DNA of 64,000 bases from an uncultured Mailhella sp. GTDB taxonomy: Bacteria > Desulfobacterota > Desulfovibrionia > Desulfovibrionales > Desulfovibrionaceae. Both the position numbers and the translations under genes were made by a program. Shown here in pieces: positions 1-64,000 of the stretch (position 1 is the stretch's first letter; every line of letters starts with the position of its first letter). The stretch is taken from positions 2,125,001-2,189,000 of the forward strand of contig NZ_OZ007001.1 in the NCBI RefSeq assembly GCF_963931295.1, in the 5' to 3' direction. The notes under the pieces are model-generated. The model was not told the origin of the DNA. It was given only the letters and a program-made list of their open reading frames with translations, and ran no database searches.

Positions 1-82
1 GACTATATTGTTTTGTTTGATTTTTTGCTTTTGAATGCTGCGCATGCCGTGGAAGGCAAAATGGCCATCTTGCGTTTTTTTG

Positions 83-88
83 TATAAT
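83..88 (+). promoter_or_regulatory. candidate -10 element upstream of ruvA
   Basis: A perfect TATAAT lies about 65 bases before the ruvA start in the AT-rich leader. No convincing -35 hexamer is found 16-18 bases upstream, so this is only a candidate for the ruvAB promoter. Transcription could also come from a gene outside the window. Positions 1-152 contain no coding region I can support. Confidence 0.3.
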
Positions 89-152
89 AACGTAGTCTGA
101 TTGTTTAGATAAAGTAAATATTTCATGACGTTACAAGTCGGTAGGAGGACGG

Positions 153-758
153 ATGCTTGCTTATTTGGAAGGGCGGGTGCTGGAGCGCACCGAGAACGGC
201 TGCGTGCTGGTAACGGCCGGCGGCATAGGCTACGAGATTTTTCTGCCGGAACATGCGCTGACTCAGCTTCCTGCCCAGGGCGGCTCCGCGGCTTTTTATA
301 CGAGCTTCATCGTGCGCGAGGACGCGCAGGAACTGTTCGGCTTTCCTTCCTGGGACGAGCGGCAGACCTTCAATCTTTTGACCGGCATCAATCGTGTGGG
401 CGCGCGCACGGCTCTCGCCATACTTTCGCGTTATCGCCCCGATGATCTGCGCCGTATCGTTGCCGACGATGACGCCGCCGCCCTGACGCAGGTTTCGGGC
501 ATCGGCAAGAAAACGGCACAGCAGATTTTTCTGGAGTTGAAATATAAGCTGAAGGGCGAGGCTCCCGTTTCCCTGTCCGCCGCGGCGGCGGGGCGGCCTT
601 CCGTGTATCGCGACGCACTGACGGGCCTGGCCAATCTGGGATATGACGAGGACACGGCCGGGCAGGTGCTCAGAAAGGTGCTGGAGAGCGATCCGGAGCT
701 TGACGTGGGCGAAGCGCTGCGCGCCGCATTGAAGGCGCTGGCCAGAGGAAAGAAGTAA
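153..758 (+). CDS. ruvA: Holliday junction DNA helicase subunit RuvA
   Basis: 201-residue RuvA, the tetrameric protein that binds four-way DNA junctions and loads the RuvB motor during branch migration and recombinational repair. The N-terminal OB-fold begins MLAYLEGRVLERTENGCVL. It is followed by helix-hairpin-helix signatures (LLTGINRVGARTALAIL near residue 72 and QVSGIGKKTAQQIFLELK near residue 113) and a C-terminal three-helix domain ending ALKALARGKK. Length matches the family (about 200). The start is supported by GTAGGAGG just upstream. ruvB begins at the next base after the stop, so the two are surely co-transcribed. ruvC is not in the window. Confidence 0.97.
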   Translation: MLAYLEGRVLERTENGCVLVTAGGIGYEIFLPEHALTQLPAQGGSAAFYTSFIVREDAQELFGFPSWDERQTFNLLTGINRVGARTALAILSRYRPDDLRRIVADDDAAALTQVSGIGKKTAQQIFLELKYKLKGEAPVSLSAAAAGRPSVYRDALTGLANLGYDEDTAGQVLRKVLESDPELDVGEALRAALKALARGKK

Positions 759-1769
759 ATGGCAGAATTCGTACCCAAGAGCATGGCGCAGGACAGCGCC
801 GATGAAAATATCCGTCCGCAGCGGCTGGAAGACTTCATAGGTCAGGAAGAGCTGCGCGCCAATCTCCGCGTGTATCTGAACGCGGCGAAGGAACGCGGTC
901 AGTCCATGGATCACGTGCTGTTCTACGGCAATCCGGGACTCGGCAAAACCACGCTTGCCCGCATCATGGCGGCGGAACTCGGCGTGAATCTTGTGGCCAC
1001 GTCCGGCCCGGTGCTGGAGCGCAGCGGCGATCTGGCCGCCATTCTGACCAATCTTTCCCGGCATGACATCCTGTTTGTAGATGAAATCCACCGCATGCCC
1101 ATCAGCGTGGAAGAAGTGCTGTACCCGGCCATGGAAGACTTCACGCTGGATCTCATCATTGGTCAGGGCCCTGCTGCGCGCACGGTGAAGCTCAACATCG
1201 AACCCTTTACGCTGGTGGGAGCCACGACCAGACTCGGTCTGCTCTCTTCGCCGCTCCGGGATCGCTTCGGCATCATCAGCCGTCTGGAATTTTATTCGCC
1301 GGAAGAACTTGCCCGCGTGGTGCAGCGTTCAGCGCGCATTCTCGGGGTGCAGGTGACTGAGGAAGGCGCGCTGGAAATCGGACGCCGTTCCCGCGGCACG
1401 CCGCGCATCGCCAACCGGCTCTTGCGCCGGGTGCGGGATTTTGCCGCCGTGTACGGAAACGGCGTGGTGGACGGCGAACAGGCCCGGGCCGCGCTGGTGC
1501 GCCTCGACGTGGACGAAGCCGGGCTCGATGAAATGGACCGCAAAATTCTTACCGTGCTCATCGATCACTTCAACGGCGGGCCCGTGGGCGTGAAGACGCT
1601 GGCCGTGGCCTGTTCCGAGGAAATCCGCACCATCGAGGACATCTATGAGCCCTATCTCATTCAGTGCGGATTCCTGAATCGTACGCCTCGCGGTCGCGTG
1701 GCCACGCCCAAGGCCTATCGTCATCTTCATCGTCTGTACGGAGGCACCGCGCAGGGAAGCCTTCTGTAG
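759..1769 (+). CDS. ruvB: Holliday junction branch migration ATPase RuvB
   Basis: 336-residue AAA+ motor protein that drives branch migration with RuvA. The Walker A motif is [12 protein letters not shown] (about residues 58-69), Walker B is DEIHRM, sensor 1 is [18 protein letters not shown] with the arginine finger, and a winged-helix DNA-binding C-terminus holds [15 protein letters not shown]. Length is typical. The ATG directly abuts the ruvA stop (no intergenic base), so translation is likely coupled. The N-terminal [29 protein letters not shown] is the usual RuvB beginning. Confidence 0.98.
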
Positions 1770-1852
1770 GCTCTGCCGCCTCCATCCGAATATTTTGTGC
1801 TTTGCGCGCGTCAGCGCGCCGTCCGTCGCGTCCGACGGGCGAGGAGGAAAAC

Positions 1853-2587
1853 ATGTCCGAAGTCAAAGCCCGCGTCGAGCTTCTGGCGCATACGCCCGAG
1901 CCGCTTTCCCTCATTTATGCCGCCTTCCGTCAGTGCTATCACGCCGGCGACGTGGCGGACATGTGGCCGCGTCTGCTGGCCGGGGACATATCGCGCGAAA
2001 AGCAGGCCGCCTTTGTGGAAAACATCATGGCGTCCGGCCACGCCAGCCCCATTGAGCACGTGAGCTTTACGTTTGCGCTTTCGGGCGTGTCGCGCGCGCT
2101 GACGCATCAGCTCGTGCGTCATCGCATTGCGAGCTATTCGCAGCAGAGTCAGCGTTATGTGGACGCTTCCGACATGAATTACGTCATGCCGCCCGCCATT
2201 GCCGCCAATCCGAAGGCGCGGGAGCGTTTTTTGAACTTCATGGATGAGGTGGGCAGCGCCTATCGCGATCTGAAGGCCATGCTTGAAGAGGATGGCCGCG
2301 GTTCGTCTTCCTGCGAGGACGCGCGTTTCGTGCTGCCGCAGGCGGCGGCGTCCAGCATTGTGGTGACCATGAACTGCCGCACGCTGCTCAACTTCTTTGA
2401 ACATCGCTGCTGCACCCGCGCGCAGTGGGAGATCCGGGGCGTGGCGCGGACCATGCTGAGCCTCTGCCGCGAGGTGCTGCCGGAAGTGTTTCGCCACGCG
2501 GGCGCGCGATGCGAAAGACTCGGCTACTGCCCGGAAGGGGAAAAGTTCACCTGCGGGCGTTATCCTTTGCCGGAACGCCGCTCGTAG
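1853..2587 (+). CDS. thyX: FAD-dependent thymidylate synthase ThyX
   Basis: 244-residue flavin-dependent thymidylate synthase, which makes dTMP from dUMP using methylene-THF and reduced FAD and replaces ThyA in many anaerobes. The diagnostic ThyX motif appears as RHRIASYSQQSQRY (about residue 90). The longer open frame continues upstream, but the ATG at 1853 is chosen because GAGGAGGAAA sits just before it and the residues MSEVKARVELLAHTPEPL match the family start. It lies 83 bases after ruvB and could be read from the same transcript. A strong terminator follows. Confidence 0.96.
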   Translation: MSEVKARVELLAHTPEPLSLIYAAFRQCYHAGDVADMWPRLLAGDISREKQAAFVENIMASGHASPIEHVSFTFALSGVSRALTHQLVRHRIASYSQQSQRYVDASDMNYVMPPAIAANPKARERFLNFMDEVGSAYRDLKAMLEEDGRGSSSCEDARFVLPQAAASSIVVTMNCRTLLNFFEHRCCTRAQWEIRGVARTMLSLCREVLPEVFRHAGARCERLGYCPEGEKFTCGRYPLPERRS

Positions 2588-2593
2588 CGATTT

Positions 2594-2620
2594 GAGGGGG
2601 AGTTTTTCCCCTCTTTTTTT
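2594..2620 (+). terminator. intrinsic terminator after thyX
   Basis: GAGGGG (2594-2599) pairs with CCCCTC (2608-2613) and a run of seven T follows at 2614-2620. It starts seven bases after the thyX stop and should end the ruvA-ruvB-thyX transcript. Confidence 0.85.
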
Positions 2621-3479
2621 AGCGGCGTCGTGTTCGGAGCATCGCCGTCCCGGCCTCAGAGGCTGCTTTCGGGGCGTCTCGCGCGCTTTTGACGCGTGAA
2701 TCGGGAGAGCGACGCGGCAGGGGCGGAAAGTCTGGAAACGCTGTCCTGCGCGCTGGTTGCGGCACGAAGGAACGGGCGCGGAACGTCTTGCCACTGGCGG
2801 CGGGAGCGCCTTGCGGCAGGCGAAGGGATGGCTTCGGAAGAGGCAAGGCCGTGGTCAGCGATGTACGGCATCGTTTTTTCATGGTTTTCCGCAGGCGGAA
2901 AGTCCGTGACGCGTGTAACGCATGTCTCCGGGAAAGAAGCGCATCGTGCGCACAATCCAGCGTGGGAACGGGCGTTTGCGCGAGAAAAGGCGGTCAAGGT
3001 GCGTTTTTTGCGGCGCAACACGCTCGGGACGTGAAAGCGGGCGGGCAAACCGTTGTCTGATGGTGTGGACATGCCGGACGCGTTGCGCGTTCGCGTGGCG
3101 TTTGCCCGGCGTTGACGGGAGTCTTGTCCGGACCGGAACCGCGAGCCGGAGGGGGCGAGGAATGACGGCGTCTTTTGCGGCGGCCTGCGCGGAAGCGGAG
3201 CAGGAGTTTTTGCCGTTTTGCGGAAAGTGGCGAATCGTCGGGAACATGTGTCTGCGGGGCCTCGTGCGTAACGAGGTGCGTCGGAAGTCATGTGCGGAGC
3301 GCGACGCCCCGATGCGCGACGGAAAAAATCGTTGAAAAAATCAGACGTGCTTTTTGCGGGGCGTTCCGGAACGCATAAAAGCGCGCGCAAGGCTGTTATT
3401 CGGCGCTTTCAGGCGCGTTTTTCAATTTTGTGTATAATGTGTCGCACGGCGGGAAAACGTGCGGCAGAAGGCGTGCAGG

Positions 3480-3508
3480 ACATAAGTTTACTCTTTCTCA
3501 CATAAGTT
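3480..3508. repeat. two direct repeats ACATAAGTT spaced 20 bp
   Basis: ACATAAGTTTAC at 3480 and ACATAAGTTCAC at 3500 repeat with a 20-bp period, close to two helical turns, about 45 bases downstream of a TATAAT at 3433-3438. Such spacing is typical of protein-binding direct repeats. No target gene is evident. Confidence 0.35.
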
Positions 3509-3831
3509 CACCGTATTGCTTCCGACAAAGACGGAAGACTCGGCCGACGCCGATGGTGCGCGCATTCATAAGCGCCTGTTTCCGGCAACGCAACGGGAGC
3601 GTTCATTCTGTACGCTCGGCGCTTCAACGGAGCCTGGTTCTGAAATATACTCGTCATGTTCTGCACAAGTGCGCGCTCTTGCAGAGAGGAATTCTTTTTA
3701 GAATGAAGGCGATGAACGGGAAATCGACAGGCGTTTTGTCTTGATCGTTTCATTGCATGGAGGCCTCTTTGCGCCGGACGTCCTTTTCTCTGAATTCCTG
3801 ATGCCGACATCGTTTTTCTCATTTTTTTTCT

Positions 3832-3856
3832 GGCACAGATTTGTGAAATCTGTGCC
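3832..3856. promoter_or_regulatory. perfect 11-bp palindrome upstream of MucR-like gene
   Basis: GGCACAGATTT (3832-3842) and AAATCTGTGCC (3846-3856) form a perfect inverted repeat around GTG. There is no T-run after it on either strand (the T tract lies 5' on the plus strand), so it does not look like a terminator. It sits about 90 bases before the -35 of the following regulator gene and may be a binding site for a dimeric regulator. Confidence 0.45.
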
Positions 3857-3944
3857 TGTGAGAGCTCGCATTCCATTGCGGGACTAGGCAAAGCGGAATC
3901 ACGGCTCTGTTATTTTGCAAGCCACGCTTTTTTCTTTGCTTCAT

Positions 3945-3973
3945 TTGACAGACGGAGAGATTGCGTTTACATA
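3945..3973 (+). promoter_or_regulatory. candidate sigma70-type promoter of the MucR-like gene
   Basis: A perfect -35 TTGACA (3945-3950), a 17-bp spacer and a weak -10 TACATA (3968-3973) lie in AT-rich DNA, 32 bases before the start codon. The -10 match is only 3 of 6. Confidence 0.5.
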
Positions 3974-4004
3974 TGAAATATTATTTTCTTATAAGGAGGC
4001 CCCG

Positions 4005-4424
4005 ATGGAAGATTATCTCAAGCATGCTATAGAACTGGTCAAGGCACAGGCGTCCGTCCGTGTCATGTCCGAAGATGAAATGGCGGAAATGATTTCTTCG
4101 CTGGCGAACAAGCTCAAGAAGCTCGACTGCTGCGAAGAGACTGAGGAAGCCTGCCCCGCTGCGGAAGCTCCCGCCATTGATCCCAAGCGCTCCATCAAGG
4201 AAAAGAGCATCGTCTGCCTTGAGTGCGGCAAGACCTTCAAGGTCATTACCAAGAAGCATCTTATTCTCCACGGTCTTGACGCCGCTTCCTATCGCGCGAA
4301 ATGGGGCTTCAAGAAGGGAACGCCTCTCACCTGCAAGGAACTGCAGCGTGCCCGTCGTCAGAAGATGAAGGACATGAAGCTTTGGGAAAAGCGCGCCATG
4401 GCTCGAGAAGCGGCGGCGAAGTAG
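4005..4424 (+). CDS. MucR/Ros family zinc-finger transcriptional regulator
   Basis: 139-residue protein of the MucR/Ros family, DNA-binding regulators of proteobacteria that bind AT-rich sites. The C-terminal half carries the prokaryotic C2H2 zinc finger: CLECG with Cys spaced by two residues, then KKHLILH with two His spaced by three, followed by GLDAASYRAKWGF, a family signature. The N-terminal half is an acidic helical region (MEDYLKHAIELVKAQ...). The open frame extends upstream to 3915, but ATAAGGAGGCC immediately before 4005 fixes this start. It stands alone with its own candidate promoter. Its targets are unknown. Confidence 0.88.
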   Translation: MEDYLKHAIELVKAQASVRVMSEDEMAEMISSLANKLKKLDCCEETEEACPAAEAPAIDPKRSIKEKSIVCLECGKTFKVITKKHLILHGLDAASYRAKWGFKKGTPLTCKELQRARRQKMKDMKLWEKRAMAREAAAK

Positions 4425-4463
4425 GGCAACGTCCCCATGCATTTCTTTCATCATTCCTTTCAC

Positions 4464-4497
4464 AGGAAGGCCGACTTCGGAAGGAGCCGGCCTTCCT
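4464..4497. terminator. weak hairpin after MucR-like gene
   Basis: AGGAAGGCCG (4464-4473) pairs perfectly with CGGCCTTCCT (4488-4497), but no T-run follows on the plus strand. It could be a Rho-assisted or weak terminator. The remaining bases to 4945 contain no gene I can support. Confidence 0.4.
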
Positions 4498-4945
4498 TGG
4501 GGAATCGGGCGGAAGCGGAAACCGGCTTGGCGCGTCGGCTTTCGGCATGACGACGCAAAGCCGCAGTCCGCGTTTCGCAGCCCGGCGTTTCAGGACGCCG
4601 CAAATTCAGTCGCAGGATCGAAAGATCGGCGGCTTTTTTTGTCTTTGCTGCGTGTCGCAGGGGCGGTGGAATTCAGTGTCGGGAAAGGTGCGCCGCAAGA
4701 CTGTGCGTGAGGGTAATGCAATATTGCGCGCGGGGGAGAGGCAAGATTGAGTCTGTGAACGGCAGACGCGCAGCAACGAACGCGGTTCTGTGAGGACGTG
4801 TTGCCTGCGCGCATGCCTGACGGCATTTCGGGTGGGCTTTTTTTTGCGCGCCTTGCGTGCAGGACGCTCTTTCAGAAGTGGCGGCGCTGAGCGTCTGTCC
4901 CGGACGCGCCGGGCTCTGCGCCTTCTGGAGCGCATCCGGGCGCGG

Positions 4946-5452
4946 CTAGGCTCCCGCGATGAGGTCGGCGGCTTTGTCGAGAAGGAAGGAGAGCGCCGCG
5001 GCCAGGGCGTTCAGCACGTCCTTTGCCGCTTCCTGGAGCACGGGCAGACCGGCCTTTGCGCCTTTTTCGGCGGCGCCTGCCAGCGATTTGGCCATGTCCG
5101 CCGAGCGCTCCGCCAGCGTTTTTCTGGGGAAGAGATCGGGCGCGATGGCGTGTCCGGCCTTGTTCACGGCGTCGGTGGCCTTGTCGCCGAGCGCCTGTCC
5201 TATGGTTTCCAGCTTGTCGAGAAACTTGTCGAGTTCCTCCCGCGTGAGACCGCCGTTGCGGTTGCGGGTGATGACGGGCTGAATGTCCTTTTCAAAGATG
5301 ACGGCGGGAAGTTTGCCCTTCAGGCTCTGAAGCGCGGATTCGTCCACCTTGCGGAACGCGGAGGCGGGCACGGGAACTTCCGTCTGCTGCTTCTGATAGA
5401 CGTAGAGCGCGCAGACGGCGATGACGATGACGATGAGTATGTTTTTCAGCAT
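4946..5452 (-). CDS. hypothetical membrane-anchored protein
   Basis: 168 residues of unknown function. A single N-terminal hydrophobic segment (LKNILIVIVIAVCALYVYQ) would anchor it in the inner membrane, with a mostly helical, Ala-rich remainder that ends in another weakly hydrophobic stretch (ALAAALSFLLDKAADLIAGA). I prefer the second ATG (5452, CAGGA five bases upstream) over the ATG at 5458. The gene follows rne, but the rne terminator lies directly in front of its ribosome binding site, so it is probably translated from read-through transcripts. I do not recognise a family. Confidence 0.6.
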   Translation of the reverse strand: MLKNILIVIVIAVCALYVYQKQQTEVPVPASAFRKVDESALQSLKGKLPAVIFEKDIQPVITRNRNGGLTREELDKFLDKLETIGQALGDKATDAVNKAGHAIAPDLFPRKTLAERSADMAKSLAGAAEKGAKAGLPVLQEAAKDVLNALAAALSFLLDKAADLIAGA

Positions 5453-5462
5453 GCGCATCCTG

Positions 5463-5499
5463 AAAAAAGGCCCCGACCTCGAACGGAGGCGGGGCCTTT
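5463..5499 (-). terminator. intrinsic terminator of rne
   Basis: On the minus strand AAAGGCCCCGCCTC pairs with GAGGTCGGGGCCTT and is followed by a run of T (complement of A5463-A5468). It begins within five bases of the rne stop and ends directly at the ribosome binding site of the next minus-strand gene. Confidence 0.85.
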
Positions 5500-5503
5500 G
5501 CTG

Positions 5504-8500
5504 TTACTTCAGCCGGATTTCTATGTGTACCCCGTATTTTTCCTCAAGGGCCGCTATGCGGTCGCGTTTGCGGTTGAGCAGGTACAGGGCGAGTTCCGTA
5601 TCGCTTTCGTAAATGAAGGTGGAAGGTTCGGAAGACTTGTCGTTCTTCTTGTTCTTGCCGCTGTCGAGGCTGCGGCACAGCTTGCTCTGCAGGTCGCGCA
5701 GGGCCTGGAGCGACTGCCATTCCATGTTGCGGCGCACGCCCGTGCCGTGACAGTAGGGGCAGGGCTCGCAGGAAATGGAAATGGCCGAGGTGCCGGTGCG
5801 CTGACGCACGAGTTCCAGAAGTCCGAAGGAACTCATGTGGCCCACGTCGTGACGGGCGCGGTCCTTGCGCATGGCGTTTCTCAGGGTGCGTTCCACTTCG
5901 CGGCAGTGGTTCTTGTCGCGCATTTCGATGAAGTCGATGACCACCTGACCGCCGATGTCGCGCAGGCGCAGATGACGGGCGATGGCTTCGGCGGCTTCCA
6001 TGTTGGTGCGGAACACCATGGCCTCGAAGTTGGTTTTGCCCTGCGTCTTGCCGGAGTTGATGTCGATGGCCATGAGGGCCTCGGTCTGATCGAACACGAG
6101 GCGACCGCCGGAAGGCAGCACCACTTCGCGGCTGGTCACGGTTTCGAGCTGCTTGAGCAGATTGAAGCGTTCCCACAGGCTTTGACGCTGATCCTTGTGC
6201 AGCTTCACGATGTCTCCGGCGCGATCCGGGAAGATGAGTCCGGCGATTTCTTCCACGCGGGCCTTGGTGGCTTCGTCGTCCGTCCAGATTTCCACGATGT
6301 CGTCGGAGAGGTAGTCGCGCACAGAGCGGGTGGCGAGGTCGGCTTCCTGATAGATGAGGCAGGGCGACTTTTCCGTGGGAGCCTTTTTCTGGATGTCTTT
6401 CCAGAGCTTTTTGAGGTACTGCAGATCCTGCTGAATGCTGGCCTTGCTTGCGCCTTCGCTTGCGGTGCGGATGATGACGCCCATGTTTTCGCCGGGCTGA
6501 ATGCCGTTCAGCAGATCCTTGAGACGCGCGCGCTCTTCGGGATCCTCCACCTTGCGGGAAACGCCGATCTGTTCCTGACCGGGAGTGAGCACGAGGAAGC
6601 GTCCGGCAATGGAGATCCATGTGGTGAGGAACGCGCCCTTGGAGCCGGAAGGTTCCTTGACCACCTGCACGAGCACTTCCTGACCGACCTTCAGCACCTT
6701 CTGGATGGGCGGATACTTGGGGCCGTGAGAGGCGTCGTGCGGCACGAGATAGTATTCCGGATGCACTTCGTCGATCTGGAGGAAGCCGTTCTTGCCGTTG
6801 CCGAAGTTGACGAAGGCGGCCTGCAGATTGGTGTCGATGTTGTTGATGACGCCCTTGTAGATGTTGCCGCGGATTTTCACCTGATGGGCCATTTCCACGA
6901 AGTATTCGGTAACCTGCCCGTCTTCGGTGATGACGACTTCCACCTGTTCGTCGGGCACGACGCTCACGTAGAGCACGCGGCGCGGATGCGCGGTCTCTTC
7001 AGTTTCGGTCTTTTCGGCCTTTTTCTCGCTCTTGGCGGCGGGAGCGGGGAGGTCCTTCTGATTTTTCTTGTTCTTGCGGTTCTGGCGGCCTTCCTTCTGC
7101 GAGGAGGAAGAGGGCATGTCGATGCGGTTGCCGTTGACGGCGGCGTCGAGCGCGGCCAGATCCTCTTCGGCCATGTCACTGGAGGAGAGGGGCAGCGCCA
7201 CGGGCTGACCGGGCAGGGCGGGCTGCGGACCGTCGTCCTCGGGAATGAATTCTTCCTCGCGGTTGCCGAGGGCCACGCCGAGCACGCTGTCGTTCAGCAT
7301 GGCGGCGTTGAAGTCAAAGTCGTCCGGAATGACGGGAACGTTCTGCTGATTGCGGCGATTGTTGCGGTTCTTACGGTTCTTACGGTTGCCGAAGGGATTG
7401 TCGGAGGTCATGGCCTGCGGCTGATCGTAGAAGCCCTGCTGATAGGAGCCGGGCAGATAGGGCGAGCCGTTGAAGGCCGGCTGGGCGTCGCGGTTCTTGC
7501 GGTTGCGTCGCGAACGGGAATAGGGACGTCCGTCTTCGGAGAATTCTCCGGGATAGGGCAGAATGTTGGTCACGATGTCGTCGTCGAACCATTCGGGCTG
7601 GGGCTGCCCGGTTGCGGCGGGTTCGTCGGCGCGGTTGCCGATGTTGTCGTCGTCGGTGCTTTCGGGTTCGGCGTTCCGGCGGGGCTTGTCAGCGCGGTTG
7701 CGGCGCTGCCGACGGGTGTGCTCAGCTCGTTCGGCCTTCTCCTCGGCTTCGGTTGCCGCGGTTTCGTCGTCGGCATTTTCGGGCGTCATGGAGAAGGGGG
7801 GCAGCATGTCGTCGAGCACGAGCGCGGAGCCCAAATGAATGATCTGTTCGTCTTCATCGGGCGTCTGATCGGCCTTCTTTTCCGCGTCGGCGCTGCGGGC
7901 GCTTCTGCGGGGAGAGCGGCGGGAGCGGCGCTTTTTTTCGGCGGAATCTTCGGCATCGGCCTTTTCGGACGAGCCTTCGGCAGGCTTTTCGGAGGCAGCG
8001 GCGGCAACGTTGTCTTCCGCGCCGACTGCGTTTTCCCGGGCCGGAGCCGCGGCGCTTTCCGCCTCCGGAGTCGGGGCGGCCGTGAGCGGAGTTTCCGCAA
8101 CCGGAGCTTCAGATGTCGGAACGTCGGAAACCGGCGCTTCGGCGGGAACTTCTGCATCCGCAGCCTTGGCGGCCGATTCGGAGATCGCGGCGCGGGGTTT
8201 TCTGGTGCGGCGCTTTTTCTCGGGCGCAGCGGTTTCGGCGGCGTTTTCGGGCGTCATGGAGAAGGGGGGCAGCATGTCGTCGAGCACGAGCGCGGAGCCG
8301 AGATGAATGATCTGTTCGTCTTCGGCAGGCGTTTCGGCCTTCTTTTCCGCTTCGTCGCTGCGGGCAGCGGCGCTCTTGCGGGTGCGGCTCTTGCGGGCGG
8401 CAGGCCTGGTTTCGCTTGTTTCCTCGCTCTGTGCCTCGGAAGCGGCGGCCTTCTTCGTCGTGCGGCGACGGGGCTTTTTTTCTTCCGTGGCTTCGTCCGC

Positions 8501-8662
8501 AGCAGTTTCTTCCGCAGCTGTGCTTTTGCGGGTGCGGCGGACGGTCTTTTTTTCTCCGGCGGCCGGCTTTTCTTCGGAAGCGGCGGCCTTTCTGGTGCGG
8601 CGGGTTTTTGTGGTCTTGATTTCTTCGTTATTCTCTTCGGGAAGAACGGGGTTCTGACTCAT
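5504..8662 (-). CDS. rne: Rne/Rng family ribonuclease E/G with long disordered N-terminus
   Basis: 1052 residues. The catalytic RNase E/G core lies at the C-terminal end (about 560-1052). It begins RRVLYVSVVPDEQVEVV, then an S1 domain (KIRGNIYKGVINNIDTNLQA), the metal-binding DNase I-like part (LMAIDINSGKT near 865 and VIDFIEMRDK near 909), and the zinc-link CEPCPYCHGTG near 964. The first 550 residues are low-complexity: Arg/Lys-rich RRTRK blocks that probably bind RNA, then Asn/Arg-rich stretches, and a 27-residue peptide present twice. So the disordered scaffold is N-terminal, opposite to E. coli RNase E. It follows a phosphoesterase gene by 27 bases and probably shares its promoter. Role: mRNA decay and RNA maturation. 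Confidence 0.93.
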   Translation of the reverse strand: MSQNPVLPEENNEEIKTTKTRRTRKAAASEEKPAAGEKKTVRRTRKSTAAEETAADEATEEKKPRRRTTKKAAASEAQSEETSETRPAARKSRTRKSAAARSDEAEKKAETPAEDEQIIHLGSALVLDDMLPPFSMTPENAAETAAPEKKRRTRKPRAAISESAAKAADAEVPAEAPVSDVPTSEAPVAETPLTAAPTPEAESAAAPARENAVGAEDNVAAAASEKPAEGSSEKADAEDSAEKKRRSRRSPRRSARSADAEKKADQTPDEDEQIIHLGSALVLDDMLPPFSMTPENADDETAATEAEEKAERAEHTRRQRRNRADKPRRNAEPESTDDDNIGNRADEPAATGQPQPEWFDDDIVTNILPYPGEFSEDGRPYSRSRRNRKNRDAQPAFNGSPYLPGSYQQGFYDQPQAMTSDNPFGNRKNRKNRNNRRNQQNVPVIPDDFDFNAAMLNDSVLGVALGNREEEFIPEDDGPQPALPGQPVALPLSSSDMAEEDLAALDAAVNGNRIDMPSSSSQKEGRQNRKNKKNQKDLPAPAAKSEKKAEKTETEETAHPRRVLYVSVVPDEQVEVVITEDGQVTEYFVEMAHQVKIRGNIYKGVINNIDTNLQAAFVNFGNGKNGFLQIDEVHPEYYLVPHDASHGPKYPPIQKVLKVGQEVLVQVVKEPSGSKGAFLTTWISIAGRFLVLTPGQEQIGVSRKVEDPEERARLKDLLNGIQPGENMGVIIRTASEGASKASIQQDLQYLKKLWKDIQKKAPTEKSPCLIYQEADLATRSVRDYLSDDIVEIWTDDEATKARVEEIAGLIFPDRAGDIVKLHKDQRQSLWERFNLLKQLETVTSREVVLPSGGRLVFDQTEALMAIDINSGKTQGKTNFEAMVFRTNMEAAEAIARHLRLRDIGGQVVIDFIEMRDKNHCREVERTLRNAMRKDRARHDVGHMSSFGLLELVRQRTGTSAISISCEPCPYCHGTGVRRNMEWQSLQALRDLQSKLCRSLDSGKNKKNDKSSEPSTFIYESDTELALYLLNRKRDRIAALEEKYGVHIEIRLK
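7776..7855 (-). repeat. 80-bp repeat copy A inside rne
   Basis: Almost identical to 8244-8323 (differences only at ccaaatg versus cgagatg). It encodes a duplicated peptide with core HLGSALVLDDMLPPFSM, about residues 270-296 of the RNase E/G N-terminal disordered region. Confidence 0.9.
8244..8323 (-). repeat. 80-bp repeat copy B inside rne
   Basis: Second copy of the 80-bp segment, encoding about residues 114-140 of the RNase E/G N-terminal region. Near-identity at the DNA level suggests a recent internal duplication or gene conversion. The hydrophobic core in a charged, disordered context looks like a short binding motif. Confidence 0.9.
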
Positions 8663-8689
8663 GTGATCCTCAAAAAATGTGATACGGCG

Positions 8690-9466
8690 TCAGCTCTCCA
8701 GTCTGCGGAGTGCGACCCTTACGCCCGGGCGTGCAAGCGTAAGCAAGGCGTAGCCCCCGGCGGAAAAGGGGCCGGGATTGGCGACGATGGTGCGTCCGAC
8801 GCGCTGTATTCCTGCTGATTCGTGGATATGCCCGCACAGGCAGGCGGCGGGCTGATATTCCTCTATGAAATCCCGTATGGCGGTGGAGCCGACGTGACGG
8901 CCGCCGTCGATACGGTCACAGACCGTGTTGTACGGAGGATTGTGGGCCACGAGCACCAGCTCTCTGTAGCTGGCGGCGCGGCGGGCCAGATCCTCCAGCC
9001 ATTCCGAAAAACGTGCCTCTGGAAATTCCGACGGCGTTCCAAAGGGGCTGAACGTAGAGCCGCCCACGCCGAGGAGGGCGACGTCCGGGCTCAGTTCCCG
9101 CACGTTGCGGTGCAGGTTGATGCCCTTGGCCTCAAGCCAGTCATTCACCTCGGCGCGATCCATGTTGCCTATCTGGGCAAGAATGACGGGATGCACGGCC
9201 TGAAAGGCCTCGATCACCGTGCGGGCGGCGGCAACGCCTCCCAGCGTGGTCAGATCGCCGGTGAGAATGACTCCGGCCGCTTGTTCCAGTTCGGGGATTT
9301 CCCTGACACGGCGGATGCAACCGTGGATGTCGCCGAGCACGATCCAGAGCTGTCCGGCATCGGGCTGATCTCCGGCGTTCGCGGAGTCGGCAAAACGCGT
9401 GAAGCGCGCCGACGGAGAGCAGCAGCTCGGAATGTACGGAGCTGATTCCGGAACGGGGCTTGGCAT
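8690..9466 (-). CDS. calcineurin-like metallophosphoesterase
   Basis: 258 residues with the full metallophosphoesterase motif set: GDIHG (about 45), GDLT, GNMD, VAHNPP and CGHIHES, which hold the two metal ions. Such proteins cleave phosphomono- or diesters; the substrate cannot be told from sequence. The first 38 residues (MPSPVPESAPYIPSCCSPS...) precede the fold and may be partly mis-assigned; a start closer to QLWIVLGDIHG is possible, but AAGGA lies upstream of this ATG. First gene of the minus-strand unit with rne (27-base gap), downstream of a good promoter. Confidence 0.88.
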   Translation of the reverse strand: MPSPVPESAPYIPSCCSPSARFTRFADSANAGDQPDAGQLWIVLGDIHGCIRRVREIPELEQAAGVILTGDLTTLGGVAAARTVIEAFQAVHPVILAQIGNMDRAEVNDWLEAKGINLHRNVRELSPDVALLGVGGSTFSPFGTPSEFPEARFSEWLEDLARRAASYRELVLVAHNPPYNTVCDRIDGGRHVGSTAIRDFIEEYQPAACLCGHIHESAGIQRVGRTIVANPGPFSAGGYALLTLARPGVRVALRRLES

Positions 9467-9529
9467 GTAGGGAAGGTCCTTTTCCGCTGGAGCGGACGAA
9501 AATACCCGCAGAACGTTTCTGCTGGACGC

Positions 9530-9558
9530 AATATAGACTATTTTTTTTCGTTTGACAA
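9530..9558 (-). promoter_or_regulatory. sigma70-type promoter for phosphoesterase-rne
   Basis: On the minus strand TTGTCA (9558-9553) and TATATT (9535-9530) are separated by exactly 17 bases; each matches consensus at 5 of 6 positions. The expected transcript starts about 55 bases before the phosphoesterase start codon. Confidence 0.65.
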
Positions 9559-9879
9559 AGGGGGAGGAGAGGGCAAATGCATGAAAATGCGCGGCGCGCG
9601 GCGTTTTTTCGCCATTTACTCTGGCAGGTTATTAATGTTGTATTTTCTTCGGAACGGGCGGATTAAAAAAGCGGAAGGCGTATTTTCGGGAACAGAATCC
9701 GCATGGAATCTGCAACTTCTTTTTCCCGCGGACGTTTTTCCGGAAACGTTTTCAGTGGCGAGAGCGTCCGCGGCATGCCGGGCGCGGGAGAGAACAGGAT
9801 CAGCGCCTGCTGAAACGCCCGGAAAGCGCGTCGGCTGTTCGGGCGGAATGCGCACTGCCGGAAACTTTTGGAGAACCGC
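9559..9879. other. intergenic region, no gene seen
   Basis: Divergent region between the phosphoesterase and the 5-formyl-THF cyclo-ligase. A TTGTAT with GATTAA 17 bases later (9638-9666) is a weak plus-strand promoter possibility. The short open frames here are not supported. Confidence 0.4.
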
Positions 9880-10479
9880 ATGGATGTCGAACACATGAAC
9901 AAGGATGAGCTGCGCCGGGCGATACGGCGTCGGCGCGTCGAGCTCTCCTGCGGAGAGAAGGGGGCCGCGCGCTCAAGGCGCATGCAGGAGCGGCTGCTTG
10001 CCGACGAGCTCTGGCGGCAGTGCCGCCGCGTGGCGCTGTTTGTTTCCGTCAAGGGCGAACCCGACACGTCGCTGCTTCTCGACGAGGCGTGGAGAAGCGG
10101 CAGAACCGTGTTTCTTCCGCGTTGTCGGAAGGGCGAGAAGGGCGTCATGGATTTGATTGCCTGCGCCGGAGCGCAGGAGCTTGAAACGTCCGGCTTCGGC
10201 ATTCCCGAGCCGGTCATGACGGAGCGCTCCCGTCTGCTTTCCGCCGCAGATCTGGCGGACGGGCCGCGGACGTTGATCGTCGTGCCGGGCCTGGCCTTCG
10301 ACAGGCAGGGATTCCGGCTGGGCTACGGCGGCGGCTATTACGACAGGCTGCTTGCCGAAGCGCGCTGCGCCAGCGTGGGACTGGCCTTTCACGAACTTTT
10401 GTTGAACCGTCTTCCCCACGACGAGTGGGACAGGCCCGCACGGGCCGTGTGTACCGAGGAGGAACTGCTTTGTCTCTGA
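9880..10479 (+). CDS. ygfA: 5-formyltetrahydrofolate cyclo-ligase
   Basis: 199 residues. ATP-dependent conversion of 5-formyl-THF to 5,10-methenyl-THF, recycling the folate pool. N-terminal MNKDELRRAIRRRRVEL and the C-terminal substrate-loop signature GFRLGYGGGYYDRLL are diagnostic, and LVVPGLAFDRQ-type strand residues precede it. The open frame reaches back to a TTG at 9868, but GGAG at 9870-9873 sits six bases before the ATG at 9880, which I take as the start. The stop overlaps the next gene by ten bases, implying coupled translation. Confidence 0.92.
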   Translation: MDVEHMNKDELRRAIRRRRVELSCGEKGAARSRRMQERLLADELWRQCRRVALFVSVKGEPDTSLLLDEAWRSGRTVFLPRCRKGEKGVMDLIACAGAQELETSGFGIPEPVMTERSRLLSAADLADGPRTLIVVPGLAFDRQGFRLGYGGGYYDRLLAEARCASVGLAFHELLLNRLPHDEWDRPARAVCTEEELLCL

Positions 10480-11198
10480 CCATGCTTCCCTTTCAGTTTC
10501 CGGGCGTGCCCGGCGTGGGCTGCGCGTTCAGCACGCGCGGCTTCGGCACGGTGTCCCTTTCCGGCGGCGATGCCTCGTCCGCGTCGCGTCGCGCGTCGAT
10601 TCCCGCGCTTCTCGGCGTGGAAGCCTTTGCGGAGGTGCATCAGGTTCACGGCGTGCGCACAGTGTTCGAGCCGAAGGCGCAGAATCCCCATGCCGTGCCC
10701 TGCGAGCAGGCCGACGGCATGGCCACGTCCCGCCCCGGACTTGCGCTCATGATTAAGACCGCGGACTGTCAGCCCATTCTTGTGGCGCACGAGTCCGGTC
10801 GCTTCGTCATGGCCGTGCACGCGGGCTGGCGGGGCAACAGACAGGAGTATCCGCGCCTTGCGGTGGAAGAGTTCTGCGAGCGCTACGGCCTTGATCCTGC
10901 CGAGCTGTGGGCCGTGCGCGGGCCGAGCCTCGGACCGGAGGCCTCGGAGTTCGTGAATTTCGCGCAGGAATGGGGGCCGGAGTTTCTGCCCTGGTACGAT
11001 GAGGCGAGGCGCACCGTGGATTTGTGGATGCTGGCGCGGCATCAGCTGGAAACGGCGGGACTCCGGCCCGGCCGCATTCTCGGCATTGACCTGTGTACCT
11101 TCGACAATGCGGAACTGTTCTTTTCCTACAGGCGTTTCAGACGATTCGGCGTCGAGGACGGCAGACAGGGCAGCTTCATCTGGATACGCGCCGAATGA
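10470..11198 (+). CDS. pgeF: peptidoglycan editing factor PgeF / laccase-domain (DUF152) protein
   Basis: About 242 residues of the YfiH/YlmD family, zinc/copper-binding proteins reported as purine nucleoside phosphorylases and as editing factors that prevent misincorporation of L-Ser in peptidoglycan. The metal-site motifs are present: HQVHGVRT, KTADCQPILVA and VHAGWRGNRQ, then GPSLGPEASEF. A TTG at 10470 is chosen because AGGAGG (10457-10462) lies seven bases before it; the ATG at 10482 would sit too far from that site. It overlaps the 5-formyl-THF cyclo-ligase gene. Confidence 0.88.
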   Translation: MSLTMLPFQFPGVPGVGCAFSTRGFGTVSLSGGDASSASRRASIPALLGVEAFAEVHQVHGVRTVFEPKAQNPHAVPCEQADGMATSRPGLALMIKTADCQPILVAHESGRFVMAVHAGWRGNRQEYPRLAVEEFCERYGLDPAELWAVRGPSLGPEASEFVNFAQEWGPEFLPWYDEARRTVDLWMLARHQLETAGLRPGRILGIDLCTFDNAELFFSYRRFRRFGVEDGRQGSFIWIRAE

Positions 11199-11202
11199 CG
11201 TG

Positions 11203-11230
11203 GACGCGCGCTGAATAACGCGTCGTTTTT
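11203..11230 (+). terminator. terminator after pgeF
   Basis: GACGCG (11203-11208) pairs with CGCGTC (11219-11224), followed by GTTTTT. The stem is short (6 bp), so the call is moderate. Confidence 0.55.
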
Positions 11231-11624
11231 GCTCCGTTTCCGGTCGGATGTTAAATTTTTTTGCTGTGCCTTCGGCGCGGCGATGAGATTTTCGGCCGAA
11301 ACGGCAACGATGCGCGGGAGACGGCTTCCGGCATGCGGCGTCCGAAATGTTTTGCCGCGCAGAATATTTCACGCCGCGCCCCTGTTCCACAGCTCGAAGT
11401 TCCGGCAAAATGACGGATAATCTATCAAAAATATGATGGAAAATCTTATAATCTACCGTTAAATAGAGGTTTATTTTTTTTACAAAGCACGATACCCATA
11501 CACCGACGCAGTATTTCCGTTGCCGGAGAGAGGCCGGCTTCGGGGGACGTTTTGTCGTCTTTCGGGCGGAATGCGCGTCCCATTCCGGCGCAGCCGGAAA
11601 ATCCATCTCCTTGCTGAGGATTTC
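11231..11624. other. leader region upstream of fadL-like gene
   Basis: No coding region seen. The AT-rich part (11410-11490) holds a perfect TATAAT at 11448-11453 about 170 bases before the next start codon, but no matching -35. It probably contains the promoter of the outer-membrane protein gene. Confidence 0.4.
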
Positions 11625-13034
11625 ATGAACGTATCTCTCAATGTGATGCGCGGGGTCTTTTGTGCCGTGCGCAGTCAGGCCAGAGTTGCCGCCGCAGTCC
11701 TGCTTTCGTTCGGACTGGTGGCGGGTTCCGTGTCCGGCGCTCATGCCGAAGGTTTTGCCATTACCGAATGGAGCGCGCGAGGCATGGGCCTCGGCGGCGG
11801 CGCTGCCGGCGGCATGGTGGCCCGTGCCGACGATCCTTCGGCCGTGGCCTACAACCCCGCGGGCATTACGCAGATTCCCGGCACCGCCACCCAGATGGGT
11901 CTTGCCGTTTCTGCGCTGAACTTCGACATCAGCCGCGCCGACACCGGCAGAACGGTGTCCAGCTCCGATCAGGTGTGGCCCATTCCGCATTTCTATCTTA
12001 CGCATCAGATCAGCGACAACTGGTGGTTCGGCGTCGGCACCTTCACCCGCTACGGCTTGGGTTCGCAGTTCCCGGACAACTGGGCGGCCCCCGGCAGCAA
12101 GACGCCTGCCACGTATCCCGTGATGACTCCCCGAGGCCTGATGCGTGTTCCCGCCGCCAGCGGACTCAAGTCCGTCACGCTGCTTTCGAGCACCATCAAC
12201 CCCAACATCGCCTACAAGATCAACGACGTGTTCTCCGTGAGCGCGGGCGTGAGCTACACCTGGGGCTACCTCAGCCTGAACCAGCAGTATAATGTCAATG
12301 CCGGGATGCTGGGTTTTGGAGTAGGCCAGGCCGACGCCCGCATCCACTCCGAAAACGGCTACGCCTTCGGCTACAACTTCGGCCTGCACGCCCGCTTCAA
12401 CGATCAGTGGAGCGCGGGCCTGACCTATCGCTCCAGAGAAGACATGACCTTCAAGGGACAGACCCGCTTCCGCTTCTCCGGAAGTCCGGTCGTGACGGGG
12501 CTCATGGGACAGAGCCTGCAGACCTGCAATGCCGACGGCAAGCTCACCATTCCCGACGTGGTCACCCTGGGCGTGATGTACAAGCCCCTGCCCAACCTGA
12601 GCTTTGAAGGCGACGTGGCCTACACCGTGTGGAGCCGCTTCCGCAACCTCACCATCAACATGCACAGCGACCGCACGCCGCAGTTCTTCGAGCAGAAGAA
12701 CTGGCGCGACACCTGGGCCTTCACCTTCGGCGTGGAATACGCGCCCATCGACTGGCTGACCCTGCGCGCGGGCTTCACCTACGAAACCTCGCCTCTGCAG
12801 GACGACAACTGCTACGACTATCTCGTGCCCTCCAACGGCCGCAACTACTACACCCTCGGCGCGGGCTTCAAGTATGAAAACTGGACACTCGATCTCGCCT
12901 ACATGTACATCGACGTGCGCGACATCAACTACAAGCAGCGCGTCGATGGCCACGGCATGACGGCTGCTTACGAAGGCAAAGCGCACAACAGCTACGCCCA
13001 CAACTTCGGCGTGACGCTGGGCTACCGCTTCTAG
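11625..13034 (+). CDS. FadL/OmpP1/TodX family outer membrane transporter
   Basis: 469 residues. A signal peptide with cleavage near SGAHA|EGFAI is followed by the FadL-type N-terminus (EWSARGMGLGGGAAGGMVARADDPSAVAYNPAG), where the NPAG motif is diagnostic. Alternating beta-strand sequence follows, ending in an aromatic-rich final strand (NFGVTLGYRF) with terminal Phe as in outer-membrane barrels. FadL proteins import long-chain fatty acids or other hydrophobic compounds through the outer membrane; the substrate here is unknown. TGAGGA precedes the ATG. The gene stands alone with its own terminator. Confidence 0.9.
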   Translation: MNVSLNVMRGVFCAVRSQARVAAAVLLSFGLVAGSVSGAHAEGFAITEWSARGMGLGGGAAGGMVARADDPSAVAYNPAGITQIPGTATQMGLAVSALNFDISRADTGRTVSSSDQVWPIPHFYLTHQISDNWWFGVGTFTRYGLGSQFPDNWAAPGSKTPATYPVMTPRGLMRVPAASGLKSVTLLSSTINPNIAYKINDVFSVSAGVSYTWGYLSLNQQYNVNAGMLGFGVGQADARIHSENGYAFGYNFGLHARFNDQWSAGLTYRSREDMTFKGQTRFRFSGSPVVTGLMGQSLQTCNADGKLTIPDVVTLGVMYKPLPNLSFEGDVAYTVWSRFRNLTINMHSDRTPQFFEQKNWRDTWAFTFGVEYAPIDWLTLRAGFTYETSPLQDDNCYDYLVPSNGRNYYTLGAGFKYENWTLDLAYMYIDVRDINYKQRVDGHGMTAAYEGKAHNSYAHNFGVTLGYRF

Positions 13035-13057
13035 CCTTCGCGACAGGACGCTTTTCA

Positions 13058-13086
13058 GGCTCCCTTCCTCGGAAGGGGGCCTTTTT
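13058..13086 (+). terminator. terminator after fadL-like gene
   Basis: GGCTCCCTTCC (13058-13068) pairs with GGAAGGGGGCC (13071-13081) with one G-T wobble, followed by five T. Confidence 0.8.
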
Positions 13087-13252
13087 CATGCGTTATCGCC
13101 CTCTGGCCTTTTTGCGCCGTTCAGGTAGAATGGCCCGGCGTCGGCGGCTTTTGCCTCCTTCGCCTTCTGCACCATGGCCGCACTCGGAACTTTTCCATGG
13201 TCAACCTTTTCCCCCGGAGTCGAGCATCCGGGAGTTTCCATGGAGGAATCCG

Positions 13253-13975
13253 ATGAAGGAACGTTCAACGATTCAGGACAGGCCCTTTGTCGTCTGTCAC
13301 ATGTCCATGTCGCTGGACGGCAAGGTGACGGGCGATTTTCTGCGCCTTCCGCGCTGCCGGGCCGCTGTGCAGGCTTACTACCGCATTCACCGCGACTACG
13401 GAGCCAGCGCCTTTGCCTGCGGCCGAGTGACCATGGAGGAGAGCTTCACGGGCGGAGTTAGGCCCGATCTTTCCCGTTTCGACGGCTCCGTCGTGCTTCC
13501 CATGGATCATGTGGCCGACGAGAACGCGTCTTTTTTTGCCGTGGCCTTCGACAGGCACGGAAGTCTCGGCTGGAAGGGGTCTTGCATTGAGGACGAGGAT
13601 CCGGGCTACGACGGGGCGCACATCGTGGAAGTTCTGTGCGAGAGCGTGCCGCAGGCATGTCTTGCCTGTCTGCAGGAGAAGGGCGTGTCCTACATTTTTG
13701 CGGGCAAGGACGACATCGACATTGCGCTGGCGCTGTACAAGCTGAAGAGCATTTTCGGCATACGCCGCTTGCTGCTTGAAGGCGGCAGTCTGCTGAACGG
13801 CGCGTTCCTCCGCGCCGACGTCGTTGACGAGCTGAGCCTTGTCATGATGCCGGTCACGGCGTCGGCCGGGGACAAAAGTCTCTTCGACTCCGGCGTGACT
13901 GCGGAATTCCGCCTTGAAGACGCGCAGACGCTGGACGAAGGAGAGGTCTGGCTGCGCTATCGGCGGACGCGCTGA
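13253..13975 (+). CDS. RibD C-terminal/dihydrofolate reductase-like reductase
   Basis: 240 residues of the RibD-C (bacterial bifunctional deaminase-reductase C-terminal) family, an NADPH-dependent reductase fold related to DHFR. Visible signatures are VCHMSMSLDGKVTGDF at the N-terminus and IRRLLLEGGSLLNGAFL near residue 175, the family's nucleotide-binding region. There is no deaminase domain, so it is a stand-alone reductase; its substrate is not known. GGAGGA six bases before the ATG fixes the start. Confidence 0.85.
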   Translation: MKERSTIQDRPFVVCHMSMSLDGKVTGDFLRLPRCRAAVQAYYRIHRDYGASAFACGRVTMEESFTGGVRPDLSRFDGSVVLPMDHVADENASFFAVAFDRHGSLGWKGSCIEDEDPGYDGAHIVEVLCESVPQACLACLQEKGVSYIFAGKDDIDIALALYKLKSIFGIRRLLLEGGSLLNGAFLRADVVDELSLVMMPVTASAGDKSLFDSGVTAEFRLEDAQTLDEGEVWLRYRRTR

Positions 13976-14114
13976 CGCTGCGCTCATGCCGTCGGCATTT
14001 TTGGGCCGACGACGTTTTTCGGCGGCTGCGGGCGCGTGTTTTGTTGCGCCCGGGCGGCCTCCGGCAGGACGCGCTGCCGCTTCAAGTCGACAATCAAGGA
14101 TTCGGGGAGAAGGA

Positions 14115-15041
14115 ATGCTTCTGGAAATGGGTCTTATTGCGGGGGGCATTCCCGCAGGGTGGGCGCTGCGCCGTCATGCCGCGGTGGTGCGCGTGGTGAA
14201 CGCGGCCCTCGGCTGGACCGTGCGCATCATGCTGTTTCTGCTCGGTCTTTCCATCGGTCTCGACGACGCGCTGCTCGGGCAGCTGCGGAGTCTCGGCCTG
14301 TACGCGGTGCTCATCAGTACCTTTTCCGTGGCGGGCTGCTTTGCGGCGGCGCGTTTTCTCGGCAGGCACGTGTTTGCGGAGTATGCCCCCGGCGAATCGG
14401 GAGGCAGGGCGTCGGAAAAGGGCGGAAGCGCGGGTTCCTTTGTGGCGCTGGGCTTTTTTCTCGCCGGAGCGCTTGTCGGCTGGCTGCGCGTTCTGCCGCA
14501 GGGCCCGGCCGCCGGAGAGGCCGCGGTGTGGGTGCTGTACCTGCTTCTTGTGCTTGCCGGCATGACCGTGGGCTTTGATCTGAAGGCTCTCGGCATCATC
14601 CGCGAGCTTCGCTACCGCATTCTGCTCATTCCGCTGGGCGTGGTGGTCGGCACCTTGTGCGGCAGCGCTCTGGCCTGGCTTGTCCTGACCCGTTTTTCCG
14701 CGCTGTCTCTGCCCGAAGCGCTGGCCGTGGGCGCAGGATTCGGCTACTACAGCCTGGCGACGGTCATCATCACGCGTCTTGGAGATCCGGCGCTCGGTTC
14801 CGTGGCGCTGTTGTCCAACATGATACACGAGGCGCTGGCCCTGCTGCTGCCGCCGCTTCTTGTGCGGCTGACCGGGCGTCTCGGGCCGGTGCTGGCGGGC
14901 GGCGCGGCGGCCATGGACACCTGTCTGCCGGTCATTGCGCAGGTGAGCGGCGAACGCTGCGCCGTGCTCGCGGTGTTTTCCGGCATGTGCCTCACGCTGT
15001 TTGTGCCGATCATTGTTCCGCTGCTCATGGCGTTGCGCTGA
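14115..15041 (+). CDS. lysO: LysO/YbjE-like (DUF340) membrane exporter
   Basis: 308 residues with about eight hydrophobic segments. The region VGAGFGYYSLATVIIT followed by GSVALLSNMIHE matches the LysO (YbjE, DUF340) signature; the E. coli member exports lysine. Substrate here is inferred only from family. GGGGAGAAGGA precedes the ATG. The 139-base gap from the reductase gene contains no clear promoter, so they may be co-transcribed. A bidirectional terminator follows. Confidence 0.78.
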   Translation: MLLEMGLIAGGIPAGWALRRHAAVVRVVNAALGWTVRIMLFLLGLSIGLDDALLGQLRSLGLYAVLISTFSVAGCFAAARFLGRHVFAEYAPGESGGRASEKGGSAGSFVALGFFLAGALVGWLRVLPQGPAAGEAAVWVLYLLLVLAGMTVGFDLKALGIIRELRYRILLIPLGVVVGTLCGSALAWLVLTRFSALSLPEALAVGAGFGYYSLATVIITRLGDPALGSVALLSNMIHEALALLLPPLLVRLTGRLGPVLAGGAAAMDTCLPVIAQVSGERCAVLAVFSGMCLTLFVPIIVPLLMALR

Positions 15042-15133
15042 GGCTGATGGCGTCAGGTCAGGGCGCGACGTTTTCTGCAGGGCCGTAATGTTCTGCAACT
15101 CGGCAGCATTCCATGAGAAAACAGGACGAAAAA

Positions 15134-15164
15134 AGGTCGTGCGTTTGAACGCGCGACCTTTTTT
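15134..15164. terminator. bidirectional terminator between lysO and TSUP gene
   Basis: AGGTCGTGCG (15134-15143) pairs with CGCGCGACCT (15150-15159, one T-G wobble). A-run before (15129-15134) and T-run after (15158-15164) make it usable in both directions for these convergent genes. Confidence 0.8.
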
Positions 15165-15180
15165 CATGCTGTTTGGAAGA

Positions 15181-15978
15181 TTACAGAACGTCGATGAGCA
15201 TCTTGGTGGCCACCACGTACAGGAAGCAGGCAAAGAACTTCTTGAGCTTGGGCACGGGCAGTTTGTGCGCGATGCTCGCGCCGACGGGAGCCGTGAGCAT
15301 GCTGATGGCCACAATGCCTACCAGCGCCGGGAGATAAAGATAACCGAAGGCGTAGGGAGGAAGTTCGGGGTTGTTCCAGCCGTTGGTCACGAAGCCGAGG
15401 CAGCCGGCAAAGGCGATGGGAAAGCCCATGGCCGCCGAGGTGCCCACGGCGCGGCGCATGTCCATGTTGTGCCACACGAGGAAGGGCACGGAAAGCGTGC
15501 CGCCGCCGATGCCCACAAGGCTGGAGACCGCGCCGATGATCGCGCCTGCGCCCGTCATGCCGGCAAATCCGGGCAGGCTGCGGCTGGCGCTGGGCTTTTT
15601 GTTGAGCAGCATGTTGGTGGCCACGTAGTAGAGGAACACCACGAAGAACATCTGCAGGTAGCGCGCCGGAATGCGGGCCGCCACAAAGGAGCCGCAGTAG
15701 GTGCCAACCAGAATGCCGAGGGCCACGCAGCGGAAAACGTGCCAGTCCACGCCGCCGTGCCGGTGATGCGCCATGGCGCTGGATACGGACGTGAACATGA
15801 TGGCGCCGAACGAGGTGCCGATGGCCATGTGCATGGCGACTTCCGGCGAAATGTTCAGCCATTGAAAGGAAAAGACGAGCATGGGCACGACCACGGCCCC
15901 GCCGCCGATGCCGAGCAGACCGGCCAGCAGGCCGGCAATGGCGCCGAGGACGCAGTAAAGGAGTATTGCGGTTATCAT
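15181..15978 (-). CDS. TSUP (TauE/SafE) family sulfite/sulfonate-type permease
   Basis: 265 residues, about eight membrane segments, with the two family repeats GLLAGLLGIGGGAVVVPML and IIGAVSSLVGIGGGTLSVPFL. TSUP proteins carry small anions such as sulfite, sulfonates or sulfoacetate; the exact substrate is not readable here, but a sulfur compound fits the lineage. I start at the second ATG (15978), which has CAGGAGAGAG just upstream; the open frame reaches 16011 but that region overlaps the promoter -10 and an inverted repeat. Confidence 0.88.
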   Translation of the reverse strand: MITAILLYCVLGAIAGLLAGLLGIGGGAVVVPMLVFSFQWLNISPEVAMHMAIGTSFGAIMFTSVSSAMAHHRHGGVDWHVFRCVALGILVGTYCGSFVAARIPARYLQMFFVVFLYYVATNMLLNKKPSASRSLPGFAGMTGAGAIIGAVSSLVGIGGGTLSVPFLVWHNMDMRRAVGTSAAMGFPIAFAGCLGFVTNGWNNPELPPYAFGYLYLPALVGIVAISMLTAPVGASIAHKLPVPKLKKFFACFLYVVATKMLIDVL

Positions 15979-15990
15979 ATCTCTCTCCTG

Positions 15991-16011
15991 ATGATAAGGA
16001 CGAGTTATCAT
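15991..16011. promoter_or_regulatory. inverted repeat, candidate operator of TSUP gene
   Basis: ATGATAA (15991-15997) and TTATCAT (16005-16011) form a perfect inverted repeat with a 7-base spacer. It overlaps the -10 of the TSUP promoter and the start of the transcript, an ideal place for repression. Confidence 0.5.
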
Positions 16012-16034
16012 AACGGCTTGGGGCGGGACGTCAA
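16007..16034 (-). promoter_or_regulatory. sigma70-type promoter of the TSUP gene
   Basis: On the minus strand TTGACG (16034-16029), 16-base spacer and TATGAT (16012-16007), each 5 of 6 to consensus, about 30 bases before the TSUP start codon. Confidence 0.6.
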
Positions 16035-16216
16035 TGCGTTTTCCCTGCTGCCTGTCCGCCGGGAGAGGGAAGCATCGTCGCTTCGTTCATGGGTGAAAGC
16101 GCGGCGGTCGAGGCGTTTTGTCTGCCGGTCGGCTTTTTCGCGATACGGCGCCGAGCGCCCTTTCTGCGGTGAAAGACCGCCCGAACGTTTTCCGGACGGC
16201 GCAGGCGCAGCCCTGT

Positions 16217-17668
16217 TCAGGATTCGAGAAGAGCGGCGACGATGCCGAGGGCCCGGGCCAGATCCTTGCGCCGCAGAACGCCGCCGAGCGCCAGGCGCAC
16301 GCCGTTTTCCCGGGGCGCGTGGCCCATGAGAAAATGCTCGCCTTCGGCCACGAGCACGCCTTTTTCGAGCGCGGCCTTGGCAAAGGCCCTGCCCGTCCAG
16401 GAATCGGGAAGTTCAAGCCAGCAGAAGAATCCCGTGGCGCGGGACACGAGCGGATACCCGTCCAGAATTTCGCGGGCCGCGGCGTTGCGCGCGGCGGCTT
16501 CTTCGCGTTTGGCGGCGAGGGTTCTGTCCGCCGTGCCGTCGGAGATCCACTGGGCGGCGAGCTCGGCCATGAGCGGCGGCACCATGGATATGGTGTAGGA
16601 GAGGGTGCGTTCCAGTTCGTCCAGGGTGTGCTGCGGCGGGCACAGATAGGCCACGCGCAGCCCGCCGCCCAGAATTTCGCTGGTGGCCGCAATGAAGCAG
16701 GTTCTTTCCGGGGCCAGCGCGGCAAAGGGAAGCGCTGGCGTCGGCGGATTCAGGGCCAGGGCGTACACGTCGTCCTCAATGATGAACACGTCGTGCCTGC
16801 GGCAGACTTCCACAATGTCCTTGCGGCGGGATTCGGGCATGCGCGTGAGCGTGGGATTGCGGCAGGAGGGCATGAGATACACGGCCTTCACGCCTCCGGA
16901 GCGGCAGGCGCTCTCCAGCGCGTCCGGCAGCATGCCGCACGCGTCGGTGCGCACGGGCGCAAGCGGCAGACGCAGCCGCCAGGAGAGTTCGCGCAGCAGC
17001 GGATAGCTCAGGTTTTCCACGGCTATCCTGTCGCCGGGCGTACACAGGGTGGCGAGTATGGTCATGAGCGCGTGCTGAGAGCCTGCGCACACCAAAAGAT
17101 CGCGGCCCGAGGCTGGCACGCCGTAGCGCCGCGCCCAGAGCGCGCCTGCCTCGCGGTGTCGATCCATGCCCGCCGGGCGATGGTAGCTCTGAAGCTCCGC
17201 AAGTTCTCTGTCGCTCAGGCGGCGCAGAAGGTTGCCGAGCGCCTTGTGCAGCGAAGGATTCAGCGACTCGAACGGCGCAATGAAGCCGAGATTCCAGCGC
17301 GGCTCCGCGCTGGAATCTCCGTCGGACGGCGCGGCGGCCTCGGCGTCCGGCCACTGCGTGGACGGCGGCAGCGGCGCCGGAGGCGGCATGACGTCCACAT
17401 CCGAGCCTGTGGAACTCACAAACGTTCCCCGCCCCGTCACGCCGGCCACGAGTCCTCGGCGCGCCGCTTCGGCATAGCCGTGGGTGGCGGTTCCCGTGGT
17501 GACTTTAAGCTCTGCGGCAAGGGCCCGCTGCGTGGGCAGAGCGTCGCCGGGCTTGAACAGCCCTTCGCGGACGGCTTCTTCCAGCGCCGCGGCCACGCGC
17601 TGATAGCGGCAGGGCGCGTCGGCCTCGTCGTAGAGCGTGCGCAGTCTGCGCATTTTTTCTTCCTGCAT
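16217..17668 (-). CDS. pdxR: PdxR-type MocR regulator (GntR-HTH/aminotransferase fusion)
   Basis: 483 residues from the chosen start (ATG 17668, GGAGA upstream; 17653 is an alternative). The N-terminal winged-helix GntR domain contains YQRVAAALEEAVREGLF and LPTQRALAAELKVTTGTA, joined by a linker to a fold-type-I aminotransferase domain (NPTLTRMP, IIEDDVYALAL, GGLRVAYL). It is divergent from pdxS-pdxT, the arrangement of PdxR regulators that sense pyridoxal phosphate and control PLP synthesis. Odd: where MocR proteins have the PLP lysine (SK...GLR), this protein reads ATSEILGGGLRV, with Glu331 (codon 16676-16678) instead of Lys. Confidence 0.87.
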   Translation of the reverse strand: MQEEKMRRLRTLYDEADAPCRYQRVAAALEEAVREGLFKPGDALPTQRALAAELKVTTGTATHGYAEAARRGLVAGVTGRGTFVSSTGSDVDVMPPPAPLPPSTQWPDAEAAAPSDGDSSAEPRWNLGFIAPFESLNPSLHKALGNLLRRLSDRELAELQSYHRPAGMDRHREAGALWARRYGVPASGRDLLVCAGSQHALMTILATLCTPGDRIAVENLSYPLLRELSWRLRLPLAPVRTDACGMLPDALESACRSGGVKAVYLMPSCRNPTLTRMPESRRKDIVEVCRRHDVFIIEDDVYALALNPPTPALPFAALAPERTCFIAATSEILGGGLRVAYLCPPQHTLDELERTLSYTISMVPPLMAELAAQWISDGTADRTLAAKREEAAARNAAAREILDGYPLVSRATGFFCWLELPDSWTGRAFAKAALEKGVLVAEGEHFLMGHAPRENGVRLALGGVLRRKDLARALGIVAALLES

Positions 17669-17733
17669 CCTGTTCTCCCGGTTGCGCCGGACGGCGTGAC
17701 GGCGCTGAAATGTAGCAATGTTTTTTGTATGCA

Positions 17734-17751
17734 TGACAATATTAATTGTCA
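17734..17751. promoter_or_regulatory. inverted repeat in the pdxR-pdxS intergenic region
   Basis: TGACAAT-ATTA-ATTGTCA: 7-bp arms with a 4-base spacer in the divergent region, about 65 bases from the pdxR start and 115 from pdxS. Candidate operator for PdxR or part of overlapping promoters (both arms contain TTGTCA on one strand). Confidence 0.45.
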
Positions 17752-17864
17752 CCGTATTGCCGCATTTTCTGGAAAACGGCAAGTCGGAAGCGTAGTACCG
17801 GATCTGCCGAAAGGCGGAAAAGCGCAGCTTTTTCCGCGCTGACGTTTATTCAAGGAGAATCATC

Positions 17865-18746
17865 ATGGAAAAGAATACGTTTCGACTCAAGAGCGGTCTT
17901 GCGGAAATGCTGAAGGGCGGCGTGATCATGGACGTCACCACGCCGGAACAGGCGGTGATCGCCCAGGAGGCGGGTGCCTGCGCCGTCATGGCGCTGGAAA
18001 AGGTGCCGGCCGACATCCGCAGGGCGGGCGGCGTGGCGCGCATGGCCGATCCGGCCGTGGTGAAGAGCATCATGGCCGCGGTGAGCATTCCCGTCATGGC
18101 CAAGGTCCGCATCGGACACATCGCCGAAGCGCGCATTCTGGAGCAGCTCGGCGTGGATTACATCGACGAGAGCGAAGTGCTCACGCCCGCGGACGAGAAT
18201 TTTCATCTGAACAAGCGCGAATTCAAGACGCCCTTCGTGTGCGGCGCGCGCAATCTGGGCGAAGCGCTGCGGCGCATCGCCGAGGGCGCGGCCATGATAC
18301 GCACCAAGGGCGAACCCGGCACCGGCAACGTGGTGGAAGCCGTGCGGCACATGCGCATGGTCACGGGCGAGCTGAGACGCCTGCTTTCGCTGCCGGAAGA
18401 GGAAGTGCCGGGCTTTGCCAAGGAAATCGGCGCGCCGCTGGAACTGCTTCACATCGTGCGCGAGAAGGGCGCTCTGCCCGTGGTGAACTTTGCGGCGGGC
18501 GGCATATCCACGCCTGCCGACGCCGCGCTTATGATGCAGCTCGGCTGCGACGGCATTTTCGTGGGCTCGGGCATTTTCAAGTCGTCGGATCCGGCGCGCT
18601 TTGCCAAGGCCATTGTGACCGCCACCACCAACTACAACGATCCGGCCGTGCTTGCGGAAGTGTCGGAAGGGCTCGGCGAGGCCATGCCCGGCCTTGAAAT
18701 TTCGACCATTGCCCCGGAACAGCGCATGCAGGAGCGGGGATGGTAG
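17865..18746 (+). CDS. pdxS: pyridoxal 5'-phosphate synthase subunit PdxS
   Basis: 293-residue synthase subunit that forms PLP from ribose 5-phosphate, glyceraldehyde 3-phosphate and ammonia as a dodecameric barrel. The catalytic lysines are visible at K80 (VMAKVRIGH) and K148 ([12 protein letters not shown]), and Asp23 (VIMDVTT) is present. Length is standard. CAAGGAG precedes the ATG. The stop overlaps the pdxT start by seven bases. It is expected to be controlled by the divergent PdxR. Confidence 0.98.
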
Positions 18747-19387
18747 ACGAACTTCACATCGGCGTGCTGGCGCTCCAGGGGGCGTTTCGGGAACACTGCG
18801 CGGCGCTGGAGCGCTGTGGGGCGAGGGTGACGCAGGTGCGTCGGCCGCTTTCTTCGTCGCCGCTCGCCGGGCTTGAGCAGTTCGACGGAATGGTGCTGCC
18901 CGGCGGCGAGAGCACGACCATGGGCAGGCTGCTTGTGGATGAAGGCCTGCTGGAACCCCTGCGGCTCTGCGGAGTTCGGGGCATGCCCGTGTACGGAAGC
19001 TGCGCGGGACTCATTCTGCTGAGTCGCGAGGTGGAAGGGCCGGACGGCGCGCTTCTGGATCAGCCCCGGCTCGGCCTGCTTGACGCCCGGGTGAGGCGCA
19101 ACGCCTTCGGACGGCAGACCGACAGCTTTGAAACCGTGCTGAACGTGTGCGGCGTGGCCGACGATGAGGAGGCGGTGTTCATACGCGCGCCGATCATCGT
19201 GTCCTGCGGGCCGCAGGTGGATGTGCTCGCCCGGGTGGAAGGGCCGCTCGGCATGAGCCCTGCGGCAGTACGGCAGGAAAATGTGCTCGCCACGTCGTTT
19301 CATCCTGAGCTCACGAGCGATCTTCGTTTTCATGCGTACTTTCTGAGCCTGTGCCGCGCATGGCGGGAGTCCGGCGGCGCAGTGTAA
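18740..19387 (+). CDS. pdxT: pyridoxal 5'-phosphate synthase glutaminase subunit PdxT
   Basis: 215-residue glutamine amidotransferase that supplies ammonia to PdxS. The class I triad is present: Cys88 in [10 protein letters not shown] and His/Glu in [11 protein letters not shown]; the PdxT signature [13 protein letters not shown] is at about 54. It begins inside the end of pdxS, showing coupled translation, and is followed by a terminator. Confidence 0.97.
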
Positions 19388-19404
19388 GGCGTTTCTCTCG
19401 CGTA

Positions 19405-19430
19405 AGGCCCCGGGAAATCCGGGGTCTTTT
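19405..19430 (+). terminator. terminator after pdxST
   Basis: AGGCCCCGG pairs with CCGGGGTCT around a GAAAT loop, followed by TTTT, about 20 bases after the pdxT stop. Confidence 0.8.
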
Positions 19431-19503
19431 CGTTTGCGAAAGAAGGGCAAAGGGCATACAAGAGAAGGAGGCTTGAAACGGCAAAACATTTCAGGAGTTT
19501 CCC

Positions 19504-20118
19504 ATGCCCGTGATAACCCTTCCCTTCGGACCTCTGGAAGCGAACTGCTACATCGTGCACAACGGCAAGGACGCCGTGGTGTTCGATCCTTCCATTGAGA
19601 CCGATCTTGTGCTGAAGAGCATTTCCGACAACGGCCTCACGCTGCGCGCCGTGGCGCTCACGCATCTGCACTGCGACCACTGCATCGGCTGCGCGGACAT
19701 GACCCGCGCCACGGGCATGCTGCCGCTGGTCGGCGCGGAAGACTGGGCCGAGCGTTCCCTGCTGCTGTGCAAGGGCATGTGCTTCGGCATGAATCTGAAG
19801 CCCTTCGAGGCCGAGGTGCTCGCTCCCGGCGAGGTGACCTGGGGCAGTCTTTCGTGCCGCGTCATGCACACGCCCGGTCATTCGTCGGGCAGCCTCTGCT
19901 ACTATTTCCCCGATCTCGGCCTCGTGCTCACGGGCGATCTTCTGTTCTTCCGTTCCGTGGGGCGCACCGACCTGCCCGGCGGCAACGGCGACGATCTGGT
20001 GAAGTCCCTGCGCGAGATCATCTACAAGCTGCCCGGCAACGTGATGGTTTATCCCGGTCACGGCCCGGAAACCAGCGTGGGCTACGAAGCCGCGCACAAC
20101 TGCTACTGCACGCTCTGA
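19504..20118 (+). CDS. MBL-fold metal-dependent hydrolase (glyoxalase II-like)
   Basis: 204 residues of the metallo-beta-lactamase superfamily. The metal motif THLHCDHCIGC (about 58-68) is HxHxDH, with further ligands in MHTPGHSSGSLCY, LVLTGDLLF and VYPGHGPETS, the glyoxalase II/YcbL-like arrangement. Such proteins often hydrolyse thioesters; the substrate is not determined. CAGGAG precedes the ATG. The region 20119-20382 after it has no gene. Confidence 0.9.
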   Translation: MPVITLPFGPLEANCYIVHNGKDAVVFDPSIETDLVLKSISDNGLTLRAVALTHLHCDHCIGCADMTRATGMLPLVGAEDWAERSLLLCKGMCFGMNLKPFEAEVLAPGEVTWGSLSCRVMHTPGHSSGSLCYYFPDLGLVLTGDLLFFRSVGRTDLPGGNGDDLVKSLREIIYKLPGNVMVYPGHGPETSVGYEAAHNCYCTL

Positions 20119-20382
20119 GGCTTCGCCCGCTGCGCCGGGCGTTGCGTCCGGCGCTGCGCCGAAAGCCCCGCGTTTCGCCCCGAGCAGGGGCGGCGCGATG
20201 CGCTGTGCCGGGCGCAAGGCGCATGTCGTCGCAACGCGTGCTGCTTTGAGAAAATGGCGTCCTGATTCCGGCCGGTAGCGGCGCATTCAGGCGAAGGCCC
20301 GTCTTTTGGGCGAGGAAGTCGCCGTTCTTGCAACGTGCGGCGGAGCCTTGGCAGAGAGCAGGAAAAGGGAAGGGGAAAAGGT

Positions 20383-20955
20383 ATGATCGAGCCGGTGTTT
20401 CTGGCGTCGTGCAGTCCTCGCCGGGGCGGCAACAGCGATGCCGCCGCGCGTTTGGTGCGGCAGGCTCTCGGCGCGCCGTGCAGGGATTTTCGCATTGCGG
20501 ACGAGGGCGTTCGGCCCTGCGTTTCCTGCGGCTTCTGCGACGCGCATCCCGGCCTCTGCGCGCTCGACGCGCCGGGCGACGGCGCAGGGGCGCTTTTTGA
20601 CGCCGTGTGCCGCGCGCCTTTGAGCGTGCTGGTTTCGCCCGTGTATTTTTATCATCTGCCGGCGCAGGCCAAGGCGTGGATCGACCGCGCGCAGCGCTTC
20701 TGGAAGTGCGCGGACAAGCCCGGAGGCGGACGCCCGGTCACGGCCGTGCTCATCGGCGCGCGGCCTCGCGGCGACAAGCTCTTCGAGGGCGCGGAGCGCA
20801 CGCTGCGCTACATGGCCCTCGCTCTCGGGCTGGAATGGGTGGAGCCGCTTCGTCTCTACGGCCTCGACGGGCCGGATGATCTGGCGGGCCATGCGGAGGC
20901 TTCGGCGCGCGTGGTCGAATTTGCCGCAAGTCTTTCCCGTTTTGTGCTGCCGTGA
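20383..20955 (+). CDS. flavodoxin-like NAD(P)H-dependent FMN reductase
   Basis: 190 residues with a flavodoxin-like fold: the FMN phosphate loop region is ASCSPRRGGNSDAAARLV, and SPVYFYHLPAQAKAWIDR is the typical substrate/flavin strand of NADPH-dependent FMN reductases (iron-sulfur flavoprotein relatives). A cysteine cluster CVSCGFCDAHPGLC lies near residues 45-58, as in that subgroup, and may bind a cofactor. Its GTGA stop overlaps the comF start by four bases. The physiological role is unknown. Confidence 0.82.
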   Translation: MIEPVFLASCSPRRGGNSDAAARLVRQALGAPCRDFRIADEGVRPCVSCGFCDAHPGLCALDAPGDGAGALFDAVCRAPLSVLVSPVYFYHLPAQAKAWIDRAQRFWKCADKPGGGRPVTAVLIGARPRGDKLFEGAERTLRYMALALGLEWVEPLRLYGLDGPDDLAGHAEASARVVEFAASLSRFVLP

Positions 20956-21764
20956 GGGGCGCGAATTTTTTTCATGCGGCCGACCGGGCGCTGCGATTTC
21001 TGGGGCTTTTGGAGCGGCGCTGCGCGGCCTGCCGCGAGCCCTTTGAACCGCCTTCGGCTCCGGATTGGCCCGTGCCTGAGGTGGAAGACGTTCTGGCGCA
21101 GCTCTTCTGCCCCGACTGCCGGAAAAGACTGCGCCCGCGCACCACGGGATTCTGTCCGTACTGCGGAGAGCCCTCTCTTCTGGAGGATGCGCCCTGCATG
21201 CCCTGCGATCACTGTCTGCGGACGCTGCCGCCGTGGCAGGAATTTCTTTTTTTCGGCGTGTACGACGATCTTTTGCGCGATCTGGTGCTGCGGGCGAAGT
21301 TCGGCGGATCGCTGGCCGTGCTCGACGCGCTCGGCCGGGTGTTTGCGGCCGTATGCGCGAATCACTACGCGGTGACGAGCAGGCCGGACGTCATTGTGCC
21401 CATGCCGCTGGATCGGGCCAGACTGTGCAGCCGGGGTTTCAATCAGTGTCGGGAAATGGTCAGGCGCGCGTCTGCGGCTCTCGGCGTGCCGGTGCGCGTC
21501 GATCTGCTCGTGAAAACGATTTCCCTCACGCCGCAGTCGCTGCTGAACAGGGAGCAGCGCAGTCTCATGAAGCAGCCCTTTGAAGCCTCGGACAAGGTGA
21601 AGGGGCTGCACGTTCTGCTTGTGGACGACATCTGCACCACGGGAGCCACGATGGAACGGGCCGCGGAACGGCTTCTGGAAGCGGGAGCGAGACGCGTGGA
21701 TGCGGCCGTGCTGGCGCGCGCCTCCCGCCATGCGCGAAGCGTTGCCGGGCCCGCCTTGCCATGA
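20952..21764 (+). CDS. comF: ComF family phosphoribosyltransferase-like protein
   Basis: 270 residues. An N-terminal zinc-ribbon (CAAC, CPDC, CPYC, CMPCDHC cysteine pairs) is followed by a PRTase domain with the PRPP loop HVLLVDDICTTGATM near residue 220, as in ComF/GntX proteins linked to DNA uptake or recombination. It starts with GTG overlapping the previous stop (GTGA), so translation is coupled. Confidence 0.92.
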   Translation: MRGANFFHAADRALRFLGLLERRCAACREPFEPPSAPDWPVPEVEDVLAQLFCPDCRKRLRPRTTGFCPYCGEPSLLEDAPCMPCDHCLRTLPPWQEFLFFGVYDDLLRDLVLRAKFGGSLAVLDALGRVFAAVCANHYAVTSRPDVIVPMPLDRARLCSRGFNQCREMVRRASAALGVPVRVDLLVKTISLTPQSLLNREQRSLMKQPFEASDKVKGLHVLLVDDICTTGATMERAAERLLEAGARRVDAAVLARASRHARSVAGPALP

Positions 21765-21820
21765 GGGCCTTCGCCTGCTATGCATAACGCCGGAAAACGC
21801 CGCTTGTTTAAGGATATCCC

Positions 21821-22912
21821 ATGTCAGAACTTCCCATTCGCCCCGACGCCCCGTGGCTGGCTCCGCTGGCCGGCTGGTCCGATCTGCCCTTCCGGCTGCT
21901 CTGCCGGGAAATGGGCGCCGCCGTGTGCTGCACGGAAATGGTGAGCGCCAAGGGACTGGTCTATGGAGGGCGCAATACCGAAGAGCTGCTTGCCACCACG
22001 CCCGAAGAGGGCGATGCGCTGGAAGACGGCAGCACGGCGTGCGATCATCCGCTGGTGGTGCAGATTTTCGGCGCGGAAGCGTCGTTCATGGAACAGGCCG
22101 TGCGCATTCTGCGCGAGCGGGGATTTTCATGGTTCGACGTGAACATGGGCTGTTCCGTGCCCAAGGTGACCAAGACCGGCGCGGGCGCGGCCATGCTGCG
22201 CGACGTGCCGAACGCTCTTTGCGTGGCCGAGGCCGTGGTGCGGGCCGCCGGAGCGGGTCGCGTCGGATTCAAGATCCGCCTCGGCTGGGATGCCGAGCAT
22301 GAAGTCTATCTGGATCTGGCCCGTCGTCTTGCCGATCTCGGCGCAGGCTGGATCACGCTGCATCCCCGCCACGCAACGCAGGGATTTTCCGGCTCTCCCC
22401 GGCATGAGGCCGTGGCCGAGCTGGCCGAGGCGCTTTCTGTTCCCGTGATTGCCAGCGGCGATCTTTTCACCGCGGCGGACGGCATACGCGTGCTGCGGGA
22501 AACCGGCGCGTCGTCGGTCATGTACGCCAGAGGCGCGCTCAAGAATCCGGCCGTGTTCGCCGAACACGCCGCCATGATCCGCGCCGGAGCCATGGAAGGG
22601 GAACTGCCTCCTTCTTCCGGCATCGTCTGCGACAGCTCCCGGAAGCTCGACGCGCAGCACGCCTGCGACGTGCTCGACGATCTGCCCGCGGACCGCGCCT
22701 CCCTGGCCCGGGTGATACGCCGTCATGCGGCGCTGGCCCGCCGTTACGCGCCGCAGCATGCGCTTTTGAAAATGCACACCTTCGTGCCGCGCTACGTCAA
22801 GAATCTGGACGGCGCGCGGGCTCTGCGGCAGGAAATCGTGACCTGTCGCGACTGGGATGCGCTGAACGACATTCTGGAACGGCATCTGGGCGTTGTCTGC
22901 GCCGATTGCTGA
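21821..22912 (+). CDS. dus: tRNA-dihydrouridine synthase
   Basis: 363 residues. FMN-dependent enzyme that reduces uridines in tRNA D-loops. N-terminal LAPLAGWSDLPFR is the flavin-binding start, and the catalytic Cys lies in DVNMGCSVPKVTKTGAGAAM. FKIRLGWD and HPRHATQGFSG are further barrel signatures, and VIASGDLFTAADG binds the FMN phosphate. Closest to DusB-type proteins. AAGGATATCCC precedes the ATG. Confidence 0.93.
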   Translation: MSELPIRPDAPWLAPLAGWSDLPFRLLCREMGAAVCCTEMVSAKGLVYGGRNTEELLATTPEEGDALEDGSTACDHPLVVQIFGAEASFMEQAVRILRERGFSWFDVNMGCSVPKVTKTGAGAAMLRDVPNALCVAEAVVRAAGAGRVGFKIRLGWDAEHEVYLDLARRLADLGAGWITLHPRHATQGFSGSPRHEAVAELAEALSVPVIASGDLFTAADGIRVLRETGASSVMYARGALKNPAVFAEHAAMIRAGAMEGELPPSSGIVCDSSRKLDAQHACDVLDDLPADRASLARVIRRHAALARRYAPQHALLKMHTFVPRYVKNLDGARALRQEIVTCRDWDALNDILERHLGVVCADC

Positions 22913-23020
22913 AGGCGGTCGTCGGCCGCACAGGCGCGTTTCGCGACGCGCTCCGTTGTCCGGCCCGGCCGGAAATAACATCGTCAAGGAAACTGACCGC
23001 GCTGCGGCCGAGGATTGTTC

Positions 23021-24124
23021 ATGTCCGATGCAAGCAAAGTGAATCTCTGCGATCTTCCGTATCCCGCCCTTGAACGTTTTGTGGTGGAGCGGCTCGGCTT
23101 CAAGAAGTTCCGCGCCGTGCAGATATGGCAGTGGATATGGGTGAAGAACGTGTCCGGCTTCGACGCCATGACCGACATCTCCCAGAACGACAGGGCCCGT
23201 CTTGCGGAAATCGCCGACATACGCTGGCCCTCCGTGGCCGACGTGCGCGTAAGCTCCGACGGCACCACCAAGTTTCTTCTTGAGCTCGCCGACGGCGAAC
23301 TTGTGGAAACGGTGCTCATTCCCAGCGATGCGCCCAAGCGCCCCAACGATCTTTCCGTGCGCATGACGCAGTGCGTGTCCACGCAGGTGGGCTGCGCCAT
23401 GGCCTGTTCCTTCTGCAGTACGGGCAGGCTCGGCTTCCGGCGCAACATGACCATGGGCGAGATTCTCGGTCAGGTACAGGTGGCGCGCGCCTACGTTCAC
23501 GACACGCAGCCCGAGAGACCCATCATCCGCAATCTTGTGTACATGGGCATGGGCGAGCCTCTGCTCAATCTGGCCACGGTCATGGATTCGCTGCGCACGC
23601 TGGAACATCCCAAGGGCCTCGCCTTCTCGCCCCGGCGCATCACGGTGTCCACCTGCGGCATCGAATCCGGCATGCGGGAATTCGGCGACAGCGGACTTGC
23701 GTTTCTCGCCGTGTCGCTGCATGCGCCCAATCAGGAGCTGCGCGAAAAGCTCATGCCCCGCGCCGCGCACTGGCCGCTTGAGGAGCTCATCAGCGCGCTG
23801 GAACAGTATCCGCTCAAGACGCGGGAACGCATCACCCTGGAATATCTGGTCATCGCCGGGGTGAACGATCAGCCGGAACACGTGAAGCAGCTCGCCCGCA
23901 TCTGCGCGAGACTCAAGGCCAAGCTGAACCTCATTCCCTACAATCCCACGCCGGGCACGCCCTATCGCGCGCCTTCGCCGGAAGAGCTTCTGCGCTTTGA
24001 AAAAGCGCTCTGGGCCAAGGACATCACGGCCATCGTGCGCAAGAGCAAAGGGCAGGACATCGAGGCGGCCTGCGGACAGCTCCGCGCCGCCCACGAGGCA
24101 AAACTGGCCGGAACCGACATGTAA
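23021..24124 (+). CDS. rlmN: dual-specificity 23S rRNA/tRNA adenine C2-methyltransferase RlmN
   Basis: 367 residues from ATG 23021 (GAGGA six bases upstream; an in-frame TTG at 23015 is less likely). Radical SAM enzyme that methylates A2503 of 23S rRNA and A37 of some tRNAs. The Fe-S cysteines are C125, C129 and C132 (CAMACSFC); the mC-type catalytic cysteines are expected in VSTCGIESGM and near the C-terminus (IEAACGQL). NLVYMGMGEPLLN is characteristic. A strong terminator follows. Confidence 0.96.
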   Translation: MSDASKVNLCDLPYPALERFVVERLGFKKFRAVQIWQWIWVKNVSGFDAMTDISQNDRARLAEIADIRWPSVADVRVSSDGTTKFLLELADGELVETVLIPSDAPKRPNDLSVRMTQCVSTQVGCAMACSFCSTGRLGFRRNMTMGEILGQVQVARAYVHDTQPERPIIRNLVYMGMGEPLLNLATVMDSLRTLEHPKGLAFSPRRITVSTCGIESGMREFGDSGLAFLAVSLHAPNQELREKLMPRAAHWPLEELISALEQYPLKTRERITLEYLVIAGVNDQPEHVKQLARICARLKAKLNLIPYNPTPGTPYRAPSPEELLRFEKALWAKDITAIVRKSKGQDIEAACGQLRAAHEAKLAGTDM

Positions 24125-24128
24125 AAGC

Positions 24129-24170
24129 AAGACCGGAAGCAGCCCAGCGGGGAACTTCCGGTCTTTTTTT
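24129..24170 (+). terminator. terminator after rlmN
   Basis: AAGACCGGAAG (24129-24139) pairs perfectly with CTTCCGGTCTT (24155-24165) and is followed by a T-run to 24170. Confidence 0.88.
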
Positions 24171-24195
24171 GCCTTGATGCTGCGAAAATGCGGGG

Positions 24196-25095
24196 CTACT
24201 TGCGCATGGCCGTGGAACTCCAGCACAGCAGGGAGCCGAGCACGATGACGGCCACGCCCTGCCAGAACGCGCCGTCGAGCTTTGCGCCTATCCACAGGGT
24301 GGCGAACAGGCAGGAGAGCACCGGCGTGAAATAGGAGGCGATGGCGAGCACGGTGATGTTGCCCCTGGTGACTCCGTAGCTCCAGGCGGCGTAGGAGCCG
24401 CCCATGGCCACGGCGCCCACCGCCACGCTCACCCAGCCCATGATCGAGGCGTGCGACAGATCGCCGAAGCCCGCAAGCCAGATGGCAGTGAACACGCACG
24501 AGTCGATGGCGAACACGATGAGCGTGGGATTCTGCCCGTTGGACCACGCCCGCGTGAGATTGGAATAGGCGGCCCAGGCCACGGCTCCGCAGAAGGCCAG
24601 CAGGTAGCTCCACGGATTGTTCTGCACGTGAAGCCATATCTGGCCGGGTTGAATGCCCTTGTCGCCGCCGAGCACGAGCATCACGCCGAGAAAGCTCACC
24701 ACGACGCCGGGAGCGATCCACCAGCGGGCCTTCTGACCGTTGAAGAGCACGGCGAAAAGCACCACGAGGCAGGGCCAGAGATAATTGACCATGCCTACTT
24801 CCACGGTCTGCTGTCCGCCGTCGGAAAGATAGAGCGACAGGCAGAAGCACAGAGAGCAGACGTTGGCCGTCGGAATGCCCAGAAAGAGATATTTTTTTGA
24901 ATAGTTCTTCAGCTTTGGCAGGCCGAGAAGAAAGAACAGAAACACGCAGGTGGAGAGGTAGAGCACGGAAAGACCGGCCGCCAGGCCGAACTCTTCCGTG
25001 ATGCTTCGCACCAGCCCGACGGACATGCCCCAGCAGACGGGGGCGGTCAGGCCGATCAGCGTGGCTTTGCTGCTTGCGGAGGGAAACAGGGACAT
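24196..25095 (-). CDS. yddG: YddG-like DMT (EamA) family exporter
   Basis: 299 residues with ten predicted membrane segments in two EamA halves. ATLIGLTAPVCWGMSVGLVR at the start and GGSYAAWSYGVTRGNITVLA in the second half resemble the aromatic amino-acid exporter YddG. Substrate is by family resemblance only. GAGG lies seven bases before the ATG. Its upstream region is divergent to the structured-RNA candidate. Confidence 0.85.
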   Translation of the reverse strand: MSLFPSASSKATLIGLTAPVCWGMSVGLVRSITEEFGLAAGLSVLYLSTCVFLFFLLGLPKLKNYSKKYLFLGIPTANVCSLCFCLSLYLSDGGQQTVEVGMVNYLWPCLVVLFAVLFNGQKARWWIAPGVVVSFLGVMLVLGGDKGIQPGQIWLHVQNNPWSYLLAFCGAVAWAAYSNLTRAWSNGQNPTLIVFAIDSCVFTAIWLAGFGDLSHASIMGWVSVAVGAVAMGGSYAAWSYGVTRGNITVLAIASYFTPVLSCLFATLWIGAKLDGAFWQGVAVIVLGSLLCWSSTAMRK

Positions 25096-25258
25096 GGAGG
25101 AGCCTCGAGGAAAAAGAAGTGCGGATTTTTTCTGACATCTTTTCTTTTTTTGTCAAGGCGTGGCAAAATAGTCAAAGGATCATCGATAGTTGAGTGGGGA
25201 TAGCCCGGCGAGGAGAAGAGGGGCTGGCTGCGCCCTGACCGGCGGCGTGATTTTTGAC

Positions 25259-25287
25259 TTGACAGAAGCGGGGGAGTTGTTCAAATT
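25259..25287 (+). promoter_or_regulatory. promoter of the structured RNA candidate
   Basis: Perfect -35 TTGACA (25259-25264), 17-base spacer and weak -10 CAAATT (25282-25287). The 20 bases at 25252-25271 are identical to 55652-55671 in the rpsF promoter, which supports a functional promoter here. Confidence 0.5.
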
Positions 25288-25293
25288 CAAATT

Positions 25294-25514
25294 TAGATTT
25301 GATCTTGCTGGAAACAGCGCTGGCCCGTTTCGACGGGACGAATTTCGCTCGTGGTGCGCGCAGGAATACAACCTCTCCATTCCTTTGTCGCGCAGGTCGC
25401 CTTCTGGGGAAGGACGGCGAGACGTCATGAAAGAGATACGCGTGACGTTTGCCACCCCTCGGCGTCCATGAAGGTTCTGGGGCATGGCCGTCCACGATGC
25501 CCCAGCCTTTTTTT
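25294..25514 (+). ncRNA. candidate structured small RNA or attenuated leader
   Basis: About 220 bases between a TTGACA promoter and an intrinsic terminator, with no convincing gene. Visible hairpins in order: CCCGT-TTCG-ACGGG (25324-25337), GGAAT/ATTCC inside GCGCG/CGCGC, TCGCC/GGCGA, GACGTCA/TGACGT, and the terminator stem. A 14-codon frame MKEIRVTFATPRRP (25428-25471) stops six bases before the terminator stem, leader-peptide geometry, but lacks a good ribosome site. It does not show the conserved sequences of tmRNA, RNase P RNA or SRP RNA. It could be a free RNA or a regulated leader of the TetR gene 98 bases downstream. Confidence 0.4.
25477..25514 (+). terminator. terminator of the structured RNA candidate
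   Basis: CTGGGGCAT (25477-25485) pairs perfectly with ATGCCCCAG (25497-25505), then CC and seven T (25508-25514). Confidence 0.85.
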
Positions 25515-25611
25515 ATGCTTTTCCCCTGCTGCGTTCCGGGGCAGACCGTTGCGGCCCGCCCTTTCCTGCCGTATGCTGCGCGCAGCGTTCCGTGACGAGA
25601 GGATCCCCCGT

Positions 25612-26325
25612 ATGCTGTTTTTTTCCCGCAAGAAGAACTCGCGCGAAGACGGCGAAGCCACGCGCCGTCAGATTCTCGGCACCGCCGTGCGGCTGTTTGC
25701 CGAACACGGCTACGCCGACACCACCAGCAAGATGATCTGCCGGGAGGCGGGCGTCAACATCGCCGCCGTGAACTATCACTTCGGCAGCCGCGACGATCTG
25801 TACCGCGCCGTGCTCGACGAGGTTCACGAGCACATCGTGAACGAGAGGCAGATGGAGCTCATCACGTCTGCGGAACTTCCCGTGGAGGAAAAGCTGGAGC
25901 GGGTGCTTGACGCCTACATCGGCGCGGCCTACGACGGGCAGAGCTGGTACGCCAGAATCTGGGCGCACGAGCTCATTGCGCCCTCGCCCCTGGGGGGAGT
26001 GGCGTTTTTGACGAGCACGCTTTCCAAGGAGCGGAGCATCGGTTCGCTTCTTTCGGAAATGACGGGCATTCCGCGCGAGAATCCCGCGCTGCAAAGCTGC
26101 ATCATCACGGTCATGGCGCCGTATCTGCTCATGCTCTGCGTGCAGCGCGACATGGCCCGCGCTCTGACCACGGTGTTCGACTACCGCAAGGAAGATGTGA
26201 ACCGTCATTTCAAGCTGCTGCTTTTTGAGGCCCTCCGCGCCTTTGCCGAACGCTACGCGAAGGGGGAACTTCCTTCCGTGGCGAAACGGGAGGACAAAGA
26301 GGAGGACGAAGGTTCCCGTGCATAG
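25612..26325 (+). CDS. TetR family transcriptional regulator (CerR-like)
   Basis: 237 residues. The N-terminal TetR helix-turn-helix is clear: TRRQILGTAVRLFAEHGYADTT, then ICREAGVNIAAVNYHFGSRDDLY. The C-terminal ligand domain (DAYIGAAYDGQSWYARIWAHEL) resembles the CerR/DUF1956 group. GAGAGGA lies eight bases before the ATG at 25612; the frame is open further upstream but through the terminator of the preceding RNA. Its stop overlaps the GH3 gene start by eight bases, so the regulator and enzyme are translated together. The ligand is unknown. Confidence 0.87.
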   Translation: MLFFSRKKNSREDGEATRRQILGTAVRLFAEHGYADTTSKMICREAGVNIAAVNYHFGSRDDLYRAVLDEVHEHIVNERQMELITSAELPVEEKLERVLDAYIGAAYDGQSWYARIWAHELIAPSPLGGVAFLTSTLSKERSIGSLLSEMTGIPRENPALQSCIITVMAPYLLMLCVQRDMARALTTVFDYRKEDVNRHFKLLLFEALRAFAERYAKGELPSVAKREDKEEDEGSRA

Positions 26326-27421
26326 ATTTCTGGTGGTCGTTCTGGCGCTTGTCTGTATTTTTCCGCATCCGTGCGCGGCGGCGCAGAACGAACCTTCCCT
26401 GGAAGAGATGATCGGATCCATGATCATGGTGGGTTTTCGCGGTCTGGAAGCGCCGCAGTCCGTCATCGACGCCGTGGCCGCGGGACGGCTCGGAGGCGTC
26501 ATTCTGTTCGACAGGTCGCCGAAAAAGAGCGGATTGTACAACATTGAGTCGCCGTCGCAGGTGAAGAAGCTCGTGTCTTCGCTGCAGAAGGCGTCGCCCC
26601 GCACGCTGCTCGTGGCCGTGGATCAGGAAGGCGGAAAGGTGCGGCGCCTGAAGTCGGAGCGCGGTTTTCAGCCGCTGCCTTCGGCCGAACAGATGGGCCG
26701 CATGTCGCCGGATAACGTGCGTTCGCTCGGCTTCAGGGCCGGGCGTGAGATGGCAGAGCTCGGCATCAACGTGGATCTTGCTCCCGTGGTCGATCTGCGC
26801 CGCTCGGCGAAAAGCCCGGGACTCGGCGACGCCGGACGCTTGTTCGGCGCCGATGCCGCGCAGGTGACGCCGCGGGCTCTGGCCTTTGCCGAGGGCCTGT
26901 ACCGTGCGGGCGTGCTGCCCGCGCTCAAGCATTTTCCCGGACTCGGCAGCGCGGGCAAGGATTCTCATCACGAACTGCCGGACGTCACGCAGACATGGAG
27001 CCGGGAAGAGCTTGCGCCCTATGCGGAGGCCTTCCGCCGGGGCTGGCCCGGCATGGTGCTGGTGGCGCACGTGTATCATCGCGGCCTCGACGCGAATCTT
27101 CCCTCTTCGCTTTCGCCCGCCGTGGTGGATCAGCTGCTGCGCCGCGGGCTCGGCTGGCAGGGCGTGGTCGTGAGCGACGATCTGCAGATGGGAGCCGTGG
27201 CCGGGAGCTCGCTGGAAGAGCGGGTGCGTCTTGCCGTGCTTGCCGGCAACGACATTCTGCTTTTCGGCAACAATCTGTCCTATGATCCGCTGCTGCACGA
27301 CAAGGTGTTTCAGGCGCTCGCCTCGCTGGTGCGGGAAGGGCGCGTCAGCCCGGAGCGGCTGAAGGCGTCGTGGCGTCGCATTGAGGCCATGAAGCGCGGA
27401 CTGGCGCAGTCGCGCGGGTAG
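26318..27421 (+). CDS. secreted glycoside hydrolase family 3 protein (NagZ-like)
   Basis: 367 residues starting at GTG 26318, inside the end of the TetR gene. An N-terminal signal peptide (HRFLVVVLALVCIFPHPCAAA) precedes a GH3 barrel: VAVDQEGGKVRRL, VDLAPVVDLR, LKHFPGLGSAGKDSHHELP and the nucleophile region VVVSDDLQMGAV. The DSHH dyad is that of beta-N-acetylhexosaminidases of the NagZ type, so a role in cleaving GlcNAc from muropeptides or glycans is likely. Export is unusual, because classical NagZ is cytoplasmic. Ribosome site GGAGG lies about 11 bases upstream. Confidence 0.85.
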   Translation: MHRFLVVVLALVCIFPHPCAAAQNEPSLEEMIGSMIMVGFRGLEAPQSVIDAVAAGRLGGVILFDRSPKKSGLYNIESPSQVKKLVSSLQKASPRTLLVAVDQEGGKVRRLKSERGFQPLPSAEQMGRMSPDNVRSLGFRAGREMAELGINVDLAPVVDLRRSAKSPGLGDAGRLFGADAAQVTPRALAFAEGLYRAGVLPALKHFPGLGSAGKDSHHELPDVTQTWSREELAPYAEAFRRGWPGMVLVAHVYHRGLDANLPSSLSPAVVDQLLRRGLGWQGVVVSDDLQMGAVAGSSLEERVRLAVLAGNDILLFGNNLSYDPLLHDKVFQALASLVREGRVSPERLKASWRRIEAMKRGLAQSRG

Positions 27422-27744
27422 TCCGCGTCCGGCGCGTGGGGGCCTGCCCTCGGGCGTGAGCGCAACGCGCCGCGCAGGCGCTTTGCGGGAAAGAGAAGAA
27501 GAAAAACGTGTGCGCGGCGTGCCTTTGCGCACGATGTGCCGCGTGCCGCGGAGTCTTTTGCGCCTTGAGGCGCTGCGCAGGCGGGACAGAGCCCGGACGA
27601 ACCGGCAACGGCGCGTCGGAGGCGTGAGTTTTTTGTGCCGCGCGCCGTCTGTGCTGCGAAGGACGACAGCGCGCTTTTTTGCGCGGCCCGGAGTGTTCTG
27701 CGGCCGTCGCGTCGAAGCCGGGAAGGAAGGCCCGGCCGGAGCGC
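27422..27744. other. convergent intergenic region, nothing seen
   Basis: 323 bases between the GH3 gene and the DUF3298 gene, which end toward each other. Small open frames have no ribosome sites or recognisable product. I find no clear terminator hairpin with a T-run. Confidence 0.4.
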
Positions 27745-28437
27745 TTATTTCCAGTAGGCCGTGTGCGGCTCGGCGGCGGCAAGCTCCCGGAGGGAGAGCG
27801 TGACGGTCACCACGCCTTCCGACCACGGCCCCACCTGATAGGGGCTGAAATACAGGGTAAGGCCGTCCTTTTCCAGCAGAAAGATCTGAAAGTTTTCCTG
27901 ATCGGGCGCGGTTCCCGCTTCCACCATGTCCTGCGGCAGATCGCGCTGCGCAAGCTTCTTTCTCGAAAGCTCGCTGAACAGTGTCAGCGCCTTGTCAGGC
28001 CTGCGGAAGAGATCCTGAAGCCGCACCTCCCTGCCGTCCGAGCGCGTGTAGTTGCGGCTGCTCAGCGTCAGGCTTCCGTGGGCTCCGCCGAGGTACTGAT
28101 AGTCCTTCCAGAGTATGCCCGCCACCTTGTCGTTGCCGGAAATCACGCCTTCCAGATCCATTTCGTACGGGTGTTCGGGCGCGTCGGGATCGTCGGCATG
28201 GAGCGAGAGCATCTGTTCCCGCTCTTCGGCGGCCATGCTGCGGAAGGCGGCCACGGCGCTGCGCACCGTGTCGTCGGAGGCGTTGTCCGGCCGTGTCAGA
28301 CCGAAGCGCTGCCAGGTGGCGCGGATGCTGACGGAAGGCGCTTCTTCGGTGTAGGTCGATACGGAGCTCTGCGCGGCGCAGGCGGCGTGCGCGCCCAGCG
28401 TCACGGCCAGGGAAACGATCAGAGAGAGCAGTTTCAT
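27745..28437 (-). CDS. exported DUF3298/RsiV-type domain protein
   Basis: 230 residues. Signal peptide MKLLSLIVSLAVTLGAHAACAA, then a DUF4163/DUF3298-like region with the signature YLGGAHGSLTLSSRNY and VRLQDLFRRPDKALTLF. The same domain occurs in RsiV anti-sigma factors and in extracytoplasmic lysozyme-binding or deacetylase-associated proteins; no membrane segment beyond the signal is present, so it is likely periplasmic. GGAGGAATC precedes the ATG. The start codon overlaps the stop of tag, so they are co-translated. Confidence 0.8.
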   Translation of the reverse strand: MKLLSLIVSLAVTLGAHAACAAQSSVSTYTEEAPSVSIRATWQRFGLTRPDNASDDTVRSAVAAFRSMAAEEREQMLSLHADDPDAPEHPYEMDLEGVISGNDKVAGILWKDYQYLGGAHGSLTLSSRNYTRSDGREVRLQDLFRRPDKALTLFSELSRKKLAQRDLPQDMVEAGTAPDQENFQIFLLEKDGLTLYFSPYQVGPWSEGVVTVTLSLRELAAAEPHTAYWK

Positions 28438-29051
28438 GATTCCTCCGAAAGAGGGGCCCGGCGTTCCGGATGCGCCGCCTCGACGCCGCGCATGACTTCG
28501 GAAAAGCGCGGACAGTCCGGTTCGTGATCGTTGACGACGCCGCAGGCCTGAAGCAGAGAATAAACGGTAATGCTTCCCACATAGCGGAAGCCGCGTTTTT
28601 TCAGCGCCGCGCTGATGCGGTCGGAAAGCTCGTTGCTGGCCGGAACGGACGCGGCGTGACTTTCGTACACCAGCATGCGCCCGTCGGTAAAGTTCCACAG
28701 CCAGGCGTGAAAGGAGCCGAATTCCTTCTGCACGGCGAGAAAGGCGCGCGCGTTGGCGGCTACGGCCTCCACCTTGCGCCGTGAGCGTATCATGCCGGGA
28801 ACGGCGAGGGCGGCGTTTACGTCGTTTTCCGTGAAGGCGGCAAGGCGCGAAGGATCAAAGCCCGCCAGCGCCTGCCGGAAAATTTCCCGCTTTTTCAGCA
28901 TGAGCAGCCAGTTCAGGCCGCACTGCATGACTTCCAGCGTCAGATGTTCGAAAAGCAGTCTGTCGTCGCGTACGGGAACGCCCCATTCGGTGTCGTGATA
29001 GCGGCGCAGAAGAGCGTCGTTTCGGCTCCATGCGCAACCGGCGTTTTCCAT
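28434..29051 (-). CDS. tag: DNA-3-methyladenine glycosylase I
   Basis: 205 residues. Excises 3-methyladenine from alkylated DNA. N-terminal CAWSRNDALLRRYHDTEWGVP and the C-terminal zinc-snap residues in ACGVVNDHEPDC are diagnostic, with GLNWLLMLKKREIFRQAL forming the helix-hairpin-helix region. Length is usual for the family. AAGGAGGATTCCGTC upstream supports the start. It overlaps the DUF3298 gene by four bases. Confidence 0.95.
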   Translation of the reverse strand: MENAGCAWSRNDALLRRYHDTEWGVPVRDDRLLFEHLTLEVMQCGLNWLLMLKKREIFRQALAGFDPSRLAAFTENDVNAALAVPGMIRSRRKVEAVAANARAFLAVQKEFGSFHAWLWNFTDGRMLVYESHAASVPASNELSDRISAALKKRGFRYVGSITVYSLLQACGVVNDHEPDCPRFSEVMRGVEAAHPERRAPLSEES

Positions 29052-29109
29052 GACGGAATCCTCCTTGCGGCATAGTGCCCTGTTTCTTCGGCGAAGTACA
29101 GCGCCGCGC

Positions 29110-29138
29110 TTGACAGGGCTGCCGGTCCTGCCGATACC
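29110..29138 (+). promoter_or_regulatory. candidate promoter of the MFS gene
   Basis: TTGACA (29110-29115), 17-base spacer, GATACC (29133-29138; 3 of 6 to consensus). It lies between divergent tag and the MFS gene. Confidence 0.45.
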
Positions 29139-29224
29139 CTTCTCGTCGAGACCGGAACGACTTTCGTTCCGATCCCGTGTTTGATTTCATGAAAGCCCGC
29201 CGGAAAACGGCGGCAAGGGGCGTC

Positions 29225-30373
29225 ATGCATTTTCCGGTTGTAGGGCCGCGCTGGGCCTGTTCCTTTTTCTTTGCCGTTGCGGGGCTTGCCTACGGAAGCG
29301 TGATGTCCCGCATGCCCGCCATCAAGGCGCGGGCGCTGCTGAGCGACGCCGATGTGGGCGTGATGCTGCTGTGCATGGGGCTCGGCGGTCTGGTTTCCTT
29401 TCCGCTGGCGGGATGGGCCGTTTCCCGCATGGGCTGCCGCGCCGTGCTGACGCTGGCCGGCGGTGCGCTCATTCTGCTTTTTCCCTGCATGGGACTGGCC
29501 TCGGGATTTTTTTCGGCGTGTCTGCTCTTTGCGCTTCTGGGTTTTGCCATCGGCGTGAACGACGTGGGCATCAACGCCGGTTCGATTCTGGTGGAGTCGG
29601 CCATGCGTCGTCCCGTCATTTCCTCCATGCACGCGCTCTACAGCTCGGGCGGCCTTCTCGGGGCGCTCGGCGGATCGGTCATGGCCGCGTGGGAAGTTTC
29701 CCCCTTCGGTCATTTTGCCGGAGCGGCGCTGATTCTTCTTGTTCTTCTTCCTTTTTTCGCCCGGCAGCTTCTGCGCGACGCGCCGCGTCCCAGGGAAAAG
29801 CGGGAGCGCCTTTCGCGGCCGCCGCTCTGGGTGCTGGTGTTCGGCGTTCTCATGCTCTGTTCCTATTCCTCGGAAGGTTCGGTGGGCGAGTGGGGCGTGC
29901 TGCTTCTGCATGAAGTGAAGGGCGCGTCGGAGCAGACGGCCGCGCTGGCCTACGCGTCGTTTTCCGTGGCCATGGTGGCCATGCGCTTTTTCGGCGACCG
30001 GCTGCGCGAACATTTCGGCGACGCCAGGCTTCTGCGGGTCTGCTGCGGATGCGCGCTCTGCGGCATTCTGACGGCGCTTCTTTCTCCGTGGCCGGCGCTC
30101 TGTCTGCTGGGATACGCGTTCATGGGACTGGGCCTTTCGGTCAGCGTGCCCATCATTTTCAGCGCTGCGGGACGCCGTCACGACATGCCCGCCGGTACGG
30201 TGGCGGCCATTCTTTCCATGCTCGCCGCGAGCGGACAGCTTTTCATTCCTCCGCTCATCGGCATGCTGGGATCGCTGGTCGGTCTTCAGGAGGCCATGGG
30301 CGTGGTGGTCGGGCTGTGCGCCGTCATGTTTCTGGGGGCGGGCGCGGTGCGCGACGCCGATCCCCGCGCCTAG
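29225..30373 (+). CDS. major facilitator superfamily transporter (YbjJ-like)
   Basis: About 382 residues and twelve membrane segments. Loop 2-3 signature GLGGLVSFPLAGWAVSRMGCR and the GFAIGVNDVGINAGSILVE helix resemble the YbjJ branch of the MFS; the substrate is unknown. I start at ATG 29225 because CAAGGGG sits just upstream; the frame is open back to a GTG at 29177 (MFDFMKARRK...) with no ribosome site. A bidirectional terminator follows. Confidence 0.85.
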   Translation: MHFPVVGPRWACSFFFAVAGLAYGSVMSRMPAIKARALLSDADVGVMLLCMGLGGLVSFPLAGWAVSRMGCRAVLTLAGGALILLFPCMGLASGFFSACLLFALLGFAIGVNDVGINAGSILVESAMRRPVISSMHALYSSGGLLGALGGSVMAAWEVSPFGHFAGAALILLVLLPFFARQLLRDAPRPREKRERLSRPPLWVLVFGVLMLCSYSSEGSVGEWGVLLLHEVKGASEQTAALAYASFSVAMVAMRFFGDRLREHFGDARLLRVCCGCALCGILTALLSPWPALCLLGYAFMGLGLSVSVPIIFSAAGRRHDMPAGTVAAILSMLAASGQLFIPPLIGMLGSLVGLQEAMGVVVGLCAVMFLGAGAVRDADPRA

Positions 30374-30413
30374 CGTGAAGGCGACGGCGCGCCGGACAGG
30401 GACATTAAAAAAG

Positions 30414-30443
30414 AAGGCCGACTCCTCGGAGTCGGCCTTTTTT
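30414..30443. terminator. bidirectional terminator between MFS gene and porin
   Basis: AAGGCCGACTCC (30414-30425) pairs perfectly with GGAGTCGGCCTT (30428-30439). A-rich tract before and T-run after serve both convergent genes. Confidence 0.88.
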
Positions 30444-30526
30444 CGAGTCCTGTCGCCTGAGGGATCCGGCTTTCTCCCGGAATGACTGAGAGGAGAAAGG
30501 CGGGGACGGCAGGACCAAAAAACGGG

Positions 30527-32011
30527 CTAGAAGCGGTAGCGGAAGTTCAGCGCGGCGCGCCAGGCGTTGGAGAAGTCTCCGCCTTCGCCCGCGGCGTTCT
30601 TCCACACGCCGCCGTCAAAGTCCTGGAAGGCGTAGCTGAGTTCCAGAACGGAGACGAAGTTCTTGTAGATCTGGTAGGAGGTGTCGAAATCGAGTTCCAC
30701 AACGTGGTCCTTGGTGGTGAGGTAGTTGGCGGGAGTGACGGAGCCGCCGTACACGTTGTTGATGATGTTGGGCATGTTGCTGCTGTTGGTGCCGCGGAAG
30801 TAGGTGACGCGCAGATCGTGCGAGAGATTTTCGATGAAGCTGATGTCGTTGAGCTGTGCGCTCACGCCCCAGGTGCCGCCGGCGCTGCCGTTGTCGATGG
30901 TGTTGGCGATGTTGAAGCGGCCCTTGAAGTAGGAACTCGCGCCGGGCTTGAAGCCGCCGGAGAGGTACAGGGGCTGTTCGGAGCCGTTGGTCACCTTGCT
31001 GTCGTCGCCGGAAGCGTACCAGGCCTTCACCGCGGGCACGAACCAGGGCAGACGGTATTCGGCGAGGGCGGCGAGGTACCAGCCTTCGCGTTCCGTGGAG
31101 GCGCTGTCGTTCTTGTTGCCGCTGTAATAGAAGTCGAGGGCGAGGCGCAGCGGATCAAAGAAGGTGAATTCGCCGCCGAGGCCGGCGAACCAGAGCGTGG
31201 AATCTGAACCGTCGGGCGTGGCGGTGAGCGTGCCGTTGTTCCAGCTGAGGCGGTTCATGCCGTTGAAGGGCAGCAGGCCGGAAGGCGTGGGGCCGGCGTT
31301 GGACACGTCGCCGAAGTTGCTGCCGCCGTGACCGATCATGCCCCAGGGGGTCACGCGGAAGTAATCGTACTTGAAGTCGCCGATGAGGCCGAAGAGATCG
31401 ACGTCGGCGTTGTCGTATTCGTATTCGCCGTAGGAGTTCTTCAGCGGATCGGATACGGCGCGCATCCAGAAGGCGTTGGCCGAGAAGGTGTCGGTCACGG
31501 GCGCGGAAATGAACACGCCGGTGGCGGGATCGTCGAGAATGGGGCTGCCGGCCACGTAGTTGGGAAGCAGCACTTCCTGCTGGCCCATGCGGATATGAAT
31601 GTCGGTCTGAGGAATCATCCAGTCGAGGTAGGCGAGGCGGGTGGTGATGTTGGTGGCGCGGGTGCCGAGAGCGCCGCCGTCGTTTTCCATCTTGCTCGCG
31701 CCCTTGTAGGAGCCGCCCCAGTTGAAGATGCCTATCTGCGCCTGATAGAACGCGGAAAGCTGCTCGGACATGATGAAGTCCATGCCGAGACGCAGACGCT
31801 GATACACGTCGAAGTGATGCTGATTCAGCTCTCTGCCGGTGTTGTGGCGATAGTCGGAATCACTCATGAAGGAGTTGTCGCCGTTGAGATTGTCGGAGCC
31901 GCTGAAGGAAAAGTCGTAGGTTCCGCTGACCTTGACGTCCACGGCCTGCGCGCCGTTCGCCGCAGCGAGCGTCATTCCCGCCGCCAGCATGAGGGTAAGA
32001 AGCTTTTTCAT
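30527..32011 (-). CDS. Desulfovibrio-type outer membrane homotrimeric porin
   Basis: 494 residues. Signal peptide MKKLLTLMLAAGMTLAAANGAQA, then a beta-barrel sequence beginning VDVKVSGTYDFSFSGSD and ending AWRAALNFRYRF with terminal Phe. The pattern RLRLGMDFIMSEQLSAFYQAQIG is typical of the abundant general porins of Desulfovibrionaceae. The ATG at 32011 has GGAAGG upstream; the frame continues to 32065 but lacks a signal there. Likely a highly expressed diffusion channel. Confidence 0.9.
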   Translation of the reverse strand: MKKLLTLMLAAGMTLAAANGAQAVDVKVSGTYDFSFSGSDNLNGDNSFMSDSDYRHNTGRELNQHHFDVYQRLRLGMDFIMSEQLSAFYQAQIGIFNWGGSYKGASKMENDGGALGTRATNITTRLAYLDWMIPQTDIHIRMGQQEVLLPNYVAGSPILDDPATGVFISAPVTDTFSANAFWMRAVSDPLKNSYGEYEYDNADVDLFGLIGDFKYDYFRVTPWGMIGHGGSNFGDVSNAGPTPSGLLPFNGMNRLSWNNGTLTATPDGSDSTLWFAGLGGEFTFFDPLRLALDFYYSGNKNDSASTEREGWYLAALAEYRLPWFVPAVKAWYASGDDSKVTNGSEQPLYLSGGFKPGASSYFKGRFNIANTIDNGSAGGTWGVSAQLNDISFIENLSHDLRVTYFRGTNSSNMPNIINNVYGGSVTPANYLTTKDHVVELDFDTSYQIYKNFVSVLELSYAFQDFDGGVWKNAAGEGGDFSNAWRAALNFRYRF

Positions 32012-32121
32012 ATCATACCTTCCCACTGTTTTGCCTGACCGCCTTCCGCATGGATAACGTTCCATGACTGATGCCGAAGAAAGAAGTCAGGATTGTGGCC
32101 TTTGATGAAAGGCATGGAAAA

Positions 32122-32151
32122 GGTATAGTTTCTTTTTTATGACGAAAACAA
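32122..32151 (-). promoter_or_regulatory. candidate porin promoter
   Basis: On the minus strand TTGTTT (32151-32146), 18-base spacer and TATACC (32127-32122), about 110 bases before the porin start codon. Confidence 0.4.
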
Positions 32152-32153
32152 TA

Positions 32154-32168
32154 TGATAATGATTAGAA
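32154..32168. promoter_or_regulatory. Fur-box-like sequence upstream of porin
   Basis: TGATAATGATTAGAA follows the 7-1-7 Fur pattern TGATAAT-N-ATTATCA with two mismatches in the right arm. It abuts the candidate -35 of the porin gene. Short AT-rich motifs arise by chance, so this is tentative. Confidence 0.3.
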
Positions 32169-32709
32169 TGTTCAGTTTTTTACACGTTATTATGCGCTTA
32201 TGTATGAGTTTTATTAGAGCAGAAATGTGTTTTTTTACATGTGTATTATAATGCTATGATAATACTTTCATGCTTGGATTGATTATTGCATCATAAATAT
32301 TTTTTGATGCTGTCGTTGCCAGTTTTGCGGGGAAAATGACGCGGATGTGCCTTGCGGATGGCGTTTCCGGCAAGTGTTCTGCGCTGCGGCGGGACATGTT
32401 CTGCGCCGGAGAGAAGGGCCGTCGCTCCGGTGTCTGTTTTGCAGGTGTTCGGCGGGCGCATTTGTCTCGGCGAGGGGGGCTAGTCTGTGTTCGCGGGCGG
32501 CAGGTTTCGCCTCGGGGAAGAACGATTTTTCCGCAGGAGTTCTTGCGGCACATGACGGAAAAGGGGAAAGTCGGCGGGTGGGGCGAACATTTTTGAGGGG
32601 AAAACTGCCGTCGGAGATGAGGAGCGCCGTCTTGCCGCAGCAGCTTTTCTGCGCCGAAGGCAGGAGCCTTATCCGGTTCCTGCGCAGGATGCCTGCGGCG
32701 CGTTGCGGA
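32169..32709. other. intergenic region upstream of porin, no gene seen
   Basis: The first 130 bases are AT-rich (a TATAAT lies on the minus strand at 32250-32245 but without a -35). The rest is GC-rich, with open frames that lack ribosome sites. I see no supported gene. Confidence 0.4.
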
Positions 32710-32744
32710 CAAAGAAAAACCCCGGCGGGCATCCCGTCGGGGTT
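32710..32744 (-). terminator. terminator after carboxynorspermidine decarboxylase gene
   Basis: On the minus strand AACCCCGACGGG pairs with CCCGCCGGGGTT (one wobble), followed by a T-rich run. It is about 60 bases past the stop codon. Confidence 0.8.
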
Positions 32745-32806
32745 CGTTCATGGTTTGTCGGTGCGCGGCGAGCCCGGAAGACCGGGCCGGGCGTCTCGGC
32801 GTTCAG

Positions 32807-34000
32807 CTACAGGCGGCTGCGGAAGTCCTCGTAGCCGAAGGTGCGGGTGACGCGGCGCTGATCGGTTTCCGAATCCCAGATGGCGATGGAGGGCAGGCGC
32901 AGACCGTTGAAGGTGGTGGTCTTCACCATGCTGTAGATGGCCATGTCGAGAAACACCAGTCTGTCGCCGCTCTTGAGCGGTTCGTCGAAGGAGTATTCGC
33001 CGATGACGTCGCCCGCGAGGCAGGATTTGCCCGCCAGGCGGCAGGTGAAGTTCTTTTCGCCGGGCTCGCCCGCGCCGATGATGTTCGGCCGGTAGGGCAT
33101 TTCCAGAACGTCGGGCATGTGGCAGGCGGCGGAGGTGTCGAGAATGGCCACGGGCATGTCGGCCTGCACCACGTCGAGCACGGTGGCCACGAGCACGCCC
33201 GCGTTGAGGGCCACGGCCTCGCCGGGTTCGAGATAGACCTGCACATGGTAGGCGTCGCGCACGTGCTCGATGCAGCGGCACAGCAGCTCAATGTCGTAGT
33301 CGGCGCGGGTGATGTGGTGGCCGCCGCCGAAGTTGATCCACTTCATGCGGGAAAAATATGCGCCGAAGTGCTTTTCCACGGCGTCCAGCGTGCGGGCCAG
33401 ACTGTCGGCGTTCTGTTCGCAGAGGGTGTGGAAGTGCAGACCGCTTATGCCGTCCAGCGCGTGCGGATCCTTTTCGAGCTCGGCGTGGAAGGCGGCGGGA
33501 CGAATGCCGAGACGGGAGCCCGGCGAGCAGGGATCGTAGATGGGCACCGCGCCTTCCGAATGTTCGGGATTGAGGCGCAGACCGCATTCAATGCTCAAGC
33601 CGCGTTCCTGCTCGGCCTTCTGCACCAGCGGGCGGAACTTCTTCCACTGCGCGAAGGAGTTGAACACGATGTGGTCGGCGTAGCGCAGGGTTTCGGCAAG
33701 TTCCTCTTCGCTCCAGGCCGCGGCAAAGGCGTGAACTTCGCCGCAAAAATCCTCTTTGGCCAGTCTGGCTTCGTCGGGCGAGCTGGCGCAGCAGCCGTAG
33801 AGGGGGCCGCGCATGGCGCGCGAAAGCACGGGAAAGGTCATCCACTGGGAAAAGCACTTGAGCGCAAGCATGATTTTTGCGCCCGTGCGCTTCTGCACGT
33901 CGTCGAGAACGGCGACGTTCTTTCTCAGCATGGCAAGATCGGTGACGAAGCAGGGGGAAGGCCACGCTTCGGGACGGAGTTTGGCAAGATATTCGTTCAT
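32807..34000 (-). CDS. nspC: carboxynorspermidine/carboxyspermidine decarboxylase
   Basis: 397 residues, alanine-racemase-fold PLP enzyme of the NspC family. It decarboxylates carboxy(nor)spermidine to (nor)spermidine. The PLP lysine is K48 in IMLALKCFSQW; WINFGGGHHITRADYD and EPGEAVALNAG are the PLP-phosphate and substrate regions, and DTSAACHMPDVLEMPYRP holds the active-site Cys. The start at 34000 has a poor ribosome site (GAGCGCC), but MNEYLAKLRPEAWPSPCFV is the natural beginning. It is the last gene of the minus-strand polyamine block with speA and carboxynorspermidine synthase. Confidence 0.94.
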   Translation of the reverse strand: MNEYLAKLRPEAWPSPCFVTDLAMLRKNVAVLDDVQKRTGAKIMLALKCFSQWMTFPVLSRAMRGPLYGCCASSPDEARLAKEDFCGEVHAFAAAWSEEELAETLRYADHIVFNSFAQWKKFRPLVQKAEQERGLSIECGLRLNPEHSEGAVPIYDPCSPGSRLGIRPAAFHAELEKDPHALDGISGLHFHTLCEQNADSLARTLDAVEKHFGAYFSRMKWINFGGGHHITRADYDIELLCRCIEHVRDAYHVQVYLEPGEAVALNAGVLVATVLDVVQADMPVAILDTSAACHMPDVLEMPYRPNIIGAGEPGEKNFTCRLAGKSCLAGDVIGEYSFDEPLKSGDRLVFLDMAIYSMVKTTTFNGLRLPSIAIWDSETDQRRVTRTFGYEDFRSRL

Positions 34001-34227
34001 GGCGCTCGGAGGGTTGAAGGATGGGCGGGACGGATCGGCAGGCTGTCGCTTGAGGCGCGCGGCAAAACGCGGTCGCGCAGGGGGAGGCTCAGTCTTTCGG
34101 GCCGGCGCATGCGCAGGTATTCCGCGCTGTGGGGGCCGTGCTGCCGGGGCGCGGGGCACAGGGCTTTCCCGCTGGCGGGCCGCGCCGCGCAGGCGGGGGG
34201 CCGCGGTGTCCGCGGTTTTCCGGGGCG

Positions 34228-34446
34228 CTAGTAGCGTTCCGGCATGTAGTGCGGAGGCAGCGTGTTGACCGGGCCGTCCTGCGCGTTCATGAGGGCGGTC
34301 ACGTTTTCTTCCAGCTCGGCAAGGCGTTTTTCCAGCATGTCGAGCTGCTTCTGCTGACCGGTCAGGGCCTCGTTGAGCTGCGAGAGCAGTTTTTCCTGAA
34401 AATAGGCCAGTTCTTCGAGTCTGGCTATCTGTTCTTCGGCCGTCAT
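34228..34446 (-). CDS. slyX: SlyX family coiled-coil protein
   Basis: 72 residues. Almost entirely one coiled coil (IARLEELAYFQEKLLSQLNE... LEKRLAELEENVTAL), ending in the SlyX-type tail PPHYMPERY. Function of SlyX is unknown. It lies between the two carboxynorspermidine genes on the same strand, after a candidate terminator, with a further 227 empty bases before nspC. Confidence 0.82.
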   Translation of the reverse strand: MTAEEQIARLEELAYFQEKLLSQLNEALTGQQKQLDMLEKRLAELEENVTALMNAQDGPVNTLPPHYMPERY

Positions 34447-34462
34447 GGCAACTCCGGGAACG

Positions 34463-34495
34463 AAAAAGCGGACGGGCGTGTCCCGGCCGCTTTCG
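34463..34495 (-). terminator. candidate terminator after carboxynorspermidine synthase gene
   Basis: On the minus strand CGAAAGCGG pairs with CCGCTTTTTCG; the U-rich side is only five T, so efficiency is uncertain. Confidence 0.55.
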
Positions 34496-34596
34496 TTGTG
34501 CAGTCAAGGTTCGGAGCCCCGGAGACGCGCGGCGTCGGCCGGAGGCGCGGCAGGGCCGCGGCAAGGCGTCGTCGGCGTTCCGGGCTCCGCCGTCAA

Positions 34597-35793
34597 TCAG
34601 AGGTCGGGTTCGGTGACCTTCCAGGGCAGACCGTACTTGCCGAGTTCTTCCAGGAAGGGATCGGGATCCATCTGTTCCATGTTCCACACGCCGGGCTTGT
34701 TCCACTTGCCGGTGACCATCATCATGGCGCCGACCATGGCGGGCACGCCGGTGGTGTAGGAAATGGCCTGCGAACCGAGTTCGCGGTAGCATTCCTGATG
34801 ATCGCAGATGTTGTAGATGTACACGGTGCGCTTCTTGCCGTCCTTGACGCCGTGCATGAGGCAGCCGATGCAGGTCTTGCCCACGGTGCGCGGGCCGAGG
34901 GACGCAGGATCGGGCAGGAGCTTGGCGAGGAACTGCAGCGGCACGATGTCGTGCCCCTGGAACTTCACGGGCTCGATGCCGATGAGGCCCACGTTCTTGA
35001 ACACCTGCAGGTGGTTCAGGTAGGCGTCGCCGAAGGTCATCCAGAAGCGGGCGCGGCGGATGCCCTTGAGGTTCTGCACGAGCGATTCGAGCTCCTCATG
35101 ATACATGAGGTAGCAGTTGCGCTTGCCGATGCCTTCGGGGAAGTCGAAGTTCATCTTCCAGGAGAGGGGATCGGTTTCCACCCACTCGCCGCGTTCCCAG
35201 TAGCGGCCCTTGGCCGACACTTCGCGCAGGTTGATTTCGGGGTTGAAATTGGTGGCGAAGGGCAGGCCGTGATCGCCGGCGTTGGCGTCGATGATGTCGA
35301 GCACGTTGATTTCGTCGAGAAGGTGCTTCTGGGCGTAGGCGCAGAACACGTTGGTCACGCCGGGATCGAAGCCGGAGCCGAGCAGGGCGCAGAGACCGGC
35401 GTCCTTGAACTTCTGCTGATAGGCCCACTGCCATTTGTATTCAAAGTGGGCGTCGTTCGGCGGTTCGTAGTTGGCGGTGTCGAGATAGTTCACGCCGGCT
35501 TCGAGGCAGGCGTCCATGATGTGCAGATCCTGATAGGGCAGGGCGATGTTCATGACCAGATCGGGCTGCACGCGGCGGATGAGCGCCGTGAGTTCGGGCA
35601 CGTTGTCGGCATCGACCTGAGCGGTTTCGATGTCGCGGCCGCAGCGTTCCTTGACGCTCGCGGCGATGGCGTCGCATTTGGCCTTGGTGCGGCTCGCGAG
35701 CACGATGTCGGTAAAAACGTCAGCGGCCTGTGCGCACTTGTGCGTGGCGACGGAGCTGACGCCGCCGGCGCCGATGATGAGTACCTTTGCCAT
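34597..35793 (-). CDS. carboxynorspermidine/carboxyspermidine synthase (saccharopine dehydrogenase family)
   Basis: 398 residues. NADPH-dependent enzyme that condenses aspartate semialdehyde with a diamine. N-terminal Rossmann motif VLIIGAGGVSSVATHKCAQ; DLVMNIALPYQDLHIMDACL and YLDTANYEPP are typical of carboxynorspermidine dehydrogenases; LLGSGFDPGVTNVFCAYA is the substrate region. GCAAGGAGCAAGAAC precedes the ATG. Together with NspC it forms the carboxyspermidine route, which replaces SAM decarboxylase and spermidine synthase. The diamine may be putrescine or agmatine; an agmatinase is not seen nearby. Confidence 0.93.
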   Translation of the reverse strand: MAKVLIIGAGGVSSVATHKCAQAADVFTDIVLASRTKAKCDAIAASVKERCGRDIETAQVDADNVPELTALIRRVQPDLVMNIALPYQDLHIMDACLEAGVNYLDTANYEPPNDAHFEYKWQWAYQQKFKDAGLCALLGSGFDPGVTNVFCAYAQKHLLDEINVLDIIDANAGDHGLPFATNFNPEINLREVSAKGRYWERGEWVETDPLSWKMNFDFPEGIGKRNCYLMYHEELESLVQNLKGIRRARFWMTFGDAYLNHLQVFKNVGLIGIEPVKFQGHDIVPLQFLAKLLPDPASLGPRTVGKTCIGCLMHGVKDGKKRTVYIYNICDHQECYRELGSQAISYTTGVPAMVGAMMMVTGKWNKPGVWNMEQMDPDPFLEELGKYGLPWKVTEPDL

Positions 35794-35924
35794 GTTCTTG
35801 CTCCTTGCGGCATGAAGGGTTCAGAGGCGGAAAGAGACCGTGTTCCGAACGCCTTGATTGATAAAGGGGGGAGAACGAGGTTCTCGGCCGTGGGACGGAG
35901 GCCGGAGAAGACTCCGGCGCTCTG

Positions 35925-37844
35925 CTAGCGTTCAAAGTAGGTGTAGCCGCGCAGGCCGTCTTCAAAGGCCTGCATGAGCTGATAGCGCTGCGTGGGCGTG
36001 ATGCGGTTTTCGCGCACGGCGCGTTCCGCGGACTTGCGAATGCCCACGAGCACGCGGTGCGGATCGTATTCCACGTAGGCGAGAATGTCGGAAACGGAGT
36101 CGCCGTCGAGTTCGCGCACGAAGTCGTAGGTGCCGTCTTCCTGAATGCGCACGGAGACCACGTTGGTGTCGCCGAGCAGGTTGTGCAGGTCGCCGAGGGT
36201 TTCCTGATAGGCGCCCACGAGGAAGGTGCCGAGATAGTATTCCTCGCCTTCCTTGAGCGGATGCAGTTCCAGGGTGGTCTTGAGGCCCTGCGGATCAATG
36301 AAGTGGGAGATGCGTCCGTCGCTGTCGCAGGTGAGGTCGGAGAGAATGCCCTGCCGTTCGGGGAATTCATTGAGCCGGTGAATGGGCATGACCGGGAAGA
36401 GCTGATCGATGGCCCAGCTGTCGGGCAGCGACTGGAACACGCTGAAGTTGCAGTAGTAGATGTCCGCGAGCATGGAGTCGATTTCGTTGAGCTCCTTGGG
36501 AATGTACTTCACGCGGTTCTTTTCTTCGGAGAGCACGCGCATGATGGCCCAGTAGAAGCGTTCGGCGAGCGTTCTCTGACGCAGGGTGACGCGGCCGGTG
36601 ATGAAGAGCTGACGCATTTCGTCATAGTAGTAGATGGCGTCGTTGTAGGCTTCCTGGAGGTTGCGCGGATTGATGTTCTGAAGGGTTTCCTTCAGGTTGC
36701 GCACGGGCTCGGGAGCGTCTTCGGGGAGCTCTTCGGGCAGGCTTCCCACTTCGATGAGGCTCACGTCGAGCACGTTGAAGAGCAGAATGGAATAGTAGGC
36801 CACGGTGGCGCGGCCCGATTCCGTGACGATGTGCGGATGCGCGATGCCCTGCGCGTCGAGAATGGTCATGACGGCTTCCACCACGTCGGTGCAGTATTCG
36901 AGCATGGTGTAGTTGCGGGAGCTCACGTAGTTGGTGTGCGAGCCGTCGTAGTCCACGGCGAGGCCGCCGCCGAGGTCGAGATAGCCCATGGCGGCGCCTT
37001 CCTGCACGAGGCTTGCGTAGATGCGCGTGGCTTCCATGACCGCGGCGCGGATGTCGCGGATGTTGGGCACCTGCGAGCCGAGGTGATAGTGCATGAGCTT
37101 GAGGGTGTCGAGCATGTCGTGTTCCTTGAGGATGTCCACGACGTCCACGATCTGGGCGGAGGTGAGGCCGAAGGCGGAACGTTCGCCGCCCGATTCCGAC
37201 CAGTGACCGCTGGCCTTGGTGCTGAGCTTCACGCGCACGCCGATCTGCGGGCGGATGTTCATGCGCCTGGCCTCTTCGAGAATGACCTCGAGTTCGCCGG
37301 GCATTTCGAGCACGAAGATGACGTTGAAGCCCATGCTGAGGGCGTGCAGGCCGAGATCGATGAATTCTTCGTCCTTGTAGCCGTTGCAGATGAGGCAGGC
37401 TTCGCGGCTCTTGAGCTGGCTGATGGCCGCGATGAGTTCGGCCTTGGAGCCGACTTCGAGGCCGTGATGGTAGGCCGCCCCGTACTGGGCGATTTTTTCC
37501 ACCACCTGCTGCTGCTGATTCACCTTGATGGGAAACACGCCGCGGTAGTCGCCCTTGTAGCCGAGCTCGCTGATGGCGGCGCGGAAAGTCTGATGAAGAA
37601 GGGATATCTGGGAGTCCAGAATGTTTTCGATGCGCAGCAGCACGGGCAGGTCGTACCCGCGTTCCTTGAGCTCGCGGATGATTTCCAGAACGCTGACTTC
37701 CGGGCCGCCTTCGCGGCCGAACGGGCGGATGACCACCTCGCCCTTTTGGGAGATGTCGAAATATCCGGAACTCCAGTTGCGGATGCCGTACAGATCAACG
37801 GAATCCTCCACGGTCCACTTCTGCATAGATTTCTTTCTGGCCAA
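35925..37844 (-). CDS. speA: biosynthetic arginine decarboxylase
   Basis: 639 residues. PLP-dependent SpeA that converts arginine to agmatine. The PLP lysine is K107 in GVFPIKVNQQQQVVE. YLDLGGGLAVDYDGS, VTESGRATVAYYSILLFNVLD (active-site Ser/Gly) and IGVRVKLSTKASGHW are hallmark segments. Start is TTG at 37844, with TAAGGAGTCAGGATCG upstream; the internal ATG at 37826 lacks a ribosome site. First gene of the minus-strand polyamine block. Confidence 0.95.
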   Translation of the reverse strand: MARKKSMQKWTVEDSVDLYGIRNWSSGYFDISQKGEVVIRPFGREGGPEVSVLEIIRELKERGYDLPVLLRIENILDSQISLLHQTFRAAISELGYKGDYRGVFPIKVNQQQQVVEKIAQYGAAYHHGLEVGSKAELIAAISQLKSREACLICNGYKDEEFIDLGLHALSMGFNVIFVLEMPGELEVILEEARRMNIRPQIGVRVKLSTKASGHWSESGGERSAFGLTSAQIVDVVDILKEHDMLDTLKLMHYHLGSQVPNIRDIRAAVMEATRIYASLVQEGAAMGYLDLGGGLAVDYDGSHTNYVSSRNYTMLEYCTDVVEAVMTILDAQGIAHPHIVTESGRATVAYYSILLFNVLDVSLIEVGSLPEELPEDAPEPVRNLKETLQNINPRNLQEAYNDAIYYYDEMRQLFITGRVTLRQRTLAERFYWAIMRVLSEEKNRVKYIPKELNEIDSMLADIYYCNFSVFQSLPDSWAIDQLFPVMPIHRLNEFPERQGILSDLTCDSDGRISHFIDPQGLKTTLELHPLKEGEEYYLGTFLVGAYQETLGDLHNLLGDTNVVSVRIQEDGTYDFVRELDGDSVSDILAYVEYDPHRVLVGIRKSAERAVRENRITPTQRYQLMQAFEDGLRGYTYFER

Positions 37845-37942
37845 CGATCCTGACTCCTTATGGGATGGGAAAAGAGGGGCGGCGACGCCCCGGTAGGTTG
37901 CCCTTTTCAGCGCGCAAGGGCATGATGACGACAGGTACTTCT

Positions 37943-37971
37943 TCCTTAGAGAGAGCGCCCCCCCTTGTCAA
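37943..37971 (-). promoter_or_regulatory. weak candidate promoter of speA
   Basis: Perfect -35 TTGACA on the minus strand (37971-37966), 17-base spacer, poor -10 TAAGGA (37948-37943). Confidence 0.35.
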
Positions 37972-38044
37972 GGACAATCCTCGGAAAGGGGCCTTCTGTA
38001 ACGATATTGTCATACTTGGCCGCGGCCTTTTCGGGAGGATGAGG

Positions 38045-39298
38045 GTGTCGCCTTCGCAGCGCTGGATCATGCATATGGACATGGACGCCTTTTTCGCATC
38101 CATCGAGCAGCTCGACAACCCGTCGCTGCGGGGTCGGGCCGTGGTGGTCGGGGGCGATCATCGGGGCGTGGTGAGCACGTGTTCCTATGAGGCGCGCCGT
38201 TTCGGGGTGCATTCGGCCATGTCCATTGCGGAGGCGAAGAGGCGCTGCCCGCAGGCTGTGTACGTGCGGCCGCGGATGCGCCGCTATGCGGAGGTGTCGG
38301 CGCTTGTGCGCGAGACGCTGGAGCGCTTTTCGCCGAAGGTGGAGATGGCGTCGGTGGACGAAGCCTATCTGGACGCCACGGGTCTTGAGCGGCTGTTCGG
38401 CCCGGTGGAGGAGATGGGGCGTGCGCTCAAGGCGGCGGTGAAGGAGGCCACGGGCGGCCTCACCTGTTCCGTGGGCATTGCGCCGGTGAAGTTTCTGGCG
38501 AAGATTGCGTCGGAGCAGCGCAAGCCCGACGGTCTTTTTCTGCTTGCGCCGGAAAAGACGGCCGATTTTCTGGCCGCCCTTTCGGTGACGGCCGTGCCCG
38601 GCGTGGGACGGCGCTTTTCCGAGGAGCTTGCCAGGCTCGGAGTGAAGACGTGCGGCGACGTGTCGCGCTACGGCGAGGAGTTCTGGCGGCGGCGCTACGG
38701 CAAGGCCGGAGTCGTGCTCTGGGAGCGGGCGCACGGGGAGGATCCGCGCGAGGTGGTGCCGTGGACGCCGCCCAAGTCGGAGAGCGCGGAATCGACGCTC
38801 GATGTGGACACGCGCGACAGGGAGGTGCTGCGCACCTGGATTCTGCGCCACGCGGAACGGGTGGGAGCGTCGCTGCGGCGTCAGGGGCTGGCCGGGCGCA
38901 CGGTGACGCTCAAGATAAAGTACGCGGATTTTCATCAGATCACGCGACAGGTCACGCTGGAGCGCCGGATATGCAGCACGGAGAGCATTTACGAGACGGC
39001 CTGCGCCGTGCTGGACGGTCTGGATTTGACTGACAGGGTGCGTCTTGTGGGCGTCGGGGTGTCGGGCTTTGAGGCGGGCGCGCCGAAGCAGCTTTCGCTC
39101 ATGCCGGCAAAGGAGCCGGAAAAGGACGAGGCCAGACGCGGACGGCTGAACATGGCCGTGGACGCGCTGCGTTCGCGCTACGGCGGCGGCGCGGTGATGC
39201 GGGGAAGGCTTTTTGAGGCGCAGCAGGAGGAGGATCCCGCGGAGACCGAGCGCCGCAGGGATCGTGCCGAGGGTCGGAGGCTGCGGGAGAAGCACTGA
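38045..39298 (+). CDS. dinB: DNA polymerase IV
   Basis: 417 residues, Y-family translesion polymerase. Catalytic carboxylates are in HMDMDAFFASIEQ and EMASVDEAYLDATG; the LF domain and the little finger follow, and QLSLMPA near the C-terminus resembles the beta-clamp-binding motif. I choose GTG 38045, six bases after GGGAGG; the in-frame ATG 38039 would touch that ribosome site. The frame is open to 37865 but overlaps the speA promoter region. No LexA box was recognised. Confidence 0.94.
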   Translation: MSPSQRWIMHMDMDAFFASIEQLDNPSLRGRAVVVGGDHRGVVSTCSYEARRFGVHSAMSIAEAKRRCPQAVYVRPRMRRYAEVSALVRETLERFSPKVEMASVDEAYLDATGLERLFGPVEEMGRALKAAVKEATGGLTCSVGIAPVKFLAKIASEQRKPDGLFLLAPEKTADFLAALSVTAVPGVGRRFSEELARLGVKTCGDVSRYGEEFWRRRYGKAGVVLWERAHGEDPREVVPWTPPKSESAESTLDVDTRDREVLRTWILRHAERVGASLRRQGLAGRTVTLKIKYADFHQITRQVTLERRICSTESIYETACAVLDGLDLTDRVRLVGVGVSGFEAGAPKQLSLMPAKEPEKDEARRGRLNMAVDALRSRYGGGAVMRGRLFEAQQEEDPAETERRRDRAEGRRLREKH

Positions 39299-39416
39299 TA
39301 AAAAGAAGAAGCCGGAACGCCCGCGCGCCCGCAGGTCTGCGGAGCCTTCCGCGGTCGGCCAATTCTTAGTTATTGAGTGATGATAGCGCCGGGCGTTTGT
39401 CGCGTCCGAAGGATTG

Positions 39417-40145
39417 CTATTCCGCAATCACGAACAGGCCCCGGTAGCGGAGACTCAGCGAGCGCGCCGTTTTCTCGGCGATGGAACGGGAGTGATAGGG
39501 GCCGAGCTGCACGAAGTTCAGATCGTTGCCGTCGTGCCGCGCGATGCGGCAGCCGTAGCCCTGCGTGCGCATGAAGTCCGCGAGGTTCACGGCGCGCGGC
39601 CGCTCGCGGAACGAGCCTATCTGCACGTAGAACAGGCCGAGCATGTCGCCGTCCGGGGTGAAGAGAGAAGGTTCGCCGCCGCGCTCAAGCGATACGAGGC
39701 GCACGCGCGCCGTGCCCTTGCCTATCATGCCGAGGTCGCGCGCCGCCGCGCGGGAAAGGTCGATGATGCGGCTGTCCACAAAGGGGCCGCGGTCGTTGAT
39801 GCGCACTTCCGTGGTGCGGCCGTTGTCCAGATTGATGACCTTGAGGCGCGTGCCGAAGGGCAGCAGCTTGTGCGCGGCCGTCATGGCGTTCTGATTGTAG
39901 CGTTCGCCGTTGGACGTGGTCTTGCCGTGAAAGCCCGGGCCGTACCAGGAGGCTACGCCGGTTTCCACGAAGTTGCGCGCCGACTGCAGCGGATAATAGG
40001 TTTTTCCGCGCACCGTGTAGGCCTTGGTTCCCCGGTAGCGGCCGTTCTGATAGCCGTTTTTGGAGGAACAGCCGCCGACAAGAGCGGCCGCGACGAAAAG
40101 GCACACAAGCACGAAAAGCGATCGACGTATGTTGAGCATGGGCAT
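39417..40145 (-). CDS. rlpA: septal ring lytic transglycosylase RlpA with SPOR domain
   Basis: 242 residues. Lipoprotein signal with lipobox LVGGC, a double-psi beta-barrel (GVASWYGPGFHGKTTSNGE, then INDRGPFVDSRIIDLSRAAA with the catalytic Asp) and a C-terminal SPOR domain (FYVQIGSFRERPRAVNLADF) that binds denuded glycan at the septum. The ATG at 40145 is chosen, with 40139 as alternative; neither has a good ribosome site. Likely acts in the periplasm at the division site. Confidence 0.92.
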   Translation of the reverse strand: MPMLNIRRSLFVLVCLFVAAALVGGCSSKNGYQNGRYRGTKAYTVRGKTYYPLQSARNFVETGVASWYGPGFHGKTTSNGERYNQNAMTAAHKLLPFGTRLKVINLDNGRTTEVRINDRGPFVDSRIIDLSRAAARDLGMIGKGTARVRLVSLERGGEPSLFTPDGDMLGLFYVQIGSFRERPRAVNLADFMRTQGYGCRIARHDGNDLNFVQLGPYHSRSIAEKTARSLSLRYRGLFVIAE

Positions 40146-40523
40146 CTGTTGAAGCGGCCCCGGAATCCGGCACACCATGTGCCCGGCTACGGGCGGCGTT
40201 TCGGCCATCATGAGGCATGCGCGGAAATTTGTCCAGAGCGCTTGTGCGCAGCGGCATCGTCTTTGCCCCGGCAGACCGCCTGTTCCGGCGTTTTGCCGCC
40301 GCATGGAGGAGAGATTCGGAGCGGCTCGCCGCGTTGCCGCAGGCGTTTTTTCCGCGCTCTGGCGCGTCCTGCCGCCTTCTTTGATACGTTGAAGGTTCCG
40401 ACGCTTTTTTGGGGCGCGCCCTCGCGCGTTCCTTCGTGCGTTTCTGCCGCCGCCTCTGCCGGACGAGGGGCGGAAGAAAGGAGCCTCGCCGGAAAAATAT
40501 GCGGAAAAGGGGGCGATGACCAT
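40146..40523. other. divergent region between rlpA and secA, no gene seen
   Basis: GC-rich, with short open frames on both strands that have no ribosome sites. The secA promoter lies just after it. Confidence 0.4.
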
Positions 40524-40552
40524 TTGCCAAATACAAGGCCTTGACTTATCTT
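40524..40552 (+). promoter_or_regulatory. promoter of secA
   Basis: TTGCCA (40524-40529), 17-base spacer and TATCTT (40547-40552), 35 bases before the secA start codon. Confidence 0.6.
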
Positions 40553-40587
40553 CTGCCTTGTTCCAACGACATTTTCTGGAGATACCC

Positions 40588-43332
<2,745 letters not shown>

Positions 43333-43346
43333 CGCGCTGACCTCTT

Positions 43347-43380
43347 CCCCGCGGCGTCTTCGGATTCCGCGGGGAGTTTT
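43347..43380 (+). terminator. terminator after secA
   Basis: CCCCGCGG (43347-43354) pairs with CCGCGGGG (43367-43374) and AGTTTT follows. Confidence 0.75.
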
Positions 43381-43752
43381 GTATCCTGCGCAGGCGGGGA
43401 AGGGCGCGCATTGCCCGATCAGCTGAGGGCGCATGTGTTTGCGCAGGTGCGACCGGGCGTCGTGAAGCCGGAAGCGCGGCAGAGCCGGGAAACGCTTTTC
43501 CGATCGCCCGGCAACGGAACTGATGCCGGGCCGCGGAAGCGGCGGACGCTTTGGGTGCGACGCTTCGCGCAGAAAAGGGCTCGGAGGACGCTCCGGAACC
43601 TGCCGCCCGGCGGATGCGTCCTTGCGGGCGCTGCCGTGAAAAAAGGCTGGGCCGTGTGCATGCGCTGTGCAGTTTTGCAGACGCAGAGCATGAGCGGAAA
43701 CTCCCCCTGCAGGGCAAAGACAAACGGCGAAAAGAAAGAAGGAGGCGAGGCA
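43381..43752. other. intergenic region before GNAT gene, nothing seen
   Basis: 372 GC-rich bases with no supported gene and no clear promoter. Confidence 0.4.
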
Positions 43753-44271
43753 ATGATACGCAGAGCGACGGAGAGCGACGTTGACGCGGTGGAGCGCCAT
43801 TACACGGAGCTGCTGACTTTTGAGCAGGAGCACGGCAGCAGCACCAACTGGGAGCTTGGCGTGTACCCCACCCGGGCCGTGGCGGAAAAGGGAGTGAAGG
43901 ATGGCACGCTGTACGTGCTGGAAGAGAACGGCGAGGTCTGCGCCAGCATGATTCTCAACCATGTGCAGCTCGACGCCTACGCCTCGATACCCTGGGAGCA
44001 CGCGGCGGAGCCGGACAAGGTGCTGGTCATTCACACGCTGTGCGTGCCGCCCTCGCAGGCGGGGAAGGGGGCCGGAAAGCGCATGGTGTTCTTTGCTCTG
44101 GAAGAGGCGGCGCGGCGCGGCTGCGAGGTGATGCGTCTCGACACCTGGGAGAACAACAGGCCCGCCGCAAACCTGTACCTCAAGCTGGGCTTCCGCTATG
44201 CCGGAAAGGCAGAGGTGCTGTTTGAGGGGGCCATTTCGGAGAATCTGATTTTTCTGGAAAAGCGCATCTGA
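43753..44271 (+). CDS. GNAT family N-acetyltransferase
   Basis: 172 residues of the GNAT superfamily. The acetyl-CoA pyrophosphate loop is PPSQAGKGAGKRMVFFALEE (Q/RxxGxG/A type), preceded by the strand VLVIHTLCVP and followed by RLDTWENNRPAANLYLKLGF, a RimI-like end. Substrate unknown. GGAGGCGAGG immediately upstream fixes the start; the open frame extends far upstream without support. Confidence 0.88.
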   Translation: MIRRATESDVDAVERHYTELLTFEQEHGSSTNWELGVYPTRAVAEKGVKDGTLYVLEENGEVCASMILNHVQLDAYASIPWEHAAEPDKVLVIHTLCVPPSQAGKGAGKRMVFFALEEAARRGCEVMRLDTWENNRPAANLYLKLGFRYAGKAEVLFEGAISENLIFLEKRI

Positions 44272-44350
44272 CGGCGCAAGGCCGCGTTTTTTGAAGCAGC
44301 CTGTTCCGACGGGCTTGCCGATGGCTCCGAACAGAACAGACTCGAAGGAA

Positions 44351-44406
44351 TTGCCGCAAAAAAAGCGGGGAGGAACGTGCGTTCCTCCCCGCTTTTTTTG
44401 CGGCAA
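44351..44406. terminator. 26-bp perfect inverted repeat, bidirectional terminator
   Basis: The arm 44351-44376 is exactly complementary to 44381-44406 around a GTGC loop. Each arm contains GCGGGGAGGAAC next to a seven-base A or T tract, so the core hairpin ends in a U-run on either strand. It lies between the convergent GNAT gene and pyrG. Confidence 0.88.
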
Positions 44407-44419
44407 TGAGAGCCCCGGA

Positions 44420-46509
<2,090 letters not shown>

Positions 46510-47283
46510 TCATCTCGACGCGGCCTCTTCCCAGACTTTCCGGCTTCTGTCAATCTTTTTTCTTACGCCGGCCCAGGTTTTCCCCGTGAGGAAGGAGCGG
46601 GGAAAGGCTTCCTGCATGGCGAGCAGCACGTCCGCCGTTACGGTAAAGGAAAGTTCGTCCACGCCCATGAAGGGGCGGCATGACGGATCGGATCCGCCGA
46701 CCACGGCCTTTTTGAGCCCCCGCCGCCGCCAGTTGAGCGGCCAGGCGAAAATGTTGGCGCACCCGGAGCCGAAGGGCATGACCACGGCGTTGTGATCGTC
46801 GAGGGCGAATCCGGCGAGCATGGAAAGACCGGTGAGCGCCTCGCCCCGGCAGCGGAAGGTGACGAGCAGCGGCTCTTCGCCTTCGGCAAACTGAGAGAGG
46901 GGGCGTGCTGCGCAGAAGGGCGCGGGAGCGGGCTGCACGTCGATGTCGCGGAAAAAGCGGCGCATGGAATCGGGCGAGGGGAGATAGCGTTCGCCTTCTC
47001 CGCCTTCCCATCCGGTGGTGACGAAGTGGACGATGCGCTCCGGCGCGGGAAGCCTGTAGCCGAGATAGACCCATCCGCCCATGCAGGTGCATGCGTCGGC
47101 GGCAAAGTGGACGCAGATTTTCCGATCAAAGGCCATGCGCAGATAGTTGATGATGCAGGCGTGTCCCCTGTCCGGCGGGGGAGTGAGAGAGTCGGTTGGT
47201 GCCTTTTCGGCGTAGAAAACGCCCAGCGGCTCTTCGCAGCCGAGCAGCTCAAACATGTTCTGAAGGCGTGAGGTGTCCAGCAT
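46510..47283 (-). CDS. DUF169 family protein
   Basis: 257 residues of the DUF169 family, proteins of unknown role common in anaerobes. Signature regions: EEPLGVFYAEKAP, the Cys-rich stretch ADACTCMGGWVYLGY, and MPFGSGCANIFAWPL; several conserved cysteines suggest a metal or redox function, which is inference. AGAGGAGCCGAC precedes the ATG, and a TTGACA-type promoter lies upstream. It appears monocistronic. Confidence 0.82.
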   Translation of the reverse strand: MLDTSRLQNMFELLGCEEPLGVFYAEKAPTDSLTPPPDRGHACIINYLRMAFDRKICVHFAADACTCMGGWVYLGYRLPAPERIVHFVTTGWEGGEGERYLPSPDSMRRFFRDIDVQPAPAPFCAARPLSQFAEGEEPLLVTFRCRGEALTGLSMLAGFALDDHNAVVMPFGSGCANIFAWPLNWRRRGLKKAVVGGSDPSCRPFMGVDELSFTVTADVLLAMQEAFPRSFLTGKTWAGVRKKIDRSRKVWEEAASR

Positions 47284-47319
47284 GTCGGCTCCTCTGTGAC
47301 AAGGTGCGCGGAATAATAA

Positions 47320-47348
47320 AGCGTACAGGACGGAAGATGCCGTGTCAA
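47320..47348 (-). promoter_or_regulatory. promoter of the DUF169 gene
   Basis: On the minus strand TTGACA (47348-47343), 17-base spacer, TACGCT (47325-47320), about 37 bases before the start codon. Confidence 0.5.
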
Positions 47349-47398
47349 CGCAGCGCCCCGGCTGCGTCGCGCCGCCCTTTGTCTTTCCCTGCCTTCAT

Positions 47399-47451
47399 AA
47401 AAAAAGAAGCCGGCGCGACCGGAAACCTTGTTCCGAAGCCGTGCCGACTTC
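47399..47451 (-). terminator. terminator downstream of ahbA
   Basis: On the minus strand GAAGTCGGC pairs with GCCGGCTTC, with an inner CGGAA/TTCCG stem, followed by seven T (complement of 47399-47405). Confidence 0.7.
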
Positions 47452-47486
47452 CTGATGAAAAGTTTTGAAAGGAAGGATGGTGGCCC

Positions 47487-47532
47487 GGGGGAAGGAGGGA
47501 AAACTTTTTCAAAAGTTTTCCCTCCTTCCCCC
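47487..47532. repeat. 22-bp perfect inverted repeat after ahbA
   Basis: The arm 47487-47508 is fully complementary to 47511-47532 with two bases between. It begins five bases past the ahbA stop. No long T-run follows, but the stem contains AAAAC/GTTTT. It may protect the mRNA 3' end or be a mobile palindromic unit. Confidence 0.85.
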
Positions 47533-47537
47533 GCCTC

Positions 47538-48005
47538 CTACTCTTCCATCTGAAAATCCACGCGGATCTTGAACAGCTTTTCCGCGGGGAGGTTCATGAT
47601 GCTGACGCCGGTGCGCTCTTCGATGCCCCTGATGGTTTCGCACACGCTGTCCCAGGAGGGGCCGATGAGGGTGAACCACACGTTGAAGTCGTGGTTGCGC
47701 AGGTAGTTGTGGGTGACGCCTGGCAGGGCGTTCACGTCGGCTATGAAGGCGTCGAGCTTGTCTTCGGGCACATGGGCTCCGCAGAGCGTGGAGCGGAAGC
47801 CGAGCTTGGCCGACTGGAAGTTGGCTCCCAGGCGGCGGATGATTCTTTTTTCCTTCATGGCCTTCACGCGGTCGAGGGCTTCTTCTTCGGAAATGCCGAG
47901 CTGTCTGCCCAGCGCCTCGTAGGGGCGGGGAACCAGCGGAAAGGCCGTCTGGATGATGTCCAGCAGTTTTCTGTCGATGGTGTCCAGAGCGTCGATCTGA
48001 GCCAT
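47538..48005 (-). CDS. ahbA: siroheme decarboxylase subunit AhbA
   Basis: 155 residues, Lrp/AsnC-like fold of the AhbA/AhbB (NirDL) family. With AhbB it removes two acetate carboxyls from siroheme to give 12,18-didecarboxysiroheme. The HTH-like N-terminus DTIDRKLLDIIQTAFPLVPRPY and the core THNYLRNHDFNVWFTLIGPS match the alpha subunit; the beta-type sequence (GxxxNAMVAW-like) is absent. It follows ahbD by 92 bases. The partner ahbB is not in the window. The start has AGGAAG upstream. Confidence 0.87.
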   Translation of the reverse strand: MAQIDALDTIDRKLLDIIQTAFPLVPRPYEALGRQLGISEEEALDRVKAMKEKRIIRRLGANFQSAKLGFRSTLCGAHVPEDKLDAFIADVNALPGVTHNYLRNHDFNVWFTLIGPSWDSVCETIRGIEERTGVSIMNLPAEKLFKIRVDFQMEE

Positions 48006-48097
48006 GATGCTTCCTTGGGCGGGAAGGCGGAGCCTTGCCCGGAGAAATGTGGGCCCGCCCCGCAGGCGCGGAGCGGGCGCGGAAGGGGAAATCCCCG

Positions 48098-49276
48098 TTA
48101 TTTTGCCGCCTTGGGCTTGTACAGGCACAAAGGTTCCTGAGCCATGGGGTCGTCGGTCATGCTGTAGGCGCGGGCGCGGCAGCCGCCGCAAACCTTGTGG
48201 TATTCGCACACGCCGCACTTGCCCTTGTAGGCGCTCTGATCGCGGAACTTGAGGAACCACGGCGTCTTTTTCCAGAGCTCGGGGAAGGGGGTGTCGCGCA
48301 CGTTGCCGCAGTCGAGGGTGAGGTAGCCGCAGGGCTGGAGCTGTCCGGTATGGCTGATGAAGCAGAAGCCCGTGCCGCCGAGGCAGCCGCGCGTCATGGC
48401 GTCCATGCCGAAGTTTTCCATGTTCACGGTTACGCCTTCCTCGCGGGCCTTCTGCCGCATGATGCGGTAGTAGTGCGGGGCGCAGGTGGCCTTGAGATGC
48501 ATGGAGGTGGTTTTGCGGAAGTCGTAGAACCAGTGCAGCACTTCTTCGTATTCTTCGGCGGTGATCACCTCTTCCTGAATTTCGGCGGCCCGGCCCATGG
48601 GCACGAGCAGGAAGATGTGCCAGGCCACGGCGCCGATTTTCTCGCACAGGTGGAAGATATCCTTGAACGAGTGCAGGTTGCTCTTGGTCACCGTGGTGTT
48701 GATCTGGAATTCCACGCCTTCGGCCTTCAGGTATTCGATGCCGCGCATGGAGGCGTCGAAGGCTCCGGGCACGCCGCGGAAGGCGTCGTGGCTTGCGGCG
48801 TCGGCTCCGTCGATGGAGATGGAGCAGCGCTGGAAGCCGGCTTCCTTTATCTTGCGGGCGGACTCGGGCGTGATGAGCGTGCCGTTCGGCGACATGACGC
48901 AGCGCAGGCCCTTGTCGCGGGCGTAGGCGGCGAGTTCATAGACGTCGGCGCGCATCATGGGATCGCCGCCGGTGAAGATGATGATGGGCTCGCCGACTTC
49001 GGGGAAGGTGTCGATGAGGGCCTTGGCTTCCGCGGTGGAGAGCTCGCCCGGATAGGGTTCGGGATGAGCTTCGGCGCGGCAGTGCTTGCAGGCCAGGTTG
49101 CAGGAACGGGTGACTTCCCAGGCGATGAGGCGGCACTTGGGAGAGCCGTCGGGCAGGAAGCGGGGTTTTGCCGTGGCGGGATGCCCGCCGGGGGCTCCGT
49201 CGGGAACGCGACCCATGGGATGCCCGCCGGGATGGCAGGCCCCCAGCGAGGAGAGGGCGGAGTCGTGGCCGTTCAT
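48098..49276 (-). CDS. ahbD: radical SAM heme synthase AhbD
   Basis: 392 residues. Converts Fe-coproporphyrin III to heme by oxidative decarboxylation of two propionates. The radical SAM cysteines are C59, C63 and C66 (CNLACKHC); the family segment LKATCAPHYYRIMRQ and a SPASM-like C-terminal cluster (CGVCEYHKVCGGCRARAY) are present. The N-terminus contains two HPGGHP/GGHP repeats of unknown role. I use ATG 49276, which overlaps the hemB stop as TGATG; 49288 is an alternative. Co-translated with hemB. Confidence 0.94.
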   Translation of the reverse strand: MNGHDSALSSLGACHPGGHPMGRVPDGAPGGHPATAKPRFLPDGSPKCRLIAWEVTRSCNLACKHCRAEAHPEPYPGELSTAEAKALIDTFPEVGEPIIIFTGGDPMMRADVYELAAYARDKGLRCVMSPNGTLITPESARKIKEAGFQRCSISIDGADAASHDAFRGVPGAFDASMRGIEYLKAEGVEFQINTTVTKSNLHSFKDIFHLCEKIGAVAWHIFLLVPMGRAAEIQEEVITAEEYEEVLHWFYDFRKTTSMHLKATCAPHYYRIMRQKAREEGVTVNMENFGMDAMTRGCLGGTGFCFISHTGQLQPCGYLTLDCGNVRDTPFPELWKKTPWFLKFRDQSAYKGKCGVCEYHKVCGGCRARAYSMTDDPMAQEPLCLYKPKAAK

Positions 49277-50274
49277 CAGCGAATCCATCCTTCGCGGAGG
49301 GCTTCCACGGTGAAGTAGGTGATGATCATCTTGGCGCCGGAACGCTTGAGGCCGATGAGCGATTCCATGATGACGGCCTTGCGGTCGATCCAGCCGTTCT
49401 GGGCGGCGGCGCAGATGAGGGAGTATTCGCCGCTCACCTGATAGGTCACGAGCGGCACGTCGAAGGTGTCGTGCATGAGGCGGATGATGTCCTGATAGGG
49501 GCCCGCGGGCTTGACGATGAACATGTCCGCGCCTTCGTCGATGTCGGCCTGCATTTCACGCAGGGCTTCCTGCGCGTTGCCGGGATCCATCTGATAGGTG
49601 CGGCGATCGCCGAAGTGGGGGGCGGATTCCGCTGCGTCGCGGAAGGGGCCGTAGTAGGCGGAAGCGTACTTCACGGCGTAGGACATGATGGGCGTTTCCT
49701 CGAATCCGGCCTTGTCGAGAGCGGTGCGCAGGGCGAGCACGCGGCCGTCCATCATGTCGGAGGGAGCCACGATGTCGGCGCCGGCTTCGGCCTGGGAAAC
49801 GGCGGTTCTGGCGAGCAGGTCGAGGGTCTGGTCGTTGAGCACGTGGCCGGTCTTGTCGCCGTCGGCAATGATGCCGCAGTGGCCGTGCGAAGTGTATTCG
49901 CACAGGCACAGGTCGGTGATGACGACAAGGTCGGGCCAGTTCTTTTTAATCATGCGGGTGGCGCGCTGCACGATGCCGTCCCTGGCGTAGGCGCCGGAGC
50001 CCAGCGGATCCTTTTCGGCGGGAATGCCGAAGAGCAGCACGGAGCGCAGGCCGAGCTTCACGGCTTCGCCGATTTCCTTTTCGAGTTCGGCAAGGGAAAG
50101 CTGGAACTGGCCGGGCATGGAGTTGATGGGCTGACGGAAATGTTCGTCGGGGGTGTCCACCACGAAGTAGGGCATGATGAGATCGGCGGCGGAAAGGGAG
50201 GTTTCGCGCACCATGTCGCGAAGAGCGGGAGTGCGGCGCAGACGGCGGCCGCGATGGAAGGAAAGTTCGGTCAT
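49276..50274 (-). CDS. hemB: porphobilinogen synthase (delta-aminolevulinate dehydratase)
   Basis: 332 residues. Condenses two 5-aminolevulinate molecules to porphobilinogen. The zinc-type metal motif is [14 protein letters not shown]; Schiff-base lysines are in [17 protein letters not shown] and [20 protein letters not shown] eight bases before ATG 50274 fixes the start. The stop overlaps ahbD by one base, tying tetrapyrrole formation to the final heme steps. Confidence 0.98.
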
Positions 50275-50541
50275 GACAATATCCTTTGCGCCGGAAGGGC
50301 GCGTCAACGGTCCAATGAAAACGACAAGGAAGATAACACCGGCCCCGGCCTTTGAAAAGGGCCGGAGTCACGGTCGGGGCAGTAGAACTTTTATGAGAGC
50401 GGAAGGCGTCGGGAAGGGCGCGGCGGGAGATGTTGCGCGGCAAAGGGCGATGCGGGAGGAAGCCCGCAGCCTCCGGCGGGAATGGTTTCGAGACACGCGC
50501 AACGATGAGAACGTTGCCCTGCCGCGGGAACGGACGCTGCG

Positions 50542-51468
50542 TCAGAGCTGGAAGAGGAAGACCATGACGGGCATGGTTATGACGCAAAGCAGGGTGGAGA
50601 CCACGTTGATGAGGCTCGCGTATTCGCCGTTGTGTCCGTAGAGGTGGGCCATCTGGGTGACGGTGGAGGCGCAGGGCGCGGCGGCCGCAAGAAAGCTGAT
50701 GAGCAGAATGGTGGAACCGTCTGCGGTACAGGAGGCAAGGCCGCTGACACGGAAGACGAGAAGGGTGAGCAGCGGCAGCACGAGCAGACGCAGGGCGACG
50801 ATGAGGGGCAGTTTTTTGTAGGCGAGAATGCGGCGGAAGTTCACGGAGCCTATGAGCATGCCCGTGACTATCATGCACAGGGGTCCTATCATGCTGCCTA
50901 CGGCGTGTACGGCAAGGCGCGGCACTTCAGGGAAGTGCAGCCCGGAAACAAAGAGCAGCGCACCTGCGAACATGGCCAGTATGTTGACGTTGAACAGAAT
51001 GTTGCGCAGATGGAACTGTCCGTGCTTATGGAGCAGCGTATAGCAGTGCGTCCAGAAAAGCGCGGTCTGGCCGATGAGAAAGCCGCTGGTATAGAGTACC
51101 CATTCGGGGCCGAACACATAAATGACTATGGGAATGATGAGGTTGCCGCCGTTGGAATAGATGGCGGAAGCCTGTTCCACGGGATCGAGCCTGAGCGGAC
51201 GCCGTACGAGCATGTTGAACACGATGGCCAGCGACTGGGAAATGGCGGCAGCTACGAGCGAGAGAAAAAGGCCCTGCAGCTTTTCCCCGGAGAATTCCAC
51301 CTGAAAGGCGTCGAGCATCATGCACGGGCCGACGATGTACAGGGCCACCGCGGCCAGAGGCGCGCTGTCTTCGGCCTTGAGCAGGCGCAGCCGGACCACG
51401 GCATAGCCCATGAGAACCATGAGGAGCATGGCGGCTATCTGCTTGCCGAGAAGAAGAGAAATAATCAT
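50542..51468 (-). CDS. AEC (auxin efflux carrier) family transporter
   Basis: 308 residues with about ten membrane segments and the two-half AEC layout: KQIAAMLLMVLMGYAVVRLRLL at the start and SFLAAAAPCASTVTQMAHLYG near the C-terminus. Members export or import organic acids such as malate; substrate is unknown. It lies in the heme block between ahbC and hemB on the same strand, with a terminator after ahbC and a weak ribosome site, so linkage to heme metabolism is not shown. Confidence 0.85.
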   Translation of the reverse strand: MIISLLLGKQIAAMLLMVLMGYAVVRLRLLKAEDSAPLAAVALYIVGPCMMLDAFQVEFSGEKLQGLFLSLVAAAISQSLAIVFNMLVRRPLRLDPVEQASAIYSNGGNLIIPIVIYVFGPEWVLYTSGFLIGQTALFWTHCYTLLHKHGQFHLRNILFNVNILAMFAGALLFVSGLHFPEVPRLAVHAVGSMIGPLCMIVTGMLIGSVNFRRILAYKKLPLIVALRLLVLPLLTLLVFRVSGLASCTADGSTILLISFLAAAAPCASTVTQMAHLYGHNGEYASLINVVSTLLCVITMPVMVFLFQL

Positions 51469-51705
51469 GGAAAGGCTCTTGGGGAAAATGCGGAAAGGCG
51501 GGATGCGGGGGCCGGAACAAAGGAGCGAACGCGACGCCCGGCGCGCGGCCTTGGGCTTCATGCGGCGCTGTTCGGGCTCAACGCCGGAATTTCGGTGGAA
51601 CTGCCTCACCGCGCGACGCATGATGTCGTGCGTTTCTCCGGAAGGGAGGAGCTTGCGCTCACGCGGCGGCAGACCGTGACGGGGAAAACGCGGAAGCGAT
51701 ACATA

Positions 51706-51737
51706 GAAAACGGGGAAGCTCCGCGGAGCCTCCCCGT
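51706..51737 (-). terminator. terminator after ahbC
   Basis: On the minus strand AACGGGGAGGCTCCGC pairs with GCGGAGCTTCCCCGTT (one mismatch), followed by TTTT. Confidence 0.75.
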
Positions 51738-51753
51738 TGTGGTGAGCGATGTG

Positions 51754-52938
51754 CTACTTGATGCCGATTTCTTCGTCGGTGAGGTAGCAGGCCGGATCTT
51801 CGGCCCATTCGTCGCCGTAGTAGGCTTCGGCGCGGGAGCGGAAGTTGCCGCCGCAGATGTTCAGGAAGCGGCACTTGGCGCAGCGGCCCTTCACGTAGGG
51901 CTTCTTGTCCTTGAGCTTGTGCAGCAGTTCGATGTTCGGGTCGTCCCAGATTTCGGAGAAGGGACGTTCAAGCACGTTGCCGAACACGTGATGACGCCAG
52001 AACTGGTCGGCGGAAACGTCGCCGTTCCAGGAAATGCAGCCTATGCCGCGGCCGGAGCTGTTGCCTTCGTTGAACTGCAGCAGCTGGAACACTTCTTCGG
52101 CGCGCTTGGGATCTTCCTTGAGCAGGCGCATCCACACGTAGGGACCGTCGGCGTGGTTGTCCACGGTGAGCACTTCCTTGGGAGTGCCGGCGTCGAAGCA
52201 TTCGCGGGTCTTGTCCATGATGAGATCGACCACGGCGCGGGTTTCCTGATGGTTCAGGTCTTCATTGATGAGCTCGGTGCCGCGGCCCGAGTACACCAGG
52301 TGATAGAAGCACACGCGGGGAATGTTGCGTTCGCGCAGGATGTCGAAAATCTTGGGTATTTCCACGGCGTTGCGCTTGTTGATGGTGAAACGCAGGCCCA
52401 CCTTGATGCCTTCTTCGCGGCAGTAGTCGAGGCCTTCGAGTGCCCGGCGGAACGCGCCCTTCACGCCGCGGAAGTGGTCGTGGACCTCTTCGCCGCCGTC
52501 GAGGGAAACGCCCACGTAGGAAAGGCCGACTTCCTTGAGCTGTCTGGCCATGGCGCGGTCGATGAGCGTGCCGTTGGTGGAAATGACCGCACGCATGCCC
52601 TTGCTGGTGGCGTAGCTGGCAAGTTCGGGCATGTCCTTGCGGATGGTGGGCTCGCCGCCGGAAAAGAGCATGACCGGCGCGCCGTAGGCGGCGAGGTCGT
52701 CGATCATGACCTTGGCCTGTTCGGTGGAAATGGGATCGACGCCCTTGTCGGTTTCGGCCTGGGCGTAGCAGTGGACGCATTTAAGGTTGCAGCGGCGCGT
52801 CATGTTCCAGACGACGACCGGCTTCTTGTCGGCGGAGAACTGGAGAAGGTGAGAAGGCAGCTTGCCGGACTGGCGACCGTAACGCAGGGCGTCGGAGGGT
52901 TCCACCTGTCCGCAGTAAAGCTTTGAAATACCAATCAT
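51754..52938 (-). CDS. ahbC: radical SAM 12,18-didecarboxysiroheme deacetylase AhbC
   Basis: 394 residues. Removes the two acetate side chains of didecarboxysiroheme to give Fe-coproporphyrin III. Radical SAM cysteines are C50, C54 and C57 (CNLKCVHC); FSGGEPTIRKDMPE and STNGTLID are SAM-binding parts. The C-terminal auxiliary cluster CAKCRFLNICGGNFRSRAEA is typical of AhbC/NirJ proteins. GAGGA seven bases before the ATG. It is followed by its own terminator. Confidence 0.94.
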   Translation of the reverse strand: MIGISKLYCGQVEPSDALRYGRQSGKLPSHLLQFSADKKPVVVWNMTRRCNLKCVHCYAQAETDKGVDPISTEQAKVMIDDLAAYGAPVMLFSGGEPTIRKDMPELASYATSKGMRAVISTNGTLIDRAMARQLKEVGLSYVGVSLDGGEEVHDHFRGVKGAFRRALEGLDYCREEGIKVGLRFTINKRNAVEIPKIFDILRERNIPRVCFYHLVYSGRGTELINEDLNHQETRAVVDLIMDKTRECFDAGTPKEVLTVDNHADGPYVWMRLLKEDPKRAEEVFQLLQFNEGNSSGRGIGCISWNGDVSADQFWRHHVFGNVLERPFSEIWDDPNIELLHKLKDKKPYVKGRCAKCRFLNICGGNFRSRAEAYYGDEWAEDPACYLTDEEIGIK

Positions 52939-53390
52939 GTAGTGTCCTCACTGGGCGTTGTATGGGAAAGACGGAGCGGAATGCGCCGCTTCGTCGCCAT
53001 GTTGCATGGAAAACGTTGGTTCTGCCGCATTTCGGCGGCAGACCGGGCCACATCATAGCCGCACCGGCTCCGGGAATCAAGTGACGCCGGCAACCTAGCG
53101 CGAAACTTCGGAAGAAAACGCCGTGCTGTCCGGCACGCGGAGGCGCTTTGTCCGGCGCTCGTTCCGTAGGGGGCGGCCTGCCGGATTCACCAGGCGCTCT
53201 CCTTGGAAGTAGAAGCGCGGGGATTGTCGGCGCGGTCGGGCTTGCTCTGCGCCATTCTCGCGGAGCAATGAAGCGCCGGTTTCGGCAACGGAGCCGGGGA
53301 TTTTCGTTTGTGCAGGCGGGACGCCCCGTTCTCCGTCAGGGCGGCGAAGGTCGGGCGGAAGGGCCTCGACGGGGCCGCTTTCCTGCGGCG
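52939..53390. other. leader region of ahbC, no gene seen
   Basis: No supported coding region. A hairpin CTGCCGC-ATTTCG-GCGGCAG at 53022-53041 lies about 85 bases before the ahbC start and could be part of an mRNA leader; the promoter is not clear. mnmA ends at the upstream edge on the same strand. Confidence 0.4.
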
Positions 53391-54431
53391 CTAATCCAGA
53401 ATGCCGCCTGCAAGCACGAAGCCGTCCGCGTCGTACACGGCGGCGATCTGTCCGGGGGCCGGAGGCTGCTGGGGAGTGTCGAAGGTTATGGTCATGCGGT
53501 CTTCGGCCACGCTCACGTGGGCGGGCGTCGGAGCCTGATGGTAGCGCACGCGCACGAAGAGCCGTTCCGGCCAGAGGTCGGGGGAGACCATGAGATTCAG
53601 CGCTCCGGCGGAACACGTGGTTGCGGGAAGCATGTTCTTAGGCCCGACCACGAGGGTGTTGGAATCCCGCAGACGCCTCAGCACGTAAAGCGGCTCCTTC
53701 CAGGGAATGCCGAGTCCGCGGCGCTGGCCTTCGGTGTACTGCCAAAGTCCCCGATGCTGCGCGATGACGCGGTTTTCTCCGGCGAGAAGCACGGGGCCGG
53801 GGCCGGGCAGACGCAGGCCGCGGGCGCGGCGCTCTTCGAGCCAGGCGTAGTGGTCGTCGCCCGGAATGAAGCAGATTTCCTGACTTTCGGCGGGCACGGG
53901 CGGCGTGATGCCGCGCTCGGCAAGACTGGCCCGGATGTCGGATTTTTTCCATTCCGCGAGCGGAAAGAGGCAGCGGCGCAGGCGCTCGACGGGCACCAGC
54001 GCGAGAAAGTAGCTCTGGTCCTTGGTGCCGTCGCGTCCTGCGCGCAGCGTCCGGCCGTAGACGGGGTGCTCCGTCACGGCGGCGTAGTGACCGGTGGCGA
54101 ACGCTTCGCCGTAGTTCATGGCGCAGTCGAACAGGCGACCGAACTTCATGGTCCGGTTGCACAGGGCGCAGGGGTTGGGGGTGCGCGCCCGGGCGTGTTC
54201 TTCGGCAAAGGGAGTCATGACGCAGCGGCGGAACTCTTCGGAAAGATCCACCACGTGCAGGGGAATGCCGAAGGAACGGCAGAGGGCTTCCATGGCGGGA
54301 ACAGCTTCGGTTCCGGCCGCTCCGGGAAGAAAGCGCGCGTGCAGAGCCGTGACAGCGTGTCCCTGTTCCCTGAGGCTGAGCAGGGCGAAGAGGCTGTCGG
54401 TTCCGCCGCTTATGGCAACTGTGACGTTCAT
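53391..54431 (-). CDS. mnmA: tRNA-specific 2-thiouridylase MnmA
   Basis: 346 residues. Adds sulfur to U34 of tRNAs for Lys, Glu and Gln. The ATP-binding P-loop is ISGGTDS (residues 7-13); the catalytic cysteines are C91 (NPCALCNRTMKFG) and C187 (ESQEICFIP). LWQYTEGQRRGLGIPW is the central tRNA-binding signature. Somewhat shorter than E. coli MnmA. I start at ATG 54431; the frame runs back to 54569 over the promoter of the next gene. Confidence 0.93.
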   Translation of the reverse strand: MNVTVAISGGTDSLFALLSLREQGHAVTALHARFLPGAAGTEAVPAMEALCRSFGIPLHVVDLSEEFRRCVMTPFAEEHARARTPNPCALCNRTMKFGRLFDCAMNYGEAFATGHYAAVTEHPVYGRTLRAGRDGTKDQSYFLALVPVERLRRCLFPLAEWKKSDIRASLAERGITPPVPAESQEICFIPGDDHYAWLEERRARGLRLPGPGPVLLAGENRVIAQHRGLWQYTEGQRRGLGIPWKEPLYVLRRLRDSNTLVVGPKNMLPATTCSAGALNLMVSPDLWPERLFVRVRYHQAPTPAHVSVAEDRMTITFDTPQQPPAPGQIAAVYDADGFVLAGGILD

Positions 54432-54503
54432 GGGCTTCAGTGTGCCATCGGCGGACGAAGAGGGCAAGACCGATTCTCCGCCCTCAGGCCGAATCTCTTC
54501 CCG

Positions 54504-54532
54504 TTGCCAATCCGCAGGGAAGGATTTATGCT
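54504..54532 (+). promoter_or_regulatory. promoter of the lipoprotein gene
   Basis: TTGCCA (54504-54509), 17-base spacer and TATGCT (54527-54532), 54 bases before the start codon. Confidence 0.6.
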
Positions 54533-54586
54533 GATACTTCCTGATATTCGGGAAATTCGGACAACCCATCGAAACGAGGTGTCTCC

Positions 54587-55327
54587 ATGAAACATATTCT
54601 GGCCTGCGCGGCGCTCTGCGTCGTGACGCTTCTCGGCGGATGCGTCGGCGCTCCCATCTACAGAGGTCTGGACGCCGCCACCGGCGATTTCGTGTCCACG
54701 TCGTCCCCCACGGTGAGCGTGAAGGCCGCGGAAGGATATGCCAACGTGCTTTCCGGCTACACGCTGTGCCGCGTGCCCTACGAGAACAGCTTCATGAACA
54801 GCGTGTCCGCCAACGTGTGGTTCTCGCTTCAGGAACGGGAAGGCTCGCAGCTCGCCGTCATGCTGGCCGAGTGCCCCACCGGACTGATCTGGGAAGTGCG
54901 CGCCGTGGGCGTGGAATATCAGAAGCTGAAGGTGTTTTACGAGAGCAACGGCGTCGGCCCCAACGACGCTACCGTGCGCGTGTATGTGCGTCCGGCCTCC
55001 ATGGATCCGTGGACGCCCCTGTTCCTCGGCGCAGGAAAGACGGCCTGGAAGGGCGACACGCTGGTGGCGCGTTATGAATGGACGAGCACCACGCAGAAGG
55101 ACAAGCTGGTGGTCGAATACCGCGAACCGGCGCCCGAACTGCTGGCCGGCATGAATCCGCGCGTGACCGATATTTCGGCGTTCATCGCTCGCTCGCAGAA
55201 GGCGTTTACGCTGGAAGGCGTGACCGAGCCCGTCTCGCCCGTCGCCCGCGTGGGCGTCGGCATTTCCGACAGTCTCCTCGCGCCCGTGGTGGGGTCGGTG
55301 AGCACCAATCAGATCATTCTGTTCTGA
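54587..55327 (+). CDS. Desulfovibrio-type lipoprotein of unknown function (DUF4851-like)
   Basis: 246 residues. Lipoprotein signal MKHILACAALCVVTLLGGC with a clear lipobox. The mature part is beta-rich (NVLSGYTLCRVPYENSFMNS, VSVKAAEGYANVL) and resembles DUF4851 proteins found mainly in Desulfovibrio; that assignment is from memory of the family and moderate. No catalytic motif seen. Monocistronic, with its own promoter. Confidence 0.7.
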   Translation: MKHILACAALCVVTLLGGCVGAPIYRGLDAATGDFVSTSSPTVSVKAAEGYANVLSGYTLCRVPYENSFMNSVSANVWFSLQEREGSQLAVMLAECPTGLIWEVRAVGVEYQKLKVFYESNGVGPNDATVRVYVRPASMDPWTPLFLGAGKTAWKGDTLVARYEWTSTTQKDKLVVEYREPAPELLAGMNPRVTDISAFIARSQKAFTLEGVTEPVSPVARVGVGISDSLLAPVVGSVSTNQIILF

Positions 55328-55659
55328 TCGAAGTGAAGCGGAAGCGGTGCGTCCGGCTTTTGCCGGCAAGGGGTGCTCGTTCGACTTTCCGCAGCTTGAG
55401 GCCCGCAGGCCCGAAGCGCCGGGGACTCGCCGCACGGATGCCGTGAGTTTCGGCCTGAGTCCGGGCCCGACGCTCCGGCCTGATGATCGCCGGTCGCTTC
55501 TTTATTGATGATGTGGCGATGCCGGTGCCGCCTGCGTCAGGCGTCGGCGCATCGCGGCTTCTTCTCCGAAGCGAAAGGCCGCCTGCTGACGGGGCTGGGC
55601 GCGGTGATCGCGCGAGCATTCCCGCGGCCCGGCCGCACCGTCCGTGCTCCTTTTTTGAC
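55328..55659. other. intergenic region before rpsF promoter, no gene seen
   Basis: 332 GC-rich bases with only short unsupported open frames. No clear terminator for the lipoprotein gene was found. Confidence 0.4.
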
Positions 55660-55688
55660 TTGACAGAAGCGCGGCGCCCTAGTAAATA
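55660..55688 (+). promoter_or_regulatory. promoter of rpsF-rpsR-rplI-dnaB
   Basis: Perfect -35 TTGACA (55660-55665), 17-base spacer, TAAATA (55683-55688). The 20 bases 55652-55671 are identical to 25252-25271 in front of the structured RNA candidate. Confidence 0.65.
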
Positions 55689-55771
55689 CGATAGTTCACC
55701 TTGTTCGCCGTATGGTTTTTCCGGCAGGAAGTCGGAAGCGGCGGACCTCTGACCGTAAGGAGATATCCTAC

Positions 55772-56086
55772 ATGCGCAAAATGGAAACCCTGCTGCTCCT
55801 TTCTCCGGAGCTGTCTGTGGAAGAGCGCGAAACCGTCCTGAAGACCATGGACGAAGTCATCACCCGCGAAGGCGGCAAGATGCTCGTCGTGGATCAGTGG
55901 GGCATGCGCGACCTGGCCTATCCCGTCCGCAAGCAGATGCGCGGCTTCTATGTTCGTCTTGAATATGCCGCTCCTTCTCAGCTCGTGGCTGAACTGGAAC
56001 GCATCATCCGCATCACCGACGGCGTGTTCAAGTTCATGACCGTCAAGCTGGCCGACTCCGTCGAAGCCACCGAGGAGGTCGCGTAA
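55772..56086 (+). CDS. rpsF: 30S ribosomal protein S6
   Basis: 104 residues. S6 of the small subunit. [22 protein letters not shown] and [21 protein letters not shown] are typical, as is [25 protein letters not shown] upstream fixes the ATG at 55772. First gene of the usual rpsF-rpsR-rplI cluster; stop and next start overlap by one base (TAATG). Confidence 0.97.
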
Positions 56087-56349
56087 TGGCTTTCCGTAAG
56101 AAGTTTGCTCCTCGCCGCAAGTTCTGCCGCTTCTGCGCCGACGCCGAACTGGCTCTCGACTACAAGCGTCCCGACATTCTCCGCGACTTCATCACCGAAC
56201 GCGGCAAGATCGTCGCCCGTCGCATTACCGGCACCTGCGCCAAGCATCAGCGCGCTCTGACCACCGAAATCAAGCGCGCCCGCCAGATGGCCCTGCTGTT
56301 CTACACTTCCGCTCATTCCAGCGAACTCAAGAAGAAGACCAACATCTAA
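56086..56349 (+). CDS. rpsR: 30S ribosomal protein S18
   Basis: 87 residues. S18 with zinc-ribbon-like start [23 protein letters not shown] and the [22 protein letters not shown] core. It binds next to S6 in the 30S platform. Overlaps rpsF by one base and precedes rplI by 16 bases. Confidence 0.97.
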
Positions 56350-56365
56350 CGGCATAGGAGACAAA

Positions 56366-56884
56366 ATGAAAGTTATTCTTCGTGCCGACGTTGAAAAGCT
56401 CGGTCACCTTGGCGACATCGTCAATGTCAAGCCCGGCTACGGCCGCAACTATCTGCTTCCTCAGCAGCTTGCCAGCCTGGCCACTCCCGCCAACATCCGC
56501 GTGTTTGAACTCGAACGCAAGAAGCTGCAGGCCCGCATGGACGCCCTCCGCGCCGCTGCCGCCGACCTCGCTTCCAAGCTCGAAGGCGTGGTGGTGACCA
56601 TCGCCATGCGCGTTGGCGAAAACGACAAGCTCTATGGTTCCGTCACCCCGGCCATGATCGGCGACGCTCTCGCCGCCATGGGCATCGAAGTGGATCGTCA
56701 TCGTCTGCTTCTCGACGGCTCCATCCGCACCCTGGGCGAACACAACGTGCGCGCCCGTCTGCATGCCGACGTGGTTCCTTCCTTCACCGTGAAGATCGTG
56801 TCTGAAGAAAAGCACATCGCTGAAGAAGAAGCCCCCGTGGAAGCTCCCGCCGCCGAAGCGGAAGCTCCTGCTGAAAATGCCTAA
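56366..56884 (+). CDS. rplI: 50S ribosomal protein L9
   Basis: 172 residues. N-terminal L9 signature KVILRADVEKLGHLGDIVNVK and PGYGRNYLLPQQLA, a long connecting helix and a C-terminal rRNA-binding domain, followed by a roughly 25-residue acidic Ala/Glu/Pro tail (EEEAPVEAPAAEAEAPAEN) beyond the usual end. TAGGAGACAAA precedes the ATG. Confidence 0.97.
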   Translation: MKVILRADVEKLGHLGDIVNVKPGYGRNYLLPQQLASLATPANIRVFELERKKLQARMDALRAAAADLASKLEGVVVTIAMRVGENDKLYGSVTPAMIGDALAAMGIEVDRHRLLLDGSIRTLGEHNVRARLHADVVPSFTVKIVSEEKHIAEEEAPVEAPAAEAEAPAENA

Positions 56885-56911
56885 TCAGCTTCCCCGGAAG
56901 CCTGACGAGTC

Positions 56912-58372
56912 ATGGACAGCCCGGATACCGTCATGAATGAAGCCGCCGCTCCTTCGCGGAGCGGCGGCTCTCGTCGTTCTTCCCGTGGGGAAGGCGAAAT
57001 CTCCGATCGCGCGCGCGACGACCTTCTGCGCCGCGTTCCGCCGCACAACGAAGAGGCCGAACAGGCCGTTCTGAGCGGCGTGTTCCTGCGGCCCGATCTG
57101 CTTCAGGAGCTCGTCGATCAGCTTCGTCCCGTAGATTTCTACGTTCCTGCGCACCGGATCATCTTCGGTGCGTTCGTGGCGCTGTGCGAACAGAACACCC
57201 CCGTGGACGAAGTGACGGTGTTCGACTGGCTGGTCAGCCATTCCCAGCTTGAGGCCGCGGGCGGCGCGGCCTATCTCGGCGAACTTTCCCGCGCCGTGGT
57301 GAGCGGCGCCAACGCCGTTCACTGGGCGAAAATCGTGCGCGACAAGGCCATGCAGCGCGCGCTCATCGACACTTCCGCCCAGATCATCAGCAACTGCTAC
57401 GACGCCTCCAAGGACGTGCCCACGCTCCTCGACGAATCGGAGCGCGCCATATTTTCCATTTCCGAACGCGCCAACAGCAAGACCTTCGCAAGCAGCAGCG
57501 AACTTGTGCGTTCCGTGTTCGACGAGCTGCTCGCCCGGTACAACAACAAGAGCGTGACCACCGGCGTGCCCACGGGCTACATGATGCTCGACAGAATGAC
57601 CGCCGGCCTTCAGCCCACCGACCTCATCATTCTTGCGGCCCGCCCCTCCATGGGCAAGACGGCCTTCGCCCTCAACGTGGCCATGCGCGCCGCGCTCTCC
57701 GGCGGAGCCACGGTGGCCATCTTTTCTCTGGAAATGAGCAAGGAATCGCTCATGGACCGCATGCTCTGCGCCTGGGGCCGGGTGGAGCTCTCCCGCGTGC
57801 GCCGCGGCTTTCTGGAAGACGACGACTGGGCCAAGCTTTCCGCCTCGGCCGACGCGCTCTCCCAGGCCAAGATATTCATCGACGACACCGCGGGCCTGAC
57901 CCCGCTGGCGCTTCGCGCCCGCTGCCGCCGCCTCAAGGCCGAGCACGGCCTCGACCTCGTCATGGTGGACTATTTGCAGCTCATGCACTCCTCGCGCAAC
58001 GATTCCCGCGAACTGGAAATTTCCGACATCTCGCGCAACCTGAAGGCGCTCGCCAAGGAACTCAAGGTTCCCGTCATTGCGCTTTCCCAGCTCAATCGAA
58101 AGGTGGAAGAGCGTACCGACAAGCGTCCCGTGCTTTCCGACCTGCGCGAATCCGGCGCCATTGAACAGGACGCCGACCTCATCATGTTCATCCACCGCGA
58201 GGACGCCTACAACAAGAAGGACGACCACCAGAAGACCGGCATTGCCGAAATCATCATCGGCAAGCACAGAAACGGTCCCACCGGCACGGTGAAGCTCGCC
58301 TACCGGCCGGAATTCACGGCCTTCGACGACCTCGAAACCACCTATGTCGAGCCTTCGGAAGCGCAGTCCTGA
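56912..58372 (+). CDS. dnaB: replicative DNA helicase DnaB
   Basis: 486 residues. Hexameric fork helicase. N-terminal domain RVPPHNEEAEQAVLSGVFL, then the RecA-like motor with Walker A in AARPSMGKTAFALN, Walker B in LDLVMVDYLQLMH, and SQLNRKVEERTDKRPVLSDLRESGAIEQDAD. It lies 27 bases after rplI, the common S6-S18-L9-DnaB order. The first 30 residues (Ser/Arg-rich) are variable. Confidence 0.97.
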   Translation: MDSPDTVMNEAAAPSRSGGSRRSSRGEGEISDRARDDLLRRVPPHNEEAEQAVLSGVFLRPDLLQELVDQLRPVDFYVPAHRIIFGAFVALCEQNTPVDEVTVFDWLVSHSQLEAAGGAAYLGELSRAVVSGANAVHWAKIVRDKAMQRALIDTSAQIISNCYDASKDVPTLLDESERAIFSISERANSKTFASSSELVRSVFDELLARYNNKSVTTGVPTGYMMLDRMTAGLQPTDLIILAARPSMGKTAFALNVAMRAALSGGATVAIFSLEMSKESLMDRMLCAWGRVELSRVRRGFLEDDDWAKLSASADALSQAKIFIDDTAGLTPLALRARCRRLKAEHGLDLVMVDYLQLMHSSRNDSRELEISDISRNLKALAKELKVPVIALSQLNRKVEERTDKRPVLSDLRESGAIEQDADLIMFIHREDAYNKKDDHQKTGIAEIIIGKHRNGPTGTVKLAYRPEFTAFDDLETTYVEPSEAQS

Positions 58373-58576
58373 CTGCTCCGGCCGGGCCGCAATTCTCCGG
58401 CTCGTGGCGCGTCTGGCGTCGCGTTGACGGGGCGCGCAGCCTGACGGCATGAGAGCCTCGTCCTTTCGAAGAGCGCGGGCCGTCCGCCCGGGAGGCGAAC
58501 GCCGCCTGCGCGCCTTTTGACCGGGGGCGCGGGAAACACGCCGGGACGCCGTTCGTTGCCCGGAAAACGCCGCGTC

Positions 58577-58605
58577 TTGCCTGCGCACCGCGGGCGTGCT
58601 ACTTA
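58577..58605 (+). promoter_or_regulatory. promoter of ktrBA with extended -10
   Basis: TTGCCT (58577-58582), 17-base spacer ending in TGC, and TACTTA (58600-58605): an extended -10 promoter, about 50 bases before ktrB. It shares TTGCCT and GGCGTGCTACT with the promoter at 60684-60712. Confidence 0.55.
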
Positions 58606-58655
58606 AAGCTGGCTTCCAATACTACGCCGAGGCGGGCCGACAGCCGGAGAAAGAG

Positions 58656-59999
58656 ATGTCATTCTGGATCAAAGAACGCATCAGCCCTTCGCAGATCATC
58701 ATTCTGGGCTATTTTCTGTTCATTCTCTGCGGCACGGCGCTGCTCATGCTGCCCTTCACCACCAGAGACGGCGTCGGGCCGGGACTTTGCGACGCGCTCT
58801 TCACGGCCACGTCCGCCATTACCGTGACCGGCCTCGTGGTTCACGACACCGCGCGTTACTGGTCGGAATTCGGCCAGGCGATCATTCTCATGCTCATTCA
58901 GGCGGGCGGCCTCGGCGTCATGAGCATGGCCGTGGCCGTGGCCGTGCTCGCGGGGCAGAAGATAGGCTTCCGGCTGCGCTGGGTCATGCAGGAATCCATT
59001 TCCGCGCCGCAGCTTGCAGGTATAGTTCGCCTGACGGGCTTCATTTTTAAAACCGTGCTGGCTGTGGAACTTGCCGGAGCGGCGCTGCTCGCGCTGCGCT
59101 TCTGCCCGCAGGTGGGACTCGGCAGGGGCTTGTGGATGGCCCTGTTTCATTCCGTGTCGGCCTTCTGCAACGCCGGTTTCGATCTCATGGGAGAGGCGCA
59201 TCCCTACGCTTCGCTCACGGCCTACGCGTCGGATCCGCTGGTCTGTCTTGTGGTGGCCGCGCTCATCATCACGGGCGGCATCGGCTTTCTCACGCTCGAC
59301 GATGTGCGCTCGCACGGCGCGAATTTCCGCAGCTACCGCCTGCAGAGCAAGCTCGTGCTGCTCTTTACCGCCGCGCTTCTTCTTGTCGGCTTCCTCTTCT
59401 TCTTTTTCTGCGAGTTCCGGCGCGAAAGCTGGGGCATGTCCGGCCCGGAGGCCGCGCTCGCCGCGTTTTTCCAGTCCGTAAGTCCGCGCACGGCGGGCTT
59501 CAACAGCGTGGATCTCGCCGCGCTGAGTCCGCTCGGCAAGCTGGTCACCATGCTGCTCATGCTGGTGGGCGCAGCTCCCGGCTCCACGGGCGGCGGCTTC
59601 AAGGTCACCACGCTCGCCGTGCTGCTTCTGGGCCTGCTCTCCATCTTCCTGCACCGCAACGACGTGCGCGGCTTCGGCCGCAGACTGCCGGACATGGCCC
59701 TGCGCCGGGCGTCGGGCATATTCATGTTTTATCTTCTGCTCTTTCTGGCCGGGGGCATGCTGATTTCCGCCTTCGACGAGCTGCCGCTCATGACGGCGTT
59801 CTTCGAGTCCGCTTCGGCCATTGGCACCGTGGGACTTTCCCTGGGCGCGACGCCGGAACTTTCCGACGCCTCGCGCGGCATTCTCATTCTGCTTATGTAC
59901 TTCGGCAGGGTGGGGAGTCTCACGGTCGTGTTTGCGGTGTCGTCCGGCCTGCGTCAGGACGCCTTCCGCTATCCTTCTGAAGATGTGGCCGTGGGCTGA
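58656..59999 (+). CDS. ktrB: KtrB/TrkH-type potassium uptake channel subunit
   Basis: 447 residues. Ion-conducting subunit with four membrane-pore-membrane repeats, each with a filter-like loop: SAITVTGLVV, SAFCNAGFDL, SPRTAGFNSVD and SASAIGTVGLSL. Imports K+, often coupled to Na+. GGAGAAAGAG precedes ATG 58656. The regulatory subunit gene follows at 15 bases. Confidence 0.94.
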   Translation: MSFWIKERISPSQIIILGYFLFILCGTALLMLPFTTRDGVGPGLCDALFTATSAITVTGLVVHDTARYWSEFGQAIILMLIQAGGLGVMSMAVAVAVLAGQKIGFRLRWVMQESISAPQLAGIVRLTGFIFKTVLAVELAGAALLALRFCPQVGLGRGLWMALFHSVSAFCNAGFDLMGEAHPYASLTAYASDPLVCLVVAALIITGGIGFLTLDDVRSHGANFRSYRLQSKLVLLFTAALLLVGFLFFFFCEFRRESWGMSGPEAALAAFFQSVSPRTAGFNSVDLAALSPLGKLVTMLLMLVGAAPGSTGGGFKVTTLAVLLLGLLSIFLHRNDVRGFGRRLPDMALRRASGIFMFYLLLFLAGGMLISAFDELPLMTAFFESASAIGTVGLSLGATPELSDASRGILILLMYFGRVGSLTVVFAVSSGLRQDAFRYPSEDVAVG

Positions 60000-60013
60000 A
60001 AGGAGTGTGCCGC

Positions 60014-60664
60014 ATGAAATCCGTACTGCTCATAGGACTCGGCCGTTTCGGCCGCCGCATGGCAAGAAAGCTGCGCGAACTGAATCACGACGTGCTCGCC
60101 ATCGACAAAAACGAACAGCGCGTCAACGAAGCGCTGGACTTCGTGACCAGCGCCCAGATTGCGGACGCCACCAGCGAAACGTTCATCCGCTCGCTGGGCG
60201 TGAGCAATTTCGACATGTGCGTGGTCGCCATCGGCGACGACTTTCAGAGTTCTCTGGAAACCACGGCGCTGCTCAAGGAGCACGGGGCGCGCTTTGTGCT
60301 GTCCCGGGCGTCGCGGCAGGTTCACGCCAAGTTCCTTCTGCGCAACGGCGCGGACGACGTGGTGTACCCCGAGCGTCAGACCGCCGACTGGGCCGCCATG
60401 CGCTACAGCAGCGATCACATTTTCGACTACGTGAAGCTCTCGCCCGAGTATTCCATTTACGAGATAGCCACGCCCGAGGAATGGCAGGGCAAGACCGTGA
60501 AGGAACTGGCCGTGCGTCAGCGCTACCGGGTGAACGTGCTCGGCGTGAAGAAGGGCGACGAGCTCCAGCCCATGCCCGGCCCGTCGCACTGCTTTCAGGC
60601 CGGGGAAAACGTGTTCGTGCTCGGCCACGACATGGACGTGCAGAAACTTCTTCGCAAAAACTGA
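60014..60664 (+). CDS. ktrA: KtrA/TrkA-type potassium uptake regulatory subunit
   Basis: 216 residues. RCK regulator with an N-terminal Rossmann fold (LLIGLGRFGRRMARKL, then LAIDKNEQRVNEAL with the ribose-binding acid) and a C-terminal RCK_C domain (EIATPEEWQGKTVKELAVRQ). It binds nucleotide and gates KtrB. AGGAG precedes ATG 60014. Confidence 0.94.
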   Translation: MKSVLLIGLGRFGRRMARKLRELNHDVLAIDKNEQRVNEALDFVTSAQIADATSETFIRSLGVSNFDMCVVAIGDDFQSSLETTALLKEHGARFVLSRASRQVHAKFLLRNGADDVVYPERQTADWAAMRYSSDHIFDYVKLSPEYSIYEIATPEEWQGKTVKELAVRQRYRVNVLGVKKGDELQPMPGPSHCFQAGENVFVLGHDMDVQKLLRKN

Positions 60665-60683
60665 CGCGGCGGGCGTGCGTATC

Positions 60684-60712
60684 TTGCCTCAACGATTCCG
60701 GCGTGCTACTAT
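60684..60712 (+). promoter_or_regulatory. promoter of the padR-radical SAM locus
   Basis: TTGCCT (60684-60689), 17-base spacer ending in TGC, and TACTAT (60707-60712): extended -10 type, overlapped by a palindrome at 60708-60730. Confidence 0.6.
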
Positions 60713-60730
60713 TGGAGCAAATCCAATAGT
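60708..60730. promoter_or_regulatory. perfect 9-bp palindrome, probable PadR operator
   Basis: ACTATTGGA-GCAAA-TCCAATAGT. It covers the -10 and expected transcript start of the padR promoter, 66 bases before the start codon, as expected for autorepression by a dimeric PadR-type protein. There is no T-run, so it is not a terminator of ktrA. Confidence 0.6.
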
Positions 60731-60796
60731 CAGGGCCGACGGGCGTTCCGTGTTGTTCGGAACGTTTTTTGCGCGGCTCTTTTCGGGAGAAAAGGC

Positions 60797-61258
60797 ATGG
60801 ATGAGCTTGATTCCTGCGCCTGTTCGGGCGGCAATCTGCCCCGTTTCGTGCAGCCGGTGCTGCTGGGGCTGCTGGTTCGCGAGCCCATGCACGGGTATGC
60901 GCTCGTGCAGAAGCTGGAGGACACCGGCCTGTTCGGGCCGCAGCCGCCGGACATGACGGGCTGCTATCGCATGCTGCGCGACATGGAGCGCAGCGGCGTG
61001 CTGGAAACGGAATACGACAGGGGAGACGGCCCGGCGCGGAAGAAGTACCGCGTCACGGCTCTGGGGCGGCGCTGTCTGAACCGCTGGATATCGTCGCTCA
61101 CGAGCAATCGCGATCATCTCGACAGGGTGCTTGCGCTGCTGCTCTCCGCGCGGGATGCGGATGCGCAGGACCCGTGCCCGGAGGCGGATCGCGCCTTCAT
61201 GGAAGAAGTGCGTCGGCGGGCGCTTTCCGGAGCGCTGCCTAGGTTCAGGACTCATTAA
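60797..61258 (+). CDS. PadR-type HTH domain, N-terminal part of an IS-interrupted PadR-radical SAM fusion
   Basis: 153 codons as it stands. Residues 15-95 form a PadR winged helix: RFVQPVLLGLLVREPMHGYALVQKLE, then DMTGCYRMLRDMERSGVLETE and KKYRVTALGRRCLNRWI. The N-terminus has a CACSGG patch. Codons 1-149 are native; the last four residues (FRTH) and the stop come from the inserted IS. Removing the IS and one CTAG copy joins codon 149 in frame to the radical SAM sequence downstream. The regulator part may still bind DNA. Confidence 0.82.
   Translation: MDELDSCACSGGNLPRFVQPVLLGLLVREPMHGYALVQKLEDTGLFGPQPPDMTGCYRMLRDMERSGVLETEYDRGDGPARKKYRVTALGRRCLNRWISSLTSNRDHLDRVLALLLSARDADAQDPCPEADRAFMEEVRRRALSGALPRFRTH
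61243..61258. repeat. left terminal inverted repeat of the IS
   Basis: GTTCAGGACTCATTAA, matching the complement of the right end at 15 of 16 positions. Confidence 0.9.
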
Positions 61259-61688
61259 ATATAAAAGATGACAATGGCAGCGAGACAAATGGCCGAAAAG
61301 AACGTGTGTGCACAACGGTCATAACGCATGGCTATTCTGCGCCAATCCTTGAGTCGGCCGAACATGATTTCTATCTTGTGCCGCTGCTTATAAACCTCCT
61401 TGTCATAGACCACCGGAGTTTTTCGGCTGTGTCTGCCAGGAATACACGGCGTGATTCCTTTACGGGACAAGGCATGACGAAACCAGTCGGCATCATAGCC
61501 TCTATCCGCCAGAAGCTCCCTGGCCTGCGGCAGAGTATCAAGCAGGACAGCAGCGCCTTTGTAGTCGCTCACCTGACCGCCGGACAGATGGAAGGCCAAC
61601 GGTTGACCGAAGGCATTGCAGACAGCGTGGAGTTTTGAATTCAGGCCGCCTTTTGTGCGTCCGATACATCGGGAAAGGCCCCTTTTTT
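61255..61688 (-). CDS. IS5-family transposase, frame B (C-terminal DDE part)
   Basis: The frame is open from the A6 slippery tract (61688-61683) and reads KRGLSRCIGRTKGGLNSK, then LLADRGYDADWFR (second catalytic Asp) and KIEIMFGRLKDWRR (catalytic Glu), ending at 61255 inside the IS end. A first Met occurs only at 61599, so expression probably needs a -1 frameshift from frame A at AAAAAAGGGG. Confidence 0.85.
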
Positions 61689-62009
61689 CAGCAAACTTGC
61701 TGCTGTCCTGTGTGCCTTGAGATGTGTGGTATCAATCATCAAGCGTGTTGTGGAGCCGTTTTGTTCAACAAGCTCCGCAAAAATCCTGTTAAAGACACCC
61801 AATCGGCTCCAGCGGATAAAACGATTGTAGAGAGTTTTGTATGGTCCATACTCGCGCGGGGCATCTTTCCATTGCAGGCCATGCTTGATGACATAGATAA
61901 TGCCGCTGACGACACGCCTGTCATCGACTCTCGGAATGCCGTGGGAACGAGGAAAGTAGCGTTTGATACGAGCAATCTGTTCATGAGAAAGATAAAAAAG
62001 TTCCTTCAT
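61641..62009 (-). CDS. IS5-family transposase, frame A (N-terminal part)
   Basis: 122 residues. DUF4096-type N-terminus LSHEQIARIKRYFPRSHGIPRVDDRR, VIKHGLQWKDAPREYGPYK, and the first catalytic Asp in LMIDTTHLKAHRTA. GGGAGGATGCC precedes the ATG. It overlaps frame B, with which it would form one transposase by -1 frameshifting. Confidence 0.88.
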   Translation of the reverse strand: MKELFYLSHEQIARIKRYFPRSHGIPRVDDRRVVSGIIYVIKHGLQWKDAPREYGPYKTLYNRFIRWSRLGVFNRIFAELVEQNGSTTRLMIDTTHLKAHRTAASLLKKGAFPDVSDAQKAA

Positions 62010-62056
62010 GGCATCCTCCCTATGCCGACAATAAGAACTTTTTACCCTTTTGGCAA

Positions 62057-62072
62057 TTAATGAGTCCTGAGC
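62057..62072. repeat. right terminal inverted repeat of the IS
   Basis: TTAATGAGTCCTGAGC. The ATG inside it is now the first Met of the downstream radical SAM frame. Confidence 0.9.
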
Positions 62073-63001
62073 CTAGGCGGGAAGACGTGCTGCGTCTTCT
62101 TTCCTACGCGCCGGATTCGGCGCAGACGGCCTTTCTCGGACGCCTGGCCCGGCAGACGGCCCGCGAGGTTGCGGGCGACAGGGCGGGCGTGTGGGCGGCC
62201 TTCGGGGTGGACACTGCGCCCTGTTCCATGAGCTGCGCCTTTTGCGCGTTCGGCGCGTCGTGGGGCGTGGTGCGGGAGTCGCACGAGTGGGCGCAGGAGG
62301 AGATTGTGGCCGCGGCGCGCCGCTACGCGGCCGAGGGGGCGTCGTGGATCGTGCTCCGCACCACGGAACATTACGGCAGGGAGCGCCTGGAAGCGCTGGC
62401 AAAAGCCGTGCGCGCCGTGCTGCCGCCATCCTGTGCGCTCGTGGCCAACACCGGTCAGATGGCCGTGGAGGAGATTCGGAACCTCGGCAGGGCCGGCGTG
62501 CAGATGATGTATCACGCCCTGCGGCTCGGCGAGGGACGGGACACGCCCTTTGATCCTGCCGAACGCAGGCAGGCCTTGCGGCGCATCGGCGAGGCGGGCA
62601 TGGAGCTTGCGCATCTTGTGGAGCCGCTCGGGCCCGAACACGCCGATGAGGAAATTGCCGACGTGCTGCTTGCGGCGCTCGAAGCCGGGGCGAAAGTGTG
62701 CGGCGTGATGGCGCGCAGCAACGTGCCGGGAACGCCCTACGGCGGCGCGGAATCCGTGTCCGACGCGCGCCTTGCGCAGGTGGCCGCGGTGATCCGCCTG
62801 TGCGGGGGCGTGAACACGCCGCACGTGTGCGTGCATCCGCCGGTGTCGCAGGCCGTGGCCTGGGGAGCCAACGTGGTTGTGGTGGAAACGGGGGCCATTC
62901 CGCGGGACAAAAAGGAAGCCGCGGCGGACTGGCGGGGCTTTTCCATGGACGACGCCCGCGCGCTGCTTTTGCGTCACGGCTATGTCGTGGGCGGCGCGTA
63001 G
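62060..63001 (+). CDS. BioB-like radical SAM protein, C-terminal part of an IS-interrupted PadR fusion
   Basis: 314 codons as it stands; the first five (MSPEP) derive from the IS end and target duplication. Radical SAM cysteines C55, C59 and C62 in APCSMSCAFCAFGA; GASWIVLRTTEHYG and ANTGQMAVEEIRNLGRAGVQM follow the BioB/ThiH-like barrel pattern. The N-terminal helix EDVLRLLSYAPDSAQ is the usual BioB-family cap, so the enzyme domain itself is complete. The present start codon lacks a ribosome site. Substrate unknown. Followed 116 bases later by a C_GCAxxG_C_C protein. Confidence 0.82.
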   Translation: MSPEPRREDVLRLLSYAPDSAQTAFLGRLARQTAREVAGDRAGVWAAFGVDTAPCSMSCAFCAFGASWGVVRESHEWAQEEIVAAARRYAAEGASWIVLRTTEHYGRERLEALAKAVRAVLPPSCALVANTGQMAVEEIRNLGRAGVQMMYHALRLGEGRDTPFDPAERRQALRRIGEAGMELAHLVEPLGPEHADEEIADVLLAALEAGAKVCGVMARSNVPGTPYGGAESVSDARLAQVAAVIRLCGGVNTPHVCVHPPVSQAVAWGANVVVVETGAIPRDKKEAAADWRGFSMDDARALLLRHGYVVGGA

Positions 63002-63117
63002 ATCGGGGCGCGTCGCGGAATCGTTTCCGGCTCACACTCGGATGTTTTGCAAAGAAACGGCGCTTCGGCAGCCTCGTCATGGAGGACTGCCCGGAGAGCC
63101 AACGTATTGGAGGCATT

Positions 63118-63564
63118 ATGGTATCACGTTTCGGACTGTGCGCGCAGAAGGTGTGCCTGCACTGCGCGCCGCGCCTCGGCATTGAGGATTCGCTGGCCGT
63201 GGGCATGGCCTCGGCGTTCGGCACGGGCATGGGGCATGCGGACACCTGCGGCTGCATCTGCGGCGCGCACATGGTGCTCGGGCTTCGCTACGGCAGGGCG
63301 GACACGCTGGAGGAGGGCAAGGGCAAAAAGGCGCTGCTCGTGGAAAAGGTGTCGGAATTTGAAAGGCGTCTGTCGAAAAAGCAGCCGTGCCGTTCCTGCC
63401 GGGACATCCTCGGCATGGACATCACGCAGCCGGGCGTGATGAAGGCCGCCGCGGAAAAGGGCCTTTTTGCCACCGTGTGCGCGGACATGCTCGCGCAGAC
63501 CTGCGCGGTGCTCGACGAGATGCTTGCCGAGGACGAAAAACAGGATTCCCGCGCCGAGGCGTGA
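63118..63564 (+). CDS. C_GCAxxG_C_C family redox-type protein
   Basis: 148 residues. The conserved cysteine/glycine pattern is visible in CLHCAPRLGIEDSLAVGMAS, GMGHADTCGCICGAHMVLG and KQPCRSCRDILGMD, characteristic of C_GCAxxG_C_C proteins, small predicted redox or metal-binding proteins. TTGGAGGCATT precedes the ATG. Same strand as the radical SAM gene, probably one transcript. Confidence 0.85.
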   Translation: MVSRFGLCAQKVCLHCAPRLGIEDSLAVGMASAFGTGMGHADTCGCICGAHMVLGLRYGRADTLEEGKGKKALLVEKVSEFERRLSKKQPCRSCRDILGMDITQPGVMKAAAEKGLFATVCADMLAQTCAVLDEMLAEDEKQDSRAEA

Positions 63565-63579
63565 TTCGAGAGACAGCGG

Positions 63580-63616
63580 AAAAGCGCTCCCGGAACCATG
63601 TTCCGGGAGCGCTTTT
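63580..63616. terminator. bidirectional terminator at the end of the radical SAM locus
   Basis: AAAAGCGCTCCCGGAA (63580-63595) is fully complementary to TTCCGGGAGCGCTTTT (63601-63616) around CCATG; usable on both strands between convergent genes. Confidence 0.88.
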
Positions 63617-63688
63617 CTGTGCGTTGTCCTGGGCGTTTTCTGTGCCTTTCGGGCGTTTCAAGTTTGCGCCGGGCCTGCTCCCCTCCTT

Positions 63689-64000
63689 TCAGCGGCAGCA
63701 GTTCCGGTAGGGGCAGCGAGCGCAGCGGTCGGTACGGCGTGGCGTGAAGCTCTCGGCCGTGGCCATGTGCCGCAGCACGAAGCCGAGCAGGGCGGGAATA
63801 CGTTCCGTGATGATGCTCTTGCGCGTCATCTCGTCGATGTTTGCGCCGAGCAGGGGAATTTCGTCGCCGCGGTCGGCAAGCTGCACGAGGGCGGCGTCGT
63901 AGAGCGGCGCAAAGCGCAGGGATTCCGCGTTCTGCGGGTCGTTGCCGCACATGTAGAGATAGGCGGGCAGCTGAATGCTGGGCAGGGCGCGCGCAAGGTC
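63689..64000 (-). CDS. C-terminal fragment of an AddB/RecB-like PD-(D/E)XK nuclease (partial)
   Basis: At least 103 codons, open through the window edge, so the N-terminus lies outside. It reads LPSIQLPAYLYMCG (QLPxYLY is the core of the RecB-type nuclease motif) and ends CARCPYRNCCR, a cysteine cluster like the Fe-S staple of AddB and Cas4-like nucleases. It is thus probably the end of a helicase-nuclease subunit for recombination. Confidence 0.7.
   Translation of the reverse strand, partial: DLARALPSIQLPAYLYMCGNDPQNAESLRFAPLYDAALVQLADRGDEIPLLGANIDEMTRKSIITERIPALLGFVLRHMATAESFTPRRTDRCARCPYRNCCR

Follow-up and report, generated by a model that had tools for sequence, protein, structure and literature searches.

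BirA and PutA are trigger enzymes, i.e., bifunctional enzyme-repressors. To our knowledge, few enzymes double as repressors, and we know of no radical SAM (rSAM) enzyme that does so. A related case is BzdR, in which an enzyme-like domain joined to a regulator has been turned into a sensor (PMC3602430). The locus described here resembles BirA, PutA and BzdR in that a DNA-binding domain and an enzyme (or enzyme-derived) domain are found in one chain. It differs from them in that the regulator is a PadR protein and the enzyme is an rSAM enzyme, and in that the same type of operator persists when the parts are separate genes.

Each part also has described relatives of its own. PadR proteins, including the PhaQ-like members of the family, share with the protein studied here a winged helix that leads into a long helix. 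The latter protein differs by an N-terminal CxC motif with a third cysteine, which the unlinked PadRs compared here lack, by a fused enzyme and by a distinct dyad. Biotin synthase, HydE and PylB have in common with the enzyme part a complete barrel and the CX3CX2C motif; they differ from it by a sequence identity of just 16-20%, by its own set of invariant residues and by different neighbouring genes. In the open-access literature we found no description of a PadR-rSAM fusion and nothing relevant on PadR proteins with pyrrolysine or with cysteine or metal sensing. The proposed control system, found in several phyla, is apparently undescribed.

We analyzed a stretch of 64,000 nucleotides from the genome of an uncultured Mailhella sp. 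(the whole stretch is hereafter called the window). Our main reading, to which we assign a probability of about 0.7, is that a recent insertion of an IS5-family element has disrupted a gene for a bifunctional regulator-enzyme at this locus, and that the intact form would be an autorepressing trigger enzyme.

The fusion gene and its interruption

The features of the locus are listed in Table 1. The inserted element, flanked by CTAG on either side, has 15-bp inverted ends, G[T/C]TCAGGACTCATTAA, and a minus-strand transposase, both halves of which match NF033580 IS5 (101 and 120 bits, cut-off 110). It was assigned to the IS5 family by its transposase domain, inverted ends and short target duplication. 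The duplication can alternatively be read as TA, and other inspected copies have CTAG or YTA-type flanks. The single-contig 3.17-Mb genome of the window strain (G000) carries 13 full copies with 98-100% identity, suggesting that transposition in this strain is recent. One fragment and one distant copy are also present in the genome. No Rfam element in the window reached its gathering score.

Table 1. Positions of the features of the PadR-rSAM locus in the window
Feature	Position	Strand	Details
TrkA-type potassium uptake regulator	60014-60664	+	upstream neighbour, after TrkH-like gene
Predicted sigma70-type promoter	60684-60712	+	TTGCCT 60684-60689, 17-bp spacer, TACTAT 60707-60712; by eye
Candidate PadR operator	60708-60730	.	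ACTATTGGA-GCAAA-TCCAATAGT, perfect 9-bp arms, overlaps -10
Terminator-like hairpin with T run	60738-60766	+	between operator and start codon
PadR half, 153 aa	60797-61258	+	native codons 1-148, then IS-derived codons and stop; PF03551
Codons Cys7-Ala8-Cys9	60815-60823	+	invariant CxC
Codon Cys93	61073-61075	+	third invariant Cys
Left CTAG target duplication	61239-61242	.	
IS5-family element, 830 bp	61243-62072	-	inverted ends, NF033580, CTAG
Transposase C-terminal ORF	61255-61599	-	DDE, NF033580; frame differs from N-terminal ORF
Transposase N-terminal ORF	61641-62009	-	DUF4096, NF033580
Radical SAM half, 313 aa	62060-63001	+	IS-borne ATG, native codons from right CTAG; PF04055 below gathering score
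Right CTAG target duplication	62073-62076	.	
CSMSCAFC, cluster-binding motif CX3CX2C	62222-62245	+	Cys198/202/205
C_GCAxxG_C_C family putative redox protein	63118-63564	+	downstream neighbour

After excision of the element and one CTAG, 1371 nt are obtained, i.e., 456 codons and a stop with no internal stops, and the junction reads CTG CCT AGG CGG GAA in frame. An earlier note on this DNA had placed the element and its CTAG duplications correctly and had claimed in-frame continuity over about 456 residues, as found here; the rSAM cysteines, which it expected at about 198, 202 and 205, are exactly at these positions. It had also claimed that neither half has its own stop or start at the junction. 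This holds for the restored gene and fails for the present one, in which the ends of the element provide both: the left end adds a stop a few codons into the element, and the right end contributes an in-frame ATG.

By turning repressor and enzyme into separate frames in the window genome, the insertion would sever their coupling. The repressor frame would stay intact behind the native promoter, and the enzyme frame would rely on the ATG borne by the element. Inspection of the sequence upstream of the enzyme frame revealed no obvious ribosome-binding site, and in the window genome this frame is probably poorly expressed. We infer a loss of function at the split locus.

The element is absent from a conspecific genome (G624, locus L173; apparently the same as the L060 record, uncultured Mailhella sp. 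BRZ_NM__bin46), where the site reads GAGCGCTGCCTAGGCGGGAAGACG. This is the empty site predicted from the excision of the element and one CTAG. The uninterrupted gene of this genome encodes a protein identical to the restored one in 451 of 456 residues. Full-length fusions, with PadR and rSAM domains in one uninterrupted chain, are also encoded by 7 of the 17 sampled congeners (63-80% identity) and by several Desulfovibrio. The empty site and the intact homologues in the congeners bear out the suggestion that the ancestor was most likely one gene. Within the genus, the two domains were not found as separate genes with a stop and a start at the junction. Such an arrangement was found in distant taxa only (Chloroflexi L074, Desulfobulbus L090, and Desulfovibrio L106, L108 and L182). 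Because separate genes occur in more distant taxa, the fusion is suggested to be the derived state.

It is vanishingly improbable that two neighbouring genes were joined merely by a sequence or assembly error. Such an error is contradicted by the single-contig assembly with its 13 copies of the element, by the fusions in seven congeners and other genera, and by the conspecific empty site, on which we rejected it. The PadR-rSAM fusion is real and ancestral in Mailhella.

Domains, fold and cysteine triad

The halves had been described in the earlier note as a PadR domain and a BioB-like rSAM enzyme; Pfam and a confident structure model agree on both. The PadR half passes the gathering score of PF03551 (52.8 bits, cut-off 27). 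Against PF04055, the rSAM half of the fusions scores 24.9-26.6 bits, which is below the cut-off of 29.5, and a stand-alone rSAM relative scores 35.7 bits. The rSAM half was assigned to the radical SAM superfamily by the CX3CX2C motif lying within a TIM-like barrel in the model.

The model was built for the conspecific fusion from 46 aligned sequences (mean pLDDT 92.4, pTM 0.85). Its layout is a winged helix (residues 19-87), a long helix (89-124), a connector helix (130-144), and then the barrel. The predicted long helix (pLDDT 75-85) is a candidate for the PadR C-terminal dimerisation helix, and the N-terminal 20 residues, including the CxC motif, are poorly modelled (pLDDT about 60). The element is inserted between residues 148 and 149, in the modelled loop (145-150) that joins the connector helix to the barrel. 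Over about 300 residues the barrel aligns with biotin synthase (Z 34.3), HydE (32) and PylB (31). The fusions and their stand-alone relatives have 43 invariant columns in common, including CX3CX2C, YHAxRxxEGxDT, EPxGxEH and CxHxP.

The curated cut-offs do not support an identity with any of the described enzymes that were considered. BioB was rejected with 39.4 bits against TIGR00433 (cut-off 225) and PylB with 16 bits for the window protein and 43 for the stand-alone relative (cut-off 348). HydE was rejected as well: no match was listed for the window protein, and the stand-alone relative scored 23 bits (cut-off 255). ThiH and MqnE failed on their cut-offs too. For the PadR half, the best NCBIfam match is TIGR02719 (PhaQ-like; 42 bits, cut-off 139), and the solved relatives are TM0937 (2esh) and 4ejo.

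Three cysteines, C7, C9 and C93 (window numbering), are present in 12 of 12 rSAM-linked PadRs. Among the eight unlinked PadRs (relatives without a neighbouring rSAM gene), none has any of the three. Several stand-alone PadRs also have C-terminal cysteine runs. Most simply, the triad would read a thiol-, metal- or cluster-based signal.

Clades of the enzyme, PadR linkage and candidate operator

A tree of 138 rSAM domains (a quick method, midpoint root) splits into two clades, A and B. PadR is linked to 24 of the 63 clade-A rows, including the split gene of the window, and to none of the 75 clade-B rows. With Mailhella excluded, the linkage is 15/54 for clade A vs 0/75 for clade B (p 6e-7), and among equally fetched loci it is 10/44 vs 0/34 (p 0.004); these p-values are optimistic, since related sequences are not independent.

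The linkage takes different forms, with PadR either fused to the enzyme or encoded next to it, on the same strand or divergently. Mailhella and some Desulfovibrio have PadR fused to the N-terminus of the enzyme. In Clostridiales and Fretibacterium MAGs (L080:5968-7299 and L083:5968-7299) the PadR domain is C-terminal; these two fusions form one supported group apart from those of Mailhella and Desulfovibrio. By this tree the C-terminal fusion arose independently, so that PadR and rSAM were joined on two or more occasions, in either order. A Chloroflexi MAG and Desulfobulbus elongatus have a PadR gene that overlaps the rSAM gene or lies immediately upstream of it; Desulfovibrio, Butyricicoccus and a Clostridiales MAG have PadR genes that are divergent from it or nearby. 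This variety of arrangements argues for a repeated functional coupling of the two proteins. A recognisable operator or PadR was found in only part of clade A.

Paralogues stand side by side in eight loci (L087, L089, L096, L098, L103, L105, L122 and L132). Most of these pairs combine a clade-A with a clade-B gene, and a C_GCAxxG_C_C gene often accompanies them; this looks like a single pathway with two radical SAM steps. In clade B, rSAM genes of five loci (L102, L111, L112, L123 and L129) are near glycosyltransferase-like genes resembling rSAM/selenodomain-associated transferases and near genes of MerA-like oxidoreductases and TVP38-like membrane proteins; these neighbours were identified by clustering and eye only.

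The predicted promoter of the fusion gene has a TTG-type -35 box with a 17-bp spacer that is seen by eye at the same offset in every Mailhella locus but L066. A stricter promoter scan did not list the TTGCCT/TACTAT promoter. The predicted -10 of the Mailhella fusion promoters is overlapped by a dyad with the general form ACTATTGGA-N5-TCCAATAGT and the consensus ACTATTGGAnTAAGTCywATAGT, which is degenerate in species L062. One pattern search of the 3.17-Mb window genome, allowing up to 3 mismatches, found this candidate operator once only, at the fusion promoter. The hairpin that follows it is either a leader attenuator or a chance structure: it is kept in the conspecific L060, with the T run interrupted there, and was not seen in other species.

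An operator matrix built solely from Mailhella sites was applied to the non-Mailhella loci. Of its 20 hits in 1.08 Mb, 15 fell in the regions upstream of clade-A rSAM domains, which total 36 kb; the expectation from shuffling is about 5 hits in 1.4 Mb. The versions of the dyad upstream of clade-A operons in other phyla diverge from the Mailhella form. Locus L086 has a second site ahead of an operon containing PadR. One of the 15, a weak match in L092, falls within a coding sequence and was treated as probably false. A refined matrix, trained on sites that the Mailhella matrix had found, adds no independent evidence; its sole high-scoring match upstream of a clade-B gene (L087_580) is in a locus that also has a clade-A paralogue.

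Presence of the operator tracks PadR linkage (10/15 linked vs 4/39 unlinked loci, p 8e-5, likewise optimistic). If the two are associated, genomes that have the operator and no PadR in the locus should encode one elsewhere. Such a PadR was found in all three genomes tested (L072, L076 and L085; E < 1e-36), and each of these proteins has the cysteine triad. In four genomes without a convincing operator (L067, L088, L091 and L092) no PadR with the triad was found. We consider it an even bet that the triad PadR, the 23-bp dyad and the clade of BioB-like rSAM enzymes form an undescribed regulatory module that occurs in Thermodesulfobacteriota, Bacillota, Synergistota and possibly Chloroflexota and that was fused in Desulfovibrionaceae into a self-repressing enzyme.

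The fusion could also be a passive tandem, in which PadR acts as an ordinary stand-alone repressor, the enzyme has no part in sensing, and joint translation simply fixes the ratio of the two. We rate this explanation a little short of an even chance. It is favoured by the separate PadRs of other phyla, which have the same triad and operator and no fused enzyme, and by the short connector between the modules, together with the modelled position of the insertion point in a loop. The repeated origin of the fusion in both domain orders speaks against it, suggesting that physical coupling is beneficial, and is not decisive. According to the trigger-enzyme reading, the fused enzyme may couple repression to the state of its cluster, SAM or substrate.

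Gene neighbourhood and proposed mechanism

The TrkH-like/TrkA-type gene order upstream of the fusion is shared in most Mailhella. The C_GCAxxG_C_C gene located downstream is also present in 16 of the 44 non-Mailhella clade-A rSAM loci. Stand-alone clade-A genes of several taxa are followed by an importer of the SsuA type, which among Mailhella adjoins the fusion in G017 only. A copy elsewhere in the other Mailhella genomes was rejected, as the matches have just 26-31% identity, as expected for generic SsuA-type proteins.

The fusion's enzyme part may be non-catalytic and serve purely as a ligand- or cluster-sensing domain. The usual lack of the relatives' dedicated ABC importer in Mailhella is consistent with such a role, as is the dyad of the fusion promoter being the sole close operator match in the window genome. 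We consider it very unlikely: the fusions keep CX3CX2C and all family-invariant residues, the codon differences between the conspecific alleles are 18 synonymous vs 5 non-synonymous, and the downstream C_GCAxxG_C_C partner is retained.

Near several clade-A members there are genes of a corrinoid protein, MtaA/CmuA, MttB, RACo, CobW and BCCT. An rSAM gene of the window family is present in 7 of 7 genomes with PylS, vs 41 of 288 Desulfovibrionaceae genomes overall (p 7e-7), and in six of the seven it is on the same contig within about 3 kb of PylS. Most rSAM carriers among the 288 genomes are without PylS, and neither MttB nor PylS was found in any of the 19 Mailhella genomes; on the latter result we rejected pyrrolysine/MttB as the general function.

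It is possible, if on balance unlikely, that the substrate of the pathway is a methylated amine or another corrinoid-dependent methyl compound, with the rSAM enzyme acting alongside MttB, corrinoid and pyrrolysine genes. The proximity to PylS and the MttB, corrinoid protein, MtaA, RACo and CobW neighbours agree with this, as does a triad PadR in a Pyl-like operon of Emergencia timonensis and another genome. The Mailhella genomes argue against it, and the many carriers without PylS show that such a substrate is not the whole function.

In L223, L224 (Emergencia timonensis) and L226 the triad PadR follows an apparent pyrrolysine operon with PylB/C/S/D-like, CobW-like and PylSn-like genes; the Pyl identities in Emergencia timonensis were assigned by eye. 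In this species MttB-like and corrinoid protein genes are also near the triad PadR.

Among the best NCBIfam matches of the relatives' SsuA-type importer are SaoX, SaoP and SaoA, the importer of a system described as Sec-assisted organometallic, SAO (PMC13188914). The importer of the relative L082 scores 54, 167 and 233 bits against these profiles, far under the cut-offs of 300, 295 and 360, on which SAO membership was rejected. For the binding protein, the SsuA_fam score is the higher one. Unlike SAO, most Mailhella fusions have no adjacent importer.

We regard it as unlikely that the compound processed by the pathway is a thiophilic metal(loid) or an organometallic, sensed by the cysteine triad of PadR. 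The invariant CxC...C pattern with the C-terminal cysteine runs, the presence of the three Sao profiles among the best matches, and ArsR-like or aquaporin-like neighbours identified by eye in a few loci point in this direction; the shortfall of every Sao score, the better SsuA_fam match and the small number of metal-related neighbours, recognised by eye, point away from it.

What we infer about the intact fusion from these comparisons, i.e., its DNA binding, repression, sensing and catalysis, may be put as follows. The winged helix of PadR would bind the dyad over its own -10 box and repress the promoter. The attached rSAM enzyme with the BioB/HydE/PylB fold would act on a small molecule. DNA binding would be lost through a change in a thiol, metal or cluster at the triad or through the enzyme domain's state, with derepression as the result. 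The intact fusion would thus be a single-target autoregulatory trigger enzyme, placing in cis a repressor that elsewhere is encoded separately, linked to the same enzyme clade and operator type.

The comparative data supply the regulator, the operator and the target enzyme together in several phyla. A clade of rSAM enzymes thereby gains a sensor and a reporter with which its ligand may be sought. Split and intact alleles within one species would provide a natural comparison between the uncoupled and the coupled state of repressor and enzyme.
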